NCBI GenBank assembly: GCA_018894435.1
Contig: JAHIPI010000041.1
Location: forward strand, 1 to 33,325
DNA from: Candidatus Omnitrophota bacterium
GTDB lineage: Bacteria; Omnitrophota; Gorgyraeia; JAHIPI01
Reading direction: 5' to 3'
Length of the DNA: 33,325 nucleotides
Shown here: piece after piece, positions 1 through 33,325 of the stretch
How positions within the stretch are numbered: position 1 is the first letter of the stretch
Layout of the letters: each line of letters begins with the position of its first letter
The notes under the pieces: generated by a model
Database searches by the model: none
What the model was told of the DNA's origin: nothing
What the model saw: the letters and a program-made list of their open reading frames with translations, nothing else
Translations under genes and position numbers: made by a program

Positions 1-2
1 AA

Positions 3-1440
3 CCCGGATTTTGCAATAGAATTTAAGTTTTAAACGCTGTAGCCCACGAAAATTCATCAATTTTAGCAAACAATCCTTCAAACCATGGCCTTCGTTTTTG
101 AGCCAAAGAGACCTTAAGCACTTTTTGGCGGTATTTTTTCCCAATCCAGCTTCCTATTGCAAAGCATTGGAATCTTATCGTCTGTAATCGAGGTTGTATT
201 TTAAGGCCGAGAACCGCCTGCCTAAACAGACTAACCAAATTATATGCCACCATAACACATCTGAATGCGGCTTCAGTCGCGTAAAAATCTTTCGTACAAA
301 ACCCATTTAGGCCAAAATCATGTTTTAATTCTTCGATTCTATTTTCAGAATCAGCTCTTTGCCTGTATAGCCGCCAGACTTCAGGCGCAGGCAGGCCGAG
401 GTTTGTAACCCAAGCTTGATATCGATAGTCATGCATATCAAAAAGATATTTGCCGCCGGCTTGCGGCCGTTCTTCTACCAATTGGCGAATAGCTGTAATC
501 CTGCGCGCTTTTTGCCATGATCCGGCCTGATATTCAAATTCACCGCATTCGATTCCATTGTCAATTCTTGTCCAATTTTTTATCGCTTGGATTTTACCTT
601 TTATTATAGAATTCATCTTTGCGGCAATAATATATTCCAAGGCTTTGTTTTCAATATCATCAATAAATTTTCCGTCGAAGAATCCGGCATCGGCCCGCAA
701 TAAGCCAATACGATGCTTGCCTAATATATCCATAGTTTCGGACAAAAATACTTTTGCTCCGTTGGCGCTTCCCGTATTGCCTGGCCTTAACCAACTATGA
801 GCTACCATGCGTATATCCGCGATGAAAGCCATAATTGGATGATGGCTTGGCCTGCCGGGTTTACGCGGATTATATCCAACGAGACTGCCTTCTTGACTTC
901 CATAACGTGTTATAACCGAAGAGTCTAAATCAAGCGTAATGGTCTTTTCAGGAATTTGTTCAAAAAACCATTTGTTAATTTTGCCAAAAACATTATCAAC
1001 ACATTCTCTGTTGAACTTCTTAAAAAATCTCGTATAGGTGCTTACGCAGGGCATACGGTTCCATCCAAAAATCTCTTTTAAGGCATCATCGAATCGCACC
1101 ATTGCAGTGTGGGAGAATCTTACTCCGCCCAACCATACGCTAACCCAAAAACTTTCTATAACTTGGACAGGATTATATCCGCAGTTCGATGCAGGCCATG
1201 GCAGGCAGGATTCCTCTAGAACTTTTCTAATTTCTGTCCGATCTAAAAACTCTTTGAACATCCGCATCCCGCCCCATGCCGTTACTTTCCTGTCGGTAAA
1301 TTCCCACTGGATATTCTTTGTTATTGCCTGCATCTTTTTGTGCCTCCGTCATTTTTACATGCGTTGTCGTAACCCCTAATATTATAGACAATTATATCAC
1401 TACCTGCGCGTTAAGAAAAGAAGCTATTGCAAAATCCGGG
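3..1440 (-). mobile_element. IS1380-family insertion sequence, apparently complete
   Basis: The left end reads CCCGGATTTTGCAATAG (3-19) and the right end is its exact reverse complement (1424-1440), so the terminal inverted repeats are perfect over 17 bp. One transposase gene fills the interior. The right flank continues TTAA (1441-1444), and the two bases visible to the left are AA, which fits a 4-bp TTAA target duplication whose first half lies outside the window. The element interrupts a serine recombinase gene that continues to its right. Intact ends and an intact transposase suggest a fairly recent insertion. Confidence 0.88.
23..1333 (-). CDS. IS1380-family transposase
   Basis: 436-residue DDE transposase that would cut and rejoin the ends of the surrounding insertion sequence. 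The family is recognised from the block around residues 131-170 (TLDLDSSVITRYG, then SHHPIMAF), which carries the first catalytic Asp (D135 or D137). The second catalytic Asp is in LRADAGFF (D215), and the catalytic Glu lies in YRQRADSENRIEELK near residue 335, followed by the GF-rich C-terminal block. Length is normal for the family and there is no internal stop or frameshift. It is the only gene between the 17-bp terminal repeats, and its start lies about 100 bp inside the right end. Confidence 0.9.
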   Translation of the reverse strand: MQAITKNIQWEFTDRKVTAWGGMRMFKEFLDRTEIRKVLEESCLPWPASNCGYNPVQVIESFWVSVWLGGVRFSHTAMVRFDDALKEIFGWNRMPCVSTYTRFFKKFNRECVDNVFGKINKWFFEQIPEKTITLDLDSSVITRYGSQEGSLVGYNPRKPGRPSHHPIMAFIADIRMVAHSWLRPGNTGSANGAKVFLSETMDILGKHRIGLLRADAGFFDGKFIDDIENKALEYIIAAKMNSIIKGKIQAIKNWTRIDNGIECGEFEYQAGSWQKARRITAIRQLVEERPQAGGKYLFDMHDYRYQAWVTNLGLPAPEVWRLYRQRADSENRIEELKHDFGLNGFCTKDFYATEAAFRCVMVAYNLVSLFRQAVLGLKIQPRLQTIRFQCFAIGSWIGKKYRQKVLKVSLAQKRRPWFEGLFAKIDEFSWATAFKT

Positions 1441-2262
1441 TTAAACGGGCTTATCAAATGCGGTAAATGCGGCAGCTCCTACATATCCTATTTTGCCTAC
1501 GGCCGGGGCCGCAGAAAATTCTACTACTATGCCTGCAGCCGCGCCTTCCAGAAAATGGGATGCGATGCCTCAAAAATTCCTGCCATAGGTTTCGAGAAAG
1601 CCGTGATCGACTTCTTCAGGCGGGCCTCGAAGGATCAGGATATCGTGGTAAATGCCATAGGCGATGCTATCCACGATTCGAAAGACAAGCTCTCTAAAGT
1701 CGAAAAATCCATCACGGAAATCGAGAATAAGCTAAAAGACGCAAGGCATACGGCCGATAAGCTGCTTACTCTTGCGATGGAAGGCGCTGTATCAAAAGGC
1801 CCCGCTTATAAGGCCAAGATGGATGCTGCGGATATTGAAATCCTCACTCTTGAAGACAAGCTGTCAAAGCTCGAAGCCCGGCGCCGCGTGACTCAGATAT
1901 CTGCCGACTCAGGCGAGTTCTTATACTCGAATATCCGGTTTGTAATGAAGCATATAGGCACGGCCCCGCTGGAAGCTCAAAAGACCCTGCTAGAGTCCAT
2001 CATTAAGTCCATAACGATGTCTGAGGATCATATCGAGCTCAGGGCATACATCGGTCAGCCCTTTGCCGAGATTGCCTGTAATCTGCCCAACGTACCCCAT
2101 AATAACTTCAGTAACCTCAGTAATACCTCTGAAAATAAAACAGGCCCCCAAAGTGACTGCGGGGCCCTTGTTGCTGACGCTCATGGTTCAAAAGAGCGTC
2201 CAAATTGGCGTCCCCATGGGGATTTGAACCCCAGTCGCAAGCTTGAAAAGCTCGTGTCCTAG
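1441..2262 (+). pseudogene. Large serine recombinase, C-terminal remnant cut by the IS
   Basis: The open frame resumes right after the insertion sequence with the recombinase zinc beta-ribbon (GLIKCGKCGSSY ... YYYACS ... GCDA, four cysteines), followed by a long charged coiled coil typical of large serine integrases. The resolvase catalytic domain is absent and was presumably on the other side of the IS, left of the window. The frame can be extended upstream into IS sequence to 1318, but those residues are IS-derived. At the 3' end the frame runs through a terminator for the opposite strand and through the antisense of a tRNA-Glu, ending inside it. So the last roughly 40 residues are probably host sequence acquired on integration at the tRNA gene. 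Not functional as it stands. Confidence 0.8.
2131..2166 (-). terminator. Rho-independent terminator for tRNA-Glu
   Basis: Read on the minus strand, a GGCCCC/GGGGCC stem (2143-2166) with a roughly 12-nt loop is followed by the T-rich run TGTTTTATTTTC (2142-2131). It lies 40 bp downstream of the tRNA-Glu 3' end, so it probably ends the transcript coming from gyrA, the holin-like gene and the tRNA. It is embedded in the 3' coding part of the recombinase remnant on the other strand. Confidence 0.65.
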
Positions 2263-2283
2263 GCCAGACTAGACGATGGGGAC
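2206..2283 (-). tRNA. tRNA-Glu (anticodon TTC)
   Basis: On the minus strand the acceptor GTCCCCA (2283-2277) pairs with TGGGGAC, followed by discriminator G and an encoded CCA ending at 2206. The anticodon stem CGAGC/GCTTG encloses the loop TTTTCAA, giving anticodon TTC. The T arm contains GGTTCAAATCC. The opening TCGTCTAG of the D arm is typical of bacterial tRNA-Glu. The 3' end of this gene coincides with the end of a serine recombinase frame, so it is a likely integration site. Confidence 0.93.
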
Positions 2284-2292
2284 GCTATGAAA

Positions 2293-2550
2293 TTATTCTT
2301 TTGCGAAGAAATTATAAAGTTTTGCTACAAGCCAACCCGCTCCGAATCCGCCTGCGAAGCCGTAACATAGGCCCAGCAAAGCGCCGTTGGTACTTATATC
2401 GTAGCCGGGCAATACGGAAGCCAGTGAATATAGACAATACTTGCCATATACCCTGGCAGTCCACAGCGAACCAAGAGTTAACAATAAAATAATTATGCCA
2501 CCTATCAACCCTACGGAAAAACCTAAAGCCCTTGCGTTCAGCTTCATCAT
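2293..2550 (-). CDS. Small holin-like membrane protein
   Basis: 85 residues with two hydrophobic segments (about 9-30 and 55-80), glycine-rich, starting MMKLNARALGFSVG and ending in a short charged tail. It resembles small proteins annotated as 'bacteriophage holin' in environmental genomes. That name reflects shape rather than tested function, and no phage genes adjoin it. A Shine-Dalgarno AGGGGG stands about 8 nt before the ATG. It is the last gene of the gyrA-side transcript, ahead of tRNA-Glu. The function in a replication operon is unknown. Confidence 0.65.
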   Translation of the reverse strand: MMKLNARALGFSVGLIGGIIILLLTLGSLWTARVYGKYCLYSLASVLPGYDISTNGALLGLCYGFAGGFGAGWLVAKLYNFFAKE

Positions 2551-2579
2551 ATCCCCCTTATTTACGCTTTTGGCTTCCG

Positions 2580-2640
2580 CCGGAGGCGCCGTGCCCGCCT
2601 ACACCTTGTGGCGGGGACCCGCCTCAGGCGGGCAGCTGCG
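2580..2640. repeat. GC-rich inverted repeat around the gyrA stop
   Basis: The segment contains GCCCGCCT and later AGGCGGGC as inverted arms, with a further GGCGGGG between them and a CCGCCGGAGGCGCCG block just before. The right arm forms the last codons and stop of gyrA. It has no T-run, so it may be a transcript-stabilising hairpin or a dispersed GC-rich repeat rather than a terminator. Confidence 0.5.
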
Positions 2641-5600
2641 TGTCCGCGGCATCATCTTCTTTCACCACGCTTGCCATGGTTACAACGCTATCTTTTGAGT
2701 CAAGTTTTATTATCCGCACGCCTTGCGACGCGCGGCCGGTTGTCCTTATGTCCTTTACGGCGCACCTGACTACCATGCCCTCATGAGTCATCAGCATGAT
2801 ATCATCTTTGTCGGAGGCCATTCTGAGCCCGACTACGGGGCCGTTCTTTGCCGTAACCTTCATGTTGATAACTCCGGACCCGCCTCGTGACGTCAGGCGG
2901 TATTCGGAGACTGGCGTTCTTTTGCCGAAACCTTTCTCTGTAATGCTCAATAAGGTCGCTTTCTTGTCCTTCAAAACGGCCATGCCGATTACCTCGTCTT
3001 TTTTGCCCAGCTTTATGCCGCGCACGCCTGTGGCGTTTCTACCCATGCTCCTCACCAGCTTCTCCGGGAAACGTACCGCTTTCCCTTCTTTAGTCGCGAT
3101 AAATATCTCTTCGCCCTCTCCGGTGAGTTGGGTATTTATGAGCGTGTCGTCTTTTTCTATGTTGATAGCGTTTATGCCGCTGCGCCTTATATTTTCAAAT
3201 TCCGTTAGTTCCGTCTTTTTAACGGTACCGTTCTTTGTCACCATAAATAGATATCTTCCCGCTTTAAATTCTTTGACGGGCATACTTGACGCCAGATTCT
3301 CGCCCTGCGCAAGGCTTAAGAGGTTCACAATGGCCTTGCCTTTCGACTGTCTGCTCGCCTGTGGGATATCATAAACTTTTAAAAGATGCGCTTTGCCTTT
3401 ATCGGTAAAGAAGAGCATGCTCTCGTGCGTTGATGCTATGAATATGTCTTCGACGAAATCCTCTTCTCTCATCTCCGCGCCCGTCACTCCCTTGCCGCCC
3501 CTCTTCTGCTTGCGATATGACGAAACGGGGAGCCTCTTTATATAACCGGAATGACTTATAGTGATGACAACATCCTCCTCGGCGATTAAGTCTTCCATCT
3601 CGAGCTCTTCCACCTTGCCCAGGATCGCGGTCTTTCTCTCATCGCCGAATTTGTTCTTTAAATCGAGCGCTTCTGTCTTTATTATCTCCAGCACTTTCTT
3701 TTCGCTCGCGAGAATGTTCTTGAGATATTCTATCTTTTTGAGAAGTTCCATGTATTCGTTGTCTATCTTTTCGCGCTCAAGATTTGTCAATCGTTGCAGC
3801 TGCATCTCAAGTATCGCCTGGGCTTGCCGCTCAGAAAATTCGAATTGTTTCATCAGCGCGTCTTTTGCGGCCTTGGGATCCTTAGACTTCTTTATTAAAC
3901 TTATGATCTTATCGAGATTCTTCAGCGCTATCTTCAGGCCTTCGAGTATATGCGCCCTATCCTCCGCTTTCGCAAGATCGAATTTTGTCCTGTTGGTTAT
4001 TATCTCTTTGCGGAATTTTATGTAATGCGATATCACTTCCTTCAAATTGAGCACTTCCGGCCGGTTGTCGACGAGGGCGAGCATGATGATGCCGAATGTC
4101 GTCTGCATCTGCGTATGCTTATAAAGCTGGTTTAATATGACCTCGGCGGTCTGGTCGCGCTTAAGTTCTATGACTATGCGCATGCCGTCTTTGTCGGATT
4201 CGTCCCTTATGTCGCTTATACCTTCTACGCGCTTCGACTGCACCAGATCCGCTATTGATTCAATCAGATTCGTCTTATTTACCTGGTAAGGTATTTCCGT
4301 TATCACTATTTGCTGTCTGCCGCTTTTCAGGTCTTCTGTATTGGCTTTCGCGTGAAGCGTGATTTTCCCGCGGCCCGTCTTATACGCCGATATTATGCCG
4401 TCCTTACCGCAGATTATACCTCCCGTCGGGAAGTCCGGCCCCTTTATATGTTTCATTAGGTCTTTTATGTCGATCTCGGGGTCGTCTATCACCGCCACGA
4501 CACCGTCGGTCACTTCTCTTAAATTGTGCGGTGGGATATTCGTCGCCATCCCGACCGCTATGCCGCTTGAGCCGTTTATCAAAAGGTTCGGCAGCGCCGC
4601 CGGCAATACCGTAGGCTCTTTTAGCGTGTCGTCGAAATTCGGGACAAATTTAACCGTCTCTTTCTCTATATCGGCAAGTATCCAATCTGTAATATGCGCC
4701 AGCCTGGCTTCTGTGTATCTCATCGCGGCCACCGCGTCACCGTCGATCGAGTTATGCACGAATACCCCGTCTGCGAGCGCGAAATTGTGTGTCTCATCTA
4801 TCGTTAAGTCAAAAACGTCTTCTTTGATGTTCAATTTTTTAACGCTTACGACTTTATGATTTAATACGGCTTCGGCTTTAGCTGCCGGTTGCTCGGCAGG
4901 AAGAATGTCTCTAGCATATAAAATCTCATATACATCGGAAATGTCTCCCCCAAAGTACTTTTCTAAGCCTTTGTCATAAGTAACAATGCCCTCGCCTTTT
5001 CTAGAGCCGTAATTAAGTCTTTCTTTCTCATAATGTTCCGAATTTATACGGCCATATTTTAATACGGCCTTTTCGCAAACTTTCAGAAATCTGCAACAAT
5101 GAGCTTTTTTGCCATTTTCAGCAAGGATGGGCATAAACGTGCTTCTGTAATCGGGGTTTTCCCAAAGCCTCTTTGATAGTTCTGCCATTTGTTTTCTTAC
5201 GGCAGGTTTTTGAGCTCTTTCTCTATTAAGCTGAGTAATATGCGCCCTATGTTCCGGGTTGGCCCACATACTATAAGAATGCTGCCGCGTAACCTCGGCC
5301 ATATGGGCAGCATAGTTTTTATCCATCCATTTTATTTTCATCTCTTTTGACTTAAGCCCGCCTCGCCACGCGCTATAGCCTGGCTTTTTCCAAAGTTGCT
5401 TAAGCCGCTTGCTGGATGCTTCGCTCATATGTTGTTTGAATAACGGGTCTTCCCATTTATTCTTTACAGCCGCTATCATTTTCGCTCTATATTTAGGATT
5501 ATCCCAATTCTTATGATTCAGTTCCTTGAATAAACGAGAATATTTTTCTCTTACGCCTTTAGTGCCCCAGTATTTGGCTCTGCCTTCGGCTAACCGTCGG

Positions 5601-6514
5601 ACATATTCGGGATTGTTCTTGTGCCTGTCCGCCGTTAATTTATAATGTTCCTGCCAGTGCTGTCCCCAGGGCAATCTTCGGATATTACCCGGATTATTAT
5701 TGAGCTTGTTAAAATCGAGATGGTGTCTTACTTTCCCCGTGTTTTTCGCATAAATACGACGCGATATGTTCCATTCATCTGCAAGTCTATGCGCATAATC
5801 CCACTTGTTGGACGCTGGTTGGTAGATCATGGTGTAACCCGCCATATTCGGATCTTCCTCATGCGATGATAATCTGGCATACAAGGGCATAAGAGCTTCG
5901 CCCGGTTTTAAGTTCTTTGCTTCTTCATAAGTTCCGCCTCTCAACATAAATTTATGGTTAGGCGTACATCTTACCTTTGCGCCATTGTCTAGCTCAACTT
6001 CAACTAACGTTGCGTTCTTTTTCGTTATCCTTGGCAATCTAATTTCGGCTATCTTAACTCTGCCGTTCTCGCCGTTATAAGTATAAGTATAATTTTTCCT
6101 CCCTCTACCCGCTTCTTCGACTAGTTCGCGGAAAGACAGATTTCTACCGTCGGTAAGCTTTACCTTCGTATCACCTGTAAAACAACCAAAATTCCCCTGG
6201 CCGTCGATCAGAGGGTACCGCAGCGAAAAATCCTGAACCATTCTCGCAAGCGCGTCATAAACCGCCATGTCTCCGTGCGGGTGATATTTTCCCAAAGTTT
6301 CTCCCACTATTCTCGCGCTCTTCTTATAAGGCTTATTGTGTTCGAGGTTCAAATCTTTCATCGCGTAAAGTATCCTGCGATGCACCGGCTTAAGCCCGTC
6401 GCGCACGTCCGGCAGGGCGCGGCCCACAATTACGCTCATGGCGTAACTTATGTAGGATTCCTTCATCTCGTCTTCAATATAAACCGGAACTATCTTTTCG
6501 TTTTTCGTATACAT
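2624..6514 (-). CDS. gyrA: DNA gyrase subunit A with an in-frame intein
   Basis: Subunit A of DNA gyrase, which cuts and re-seals DNA to add negative supercoils together with GyrB. The precursor is 1296 residues; removing the intein (residues 111-588) leaves 818, normal for GyrA. The breakage-reunion domain starts with the conserved ISYAMSVIVGRALPDVRDGLKPVHRR segment. The catalytic tyrosine lies in AAMRYTEARL at precursor Y600, which becomes Y122 after splicing, the same number as in E. coli. The C-terminal beta-pinwheel contains the GyrA box QKRGGKG at 1003-1009, which separates it from ParC. It starts 11 nt after gyrB with a modest AAGGA Shine-Dalgarno. The intein interrupts the protein 12 residues before the catalytic tyrosine, so the enzyme should be inactive until splicing occurs. 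Confidence 0.97.
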   Translation of the reverse strand: MYTKNEKIVPVYIEDEMKESYISYAMSVIVGRALPDVRDGLKPVHRRILYAMKDLNLEHNKPYKKSARIVGETLGKYHPHGDMAVYDALARMVQDFSLRYPLIDGQGNFGCFTGDTKVKLTDGRNLSFRELVEEAGRGRKNYTYTYNGENGRVKIAEIRLPRITKKNATLVEVELDNGAKVRCTPNHKFMLRGGTYEEAKNLKPGEALMPLYARLSSHEEDPNMAGYTMIYQPASNKWDYAHRLADEWNISRRIYAKNTGKVRHHLDFNKLNNNPGNIRRLPWGQHWQEHYKLTADRHKNNPEYVRRLAEGRAKYWGTKGVREKYSRLFKELNHKNWDNPKYRAKMIAAVKNKWEDPLFKQHMSEASSKRLKQLWKKPGYSAWRGGLKSKEMKIKWMDKNYAAHMAEVTRQHSYSMWANPEHRAHITQLNRERAQKPAVRKQMAELSKRLWENPDYRSTFMPILAENGKKAHCCRFLKVCEKAVLKYGRINSEHYEKERLNYGSRKGEGIVTYDKGLEKYFGGDISDVYEILYARDILPAEQPAAKAEAVLNHKVVSVKKLNIKEDVFDLTIDETHNFALADGVFVHNSIDGDAVAAMRYTEARLAHITDWILADIEKETVKFVPNFDDTLKEPTVLPAALPNLLINGSSGIAVGMATNIPPHNLREVTDGVVAVIDDPEIDIKDLMKHIKGPDFPTGGIICGKDGIISAYKTGRGKITLHAKANTEDLKSGRQQIVITEIPYQVNKTNLIESIADLVQSKRVEGISDIRDESDKDGMRIVIELKRDQTAEVILNQLYKHTQMQTTFGIIMLALVDNRPEVLNLKEVISHYIKFRKEIITNRTKFDLAKAEDRAHILEGLKIALKNLDKIISLIKKSKDPKAAKDALMKQFEFSERQAQAILEMQLQRLTNLEREKIDNEYMELLKKIEYLKNILASEKKVLEIIKTEALDLKNKFGDERKTAILGKVEELEMEDLIAEEDVVITISHSGYIKRLPVSSYRKQKRGGKGVTGAEMREEDFVEDIFIASTHESMLFFTDKGKAHLLKVYDIPQASRQSKGKAIVNLLSLAQGENLASSMPVKEFKAGRYLFMVTKNGTVKKTELTEFENIRRSGINAINIEKDDTLINTQLTGEGEEIFIATKEGKAVRFPEKLVRSMGRNATGVRGIKLGKKDEVIGMAVLKDKKATLLSITEKGFGKRTPVSEYRLTSRGGSGVINMKVTAKNGPVVGLRMASDKDDIMLMTHEGMVVRCAVKDIRTTGRASQGVRIIKLDSKDSVVTMASVVKEDDAADTQLPA
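4751..6184 (-). other. GyrA intein with HNH homing endonuclease
   Basis: 478-residue intein, precursor residues 111-588, inserted between NFG and SIDGD. The splicing residues are intact: Cys111 at the N-terminus (CFTGDT), TPNH at 184-187, a block F region with FDLTIDETHNFAL, and a terminal His-Asn followed by Ser589 as the +1 nucleophile. The middle holds an HNH-type nuclease core (RHHLDFNKLNNNPGN, residues 263-277). After it come about seven short repeats of the pattern W-x-[ND]-P-x-[YFH]-R-x-x-M (residues 300-470), probably helical DNA-binding modules. The endonuclease looks complete, so the element may still be able to home. The well-known mycobacterial GyrA intein sits after the catalytic tyrosine; this insertion point is different. 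Confidence 0.93.
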
Positions 6515-6525
6515 GCTTTATCCTT

Positions 6526-9012
<2,487 letters not shown>

Positions 9013-9312
9013 CTATAGTTCTCCGATTCTAAACTGTAATTCTTTTATCTTATCCTCGCCCAATATTTTTCTCATCTCCGCGAGCAGGGCCTCTTTCTTT
9101 AAGGTAAGCTCGTACAGCCAGCTTGAGCCATCCACATTTATTACTAAGCGTTTCTTCCTAAGCGCGGCCGGTTTTGTGTGCTTAAATGCCGCTTCTCCCG
9201 CCGCTCTTTTCCAGGCGGATCCTATATCTTCGGTTGTGGGCCCGCTATCCCGCTCCAATCTCCCTATCAGAGATTTTATCAGGCCGTCTATGCGCTCCGC
9301 TTTATTTTTCAT
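9013..9312 (-). CDS. dciA: DUF721 / DciA-type helicase-loading protein
   Basis: 99 residues matching the DUF721 family: a short helical start, SAWKRAAGEAAFKHTKPAALRKKRLVINVDGSSWLYELTLKK, then a short C-terminal tail. DciA acts in loading the replicative helicase DnaB at the origin in bacteria lacking DnaC; that role is known for the family and is inferred here. Its position between dnaN and gyrB fits, and recF, which often occupies this position, is missing. One base separates it from the dnaN stop, and its own stop abuts the gyrB start. Confidence 0.8.
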   Translation of the reverse strand: MKNKAERIDGLIKSLIGRLERDSGPTTEDIGSAWKRAAGEAAFKHTKPAALRKKRLVINVDGSSWLYELTLKKEALLAEMRKILGEDKIKELQFRIGEL

Positions 9313-9313
9313 A

Positions 9314-10408
9314 TTACGTTAACTGCATAGGCAGGACTACATATATATATTTTTCTTTTGTCCTTATGACTCCGGGTTTTTCGGGGTCCTGAATTTCGAA
9401 TCCTATCGTCTCTTCGTTTAAATTCTTCAGCGCGTCCATTATATAATTGGGGTTGAATCCTATGGAAAGCGAAGGCCCTTTATAGTCAACGCTTATCTCT
9501 TCCCTGGCCTCGCCTATATCCGGCGAATTTTTTGACACCACCATTTTATCTTTTTCTACATCTATCTTTACCGCCTGCGAGTCCGGCGTCGTAAGAAGAC
9601 TGGCTCTTTTTGTGGCGAGGAGAAGTTTTTCTCTGTCCACGACGATCTTTTCTTTTACTTCTTTCGGTATTACTTGTTCGTAATTGGGGAATTCTCCCTC
9701 TATCAGCCTTGATATTATGACAATATCCCCAAGATTGAACATCATTTGATTTTCGCTGAAAGACACGGTAACTTCACCGTCATCTTTTAAGTTTCTTAAT
9801 AATTCTTGGACGGCCTTGGTTGGAATTATAATGCTCTTTTCTATGTTCTTCTCAAGCGTTGCTTCTTTTTCTATTAGGGCCAGGCGCCTTCCATCTGTCG
9901 CCACCATCCGGATCGTATTCTTTTTTATCAGCATGTGAACGCCGTTTAGTATATACCTGGTCTCATCTCTGCTCATTGCGAATGCCGTCATGCTTAGCAT
10001 ATTTTTTAACAGCGACTGGTCCAACTTCACCGCATCTTTGTTTTTAAATTCCGGTAATTTAGGGAATTCGTCTTTTGGTATACCCATGATTTTGAATTGA
10101 GTATTCTCACAGGTGATGTGCGCCATATTATTTTTCTTCACAGATATTGTGACGCTCGACTCCGGCAACTCTTTTATAATATCCGCAAATCTTTTAGCTG
10201 GTAAAGTAATCGAGCCGGCCGCGCTGATATTTACGGGAATAGTCGCGATTATTCCCACATCTAGATCTGTCCCGACTATACTTAGCCCACTTCCGGTAGT
10301 TTCCAATAATATATTTGATAATATTGGTAACGCGCTTCTGGTTGATATCGCGTTTTGAACGGCTGTTATACCTCTTAATAATACGTTTTTGCTTCCCTCT
10401 ATTTTCAT
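9314..10408 (-). CDS. dnaN: DNA polymerase III beta clamp
   Basis: Sliding clamp that tethers DNA polymerase III to DNA. 364 residues from the ATG at 10408, which is preceded by GGAGG at a good distance; an upstream ATG at 10438 in the same frame lacks such a site and would add ten non-conserved residues. Three beta-clamp repeats are visible, with LPILSNILLE, TDGRRLALIE, and the C-terminal VLPMQL block that ends family members. It is the second gene of the dnaA operon, separated from dnaA by about 250 bp holding DnaA boxes. Confidence 0.96.
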   Translation of the reverse strand: MKIEGSKNVLLRGITAVQNAISTRSALPILSNILLETTGSGLSIVGTDLDVGIIATIPVNISAAGSITLPAKRFADIIKELPESSVTISVKKNNMAHITCENTQFKIMGIPKDEFPKLPEFKNKDAVKLDQSLLKNMLSMTAFAMSRDETRYILNGVHMLIKKNTIRMVATDGRRLALIEKEATLEKNIEKSIIIPTKAVQELLRNLKDDGEVTVSFSENQMMFNLGDIVIISRLIEGEFPNYEQVIPKEVKEKIVVDREKLLLATKRASLLTTPDSQAVKIDVEKDKMVVSKNSPDIGEAREEISVDYKGPSLSIGFNPNYIMDALKNLNEETIGFEIQDPEKPGVIRTKEKYIYVVLPMQLT

Positions 10409-10657
10409 GTCTCCTCCAAGAAGTTCATATGGTAACACAACTACTATACTTTAACAATTATAATTTATTAAAAAGATAGAAGTCGTAGTAGGGGCTGTGC
10501 ATATGTGGATAACCGTGCTATAGTTATCCACAATAACGAGTTAACAAAAGCATAACCCAGACCAAAAACTACTACAATCCCCAACCAAACTCCCAAAAAG
10601 GGATTTTAGGGGCTACTTATAAGACTTGTCAACACGTTATCCACAAAGAAAACCCGG
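10409..10657. other. dnaA-dnaN intergenic DnaA-box cluster (possible oriC part)
   Basis: This 249-bp spacer holds three perfect TTATCCACA boxes: 10504-10512 (minus strand), 10524-10532 and 10637-10645 (plus strand). It also has an AT-rich stretch beside dnaN (10439-10480). Together with the boxes on the other side of dnaA it suggests a bipartite origin or an autoregulatory region. No gene is seen. Confidence 0.7.
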
Positions 10658-12076
10658 TCAATTAACCCCCGTTATAACCCCGGAGATCTTATTGATCATT
10701 TCCCGCGCACCCTTCTTCGCCTCTATGTCTTTATGTATCTTCTCATAAGCATGCAAGACGGTACTATGGTCTCTTCCACCGAACTGCTGGCCTATCTCAG
10801 GTAATGAAAAATCGGTCAAATCCCGCGCAAGATACATAGCCACCTGCCGCGGATACGCAATGGCCCTGCTCCTCTTTTTACTGCGCATGTCAACCAGCCT
10901 AATGTCAAAGTACTGGGCGACTTTTTGCTGGATAGCATCAATTGTTATTTTTTTACTCTGTTCAATAAGAACATCCTTCAAGACTTCTTTAACAAGATCA
11001 AGGTTAATCTCCTTACCTATAAGCTTTGCGTAGGCGACCACCCTAATAAGAGCGCCCTCCAACTCCCTTATATTGGAACGGATCACCTCAGCTATAAAAT
11101 ACGTGACATCATCGGGAATGGTTATTAACGCTCTTTCGGCCTTTTTTCTCAGGATGGCGATGCGCGTTTCAATGTCGGGCGGTTGAATATCCGTGACCAA
11201 GCCCCACTCAAACCTGGAAACCAGCCTTTCTTCCAGGGCCGGTATGTCCTTAGGCGAGCGGTCACTGGACACCACTATCTGTTTGTGGGCGTCATAAAGC
11301 GTGTTGAATGTGTGGAAGAACTCCTCCTGCGTTGACTCCTTGCCGGCGATAAAATGGATATCGTCTATAAGCAGAAGATCCACATTGCGGTACATCTCCC
11401 TAAATTTCAAGGTTGTCCTGTTTTGTATCGCGCTTATGAGCTGATTTGTAAACTTTTCGCTCGAGATATAAATAAATTTTATATTCGGTTTCTTCTGAAG
11501 CAAATAATGGCCTATTGCTTGCATGAGATGAGTTTTACCAAGCCCCACTTTTCCATATATGAATAGCGGGTTATAAGCCTTGGCGGGAGATTCGCTCACA
11601 GCGAGCGCCGCCGCGTGGGCAAACCGGTTGCTTGGGCCCACAACAAAATTGTCAAAAGTGTTTTTTGGGTTTAATTTCGATTCATCGGTAGGCAAGTTCT
11701 TTTTAAAAAAAGGAAAAAGCGGTTTTTTTGGCTCTTCAACTACTTTGGCTGCAGCCCCCGCAGCCAAAAGGGCGTCTTTAACGGCGTCCTCTCCCCCGGC
11801 TGGCGGTGGTTGCTGGGCCTTGTCGGGCAAAATCACAAACTCGAGCTCCACTTTTTTGCCGGAGGCCTTTCCCATCGAAGTAATGATGTGTTCTGTATAA
11901 TGTTCTTCAACCCAATTCTTGAAAAATTTATTAGGCGCACCTAAAACAACAGCTTTGTCATTTACCTCCACAAAGATGATAGGCTCAAGCCAGGTTTGGT
12001 AGGTTTGCCCGCTGACACGTTCTTTGAGCAGTGCCAACGTCTGCTTCCATATAACATTCGGTTCTTTATTCGTCAT
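10658..12076 (-). CDS. dnaA: Chromosomal replication initiator DnaA
   Basis: Initiator ATPase that binds DnaA boxes and melts the origin. 472 residues with the usual four domains: N-terminal DnaB-interacting domain ([21 protein letters not shown]), a short Ala/Pro/Lys-rich linker (about 85-130), the AAA+ domain with Walker A GKVGLGKT (175-182) and Walker B LLLIDDI (234-240), and the C-terminal DNA-binding domain with [12 protein letters not shown]. Position 176 is Lys where the Walker A motif of DnaA usually reads GGVGLGKT; the essential GKT is kept. DnaA boxes lie both upstream and downstream of the gene, so autoregulation is likely. Confidence 0.97.
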
Positions 12077-12355
12077 TTATTTTAGCTTGTCCACTTATCC
12101 ACAATATTTACATTTTCGTAACCCATTTAAACAAAAAGAGAAGCGTAAATATTTCAGTTTTATCCAAAGGTTATCAACACGTTATCCACATGGTTAAAAG
12201 ACATCGGGAAAAACCTCTTACCGGCCTACCTAACATTATAGGCAGTTTGACAGATCGTAGAGCCGGCGCCTGCGCCAAAATCCAACGCACAGGTTACAAA
12301 GCTTGCCTATTATAGCAGACGCAATTTTTTTTTGCAAGGGAAAAGTAGAAATTTC
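12077..12355. other. Origin-side spacer upstream of dnaA with DnaA boxes
   Basis: Non-coding, AT-rich region between the divergent dnaA and rpmH operons. Perfect DnaA boxes TTATCCACA lie at 12095-12103 and 12182-12190, with one-mismatch boxes TTATCCAAA (12160-12168) and TTATCAACA (12171-12179). A run of nine T residues near 12327 is a possible unwinding segment. Gene order and boxes make this the most likely oriC core. Confidence 0.75.
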
Positions 12356-12383
12356 TTGACTAATGCCGGGCGTATGGTATAAT
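12356..12383 (+). promoter_or_regulatory. Sigma-70-type promoter for rpmH operon
   Basis: TTGACT at 12356-12361 and a consensus TATAAT at 12378-12383, separated by 16 bp. It faces the rpmH-rnpA-yidD-yidC genes. The start of transcription would be near 12390, just before the leader hairpin. Confidence 0.8.
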
Positions 12384-12405
12384 GGCGTCACTTTTAGACG
12401 TGTAG

Positions 12406-12432
12406 AGCGGCGGAGGTTAAACCTCCGCCGCT
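12406..12432 (+). promoter_or_regulatory. Leader hairpin before rpmH
   Basis: A perfect 12-bp stem (AGCGGCGGAGGT paired with ACCTCCGCCGCT) with a TAA loop, located between the promoter and the rpmH Shine-Dalgarno. No T-run follows, so it is not a standard terminator. One arm contains GGAGG and the other CCTCC. It may stabilise the mRNA or modulate expression. Confidence 0.6.
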
Positions 12433-12470
12433 AATACTTATTCTATTTTCCGACGGGGAAAAGGAGAACG

Positions 12471-12608
12471 ATGAAAAAGACCTTAAGGACAAAATCAAAC
12501 AGAAAAAGAAAGAGGGCCCACGGTTTCAGGGCGAGAATGGCCACCCGCAACGGCCGTAAGGTGCTGAAGCGAAGAAGAAGAAGAGGCAAAAGAGTATTGA
12601 CGGTATGA
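12471..12608 (+). CDS. rpmH: Ribosomal protein bL34
   Basis: 45 residues, extremely basic: it starts [20 protein letters not shown] and carries the bL34 core [19 protein letters not shown]. It is a small protein of the large ribosomal subunit. The AAGGAGA Shine-Dalgarno lies 7 nt upstream. The stop overlaps the rnpA start (ATGA). Its position next to rnpA and across from dnaA is the classic bacterial origin arrangement. Confidence 0.95.
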
Positions 12609-12958
12609 GCGAGCACTCGTTCGGCAAGGCCTGCCGCCTGAAAAAGAGCTTCGAATTCCGACGGGTGCGGGAAAAGGGCACTTTATCAAGAGGAAAAATA
12701 TTTTCCCTGTGTTTTATGAAGAACGGGCTGGACTGCCATCGCCTCGGGTTGTCCATAAGCAGTTCCGCGGTTCCACTGGCATCAAGCCGGACGCGGGTAA
12801 AACGAATTATACGCGAGACTTTCAGGACAAGCAGAGATAGGATGAAAAGCGGGCCGTACGATATAGTTGTCTACATAAAAAGGCAGCATAGCGGCGCAAT
12901 CGGCCCAGAAGCGGCAAAAAAAGACCTTATTTTTCTCATGGAAAGAGCAAGAGGATAA
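12605..12958 (+). CDS. rnpA: Ribonuclease P protein component
   Basis: 117-residue basic protein that assists the RNase P RNA in trimming tRNA 5' leaders. The start ([21 protein letters not shown]) and the signature helix [14 protein letters not shown] match the family, where the usual RNR motif appears as SRTR. The start overlaps the rpmH stop by ATGA, and its stop overlaps the yidD start, indicating tight coupling. Confidence 0.93.
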
Positions 12959-13170
12959 TGTTTAATCACGTAGCTATTAAATGCATAGATTTTTATCATA
13001 AGTATTTGTCAATATTGAAGTTACCATCGTGCCGCTACCATCCCACATGTTCTCATTACACCAGAGAAGCGATAGAGAAGTACGGGGTTTTCCGCGGTTC
13101 CATCAAAGGCGCCTTACGCATTTTACGGTGCCATCCTTTTTCGCGCAGCGGCTACGATCCGCTGTCATAA
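12958..13170 (+). CDS. yidD: Membrane protein insertion efficiency factor YidD
   Basis: 70 residues with the conserved YidD pattern: IKCIDFYHKYLS, then CRYHPTCSHYTREAIEKYG and a C-terminal RCHPFSRSGYDPL. It is a small membrane-associated protein that helps YidC-dependent insertion. It overlaps the end of rnpA and precedes yidC by 21 bp, the standard order. Confidence 0.95.
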   Translation: MFNHVAIKCIDFYHKYLSILKLPSCRYHPTCSHYTREAIEKYGVFRGSIKGALRILRCHPFSRSGYDPLS

Positions 13171-13191
13171 CCCAAATAAAACGGAGTGTTC

Positions 13192-14796
13192 ATGGACAAA
13201 AAGACTATTTTAGCAGTTATCTTATCGGTTTTAGTGGTGATCGGCTACCAGGTGTATACCGCGAAATTTTATCCCGCCGTTGTAGAGACGGGTACAACCC
13301 AGGCGCCTATTAACAAAATGTATCCTTTGCCCGGCGAGAAGGCAGGGGCGGGGGCTGTTGCAATATCAACAGCGTCGGAAGAGATTGCCGCCAGGGAACT
13401 GCCCGAGAAGATAATCATAAAAGAGACCGAAAAGTATATAGTGGAGCTGAGCAGCGTCGGCGGGTGCATAAAAGACATAAAGCTGAAAAACGGCGGCTAT
13501 TCGCCGTCTGACAAAGGATCGGATTTAATAGCCATTCAAAAGCCGGAGAACGCAATCTTCAATATGGAGGGTTTGGGATTCGGCGGGCTTTCAAAGACCG
13601 GTTTTAAGGTGGAAGAGAAGGGTAACGAGATAATATTCTCTTCTAAATTGGCCGGCGGGCTAGAGTTAGTAAAGAAGTATATTTTTTATAATTCCTTATA
13701 TAACATAGACTTAGAAGTGTATATAAAAAATAATAGTAGCGCACAAGTGAGGACGTCTTACACAATAAATACCGCAGCGGATATCGGAGTGGACAGTAGT
13801 ATAGATAAACGTTACATTCAGGCAGTTGCTGAAATAGACGGTAAAACCAAAAGGAACAACGGCGCCAAGGGCAAGGGCCTTTTTAAAGAAGGAAGTATCG
13901 GGTACGCCGGGCTTCAGAATAGATATTTTTCCGTTATAGCCAAGAGCAATATACCGACGGACGGGCTGCTGGTAAAACGGCTTGACGATGAAAACATCTT
14001 ATCAGCTATAAGCGTAAGCGAGTTTGCAATATTGCCGCAGTCGGTTTTGTCCCATAAATTTGTACTTTACGCGGGCCCGACCAGCAAGAAGATAATGAGC
14101 GAATATGGCATCGAGAGCGCCGCAAGCTTTGGCTTCCTTGGGGGCATCAGCAATATTCTATTAGCCGCGCTGCGGCTTTTTCATAAGGTATTCAGAAATT
14201 GGGGCGTTGCGGTTATACTTTTATCCGTTCTGGTAAATCTGGTTTTATTTCCGCTATCGCGCAAAAGTTACGAATCCATGAAGAAGATGCAAACCGTTCA
14301 GCCCCATATGGATAAGCTAAGAGAGGAGCACAAAGACAACCCTCAGAAGCTAAACAAAGAGATCATGGAATTATATAAGAAGCACCAAGTAAATCCTATG
14401 GGCGGATGTTTGCCGCTTATTTTGCAGATGCCGGTTTTTATCGCCTTGTATCAGACCCTTATGAAATCCCTGGAATTGCGAGGTGCCAGGTTTTTGTGGA
14501 TAAAAGATCTCTCTATGCCGGACGCGGTTTTACTGCCATTCAACCTGCCGTTGATAGGGGATAGCATAAATATTTTGCCTATACTTATGGCAGGGGCCAT
14601 GGTATTTCAGCAGAAATTTTCTACGGCAAAAGGGGCGGGGCAAAGTCAGCAGCAGAAGCAGCAACAGCAGATGATGGTCATAATGCCCGTCATATTTCTA
14701 TTTATTATGTATAATTTCCCGTCGGGGCTTGTGTTATATTGGCTTGTAAATACTTTGTTGACAATGTTTGAGCAGCGTGCTATAATGCATTCGTAG
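13192..14796 (+). CDS. yidC: Membrane protein insertase YidC
   Basis: 534 residues from the ATG at 13192, which has CGGAG 5-6 nt before it; the in-frame GTG at 13186 is less likely. Layout: an N-terminal anchor (TILAVILSVLVVIGYQVYTA), a large periplasmic beta domain (about 50-300), then five transmembrane helices with the insertase core (NWGVAVILLSVLVNLVLFPLSRKS, containing the groove arginine, and the coiled cytoplasmic loop KKMQ...). The long periplasmic domain is the Gram-negative form, supporting a diderm cell envelope. A Gln-rich stretch near the last helices (SQQQKQQQQM) is slightly unusual. Confidence 0.96.
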   Translation: MDKKTILAVILSVLVVIGYQVYTAKFYPAVVETGTTQAPINKMYPLPGEKAGAGAVAISTASEEIAARELPEKIIIKETEKYIVELSSVGGCIKDIKLKNGGYSPSDKGSDLIAIQKPENAIFNMEGLGFGGLSKTGFKVEEKGNEIIFSSKLAGGLELVKKYIFYNSLYNIDLEVYIKNNSSAQVRTSYTINTAADIGVDSSIDKRYIQAVAEIDGKTKRNNGAKGKGLFKEGSIGYAGLQNRYFSVIAKSNIPTDGLLVKRLDDENILSAISVSEFAILPQSVLSHKFVLYAGPTSKKIMSEYGIESAASFGFLGGISNILLAALRLFHKVFRNWGVAVILLSVLVNLVLFPLSRKSYESMKKMQTVQPHMDKLREEHKDNPQKLNKEIMELYKKHQVNPMGGCLPLILQMPVFIALYQTLMKSLELRGARFLWIKDLSMPDAVLLPFNLPLIGDSINILPILMAGAMVFQQKFSTAKGAGQSQQQKQQQQMMVIMPVIFLFIMYNFPSGLVLYWLVNTLLTMFEQRAIMHS

Positions 14797-14800
14797 AATC

Positions 14801-14830
14801 AGGGTCAGACCCCGGCTGGGGTCTGACCCT
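14801..14830. repeat. GGGTCAGACCC-type palindrome, copy 1
   Basis: Perfect inverted repeat AGGGTCAGACCCC (14801-14813) and its complement (14818-14830) around a GGCT loop, four bases after the yidC stop. The same arm sequence occurs in a second palindrome at 32827-32882. Such REP-like palindromes are known in many genomes and are sometimes mobilised by IS200-like REP-associated transposases; none is seen in this window. Confidence 0.85.
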
Positions 14831-14845
14831 AGCAGAGATGATATT

Positions 14846-15031
14846 ATGAAAAGCATAGAAGTTGAGGCAAGAACCACTAAAGAAGCCATTGACATAGCGT
14901 TGTACAGGCTTCATGTCACAAAGGACAAAGTCGATATAAAGGTTCTTTCCGAAGAGCATAAGGGCCTTTTTGGCATGGAAGGCCATAAACTTGCCAAAGT
15001 AAAAGTTACACTTAAAGAAGTAAATGTATAG
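14846..15031 (+). CDS. Stand-alone Jag N-terminal domain protein
   Basis: 61 residues matching only the Jag_N domain found at the start of Jag/KhpB (MKSIEVEARTTKEAIDIAL, then VDIKVLSEEHKGLFGMEG). In most bacteria Jag follows yidC and continues with KH and R3H RNA-binding domains (about 200 residues or more). Here the frame ends cleanly and is followed by a terminator and parS-like site, so the RNA-binding part is missing from this locus. Position after yidC supports the identity. Its function without the KH and R3H domains is unknown. Confidence 0.8.
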   Translation: MKSIEVEARTTKEAIDIALYRLHVTKDKVDIKVLSEEHKGLFGMEGHKLAKVKVTLKEVNV

Positions 15032-15060
15032 GATGTTCTACGTGGAACATCTTTTTATTT
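15032..15060 (+). terminator. Terminator closing the rpmH-yidC-jag operon
   Basis: GATGTTC and GAACATC form a 7-bp stem (15032-15038 and 15045-15051) around TACGTG, followed by TTTTTATTT. It begins directly after the jag stop. The same bases form the parS-like site. Confidence 0.7.
15034..15049. promoter_or_regulatory. parS-like ParB-binding site
   Basis: TGTTCTACGTGGAACA differs at two positions from the widely conserved parS TGTTTCACGTGGAACA. It sits about 55 bp before parA and close to the origin, exactly where parS sites cluster. ParB encoded just downstream would be the ligand. Confidence 0.75.
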
Positions 15061-15104
15061 AAGCAATAAAGCACACTTAAGTGCTCTCCTACAATAAGGT
15101 TACA

Positions 15105-15908
15105 ATGGGCAGGGTAATATCTGTTTGCAATCAAAAAGGTGGAGTGGGGAAGACCACAACAGCGGTTAACCTCTCCACCTTTTTTGCTTTATCGGGCAAG
15201 AAGACATTATTGATAGATATGGATCCCCAGGGGAACGCCACAAGCGGCCTTGGCATTGACAAGGGGAAGATAGAGAAGACCATTTACCACGCACTAATAG
15301 AGCAGAACAAGGTGGAAGAGATAGTCAATAATACGCAAGTATCCAATTTATCTATAGTTCCGTCTAATTTAAACCTGACAGGTGCAGAGGTGGAATTGGT
15401 AGGAATGATGGGCCGCGAATTTAAACTGAGACACGCCATTGAGACGATACGGCAAGAATATGATTTTATAATACTTGATTCACCGCCATCACTTGGCCTT
15501 CTGACCATCAATGCCCTTACCGCCAGTGATTCCGCACTCATACCTATCCAATGCGAATACTATGCGCTTGAAGGCCTGGGGCAACTGACAAAGACGTTGG
15601 ATCTTATCAGGAGAAATCTCAATCCGTCATTGCAGATAGAAGGCGTGCTTTTGACGATGGCGGATTACCGGACAAAACTTACTGGCGAAGTAATAGAAGA
15701 AGCGCGCGCTTTTTTCAAAGAAAAAGTTTACAGTACTGTCATCCCTCGAAATATAAAATTGACAGAGGCGCCAAGTTTCGGCAAGCCCATCGCGCTCTAT
15801 GATATGTCGTCGCAAGGCGCGCAGATGTACAAGCAATTGGCTGACGAGATTTTGGGATACAAATCGCCACAAGTACTTGATAATGTTAATGTTGCGGATA
15901 AAATGTAA
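15105..15908 (+). CDS. parA: Chromosome partitioning ATPase ParA (Soj)
   Basis: 267 residues from the ATG at 15105 (MGRVISVCNQKGGVGKTTT); an in-frame GTG at 15081 would add eight non-conserved residues. The deviant Walker A motif KGGVGKTT, the switch I block DMDPQGNATSGLG and Walker B FIILDSPPSLGLLT define the ParA/Soj family. It drives segregation of newly replicated origins together with ParB bound at parS. It is followed closely by parB and preceded by a parS-like site. Confidence 0.96.
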   Translation: MGRVISVCNQKGGVGKTTTAVNLSTFFALSGKKTLLIDMDPQGNATSGLGIDKGKIEKTIYHALIEQNKVEEIVNNTQVSNLSIVPSNLNLTGAEVELVGMMGREFKLRHAIETIRQEYDFIILDSPPSLGLLTINALTASDSALIPIQCEYYALEGLGQLTKTLDLIRRNLNPSLQIEGVLLTMADYRTKLTGEVIEEARAFFKEKVYSTVIPRNIKLTEAPSFGKPIALYDMSSQGAQMYKQLADEILGYKSPQVLDNVNVADKM

Positions 15909-15910
15909 TG

Positions 15911-15974
15911 TAGCCCCTCGACTTTGCTCATGGCGATTTGCGAACGAGCAAGTGAGGGCAAACCGGAGAATGAA
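15911..15974 (+). repeat. 64-bp Shine-Dalgarno-carrying repeat, copy 1 (parB)
   Basis: This stretch, from just after the parA stop up to the parB ATG, aligns without gaps to 31080-31143, which ends at the rpmI ATG. Both begin TAGCCCCTCGACTT, share GAGGGCAAA near the end, and finish with GGAGAAT plus three bases before ATG. The arms GCCCCTCGACTTTGCTC (15913-15929) and GAGCAAGTGAGGGC (15946-15959) form a hairpin with a small bulge. The repeat supplies the parB ribosome binding site. Confidence 0.8.
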
Positions 15975-16832
15975 ATGGAACGGAAGGCACTAGGCAGAGG
16001 ATTAGGCGCTCTTATTCCAGAGCAGGAAATAGCCAAAGAAGACAGAATATTATATGTGGAACTCGGCAAAATAAAAGAGAACCCATTGCAACCGCGGGAA
16101 AAATTTGACCAAAAGAAACTGGATGACCTCATTGCCTCCATAAAGGAAAAAGGGGTAGTCCAGCCGGTCATAGTGCGCAGTAAAGACGGCGGGTACGAGC
16201 TTATAGCGGGAGAGCGGCGAATGAGAGCTGCCAGGGCGCTGGGTATGGAAAATATACCCGTGATTGTAAGGGATGTGAGTGACGCGGATGCGTTAGAGTT
16301 GGCACTGATAGAGAACATACAACGCGAGGAGCTTAACGCCATAGAAGAGGCAAAGGCATTCCAGAAGCTAATGGTGGATTTTGGGTTTAGCCAGGAAGGG
16401 GTGGCCAAGGCAGTGGGGAAAGACCGCGCGACCGTGGCGAATACCATAAGATTATTGGGCCTGCCCAAAAGGGCGCAGGAGATGATATCCGAGGGAGAGC
16501 TTTCTCCGGGGCACGCAAAAGCGCTTCTTTCGCTTTCGGGTGAACACGCCATACTGAAATTGGCCAACAGTGTCGTTAAAAAGGGCCTGTCGGTAAGAGA
16601 AACAGAGAATCTCATATACAAGAAAAAGGCCGGGTTACCGTCGGGAAATGTCCCGAAGGCAAAAGATCATAAGATAATGTTTTTTGAAGAGGAGATGCAG
16701 AGGCTGTTCGGCACGAAGGTCTCCATCAAACACGGCAAGAAACGCGGTGTGGTGCAGATCGATTATTACTCCCATGACGATTTAGAAAGAATTTATAATT
16801 TGATGAAAAATAGTAAATCAATAGACGGGTAG
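15975..16832 (+). CDS. parB: Chromosome partitioning protein ParB (Spo0J)
   Basis: 285 residues from the ATG at 15975, preceded by GGAG; an upstream in-frame ATG at 15924 would read through the 64-bp repeat and add 17 residues of repeat-derived sequence. The N-terminus ERKALGRGLGALIP is typical, followed by the ParB CTP-binding and nuclease-fold region (ENPLQPREKFDQ, LIAGERRMRAARALG, IENIQREELNAIEEAKAF) and an HTH (GVAKAVGKDRATVANTIRLLGLP). It binds parS and spreads on DNA in a CTP-dependent way, partnering ParA encoded upstream. Confidence 0.96.
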   Translation: MERKALGRGLGALIPEQEIAKEDRILYVELGKIKENPLQPREKFDQKKLDDLIASIKEKGVVQPVIVRSKDGGYELIAGERRMRAARALGMENIPVIVRDVSDADALELALIENIQREELNAIEEAKAFQKLMVDFGFSQEGVAKAVGKDRATVANTIRLLGLPKRAQEMISEGELSPGHAKALLSLSGEHAILKLANSVVKKGLSVRETENLIYKKKAGLPSGNVPKAKDHKIMFFEEEMQRLFGTKVSIKHGKKRGVVQIDYYSHDDLERIYNLMKNSKSIDG

Positions 16833-16888
16833 TAAAATAGTCATTATAAAAGTGGCTATGCGGGTAAAGAAGCACTCATAATTTTTAT

Positions 16889-18325
16889 ATGGCGTTTAAT
16901 TCCCTACAATTTGTACTATTTTTCGTAATCGTTTACATATTATATCTTGCTTCCGGCCTCAAATGGCAAAATAAAATATTGCTTGCCGCCAGCTATGTGT
17001 TTTATGCTTTTTGGGACTGGCGGTTTCTTTCCATTATACTCGTGTCGACACTCTTTAATTATTACGGCGGATTAAAAATAGACGAGGTCGACAGAGATAG
17101 CGAGCGAAAAAAATTCCTTATTCTTAGCGTATGCCTTAATCTCGGCCTGCTCGGCTTCTTTAAGTATTATGATTTTTTCGCCGGTAGTTTACAGACGCTG
17201 CTGTGGTCATTCGGCTGGCGCATCAGCAAGGTAACGCTTAATATTGTGCTGCCATTAGGTATCTCTTTTTATACATTTCAGGCAATGAGTTATCCTATTG
17301 ATATATATCGTCGGGTGATAAAACCTACCAGGCACTTTCTCGATTTCGCCCTATTTGTTGCATTTTTCCCGCAATTGGTGGCAGGCCCCATTGAAAGAGC
17401 CAGAAATATGCTGCCCCAGATACAGAGCAAAAGGCACATTACATTAGATCAGTTTTATACAGGTTGCTGGCTTATATTCTGGGGGCTTTTCAAGAAGATA
17501 GTCGTTGCCGACAACCTTGCGAAAGTAGCAGGCAGAGTTTTTGGTGCGCAAGGGGCCTTTACCGGCATCGAGACATTAATCGCTACATATGCATTCGTGT
17601 TTCAAATATACGCGGATTTCTCCGGATACTCGGATATGGCGAGAGGTTTGGCCAGGCTCATGGGTTTTAATATCATGATTAACTTCCGCGTACCCTTTTT
17701 TGCCTCAAATTTATATGACTTCTGGCAGAGATGGCATATCAGTTTAACTACATGGATTAAGGAATACCTCTTTTATCCGCTGGCGCTGGCAAAATTTCTC
17801 GGAAGGCAGCTTAAACCATATTCGGTCGTAATAATAACGTGGGCGATTATGGGATTCTGGCATGGCCCTGCCGGGAAATTCATATTATGGGGCGTATATC
17901 ACGGTGTGCTTATTGTACTTTTCAGTAAAATACGCCCGTACCTGAAACTCATAAGACCACAAAATCGCTTATTAGCGGGAAGCCTTCTGACCGGCCAGAT
18001 ATTAACCGTTTTCCATTTATTCTGCATCGGCATCTTATTTTTTGCAGCAGAATCTACGGCGCAGGCATTTGGAGCATTATATAGCATATTTTTTAATTTT
18101 AAAATAGGGCATCTTTACACCATGCACATGCCGACCTTAGCCGCCATATCAATGTGCATATTTCCGATGATGTTAATCGAATACTTCCAATACAGGACAA
18201 ACGACGAAATGGTTGTATTCAGATGGCCAGCGCCTGTAAGAGGGCTTGTTTATTATGTAATATTGTACTTAATAATTTTTTATGGAGACTTCGGTGCGCA
18301 GAAATATTACTACTTTCAATTTTAA
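16889..18325 (+). CDS. MBOAT acyltransferase (AlgI/DltB-like)
   Basis: 478-residue polytopic membrane protein with about ten hydrophobic segments. Family hallmarks: LPLGISFYTFQAMSYPIDIYR, FFPQLVAGPIERA, FWQRWHISLTTWIKEYLFYPL (H283), and GFWHGPAGKFILWGVYHG with the invariant catalytic His at 325. Such proteins move an acyl group across the inner membrane onto a polysaccharide or other envelope polymer. AlgI acetylates alginate; DltB moves D-alanine from its carrier. It overlaps the next gene, an SGNH-type protein, as in both systems. With a carrier protein and a ligase downstream, the DltB analogy is the closer one. The start has only a weak Shine-Dalgarno. Confidence 0.92.
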   Translation: MAFNSLQFVLFFVIVYILYLASGLKWQNKILLAASYVFYAFWDWRFLSIILVSTLFNYYGGLKIDEVDRDSERKKFLILSVCLNLGLLGFFKYYDFFAGSLQTLLWSFGWRISKVTLNIVLPLGISFYTFQAMSYPIDIYRRVIKPTRHFLDFALFVAFFPQLVAGPIERARNMLPQIQSKRHITLDQFYTGCWLIFWGLFKKIVVADNLAKVAGRVFGAQGAFTGIETLIATYAFVFQIYADFSGYSDMARGLARLMGFNIMINFRVPFFASNLYDFWQRWHISLTTWIKEYLFYPLALAKFLGRQLKPYSVVIITWAIMGFWHGPAGKFILWGVYHGVLIVLFSKIRPYLKLIRPQNRLLAGSLLTGQILTVFHLFCIGILFFAAESTAQAFGALYSIFFNFKIGHLYTMHMPTLAAISMCIFPMMLIEYFQYRTNDEMVVFRWPAPVRGLVYYVILYLIIFYGDFGAQKYYYFQF

Positions 18326-19274
18326 AGTACTCCCATGGGGAGTCCTGATTATGGCAATACTCTTTTTGTTGACAGAATGGTTTCTGTATTCAAACCGCGC
18401 CGAGCTGATAGATGATTACTGGAATAAATTTCTGATAAACGAACACGTGCTTATAGATATGCCGGGGGACTACGACTACCTCATAATGGGGGACAGCGTG
18501 CAGAAGACAGGAATAAACCCGATTCTTGTGAGCGAGGACATTCTTAATTTAGGGCTCCCGGGGGCAAAACCGATGGGCCAATTTTTGATGCTCGAGAGGT
18601 ATCTGAAAAAACATAAGCCGCCGAAGGCGATATTCTTATTCGTCGATCCGGAGCGTTCCTACGATTCTCTTTTGGTTATACTGCGCTATTTTGTGGACAT
18701 GCCCGAATTCGTTTCCATTTGGGGAGATTTAAACTGGGAAGAGAGACGGTGTTTTATGATGAGATATTGGGCAAGCCTGGACGAGAGGGAAGTCAGGCGC
18801 GTAGAAAGGGACAAGTACGGACAGAGTAACGCAGTTTTTATCAACGATATGGAAAAAAACCACGGATACATGCCCTCTCCGCGCGCGAACGTGGCGATCG
18901 GCGATACTTATTTTACCGAACATACCGAGCGCTATCAGAAAAGGATATCGATTTCGAAGGAAGATATGAAGTATCTCGACAAATTCATGAAGCTGGCCTC
19001 CTCGAATGACATAAAGGTCGTATTTCTGGGGTTTGTGGTCCCTACGGAATTACACCGCATCTTGGAAAAGAGCGGTTTTAATACCGATTACCTGATATTC
19101 TTCCGGGCACTACAACGAGTCTATCCGGAGGCCATTTTTGTGGATAGGCCTATTCTTCATCTGGAGAATAAATATTTCGGTGACATGTCGCATTTAAATA
19201 AAGAAGGCTCCAGCGTCTACGCCGAATATTTTAAGATATTGTTTTATAGTCTCAGAAACGGAGGCGCGATATGA
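18294..19274 (+). CDS. Membrane-anchored SGNH-type protein (DltD/AlgX-like role)
   Basis: 326 residues from the GTG at 18294, which has GGAG seven bases upstream; an ATG at 18282 in the same frame is the alternative. An N-terminal anchor (VLIMAILFLLTEWFLY) is followed by an extracytoplasmic domain. The SGNH features are LIMGDSVQ (Ser72 counted from the ATG at 18282) and near the end GDMSHLNKEG (Asp301, His304), the usual DxxH pair. It overlaps the MBOAT gene by 32 bp. Family members act outside the inner membrane as the partner that transfers or removes acyl groups. Overall similarity beyond these motifs is low, so the substrate cannot be named. Confidence 0.75.
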   Translation: MRRNITTFNFKVLPWGVLIMAILFLLTEWFLYSNRAELIDDYWNKFLINEHVLIDMPGDYDYLIMGDSVQKTGINPILVSEDILNLGLPGAKPMGQFLMLERYLKKHKPPKAIFLFVDPERSYDSLLVILRYFVDMPEFVSIWGDLNWEERRCFMMRYWASLDEREVRRVERDKYGQSNAVFINDMEKNHGYMPSPRANVAIGDTYFTEHTERYQKRISISKEDMKYLDKFMKLASSNDIKVVFLGFVVPTELHRILEKSGFNTDYLIFFRALQRVYPEAIFVDRPILHLENKYFGDMSHLNKEGSSVYAEYFKILFYSLRNGGAI

Positions 19275-20272
19275 GAAGGTGTAGAAGATGTGTCCTGCCG
19301 GACGATTTCCCCCGCGTGAGGCTTGACAACGAAGGCGTGTGCAATGTATGCCGGAGCTATAAAGGAAAAAGAGATTCCTCCCGCCTCAGGAGAGAGTATA
19401 AAAAGAAGTTCGAGAGCCTCGCCAGACAGTACAGCGGCAGGAATGAATATGATATCCTTATGTGTTACAGCGGCGGCAAAGACAGCACATATACCCTGAG
19501 CCTCCTGAAGGATGTTTATAAGCTGAGAATATTGGCGTTCACTTTCGACAATGGGTTTATGCCGGAGAGGACAGCCGTTAATATACGGAATGTCGTAGAG
19601 AAGCTGGGCGTAGACCACATCTTTTTTAAGCCGAACTTCGATATACTGAAGAAGATCTTCAGAGAAGCCGCAAAAAGGGCCTTATATCCGCCGAAAGCCA
19701 TCGAGCGCGCCAGCACAATATGCACCTCATGCATGGGTCTCGTTAAATATTTATCGCTAAAGACAGCGATTGAAAAGGAGATCCCGTTAATAGCTTTCGG
19801 GTGGTCTCCCGGGCAGGCGCCGGTTACCTCGTCGGTGCTTAAGATAAATCCGGTGATGATAAAAAGCATGGAGAAGGTCATAAAAGAGCCGCTCTTTCGC
19901 ATAATCGGCAGGGATATCGGCGCATATTTCCTTAACGAACGCCATTATGCCAGGGCAGAGAAATTTCCTATATTCATTCACCCCCTGGCCTTCCACGGGT
20001 ATAACGAGAAGAAGATATTAGAGAAAATAAAAAAATTGGGGTGGGAAATGCCCCACGGGGTTGAGCTAAACGCTACAAATTGCTATTTAAACCCCTTTGC
20101 CGATGAGGTACATATAGCAAAATACCATTTTCACCCTTATGCGCTGGAAATAGCAGCTCTTGTGCGGGAAGGATGTATGACCCGCGAAGAAGGCTTAAAG
20201 CATATGCCGGTCAGGAAGAATCAGAAGATTGTAAAACTGGCAAAAAAACGGTTAGGGTTATCAAGGGAATAA
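19271..20272 (+). CDS. PP-loop ATP pyrophosphatase, N-acetyl sugar amidotransferase-like
   Basis: 333 residues, overlapping the previous gene by ATGA. It has an N-terminal Cys4 site (C4, C7, C24, C27) in the context CRRCVLPDDFPRVRLDNEGVCNVC, the PP-loop SGGKDS at 67-72, and a further CTSC (C151, C154). This matches the WbpG/PseA/WbuX-type family, which activates a carbonyl with ATP and installs nitrogen on an N-acetyl sugar. WbpG normally takes ammonia from HisH- and HisF-like partners; neither is encoded nearby. In this cassette it may instead modify the acyl group or the sugar acceptor; that is inference. Confidence 0.8.
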   Translation: MRRCRRCVLPDDFPRVRLDNEGVCNVCRSYKGKRDSSRLRREYKKKFESLARQYSGRNEYDILMCYSGGKDSTYTLSLLKDVYKLRILAFTFDNGFMPERTAVNIRNVVEKLGVDHIFFKPNFDILKKIFREAAKRALYPPKAIERASTICTSCMGLVKYLSLKTAIEKEIPLIAFGWSPGQAPVTSSVLKINPVMIKSMEKVIKEPLFRIIGRDIGAYFLNERHYARAEKFPIFIHPLAFHGYNEKKILEKIKKLGWEMPHGVELNATNCYLNPFADEVHIAKYHFHPYALEIAALVREGCMTREEGLKHMPVRKNQKIVKLAKKRLGLSRE

Positions 20273-20274
20273 CC

Positions 20275-20538
20275 ATGAGTGAAGACATAAAAGGCAAAAT
20301 AAGAAAATTTATCGTGGACAATTACCTCAAGCGCTTGCAGGATAATCAGCTGAAAGATAATGATTCATTTCTTGAGCAGGGCATAATCGATTCTATCGGC
20401 GTGATAGAGCTGACCAATTTTATTCAAAAGGCCTTCCGTATAGAAATCGAGGTTTCTGAGATCATTCCGGATAATTTTGACACGCTGAATAACCTGGAAA
20501 GATATATAACGAAGAAATTGAGAAAAGACGCAAAATGA
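20275..20538 (+). CDS. Acyl carrier protein (DltC-like)
   Basis: 87 residues from the ATG at 20275, two bases after the PP-loop gene stop. A four-helix carrier fold is suggested, with the phosphopantetheine serine at position 40 in GIIDSIGVIEL. The surrounding sequence (NDSFLEQGIIDSIGVIELTNFIQKAFRI in part) resembles carriers paired with stand-alone adenylating ligases rather than fatty-acid AcpP, which has DSLDTVEL. Its last four bases overlap the ligase start (ATGA). It probably carries the substrate activated by the downstream ligase to the MBOAT protein. Confidence 0.87.
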   Translation: MSEDIKGKIRKFIVDNYLKRLQDNQLKDNDSFLEQGIIDSIGVIELTNFIQKAFRIEIEVSEIIPDNFDTLNNLERYITKKLRKDAK

Positions 20539-22019
20539 TCGCCTATCTCGACGATATCGTTTCGAACGCCGCAAAAAGATATCCTCATAATATTGCCATC
20601 ATAGAGGCCGGTAGGAGGACAAAATCTGTTACTTACAAAGAGCTTGAAAGAAGGGTCATTGCTTTATCGGGCTACCTGGTGCGGAAGGGGTTAAGAAAAG
20701 GAGAGAGGGTCGGGATCCTTTCAAAAAATTCCATTACATCCGCTGCTTTGTATTTTGCCGTATCCCGGGCCGGCGGCATAATCATACCGCTTAATCATGC
20801 CCTTGACCCGTCGGGCATAATTGAGCGCGCGAATCATTGTGCTATTTCCGCATTATACGCCGGGAAAGAATTTAAGAAACAGGCCAAAGAGATTGCCGAT
20901 AATGTTAAGTCTGTCAGGTTTGTCGTTAAGAATATAGGGTACCCCGCCGCACTAAAGAAAGCCCGCGAGACATCCACAGGAAGCCCTGTTTCTATAATCT
21001 ATACCTCAGGCACGACCGGAGAGCCGCTGGGAGTTACACTCAGCCATAAGAATCTTATTTCTAATAGCTTGTCTATTGTGAAATATCTCAACCTCACCTC
21101 TCGTGACAGCGTATGTTGTGTCTTGCCGTTTTATTATATTTACGGCCTTTCGTTACTCTTTTCATATTTTTTAGCAGGCGGAACGATAGTGATTAATAAC
21201 AGATTCATGTACCCCAATCTGGTATTGGATTCCATAGATAAGTATAAGGCCACAGCCTTTGCCGGGGTCTCATCCCATTACGCAATCATGCTCTATATGT
21301 CTACCCTTAAGAAGCGCAGGCTCAGGGGCTTGAAATATTTTATGCAGGCAGGAGACAAGATGCCGCCGCACATAACCATGGAATTAACAGAGGCGCTCCC
21401 CGATAAGAAATTGTACATTATGTATGGGCAGACAGAGGCCTCTCCGCGGCTGACTTATCTAAACCCCGATTTGGTAAAGAGAAAACCGGACTCAATAGGC
21501 AGGGCTATCCCCGGCGTAGAGATAAAAGTGGTAAATAAACAGGGTGCTGAATGCAGAGCCGGCCAGGAGGGTGAAATCGTAGCCAGCGGCGATAATATTA
21601 TGCTAGGCTACTGGAACAATGACAGTGAAACGGCAAAGGTTATAAAAAAGAGACGGCTTTATACGGGTGATATCGCCTTTAAGGATAGTGACGGCGACCT
21701 GTTTATCGTAGGACGCAAAAAGGATTTTATAAAAGTCGGCGCTAATCGTATAAATCCGTTAAAGATCGAACAATTGATGACAGAAGACAGCAGGATTATG
21801 GAAGCAGCCGCTATAGGAGTACCTGACAGAGTATTAGGGACAAGAATTAAGATATTTGTTACTCTGGTTCCCGGGGGAAAAGCAGGGCACAAAGATATTA
21901 TACGATTTTGCAGCGGCCGGCTACCTTCTTATGTAAGACCCTGTGATATCACAATTCTGAAAGCCATGCCAAAAAATAGCTATGGGAAAATAGACAGGAA
22001 AAAGCTGGAGGCGATGTAA
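20535..22019 (+). CDS. Acyl/aminoacyl-AMP ligase (ANL superfamily, DltA-like role)
   Basis: 494-residue adenylate-forming enzyme. It shows the nucleotide loop YTSGTTGEPLGV (156-167), YGQTEASPRLTYL, the TGD block (LYTGDIAFKDSDGDLFIVGRKKDFIKVG) and the C-terminal catalytic lysine in NSYGKIDRKKL (K485). Position 165 in the loop is Leu, where most family members have Lys (PKG); the catalytic A10 lysine is kept. It should activate a small carboxylic acid or amino acid and load it on the carrier encoded just upstream. The substrate cannot be read from the sequence by eye. No condensation or thioesterase domain is attached. Confidence 0.87.
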   Translation: MIAYLDDIVSNAAKRYPHNIAIIEAGRRTKSVTYKELERRVIALSGYLVRKGLRKGERVGILSKNSITSAALYFAVSRAGGIIIPLNHALDPSGIIERANHCAISALYAGKEFKKQAKEIADNVKSVRFVVKNIGYPAALKKARETSTGSPVSIIYTSGTTGEPLGVTLSHKNLISNSLSIVKYLNLTSRDSVCCVLPFYYIYGLSLLFSYFLAGGTIVINNRFMYPNLVLDSIDKYKATAFAGVSSHYAIMLYMSTLKKRRLRGLKYFMQAGDKMPPHITMELTEALPDKKLYIMYGQTEASPRLTYLNPDLVKRKPDSIGRAIPGVEIKVVNKQGAECRAGQEGEIVASGDNIMLGYWNNDSETAKVIKKRRLYTGDIAFKDSDGDLFIVGRKKDFIKVGANRINPLKIEQLMTEDSRIMEAAAIGVPDRVLGTRIKIFVTLVPGGKAGHKDIIRFCSGRLPSYVRPCDITILKAMPKNSYGKIDRKKLEAM

Positions 22020-22020
22020 T

Positions 22021-22632
22021 ATGAAAAAAGTCTTTGTTTTTTGCGTGGTTGTATCAATTTTTGTTTTGTCAGCCGGCTCAGGGTTTGCCAAAATTGAGAT
22101 TCCGGGAAGGGCCAGTACATGGGTAAACGATTACGCCGGCATTATCGATAAAGACACAAAGGCCTATCTTGAGCAGCTCTGCGGTTCCGTAGAGCAGAAG
22201 ACATCCGATCCTATAGAAGTAATTGTCGCCACTTTTCGCTCTTTGGGCGGATGGGACTTAAGAGATTTTACCACAGAATATGGAGAGAAATGGAGAGAGG
22301 CGAAGAAAGGTAGAAGGGACAACGGAGTGATATTGCTGGTAGTTATGGATACTCAACAGGTTACAATAGGAGTGGGCCAGAACCTCAGGCATATAGTGAC
22401 CCAGAAAACGATCGAAGATATAGTGCAAAATACCATTGTTCCTGAATTCAAAAAAAATAACTATGCTGGAGGCATAAAGAAAGGCACAGAAGCCATTGTC
22501 AGCATATTGAATAAAGCAGATATTCCCGCTAATAAGCCGATTACCGGGGCAAAACTTATTGCTTTGTTAGTGCTTATCGGAATAGGCTTAATTATTATTA
22601 GAGGCCTCCTTAAGAAGGGAGTTTCGGCTTAA
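22021..22632 (+). CDS. TPM-domain membrane-anchored protein
   Basis: 203 residues: a signal peptide (hydrophobic 4-20, cleavage likely after GFA near 23), a TPM domain (VNDYAGIIDKDTKAYLEQL, then RDNGVILLVVMDTQQVTIGVGQNL), and a C-terminal transmembrane helix (IALLVLIGIGLIIIRGLL). TPM proteins sit outside the inner membrane; roles reported in the family include photosystem II repair and phosphatase-like activity, and no precise function is inferred here. It begins one base after the ligase stop, so it is probably co-transcribed with the acylation cassette and may act at the same place in the envelope. Confidence 0.8.
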   Translation: MKKVFVFCVVVSIFVLSAGSGFAKIEIPGRASTWVNDYAGIIDKDTKAYLEQLCGSVEQKTSDPIEVIVATFRSLGGWDLRDFTTEYGEKWREAKKGRRDNGVILLVVMDTQQVTIGVGQNLRHIVTQKTIEDIVQNTIVPEFKKNNYAGGIKKGTEAIVSILNKADIPANKPITGAKLIALLVLIGIGLIIIRGLLKKGVSA

Positions 22633-22662
22633 GCCCTATTTTACGTATAAATGATTCATATA

Positions 22663-22691
22663 TTGACGAAACCCGATTCCATTGCTATAAT
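22663..22691 (+). promoter_or_regulatory. Sigma-70-type promoter for ndk operon
   Basis: TTGACG (22663-22668) and TATAAT (22686-22691) with an ideal 17-bp spacer, 25 bp before the ndk start. It separates the ndk-coaB transcript from the acylation block upstream. Confidence 0.82.
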
Positions 22692-22715
22692 AATAGTTCT
22701 ATTAGGGGATAGAAT

Positions 22716-23216
22716 ATGATGGAACAGACACTGATTTTGATAAAACCGGACGGTTTAAATAAATCATTGACCGGCAATGTGCTCACGCGGCTTTCCGAGA
22801 CAAAGCTGGATATAGTAGCCGCAAAGATAGTGCAGGTTTCGCGGGACCTGGCAGTGGCCCACTACGGCCACATGAAGGATAAGCCGTTTTTTGAGGAAAT
22901 CATAAAATACATAATGGGCGAATACCATAAGCGCAAGGTAATGGCAATGGTATATCACGGCGAAGACGCCATTAATAAGGTGCGCCAGATATGCGGCTCG
23001 ACCAACCCCGAAGAGGCAGACCCCGTATCCATAAGAGGCGCCTATGGCAGGATTACGACCAAGGGCGTATATGAAAATGTTATCCACGCTTCTACCAACA
23101 GAGAAGAGGCGGAGCGAGAGATAAAACTCTGGTTCGCGCCCGACGAGATAATCGTTGACGCGTATCCGAGCAAAGAAGTAGAAATAAAAGCAGTCAAGAA
23201 GCGGATGTGGGTATAA
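22716..23216 (+). CDS. ndk: Nucleoside diphosphate kinase
   Basis: 166 residues. It opens with TLILIKPDGL, has the catalytic histidine in NVIHAST (H124) and the STNPEEADPVSIRGAYG block of the family. The enzyme balances nucleoside triphosphate pools by a phospho-histidine intermediate. It is about 20 residues longer than the usual 140-150, due to a lysine-containing insertion around MGEYHKRKV and an extended C-terminus (DEIIVDAYPSKEVEIKAVKKRMWV). AGGGG lies 7 nt before the first ATG; a second ATG follows directly. First gene after a strong promoter. Confidence 0.92.
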   Translation: MMEQTLILIKPDGLNKSLTGNVLTRLSETKLDIVAAKIVQVSRDLAVAHYGHMKDKPFFEEIIKYIMGEYHKRKVMAMVYHGEDAINKVRQICGSTNPEEADPVSIRGAYGRITTKGVYENVIHASTNREEAEREIKLWFAPDEIIVDAYPSKEVEIKAVKKRMWV

Positions 23217-23229
23217 AATACGGAGATTT

Positions 23230-24111
23230 ATGATACGGAGCATGACAGGATACGGCCGCGGCGAGGCAAAAGGCCGGTTCGGCACCATAAAAGTGGAGAT
23301 AAAGAGCCTCAATAATAAATTTTTTGACATTATCCCGAGATTGCCCAACGGCCTTAACATATTTGAGGACAGAGTAAGGGAATATATACAGAAAAAGATA
23401 AAGAGGGGGAGGATCAACCTTTCGGTAAATTACGATGAATCCCCGGCACGGGCGCGGAAACATGCCGCGCTGGACAGGAATTTGGCGTCGGCGCTTTTAA
23501 AAGAGATAAAATCTTTCGGCAAAGAGCATAATTTAAAAGGCGATATAGATATAAACCGGCTCATGATGCTGCCCGGTATAATAACTTACGAAAACCCTAA
23601 GACAGACACCGGCGAATTGTGGGCAAATCTAAAGAGGGCGCTGGACGAAGCTATAAAGAAACTGGATGAGTCGCGCATAAGCGAAGGAAAGCGTCTTTCT
23701 AAAGACCTTTTTTTGCGAGTCGTTAAAATAGAAAAAGCAATCGATGCAATAGAAAAGCGCTCCTCAAAAAGCGTTGAACACTATAAGGCGAAGTTCTCAA
23801 AAAGGATAAAAGAACTGTCCGGGGGTGTCGAGATAGACAAAGAACAGCTGGCGCAGGAAGTGGCGTTGTATGCCAAAAACTGCGATATAACCGAAGAGGT
23901 AATCCGGATAAAGAGCCACGCCGTAAGTTTTGAAAAGTCCCTTACCTCCGGCGGAGAAAAGGGGAAGACCCTCGATTTCGTAGCGCAGGAACTCATAAGA
24001 GAGATAAATACCATAGGGTCCAAAGCGAATGATTTCCCGATATCAAACCACGTCATCGCCATAAAAGGCGAAATAGAAAAAATCCGCGAACAACTGAAAA
24101 ACATAGAATAA
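23230..24111 (+). CDS. yicC: YicC-family endoribonuclease
   Basis: 293 residues, starting MIRSMTGYGRGEA as nearly all YicC proteins do, with KSLNNKFFDIIPRLP next and the C-terminal DUF1732 block (LDFVAQELIREINTIGSKANDFPISNHVIAIKGEIEKIREQ). E. coli YicC is an RNA-degrading enzyme; its role here is assumed from the family. It is often found directly before gmk and rpoZ, as here; the gmk start follows its stop without a gap. Confidence 0.94.
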   Translation: MIRSMTGYGRGEAKGRFGTIKVEIKSLNNKFFDIIPRLPNGLNIFEDRVREYIQKKIKRGRINLSVNYDESPARARKHAALDRNLASALLKEIKSFGKEHNLKGDIDINRLMMLPGIITYENPKTDTGELWANLKRALDEAIKKLDESRISEGKRLSKDLFLRVVKIEKAIDAIEKRSSKSVEHYKAKFSKRIKELSGGVEIDKEQLAQEVALYAKNCDITEEVIRIKSHAVSFEKSLTSGGEKGKTLDFVAQELIREINTIGSKANDFPISNHVIAIKGEIEKIREQLKNIE

Positions 24112-24690
24112 ATGGCGAGAAAAAACGGCAAGCTTTTTATAATCTCGGCGCCGAGCGGAAGCGGCAAGACGACATTGTGCGAATTGCTGAAAAAAAAGGT
24201 GCCGCGCCTCGCAAGATCGGTATCGGTTACAACAAGGCCCCCGCGCCGGGGCGAGAGAAACGGCCGGGATTACATATTTTTGACAAAAAAGGAATTTGAA
24301 AAAAGAAAAAGAAGCGGCGGCCTGCTTGAGTGGGCGAGGAACTTCGGCCGCTATTACGGCACTCCGAAAGAGAGAGTCCTCAAATTACTTAAAAGCGGTA
24401 AGGATGTGATCCTTGCCATAGACGTCAAGGGGGCCATGAAGGTAAAGAGGCTGTATCCCGGCGGAGTTTTTGTATTTATAGTCCCGCCGTCGCTCCACGA
24501 GTTAAAGAAGAGGCTGAAGCGCCGGGGTACGGACGGCGCAAAGGAGATCAAAAAAAGGATAGAGATAGCGCAAAAAGAGATGTCATACTTACCGATGTAT
24601 AATTACGCGGTGACAAACGAGAGCATAAATAAGGCCGTAGCGAAGTTGGAGGCCATAATTAAGAGCGAGAGACGAAAGATAAGGCGGTAA
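24112..24690 (+). CDS. gmk: Guanylate kinase
   Basis: 192 residues with the P-loop SAPSGSGKTTL, the GMP-binding SVTTRPPRRGERNGRDY block, LLEWARNFGRYYGTP and DVKGAMKVKRLYPGGVFVFI. It phosphorylates GMP to GDP, feeding ndk encoded two genes earlier. It starts immediately after the yicC stop. The protein is very basic. Confidence 0.96.
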   Translation: MARKNGKLFIISAPSGSGKTTLCELLKKKVPRLARSVSVTTRPPRRGERNGRDYIFLTKKEFEKRKRSGGLLEWARNFGRYYGTPKERVLKLLKSGKDVILAIDVKGAMKVKRLYPGGVFVFIVPPSLHELKKRLKRRGTDGAKEIKKRIEIAQKEMSYLPMYNYAVTNESINKAVAKLEAIIKSERRKIRR

Positions 24691-24696
24691 GAGGAT

Positions 24697-24921
24697 ATGG
24701 TAGAAGAGAAAGATGTGTCATACGTTCCGTTAGAGGACTTACTGAAGAAAGTGGATAGTATTTACAGGCTTGTATTAATGGCTTCGCGCCGCGCTGTAGA
24801 GATAAGCGATACCGGCCAGAAACTTGTTGATATAAGCCCAAGGTTAAAGGCGACGACAGTCGCGCTTGAAGAAGTAAGGCAAGGCAAGATATCTTACAGA
24901 GTACCCGAGAGCGATAAATAG
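24697..24921 (+). CDS. rpoZ: RNA polymerase omega subunit
   Basis: 74 residues, with the omega core DSIYRLVLMASRRAVEIS and a C-terminal segment KATTVALEEVRQGKISYRV. Omega helps assemble the beta-prime subunit. Its place between gmk and coaBC is the standard one, which supports the call despite the short length. The stop overlaps the coaC GTG start. Confidence 0.88.
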   Translation: MVEEKDVSYVPLEDLLKKVDSIYRLVLMASRRAVEISDTGQKLVDISPRLKATTVALEEVRQGKISYRVPESDK

Positions 24922-25466
24922 TGTCTAAGAAAGCGAAGAACATACTGATAGGAGTAACGGCGAGCATAGCCGCCTATAAAAGCTGCGACATAATAAGGGC
25001 GCTAAGGAAGGCGGGGTATGAAACCAAGGCCGTGATGTCGCCCGACGCCAAACATTTTATTACGCCGCTTACCCTGCAGACGATATCGTGCAATGAAGTC
25101 GTGACCGATATGTTTGCGCCGCGGGAGAAGTGGGATATATACCACACTTCTTTAGCCGAATGGGCCGGCCTCATACTTATAGCCCCAGCCACAGCAGATA
25201 TTATTTCCAAGCTTGCCTGCGGCCTCGCGGATTGCGCTTTGAGCGCTACGGTTTTGGCCTCGAGGGCAAAGGTCTTGATAGCTCCTGCCATGAACGAGAA
25301 GATGTATACCCACAAAGCTGTCGAGGAAAATATCGCCAAACTCAAAAGGTTCGGCTATAAATTCATAAACCCCAAGCGCGGATACCTGGCCTGCGGATAC
25401 GAAGGTATGGGCCACATCGCCGATACCGAAGATATTGTCAAAGCCGCAAAAGAAGCGCTTAAATGA
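24921..25466 (+). CDS. coaC: Phosphopantothenoylcysteine decarboxylase
   Basis: 181-residue flavoprotein of coenzyme A synthesis. It starts at a GTG that overlaps the rpoZ stop. Motifs: GVTASIAAYKSCDIIRALRKAG, the catalytic His in YHTSLAEWAGLILIAPATAD, the PAMNEKMY substrate clamp, and the active-site cysteine in GYLACGYEGMG. In most bacteria this is the N-terminal half of a CoaBC fusion; here it is a separate gene that overlaps coaB by four bases. Confidence 0.93.
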   Translation: MSKKAKNILIGVTASIAAYKSCDIIRALRKAGYETKAVMSPDAKHFITPLTLQTISCNEVVTDMFAPREKWDIYHTSLAEWAGLILIAPATADIISKLACGLADCALSATVLASRAKVLIAPAMNEKMYTHKAVEENIAKLKRFGYKFINPKRGYLACGYEGMGHIADTEDIVKAAKEALK

Positions 25467-26098
25467 AGACGTTTCTCATCACAGCCGGACCCACCATAGA
25501 GCCCATAGACCCCGTAAGGTATATTTCGAATTATTCAACAGGAGAGATGGGTTATGCGCTTGCCGTCGCGGCCAAGAAGCGGGGCAATAAAGTGGTGCTT
25601 ATAAGCGGCCCGACGGCGCTTAAGCCGCCCAAGGGGATAAAATTTATACCGGTCAAGACAGCGTTTGAGATGAGAAGGGCCGTATTAAGGCATTTTCGCG
25701 GCGCGGATTGTGTTATCATGACAGCCGCGGTGGCCGACTTCAGGCCGGCGGATTTTTCCGGGGAAAAATTGAAAAAAGGGACGAAAAAGGAATATTTTTT
25801 GCGGCTTTTGAGAAATCCGGATATACTTTCGGAGCTTGGGAAACGAAAGGGCTCAAAGGTTCTTGTTGGCTACTCCCTCGAAACCGATAATCACATGGAA
25901 AATACCCGCAGTAAGATGAAATCGAAGAACTTGGATCTTATTGTAGCAAATAAGGCGGGCAAGCTCTCCAGCCCTTTTGGCAAGGGGAAGAAAGACCTGA
26001 CCATAATATCCCGAAAAAGCGGACGAACAGCGTTTAAAGCCGTTTCCAAGGAAAAAATAAGCCATATTTTGCTTGACAAGATAGAAGTCCTGTGGTAA
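25463..26098 (+). CDS. coaB: Phosphopantothenate-cysteine ligase
   Basis: 211 residues, overlapping coaC by ATGA. It carries ITAGPTIEPIDPVRYISNYSTGEMGYALA, MTAAVADFRP and KNLDLIVANKAG, diagnostic of the CoaB domain. It joins phosphopantothenate to cysteine using CTP. The split arrangement with coaC immediately upstream implies the two still work as a complex. Last gene of the ndk operon. Confidence 0.93.
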   Translation: MKTFLITAGPTIEPIDPVRYISNYSTGEMGYALAVAAKKRGNKVVLISGPTALKPPKGIKFIPVKTAFEMRRAVLRHFRGADCVIMTAAVADFRPADFSGEKLKKGTKKEYFLRLLRNPDILSELGKRKGSKVLVGYSLETDNHMENTRSKMKSKNLDLIVANKAGKLSSPFGKGKKDLTIISRKSGRTAFKAVSKEKISHILLDKIEVLW

Positions 26099-26160
26099 CC
26101 TTCTTATTGACCTAATATAGTACTATTATTAACCACCGATAATAAAAAAGGGGGGAAAAG

Positions 26161-26769
26161 ATGTCTTTAAAGAAAGTGAAAAAAAGAGGATTTACCTTGA
26201 TAGAACTCCTCGTGGTTATAGCAATTATAGGTATATTGGCAGCATTTTTAACGCCGGCAGTTCAGAAGGCGCGTGAAAAGGCAAGGCGCACAAGCTGCGC
26301 CAGCAATCTGCGGCAGATAGGCCTGGCACTTCATCTTTATGCGGGGGATAATAGTGAAAGTTTTCCTTCTTCGGCAACGAATGGCCAAGCGAGCATGGGG
26401 CTTCTTTTTAGCGACTATATTGACACAACAAGAGTATGGGATTGCCCGAGCGACCCAGCCAAGGCGGGAGCAACTGGCTTAGCAACTGTGGTTGCAGCAA
26501 CAAAAGTTCTAAGCAGCTCCAGCTATGCCTATAGAAAAGGCATGAGTGAAATGGATACATCGACAAATGCAGTCGCTGCGGACAGAAGCGGCGCCCTTCT
26601 CGCACCCATGGTCACCGACCCAATTGTAGCCGCTAACGCTAATCACGGCACTGATGGTGTCAACGTACTTTTTTTAGGTGGACATGTTAAATGGCAAGGG
26701 GCAACAAGCGGAGTGCTGCCGCCAGTGGCAAGCGGCGATCTGGTTAATTGGGCATCAATATTCAATTAA
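26161..26769 (+). CDS. Type IV pilin-like pseudopilin with H-X9-DG-type C-terminus
   Basis: 202 residues with a class III signal peptide: basic leader [10 protein letters not shown], cleavage before Phe11, then the helix [19 protein letters not shown]. The rest follows the planctomycete/verrucomicrobial style: [25 protein letters not shown], a WDCPSDP segment and the C-terminal [18 protein letters not shown]. In the usual H-X9-DG form this last block reads DGH; here it is GGH. It is exported and processed by a prepilin peptidase; the role (fibre, type II secretion pseudopilin or surface protein) is not visible. It has its own GGGGAAAAG Shine-Dalgarno and a strong terminator after it, so it is a single-gene unit. 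Confidence 0.88.
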
Positions 26770-26798
26770 AACATGATGATAAAAAAGAATTAATCTCT

Positions 26799-26841
26799 AA
26801 AAAGCACTTAAGAATGAAGCAATTTATCTTAAGTGCTTTTT
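26799..26841. terminator. Rho-independent terminator, bidirectional in form
   Basis: AAAAAGCACTTAAG (26799-26812) and CTTAAGTGCTTTTT (26828-26841) form a perfect 14-bp stem with a 15-nt loop, with A and T runs on the two sides. It lies 30 bp after the pseudopilin gene and isolates it from the tRNA cluster. Confidence 0.88.
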
Positions 26842-26857
26842 AATTGAGGCCCTACCG

Positions 26858-26888
26858 TTCTAACCTGGTTAGTCTAACCAGGTTAGAA
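26858..26888. repeat. Double palindrome upstream of tRNA-Cys
   Basis: TTCTAACCTGGTTAG and CTAACCAGGTTAGAA are perfect inverted arms separated by one base. Each contains the near-palindrome CTAACCWGGTTAG (26860-26872 and 26874-26886), so it is also a tandem repeat. A TAGAAT that could be the -10 of the tRNA-Cys promoter overlaps its right end. Operator-like, but no ligand is known. Confidence 0.7.
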
Positions 26889-26897
26889 TAGGATTTC

Positions 26898-26972
26898 GGC
26901 GGCGTACCCAAATGGCTAAGGGAGAAGTCTGCAAAACTTCGATCAGCGGTTCAATTCCGCTCGCCGCCTCCA
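26898..26972 (+). tRNA. tRNA-Cys (anticodon GCA)
   Basis: Acceptor GGCGGCG pairs with CGCCGCC, discriminator T and an encoded CCA (26970-26972). The anticodon stem GAAGT/ACTTC holds the loop CTGCAAA with GCA at 26931-26933. The T arm has GGTTCAATTCC. A small CCTCTTT/AAGAGG hairpin follows before the next tRNA. Confidence 0.95.
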
Positions 26973-27009
26973 CAATATTCCTCTTTCAAAAAAGAGGAGA
27001 TTGATATTC

Positions 27010-27086
27010 GGGCAGCTGGCGCAGTTGGCTAGCGCGCTTCCTTGACATGGAAGAGGTCACAGGTTCAAGTCCTGTGCTGCCCACCA
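27010..27086 (+). tRNA. tRNA-Val (anticodon GAC)
   Basis: Acceptor GGGCAGC pairs with GCTGCCC, discriminator A and encoded CCA (27084-27086). The anticodon stem CTTCC/GGAAG holds the loop TTGACAT with anticodon GAC at 27044-27046. The T arm has GGTTCAAGTCC. Confidence 0.95.
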
Positions 27087-27248
27087 AGCTTCGCGAAGCG
27101 AAACTTGGTCCCGTGACCGAGGACGAAATGTCCGAGGAAATGCCGAGGCCATCCGGCCGAGGCGAGCGCCGTTAAATGGTGCGACGACCGAAGGGAGTCC
27201 CGTTAGGGGCGAACAGGAGCACCATAGGCGCGGAGGGGCCACTATCGG
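27087..27248. other. GC-rich structured spacer without a gene
   Basis: Begins AAGCTTCGCGAAGCGAAACTT, which folds on itself through GCTTCGCGAAGC. It continues with several short self-complementary GC blocks (GACCGAGGACGAAATGTCC, GGCCATCCGGCC). It resembles the palindromic filler often found after tRNA genes in environmental candidate-phylum genomes. I see no coding sequence of its own. It could be a dispersed repeat or a structured RNA. Confidence 0.45.
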
Positions 27249-27285
27249 GCCGGGATGGCGGAACTGGCCTACGCGTAGATTCTAA
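27249..27285 (+). pseudogene. 5' half of a tRNA-Leu, broken in the anticodon loop
   Basis: GCCGGGATGGCGGAACTGGC followed by a D-arm end and GTAGATT is the canonical start of a bacterial tRNA-Leu. It runs through the acceptor 5' strand, D arm and the 5' strand of the anticodon stem. The sequence then leaves the tRNA pattern within the anticodon loop, and no matching 3' half follows. The start of an endonuclease gene comes 14 bases later. A complete tRNA-Leu 680 bp downstream has the same acceptor and a 3' anticodon strand (TCTGC) that could also pair with GTAGA here. Confidence 0.78.
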
Positions 27286-27298
27286 ACAAAGTAACAAT

Positions 27299-27945
27299 AT
27301 GCCGCACAAGCGGAAAGAACTAAAGATCGAAGGGCCAAATCTCTGGTATTTGGTAGGGCTTATTACCAGCGACGGTAATTTATCATTAGATGGCAGGCAT
27401 ATTGATATAACTTCGAAAGATTATGAGTTTTTGCAGAGTATTAAAAAATTAATTGGGATTGAAAATAAAATTGGCGTCAAATACAATAGCATGAGACAAA
27501 AAGCTTTTTGTATTCAGATGGCAAATAGAAATTTTTATGATTTTCTCCTAGGTATTGGATTGACGCCAAGGAAATCACTTACGTTGACCCAGATAGATGT
27601 TCCAAAAATTTATTTTCATGAATTTCTTCGTGGCTTAATAGATGGCGACGGTGGATTCATCGCACAAATGGCGGCGAACAGTGGAATTTAAGGATAGCCT
27701 CTGGCTCAGGAAAATTTTTAAAATGGATCCAAGACAAAATCGAAATAGAAATAGGGGTGATCGGCAGGCTCCATACTGCCGGTGCGACTCAATTTAGATT
27801 AAAGTATGGGAAAATGGCAGCAAGGGTTATTATAGAAAGATGTTATTATAAAGGTTGTGTTGGGCTAGAAAGAAAAATAGTTTTGGCCAAGCGTTGTTTA
27901 GACTCCCGCGCAGGTTGGGGGAAAAGTAAAACCATAAATCATTAG
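27299..27945 (+). pseudogene. LAGLIDADG homing endonuclease, frameshifted
   Basis: Starting at the ATG at 27299, the frame encodes LVGLITSDG (residues 18-26) and LRGLIDGDG (110-118), the two LAGLIDADG helices of a single-chain enzyme. It stops at 27691. The expected continuation LRIASGSGKFLKWI lies in the -1 frame from 27688 and runs to 27945, ending in GWGKSKTI, for about 215 residues in total. Restoring one T in the run at 27687-27689 would reopen the frame, so it is either a recent one-base deletion or a sequencing error. It sits between a tRNA-Leu 5' half and an intact tRNA-Leu. The short distance to the tRNA half leaves little room for a group I intron core. Presumed target: tRNA-Leu genes. 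Confidence 0.85.
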
Positions 27946-27967
27946 TGAAATATTGTTAAAAACACAT

Positions 27968-28056
27968 GCCGGGATGTTGGAACTGGTATACAATGCAGAC
28001 TTAAAATCTGCTGTTCCGTAAGGGACGTGTGGGTTCGAATCCCACTCCCGGCACCA
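27968..28056 (+). tRNA. tRNA-Leu (anticodon TAA)
   Basis: Long-variable-arm tRNA. Acceptor GCCGGGA pairs with TCCCGGC, discriminator A and CCA (28054-28056). The anticodon stem GCAGA/TCTGC holds CTTAAAA with TAA at 28002-28004. The variable arm is TGTTCCGTAAGGGACG, and the T arm has GGTTCGAATCC. The D arm (GTTGGAACTGGTATACAAT) differs from the canonical D arm seen in the broken copy upstream. Confidence 0.95.
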
Positions 28057-28094
28057 CGAACAATGTTCCTCGTTCAAAAAAGTGAGAGTATAAG

Positions 28095-28292
28095 ATGAAA
28101 AAAATATGGATAAATAAAGCGTCTTCATTCCGGGACGCGGAAAGATTTGATAGAGATTATTACCTTGCTATGGGTGCTTCAAAAAGGCTCGAAGAAATGC
28201 AATTATTAAGAGAGATATATTATAAAATTAAAAAGAGGGGCAGTTATGAAGGTAGAAAAAGATTTCGAAGAGTTATTAAAATTATTCAATAA
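28095..28292 (+). CDS. Small partner protein of a nucleotidyltransferase
   Basis: 65 residues, starting MKKIWINKASSFRDAERFDRDYY, then MGASKRLEEMQLLREIYYKIKKRG and a very basic end. I recognise the pattern as a small protein commonly placed directly before nucleotidyltransferase genes in environmental bacteria, but it has no assigned function. It overlaps the next gene by 47 bp, so the two are surely translated together. It may be the partner or antitoxin half of a two-gene module. Confidence 0.65.
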   Translation: MKKIWINKASSFRDAERFDRDYYLAMGASKRLEEMQLLREIYYKIKKRGSYEGRKRFRRVIKIIQ

Positions 28293-28692
28293 AAACCGGG
28301 TTAGGTATTGTATCATCGGTGCTTTTGCAGTCGCTTTTCACGCAAGGCCGCGATACACCAAAGATATGGATATCTTAGTAGAGCCTACTAGCGAAAACAG
28401 CAAAAGAATTGTGAAGGCCCTAATTGAATTCGGTTTTGAAAGTTTGGGTTTGTCAGAAAAAGATTTTAGCCAAGAAGGCAGGTTTGTGCAGCTGGGGCAT
28501 GAACCGGTTAGGATTGATATCATAACATCTATAGCGGGTTGTAGTTTTAAACAGATATGGCGGAATAAAACTGTCGGCATGTACGGAAGAGAAAAGGTAT
28601 TTTTTATTGGACTGAAAGAATTGATAAAAAGTAAGAAGAAAGCGGCACGATATCAGGATAAAGCGGATTTAACTATCCTGACGAATAAATAA
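28246..28692 (+). CDS. MNT-type nucleotidyltransferase (AbiEii/DUF6036-like)
   Basis: 148 residues with a minimal nucleotidyltransferase fold: YCIIGAFAVAFHARPRYTKDMDILV, containing the Gly-Ala pair and the DxD metal site, then IDIITSIAG with a third acidic residue and a C-terminal Lys-rich helix. Such small transferases add nucleotides to proteins or RNAs and often form toxin-antitoxin pairs. Preceded by GAGGGGC as Shine-Dalgarno and overlapping a 65-residue partner. Inserted between tRNA-Leu and thrS, a typical place for accessory DNA. Confidence 0.8.
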   Translation: MKVEKDFEELLKLFNKNRVRYCIIGAFAVAFHARPRYTKDMDILVEPTSENSKRIVKALIEFGFESLGLSEKDFSQEGRFVQLGHEPVRIDIITSIAGCSFKQIWRNKTVGMYGREKVFFIGLKELIKSKKKAARYQDKADLTILTNK

Positions 28693-28706
28693 AAGAGAGA
28701 AATACC

Positions 28707-30419
28707 ATGAATCTCGAGACATTACGACATAGCGCGTCGCACATAATGGCAGATGCGGTGAAAGAATTGTATCCGGACGTCAAGCTGGGCATAGGCCCCG
28801 CCATAGAAGACGGTTTCTACTATGATTTTGACCGTAAAGACGCTTTTCGGCCTGAAGACCTCGCGAAAATAGAAGAAAAGATGCGCGAGATCATCTCCAA
28901 AAACGATAAATTCACCTGCGAGGAGATGAAAAAGCAGGATGCAGTCCGCCTTTTCGAAAAGACGGGCGAAAAGTATAAAGTCGAGATCATAAAAGAACTC
29001 GAAGGCGACAAAATCACCATTTACAAACACGGAAAATTCACGGATCTATGCAAAGGCCCGCACGTAAACTCTACCGGCGAGGTGAAGAGTTTCAAATTGC
29101 TATCAATTGCCGGCGCGTACTGGCGCGGCAACGAAAATAACCCCATGCTTCAGCGTATCTACGGCACAGCATTCTCAAGCGATAAAGAACTCGCGGAATA
29201 TTTAAAATTTGTTGAGGAGTCAAAGAAGCGCGACCACAGAAAACTCGGGAAAGAACTCGAACTTTTTACCATACAAGACAATATCGGCGCCGGGCTCGTT
29301 TTATATTATCCGAAAGGCGCGATGCTGCGTAGTATCATAGAAGACTTCATAAAAAAAGAGCACTTCAAAAGAGGCTACGAATTTGTCAGAAGCCCCCACA
29401 TCATGAAAAGCGATATATGGGTCCAGTCGGGCCACTACGAATATTATAAAGAGAACATGTACATATTTAAGATAGAGAACCAGGAATACGCGATCAAGCC
29501 GATGAACTGCCCGGGCCACATGCTCGTTTATAAATCGCGGGTCAGGAGCTACCGGGAGCTGCCTATAAAATTATTTGAGCTCGGCGATGTCTACAGGCAC
29601 GAAAAGTCCGGCGTCCTGCACGGCCTTCTACGGGTAAGGGGTTTTACCCAGGACGATGCCCACATCTTCTGCTTGAGAGAGCAGGTCGAAGACGAGATAA
29701 TAAAGGTCATAGATTTCGTCAAGGACGTGATGGATATTTTCGGATTTAAGGATATGGATATCGAGCTCAGCACGCGGCCGCCAAAATATATCGGGAAAGT
29801 TGAGGACTGGGAAAGGGCCCAGGAGGCGCTCATCAATTCATTAAAGAGAAAAAAATTGGACTTCGAGATCTGCGAAGGCGAGGGCGCCTTTTACGGGCCG
29901 AAGATAGACATAAAGATAAAAGACGCGTTGAAGCGGCCGTGGCAATGCGCGACGATACAATGCGACTTTGCGCTTCCCGAGAGATTTGACCTTAAGTACA
30001 CCGGGCAGGACGGAAAAGAGGAAAGGCCCATAATGCTTCACAGGGTAATACTCGGCTCACTCGAGCGCTTTATAGGCACTTTGATAGAGCATTATGCCGG
30101 AGAGTTTCCGCTCTGGCTTGCGCCGGTGCAGATGGTGCTTATACCGATATCCGATAAGCAAAACGAATACGCCGAGACGCTGCGGGAGAAGTTTTCTAAA
30201 GAAGATTTTAGGGTAGAGATTGACAAAAGGGACGAGAAGATGCAGAAGAAGATCAGGACCGCGGAATTGGAAAAGGTCCCTTATATGCTCATAGTGGGGG
30301 GAAAAGAGGCAAAGGCCGATAGCGTTTCGGTAAGATCTAAAAAGTCAGGCGATCTTGGGATTCTGAGGATCGAAGAATTTATAAAGAAGGTAAAGGACGA
30401 AATAAATAGGAAACAATGA
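28707..30419 (+). CDS. thrS: Threonyl-tRNA synthetase lacking the TGS domain
   Basis: 570 residues, about 70 shorter than the common form. The protein begins directly with the editing domain (LRHSASHIMADAVKELYPDVKLGIGPAIEDGFYYDFD), so the N-terminal TGS domain is absent. The GAGAGAAATACC Shine-Dalgarno region before the ATG supports this start. The class II core follows with MNCPGHMLVY (zinc Cys), motif 2 region FELGDVYRHEKSG, and motif 3 HRVILGSLERFIGTLIEHYAG, then the anticodon-binding domain. It charges tRNA-Thr. First gene of the translation block thrS-infC-rpmI-rplT-pheS-pheT. Confidence 0.95.
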   Translation: MNLETLRHSASHIMADAVKELYPDVKLGIGPAIEDGFYYDFDRKDAFRPEDLAKIEEKMREIISKNDKFTCEEMKKQDAVRLFEKTGEKYKVEIIKELEGDKITIYKHGKFTDLCKGPHVNSTGEVKSFKLLSIAGAYWRGNENNPMLQRIYGTAFSSDKELAEYLKFVEESKKRDHRKLGKELELFTIQDNIGAGLVLYYPKGAMLRSIIEDFIKKEHFKRGYEFVRSPHIMKSDIWVQSGHYEYYKENMYIFKIENQEYAIKPMNCPGHMLVYKSRVRSYRELPIKLFELGDVYRHEKSGVLHGLLRVRGFTQDDAHIFCLREQVEDEIIKVIDFVKDVMDIFGFKDMDIELSTRPPKYIGKVEDWERAQEALINSLKRKKLDFEICEGEGAFYGPKIDIKIKDALKRPWQCATIQCDFALPERFDLKYTGQDGKEERPIMLHRVILGSLERFIGTLIEHYAGEFPLWLAPVQMVLIPISDKQNEYAETLREKFSKEDFRVEIDKRDEKMQKKIRTAELEKVPYMLIVGGKEAKADSVSVRSKKSGDLGILRIEEFIKKVKDEINRKQ

Positions 30420-30560
30420 AATCCCTCGCTTAAGCACTTGAAAATTTCTTCGAAATTTTCTGCGTAAGCTCGGGATAAATTCGCCCTAACAGGCGAAAAG
30501 CGGCTAACAACTTACGTCGCAGCGAGAGAAAATAAATGCTCCGTAAGTTGTGGGCTCATT
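30420..30560 (+). promoter_or_regulatory. Structured infC leader
   Basis: Several hairpins are visible: GAAAATTT/AAATTTTC, TTCGCC/GGCGAA and ACAACTTAC/GTAAGTTGT (the last reaching almost to the Shine-Dalgarno). infC-rpmI-rplT leaders in other bacteria carry translational control elements bound by IF3 or L20; whether this one does is inference. Confidence 0.55.
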
Positions 30561-30575
30561 TAGGGGGTGGTTCAT

Positions 30576-31082
30576 ATCCAGATCAGGATAAGAATAAACG
30601 AGAGTATACGCATAAAGGAAGTCAGGGTCATAGGCGAAAACAGTGAGCAGATAGGAGTATTGGCCACAAGTGAGGCGCTTCGCATGGCGAGGGAGCGTGG
30701 TTTTGACCTTGTGGAAATTTCACCCAAATCCAATCCGCCCGTCTGCAGGATCATGGACTTCTCAAAATATAAATATGAACAGGAAAAGAAAGAGCGGCTT
30801 GCCCGGAAAAAACAGAAGGTGGTCCACATAAAAGAGATAAAAATAAAGCCGAATATCGAAGAAAACGACTATCAGGTCAAACTGAAGCATCTAAAACGTT
30901 TTCTGGAGCGGGGCGACAAGGCCAAAGTGACACTTGTGTTCCGAGGCAGAGAGATGGCGCATACTGACATCGGAATAAAGCTTATGAACAGATTGATGAA
31001 AGACCTAAGTGAGATCGCCGAACCCGAAAAGATGCCGGTTTTAGAACACAGGGCGATGGTCCTCATAATAAACCCGAAATAG
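30576..31082 (+). CDS. infC: Translation initiation factor IF-3, probably with an ATC start
   Basis: About 168 residues. IF-3 prevents premature subunit joining and checks the start codon. Family blocks: [24 protein letters not shown], then the linker rich in Lys/Arg and [17 protein letters not shown] in the C-domain. The frame is open from a GTG at 30567, but that codon lies inside the only Shine-Dalgarno candidate AGGGGGTGG (30562-30570). An ATC at 30576, five bases after it, places the protein start exactly where IF-3s begin (I-Q-I-R-I-R-I-N). Rare AUU/AUC/AUA starts are known for infC and allow autoregulation. The TAG stop is the first triplet of the 64-bp repeat. Confidence 0.9.
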
Positions 31083-31143
31083 CCCCTCGACTTCGCTCGG
31101 GATAATTTGCATACGTACGATAGAGGGCAAATTGGAGAATATC
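31080..31143 (+). repeat. 64-bp Shine-Dalgarno-carrying repeat, copy 2 (rpmI)
   Basis: Aligns gaplessly with 15911-15974: same TAGCCCCTCGACTT start, ATTTGC in the middle, GAGGGCAAA and GGAGAAT at the end, with the next gene's ATG three bases later in both. About two thirds of positions are identical by my count. It supplies the infC stop and the rpmI ribosome binding site. Confidence 0.8.
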
Positions 31144-31341
31144 ATGCCAAAATTGAAGACAAGAAAAGCTGTGGCAAAACGCTTCAAGATTACCAAATGG
31201 GGCAAAGTAAAGAGGATGCAGGCGGGCAAGAGCCACATATTGACGAAGAAAGAGAAAAAAAGAAAAAGACACCTGAGGCACGGCGTACTTGTTTCAAGCG
31301 CTTTTGCGCGCAATATAAAACGGCAGCTGCCGTACGGATAG
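31144..31341 (+). CDS. rpmI: Ribosomal protein bL35
   Basis: 65 residues: [20 protein letters not shown], then [19 protein letters not shown], diagnostic of bL35. The ATG at 31144 is preceded by GGAGAAT from the repeat; a TTG twelve bases earlier in frame is less likely. It sits between infC and rplT as in most bacteria. Confidence 0.95.
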
Positions 31342-31377
31342 TGAAGCAGCGGACAAGATAAAGAACAGGAGAACAAC

Positions 31378-31755
31378 ATGGCTAGAGTAAAACACGCGGT
31401 TTCTTCGAGGAGAAGGCGAAAGGCCGTATTAAAGCGGGCTAAAGGCGGTTACGGCGGCAGGAGTAAATTATATCGTACTGCCAAAGAGACTGTTATGCGC
31501 GCAATGGCCTACAGCTACAGGGACAGAAAGGTAAAAAAGAGGACCTTCAGGAGGCTTTGGATCGTGAGGATAAACGCGGCCTGTAGGATGCAGGGTATTT
31601 CTTACAGCAAGTTTATGAACGGCTTGAGGAAGATCAAAGCGGCGATAGACAGAAAGATCCTGGCTGATATGGCCGTCAACGATATGCCTTCGTTTGTTAA
31701 ATTGGTCGAGGCGGTAAAAAAGGCGCCCGCATCGGCACGCCCGGTCAAAAAATAA
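31378..31755 (+). CDS. rplT: Ribosomal protein bL20
   Basis: 125 residues starting [23 protein letters not shown] with the typical [38 protein letters not shown] block. It binds 23S rRNA early in assembly and in other bacteria represses its own operon. A Shine-Dalgarno AGGAGAA precedes it. The C-terminus has a short extra [12 protein letters not shown] tail. Confidence 0.97.
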
Positions 31756-31773
31756 GACAGCTTGGGACGGGAT

Positions 31774-32820
31774 ATGGAAGAAAAATTAAACCAGCTTGAG
31801 AAAGGTATCTTAGAAGCGCTCGATAATGCCCGGACGTCGGAGAGTCTTGAGGAGATCCGCATAAAATATATGGGCAGAAAAGGCGAGCTTACCGAGATAC
31901 TCAAAAATATAAAGAATGTGCCTTCGGCGGACCGGCCGCGTATCGGCGAGCGGGTGAATGCGCTCAAGAAGTCGCTGGAGGAGAAGATCCGGGAAAAATT
32001 GCAGACACTGGGGGGCGGAGAAAAGGGCGCAGAAAGTTTTATAGACCTTTCTCTGCCTGGATCAAGGCGCGAAATAGGCTCCAAGCATCCTCTTACTCAG
32101 ATAATCGATGAGATATGCGGCGTCTTCGTAGGGCTAGGGTTTCGCATAGAAGAGGGGCCCGAAATAGAGACCGAATATTATAATTTTACAGCGCTCAATA
32201 TCCCCGATGACCACCCTTCGAGGGAGACCTTCCATACATTTTTTCTCGATGTTCCGGCTGAAAGGCATGAAGGCCGCGGCAAAGACTACAAGGTCCTTTT
32301 GAGAAGCCAGACTTCAACCGGACAGATCAGAGTCATGGAAAAAGAGAAGCCCCCGCTTCAGGTCATAATACCGGGCAGGGTTTACAGGCCCGACGCCACA
32401 GACGCGTCCCATTCTTTCATGTTTCATCAGGTGGAAGGCCTTATGGTGGACGAGGATATAAGGTTTTCGGACCTGAAGGGCGTGTTGGACCTCTTTTGCA
32501 AGTCGATGTTCGGAAAAAATGTTAAAACCAGATTCAGGCCGCACTACTTTCCGTTTACCGAGCCGAGCGCCGAGGTAGATGTCTCGTGCATAATCTGCGG
32601 CGGGAAAGGCTGCAGCGTTTGCGGCAAAAAGGGATGGCTCGAAATATTGGGCGCGGGTATGGTGAGCCCGAAAGTATTTGAAGCCGTCGGGTATTCGCCG
32701 GAGAAGTGGTCAGGTTTCGCCTTTGGCATGGGCGTAGAGCGCATAGCGATGCTCAAGTGGGGCATCACCGATATCCGCCTCTTCTACGAAAACGATATGA
32801 GATTTTTGAAACAGTTTTAG
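31774..32820 (+). CDS. pheS: Phenylalanyl-tRNA synthetase alpha subunit
   Basis: 348 residues from the ATG at 31774, with GGGACGG before it. The N-terminal coiled coil is followed by the class II core: HPLTQIIDEICGVFVGLGF, FHTFFLDVP, LRSQTSTGQIRVM, FHQVEGLMVD, and motif 3 GFAFGMGVERIAMLKWGITDIR. A CxxC...CxxC cluster (CIICGGKGCSVC) precedes the WLEILGAGMV block, a possible metal site seen in some bacterial PheS. It pairs with PheT encoded next. Confidence 0.96.
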   Translation: MEEKLNQLEKGILEALDNARTSESLEEIRIKYMGRKGELTEILKNIKNVPSADRPRIGERVNALKKSLEEKIREKLQTLGGGEKGAESFIDLSLPGSRREIGSKHPLTQIIDEICGVFVGLGFRIEEGPEIETEYYNFTALNIPDDHPSRETFHTFFLDVPAERHEGRGKDYKVLLRSQTSTGQIRVMEKEKPPLQVIIPGRVYRPDATDASHSFMFHQVEGLMVDEDIRFSDLKGVLDLFCKSMFGKNVKTRFRPHYFPFTEPSAEVDVSCIICGGKGCSVCGKKGWLEILGAGMVSPKVFEAVGYSPEKWSGFAFGMGVERIAMLKWGITDIRLFYENDMRFLKQF

Positions 32821-32826
32821 ATTATT

Positions 32827-32882
32827 GGGGTCAGACCCTGATTATGTAAACTACGTAGTTAACATAACGAGGGTCTGACCCC
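32827..32882. repeat. GGGTCAGACCC-type palindrome, copy 2 (long form)
   Basis: Outer arms GGGGTCAGACCCT (32827-32839) and AGGGTCTGACCCC (32870-32882). The interior is also nearly self-complementary (TTATGTAAACTAC at 32842-32854 against GTAGTTAACATAA at 32855-32867, one mismatch). The whole 56 bp can form a single long hairpin between pheS and pheT. The outer arm is the same sequence as copy 1 after yidC. Confidence 0.87.
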
Positions 32883-32893
32883 AACAGGATGGT

Positions 32894-33325
32894 ATGAAAA
32901 TAAGCTACAGCTGGCTAAAAGAATACATAGATATAAAAGAGTCGCCGGAACGCCTCGCCGCCATACTTACAAATAGCGGCAGTGAGGTGAAGGCTATCGA
33001 GTTAACAAGCGGCGATTTCATTATGGACATAGAGATCACCCCGAACAGGAGCGATTGCCTGAATTATCTGGGGGTAGCCCGCGAAATATCCGCCCTTACC
33101 GGCAAAAAAGTCAAAATGCCTCTCCCCAGGATAAAGAAAAGTTCCGGAGGCGCGCCGTTTAAGGTAGATATAAAGGATAAAACGCTGTGCCCCAGATACA
33201 CCGCACGGTTTATCAGAAATATAAGTGTGAAGGAATCGCCCGAGTGGCTCAAAAAAAGAATCATTTCCATGGGCCTGAGGCCCGTTAATAATGTAGTGGA
33301 TATAACCAATTTTGTGCTTTTTGAG
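32894..33325 (+). CDS. pheT: Phenylalanyl-tRNA synthetase beta subunit, 5' part
   Basis: 144 residues up to the window end, still open. It starts MKISYSWLKEYIDIKESPERLA, typical of PheT. After EVKAIELTSGDF it goes straight to MDIEITPNRSDCLNYLGVAREISALTGKKV. In the common bacterial PheT a tRNA-binding OB domain of about 100 residues lies between these two blocks, so it appears to be missing here. The B5 region begins near the end (PRYTARFIRNISV, then MGLRPVNNVVDITNFVL). The ATG is preceded by AGGATGGT. Confidence 0.93.
   Translation, partial: MKISYSWLKEYIDIKESPERLAAILTNSGSEVKAIELTSGDFIMDIEITPNRSDCLNYLGVAREISALTGKKVKMPLPRIKKSSGGAPFKVDIKDKTLCPRYTARFIRNISVKESPEWLKKRIISMGLRPVNNVVDITNFVLFE

Follow-up and report, generated by a model that had tools for sequence, protein, structure and literature searches.

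A candidate MBOAT-SGNH envelope acylation cassette with an inserted PP-loop enzyme in a Candidatus Omnitrophota genome

This study analyzed a 33,325-nucleotide stretch of DNA from a Candidatus Omnitrophota bacterium (contig JAHIPI010000041.1, hereafter the window) and identified six closely packed genes on the plus strand at 16889-22632, encoding an MBOAT acyltransferase, an SGNH-like protein, a PP-loop enzyme, an acyl carrier protein, an AMP-forming ligase, and a TPM-domain protein. The evidence as a whole is best explained, with moderate confidence, by an operon that makes and exports an acyl decoration of the envelope. The sequence-only reading had proposed a ligase-carrier-MBOAT-SGNH acylation logic with an inserted PP-loop enzyme; our analysis supported this proposal, the gene order being kept in six genomes, and we consider this view of the cassette architecture reasonably probable. 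The cassette is best filed under MBOAT-SGNH envelope acylation. More tentatively, a widespread, unnamed ligase-carrier-PP-loop module, with AsnB or NadE-like enzymes in places, may build a modified acyl group (an amidine, amide, or thioamide on the carrier protein) for surface polymers, and would here be coupled to an MBOAT-SGNH-TPM arm with a re-tuned shuttle peptide, yielding a decoration unseen so far. No paper describing this composition was found in the open-access literature.

The MBOAT gene (16889..18325; PF03062, 58.9 bits, cut-off 27) overlaps by 44 nt the gene of the SGNH-like protein (18282..19274), whose product has an N-terminal membrane helix and GDS and DxxH motifs. The latter gene overlaps by 4 nt that of the PP-loop (AANH) enzyme (19271..20272), which matched TIGR03573 (WbuX) at 148 bits, under the cut-off of 203.2. 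A gap of 2 nt precedes the gene of an 87-aa acyl carrier protein (20275..20538; PF00550) with a phosphopantetheine Ser40 (codon at 20392), and this gene overlaps by 4 nt that of the AMP-forming ligase, the predicted carrier loader (20535..22019; PF00501, 258 bits). The TPM-domain gene (22021..22632; PF04536, 104.6 bits) begins after a gap of 1 nt. Pfam and NCBIfam matches and motifs confirmed the earlier description of five overlapping or abutting genes with a TPM gene behind them, and the carrier serine named there, Ser40, holds in the 87-aa reading; a 121-aa ORF from 20173 is simply the mechanically longest frame.

The cassette lies in a region resembling a replication origin, in which ORF starts resembling gyrA, gyrB, dnaN, dnaA, and rnpA were recognized by eye and YidC and ParB were identified by Pfam. 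It is flanked by parB and an ndk-like gene, the origin region otherwise appearing conserved, and an ORF resembling a transposase (23-1333, minus strand) was noted by eye at the window edge. The genome comprises 1.57 Mb in 96 contigs and encodes an Omp85 protein; the host is therefore probably diderm, which agrees with the diderm appearance noted previously. A search of this genome for AsnB returned only sub-cut-off matches (C30, C64, and C2); the match on C30 resembles PurF, and that on C2 is divergent and belongs to a locus of sugar/glycosyltransferase type that is unlinked to the cassette. The cassette of the window contains no AsnB or NadE-like gene, so nitrogen, if used, would come from elsewhere.

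We searched 384 genomes of the class for the PP-loop enzyme, and 15 contained a match at 1e-55 or better. The window, G049, and G101 share the order MBOAT-SGNH-PP-loop-carrier-ligase-TPM; G249, G129, and G068 show it with an AsnB gene placed between the PP-loop and carrier genes (in G129 the MBOAT lies past the contig end). This search for the five families in a conserved order, which had been suggested as a check, thus recovered the cassette in five further genomes, all outside the family of the window genome. Recurrence in six genomes ruled out a chance neighborhood. The cassette is nevertheless sparse (6/384 sampled genomes), and its distribution is patchy, since three sampled genomes of the same family contained no close PP-loop match. 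Six further genomes carry a second arrangement, carrier-ligase-PP-loop without MBOAT, often with AsnB or NadE-like genes. The matches in G176, G253, and G162 were weaker; these more distant relatives lie near ketoacyl synthase genes in two cases (L041 and L042) and adjoin a carrier protein gene in the third (L043).

The TPM gene was the final gene in all six cassettes. It had been described as following the cassette, and it is indeed present, but its constant last position makes it a conserved member rather than a follower. The start of its product resembles a signal peptide, and a membrane helix lies at the C-terminus. In the other cassette genomes (L030-L033 and L040), long secreted-looking ORFs were observed downstream of TPM, three of them exceeding 1,100 aa within the portion that was read; the window contains no relative of them.

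The MBOAT protein has a conserved His325 (GFWHG) and a C-terminal hexapeptide, YYYFQF, at 473-478, in which Tyr475 (codon at 18311) is the predicted acceptor. In PatA and DltX, the Tyr of the FxYxxF peptide bears the acyl group (PMC12148441); the cassette peptide keeps this Tyr and the last Phe, and Tyr replaces the first Phe. MBOAT matches at 1e-90 or better occurred in 37 of 368 class genomes. In a tree of 37 sequences, including five from cassettes (the G249 protein, split over two frames, was joined), the cassette MBOATs formed one clade (99/99) separate from 31 ordinary MBOATs without the module. All five end in Y[YF]YFQF, and the ordinary MBOATs with an intact end have FIYFQF or, once, FIYYIF. 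None of the 32 non-cassette MBOAT loci read contained the PP-loop, carrier, and ligase set; some ligase was present within the stretch around the MBOAT in L086, L092, L098, and L101. MBOAT/SGNH pairs lacking the other genes, which had been named as potentially refuting evidence, are frequent in the class, but these fall outside the cassette clade.

The SGNH assignment for 18282..19274 is motif-based. Alignment placed a GDS motif at 70-72, which includes Ser72, and Asp301-x-x-His304. There was no clear SGNH family match; DUF1574 scored 28.2 bits, below the cut-off of 29.1, and was matched in nine of 10 relatives. An AlphaFold model built from three sequences (pLDDT 42.8) was too poor for use, and a PDB profile search with the alignment returned no match. 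Of the proposed SGNH-type membrane-anchored protein, the motifs and the membrane helix stand, whereas family membership reaches only a sub-cut-off match.

The best NCBIfam match of the ligase was ligase_PEP_1 (354.7 bits, below the cut-off of 592). In the ligase tree, the cassette enzymes and other carrier- or AsnB-adjacent ligases formed one clade (99/97) that leaves out 16 generic ligases of the class; L040 is long-branched. The alternative of an ordinary fatty acyl ligase, previously listed as a finding that would undermine the reading, was ruled out by this carrier-linked clade. The pocket motifs are FYYIYG and YGQTEASPR. An Asp in ligases of the NRPS type holds the amino group of the substrate; the cassette ligases have Ile there, a sister set has Ser, and the L003-type set has Asp. 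The carrier-linked ligases and L159 also have an Arg after YGxTE, which the generic and NRPS ligases lack. Together, the Ile and the Arg argue weakly against an alpha-amino acid. Ser40 of the carrier was invariant across 12 sequences.

The PP-loop enzyme contains a tetracysteine (C4/C7/C24/C27), SGGKDS at 67-72, C151-x-x-C154, and C271, all of which were common to 13 of 13 aligned sequences. Its structure model (pLDDT 86.2, four sequences) predicted an N-acetyl-sugar-amidotransferase fold; the best match was 8WEX (LpNASAT), followed by NcsA, TtuA, YcfA, and LarE, several of which carry [4Fe-4S]. HisH and HisF are the usual, though not universal, ammonia partners of N-acetyl sugar amidotransferases. 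A search for HisH revealed one strong match in the genome and none near the cassette; the fold match bears out the claimed kinship to these enzymes, and this result agrees, as far as HisH is concerned, with the claimed lack of dedicated partners. The cysteines C151, C154, and C271 make up a CxxC...C triad where thiolases have their Fe-S site, and C151 falls opposite the TtuA cluster cysteine C128 in a second, weak segment of the profile alignment. The cysteine pair is absent from 8WEX at the position of C151/C154, and the triad was missing in three of four hisH/hisF-linked homologues. The fourth, L164, possesses it beside hisH/hisF; the triad is thus not diagnostic of sulfur chemistry, and its value as proof of such chemistry is weakened.

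We further examined 36 loci of close PP-loop homologues from three phyla (the window included, counted by hand). A carrier gene lay within 7 kb of the PP-loop gene in 35 of these and a ligase gene in 32, and AsnB or NadE-like genes were present in 25. The sole locus without a carrier, L193, stops 0.7 kb past the gene on one side. MBOAT was usually absent, occurring in five loci of the class and in L003, a MAG titled Clostridiales with carrier, ligase, NadE-like, PP-loop, SGNH-like, and MBOAT genes. The MBOAT of L003 ends without the C-terminal peptide, and its SGNH-like protein carries Cys where Ser is expected and has no DxxH; the mechanism proposed below may therefore not apply to L003. Close PP-loop relatives were found in 22 of 277 genomes of Thermodesulfobacteriota, the phylum of L004. 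In the same phylum, L192-L212 contain modules of carrier, ligase, and PP-loop genes accompanied by AsnB or NadE-like genes. Several of these modules lie close to genes of the XrtA/exopolysaccharide type, and no published name for them was found.

PP-loop domains were also present within NRPS proteins. In L151 (6415-14463, a Roseovarius pelagicus plasmid), and also in L154, a WbuX-like PP-loop domain lies in the first adenylation domain; in the Roseovarius protein it spans approximately residues 863-1166, between the adenylation core and its C-terminal part and before the carrier domain, and may represent a novel type of tailoring domain within interrupted A domains. In L152 (8938-11118, a plasmid of Streptomyces sp. 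NBC_01216), a PP-loop domain is fused to a condensation domain; its neighbors are asnB, a gene for an A-PCP protein, and one for an amino acid racemase. Gene sets without PP-loop or MBOAT were observed in L155 (4606-9054) and L156 (3599-8057), where AsnB, carrier, and ligase genes precede an AAC(3)-family acyltransferase gene (by Pfam on L155), that is, the same acyl supply with a different transferase.

Two published enzymes provide precedents. CtaC is an AANH enzyme that acts on carrier-bound peptides and requires C154, C157, and C284 (PMC6772006), and the amidotransferase OxyD, the presumed maker of a malonamate starter unit (PMC6164072), offers an example of nitrogen chemistry in a pathway built on carriers. 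The linkage to carrier and ligase genes with or without MBOAT, the NRPS-embedded relatives, and these precedents lead us to assign the PP-loop reaction to the acyl-carrier side, which we consider likely. Where modification of either the sugar or the acyl group had been envisaged, the acyl side is now favored and the sugar side disfavored.

Starting from the observed gene content, order, conservation, clade structure, and motifs and from the predicted fold of the PP-loop enzyme, we infer the catalytic steps by analogy with Dlt, PatA/PatB, and CtaC, and likewise an acyl substrate, a glycan as acceptor, and a location in the envelope. The ligase would adenylate a carboxylic acid and load it onto Ser40 of the carrier. 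The PP-loop enzyme would use ATP to activate a carbonyl in the acyl group, whether already bound to the carrier or still destined for it, and would exchange the oxygen for nitrogen, giving an amide or amidine, or possibly for sulfur, giving a thioamide; in some genomes an AsnB or NadE-like enzyme encoded nearby would take part. Once finished, the acyl group would pass from the carrier to the MBOAT protein, whose His325 would serve to transfer it to Tyr475 in the C-terminal YYYFQF peptide of the same protein, on the outer side of the membrane. Ser72 of the SGNH-like protein would then take the acyl group and place it onto an envelope polymer, with the TPM protein as a putative envelope accessory.

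The chemistry of the PP-loop step admits two rivals. The first narrows the best explanation: the enzyme would insert sulfur, as a thioamide synthetase of the TtuA/CtaC kind, and a thio-acyl group would be exported. The invariant C151xxC154 and C271, the weak alignment with TtuA C128, the matched [4Fe-4S] folds, and the cysteines required by CtaC (PMC6772006) are consistent with it, but the triad also occurs beside hisH/hisF in L164, the AsnB and NadE-like neighbors suggest nitrogen chemistry, and the cassette has no sulfur-mobilizing gene; we regard this version as possible but doubtful. Alternatively, the enzyme may convert the N-acetyl group of a sugar to acetamidino, as WbpG and WbuX do, alongside ligase/carrier-fed O-acylation. 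This is unlikely: no dedicated HisH/HisF pair was seen (HisH was searched), the cassette lacks sugar genes, the PP-loop gene is tied to a carrier gene in 35 of 36 loci and to a ligase gene in 32, its relatives are embedded in NRPS proteins, and the triad is missing from 8WEX and most hisH/hisF-linked homologues. TIGR03573 is the nearest curated family, although its score is below the cut-off; the fold and tetracysteine of 8WEX speak for the sugar, as do the carrier/ligase modules of other genomes, which are often accompanied by glycosyltransferase-, sugar-, or XrtA-like genes in loci of exopolysaccharide type.

Two further rivals concern the cassette as a whole. Ordinary PatA/PatB-type O-acetylation, to which the neighboring PP-loop, ligase, and carrier genes would be functionally unrelated, would draw on acetyl-CoA, the acyl donor of PatA (PMC12148441), and would fit the abundance of ordinary MBOAT/SGNH pairs in the class; the separate cassette clade with its altered shuttle peptide, the presence of the module wherever this clade was seen, and the overlapping reading frames make it very improbable. 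A true Dlt system moved into a diderm, with D-alanine as the acyl group, is the least credible reading and highly improbable, despite the four similar roles. The four roles had been likened to DltA, DltB, DltC, and DltD, and this equation did not survive: the MBOAT scored 162.4 bits against the DltB equivalog TIGR04091 (cut-off 375), the carrier scored 29.4 bits against PRK05087 (cut-off 68) and 25.8 against TIGR01688 (cut-off 52.35), and no DltA model was among the 25 best NCBIfam matches of the ligase, in which ligase_PEP_1 ranked first and Ile replaces the amino-group-holding Asp. A separate DltX gene is absent from the cassette; the genes overlap or abut and leave no room for one, and the peptide sits at the MBOAT end. 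Dlt membership was ruled out by the family cut-offs and the ligase motif.

If the favored reading of an exported acyl decoration is true, carrier-fed MBOAT acylation reaches a probably diderm lineage and another acyl group, and the "N-acetyl sugar amidotransferase" PP-loop branch acquires a function on carrier-bound substrates that can be tested. Genes labeled sugar amidotransferases may then in many cases modify acyl-carrier intermediates instead. Whether the shuttle peptide is matched to its acyl group could be tested directly through the altered hexapeptide.

Among known systems, DltA, DltB, DltC, DltD, and DltX carry out the D-alanylation of Gram-positive teichoic acids, a carrier-fed MBOAT acylation. 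The cassette shares with Dlt the ligase, carrier, MBOAT, and putative SGNH-type roles, a predicted carrier-borne acyl donor, and a predicted acyl-Tyr shuttle peptide; it differs in the fusion of this peptide to the MBOAT, a ligase that is not DltA-like, another gene order, the added PP-loop and TPM genes (AsnB in some), and a genome with Omp85. With PatA/PatB and related Gram-negative MBOAT-SGNH O-acetylation it shares a fused C-terminal hexapeptide and a separate, putatively SGNH-type protein with a membrane anchor. PatA, however, uses acetyl-CoA, whereas the cassette has its own carrier and ligase, and its hexapeptide is Y[YF]YFQF rather than FxYxxF with the first Phe.

The PP-loop enzyme resembles WbpG, WbuX, and LpNASAT (8WEX, the best PDB match) in fold, SGGKDS, and N-terminal tetracysteine; unlike them, it is linked to a carrier and a ligase, with no dedicated HisH/HisF pair seen (HisH searched), and unlike 8WEX it has the extra CxxC...C triad. 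CtaC, the closthioamide thioamide synthetase, is likewise a carrier-linked AANH enzyme with a PP-loop and, by its published residues, CxxC...C, but it serves the assembly of a peptide antibiotic and has no MBOAT export step. The XrtA (exosortase A)-associated families ligase_PEP_1, the closest NCBIfam to the cassette ligase, and TIGR03108, an amidotransferase family matched by a cassette AsnB (L033) at 439 bits, are also similar, both with the cut-off missed; these families imply neither a PP-loop nor an MBOAT partner, both of which the cassette combines with its ligase.
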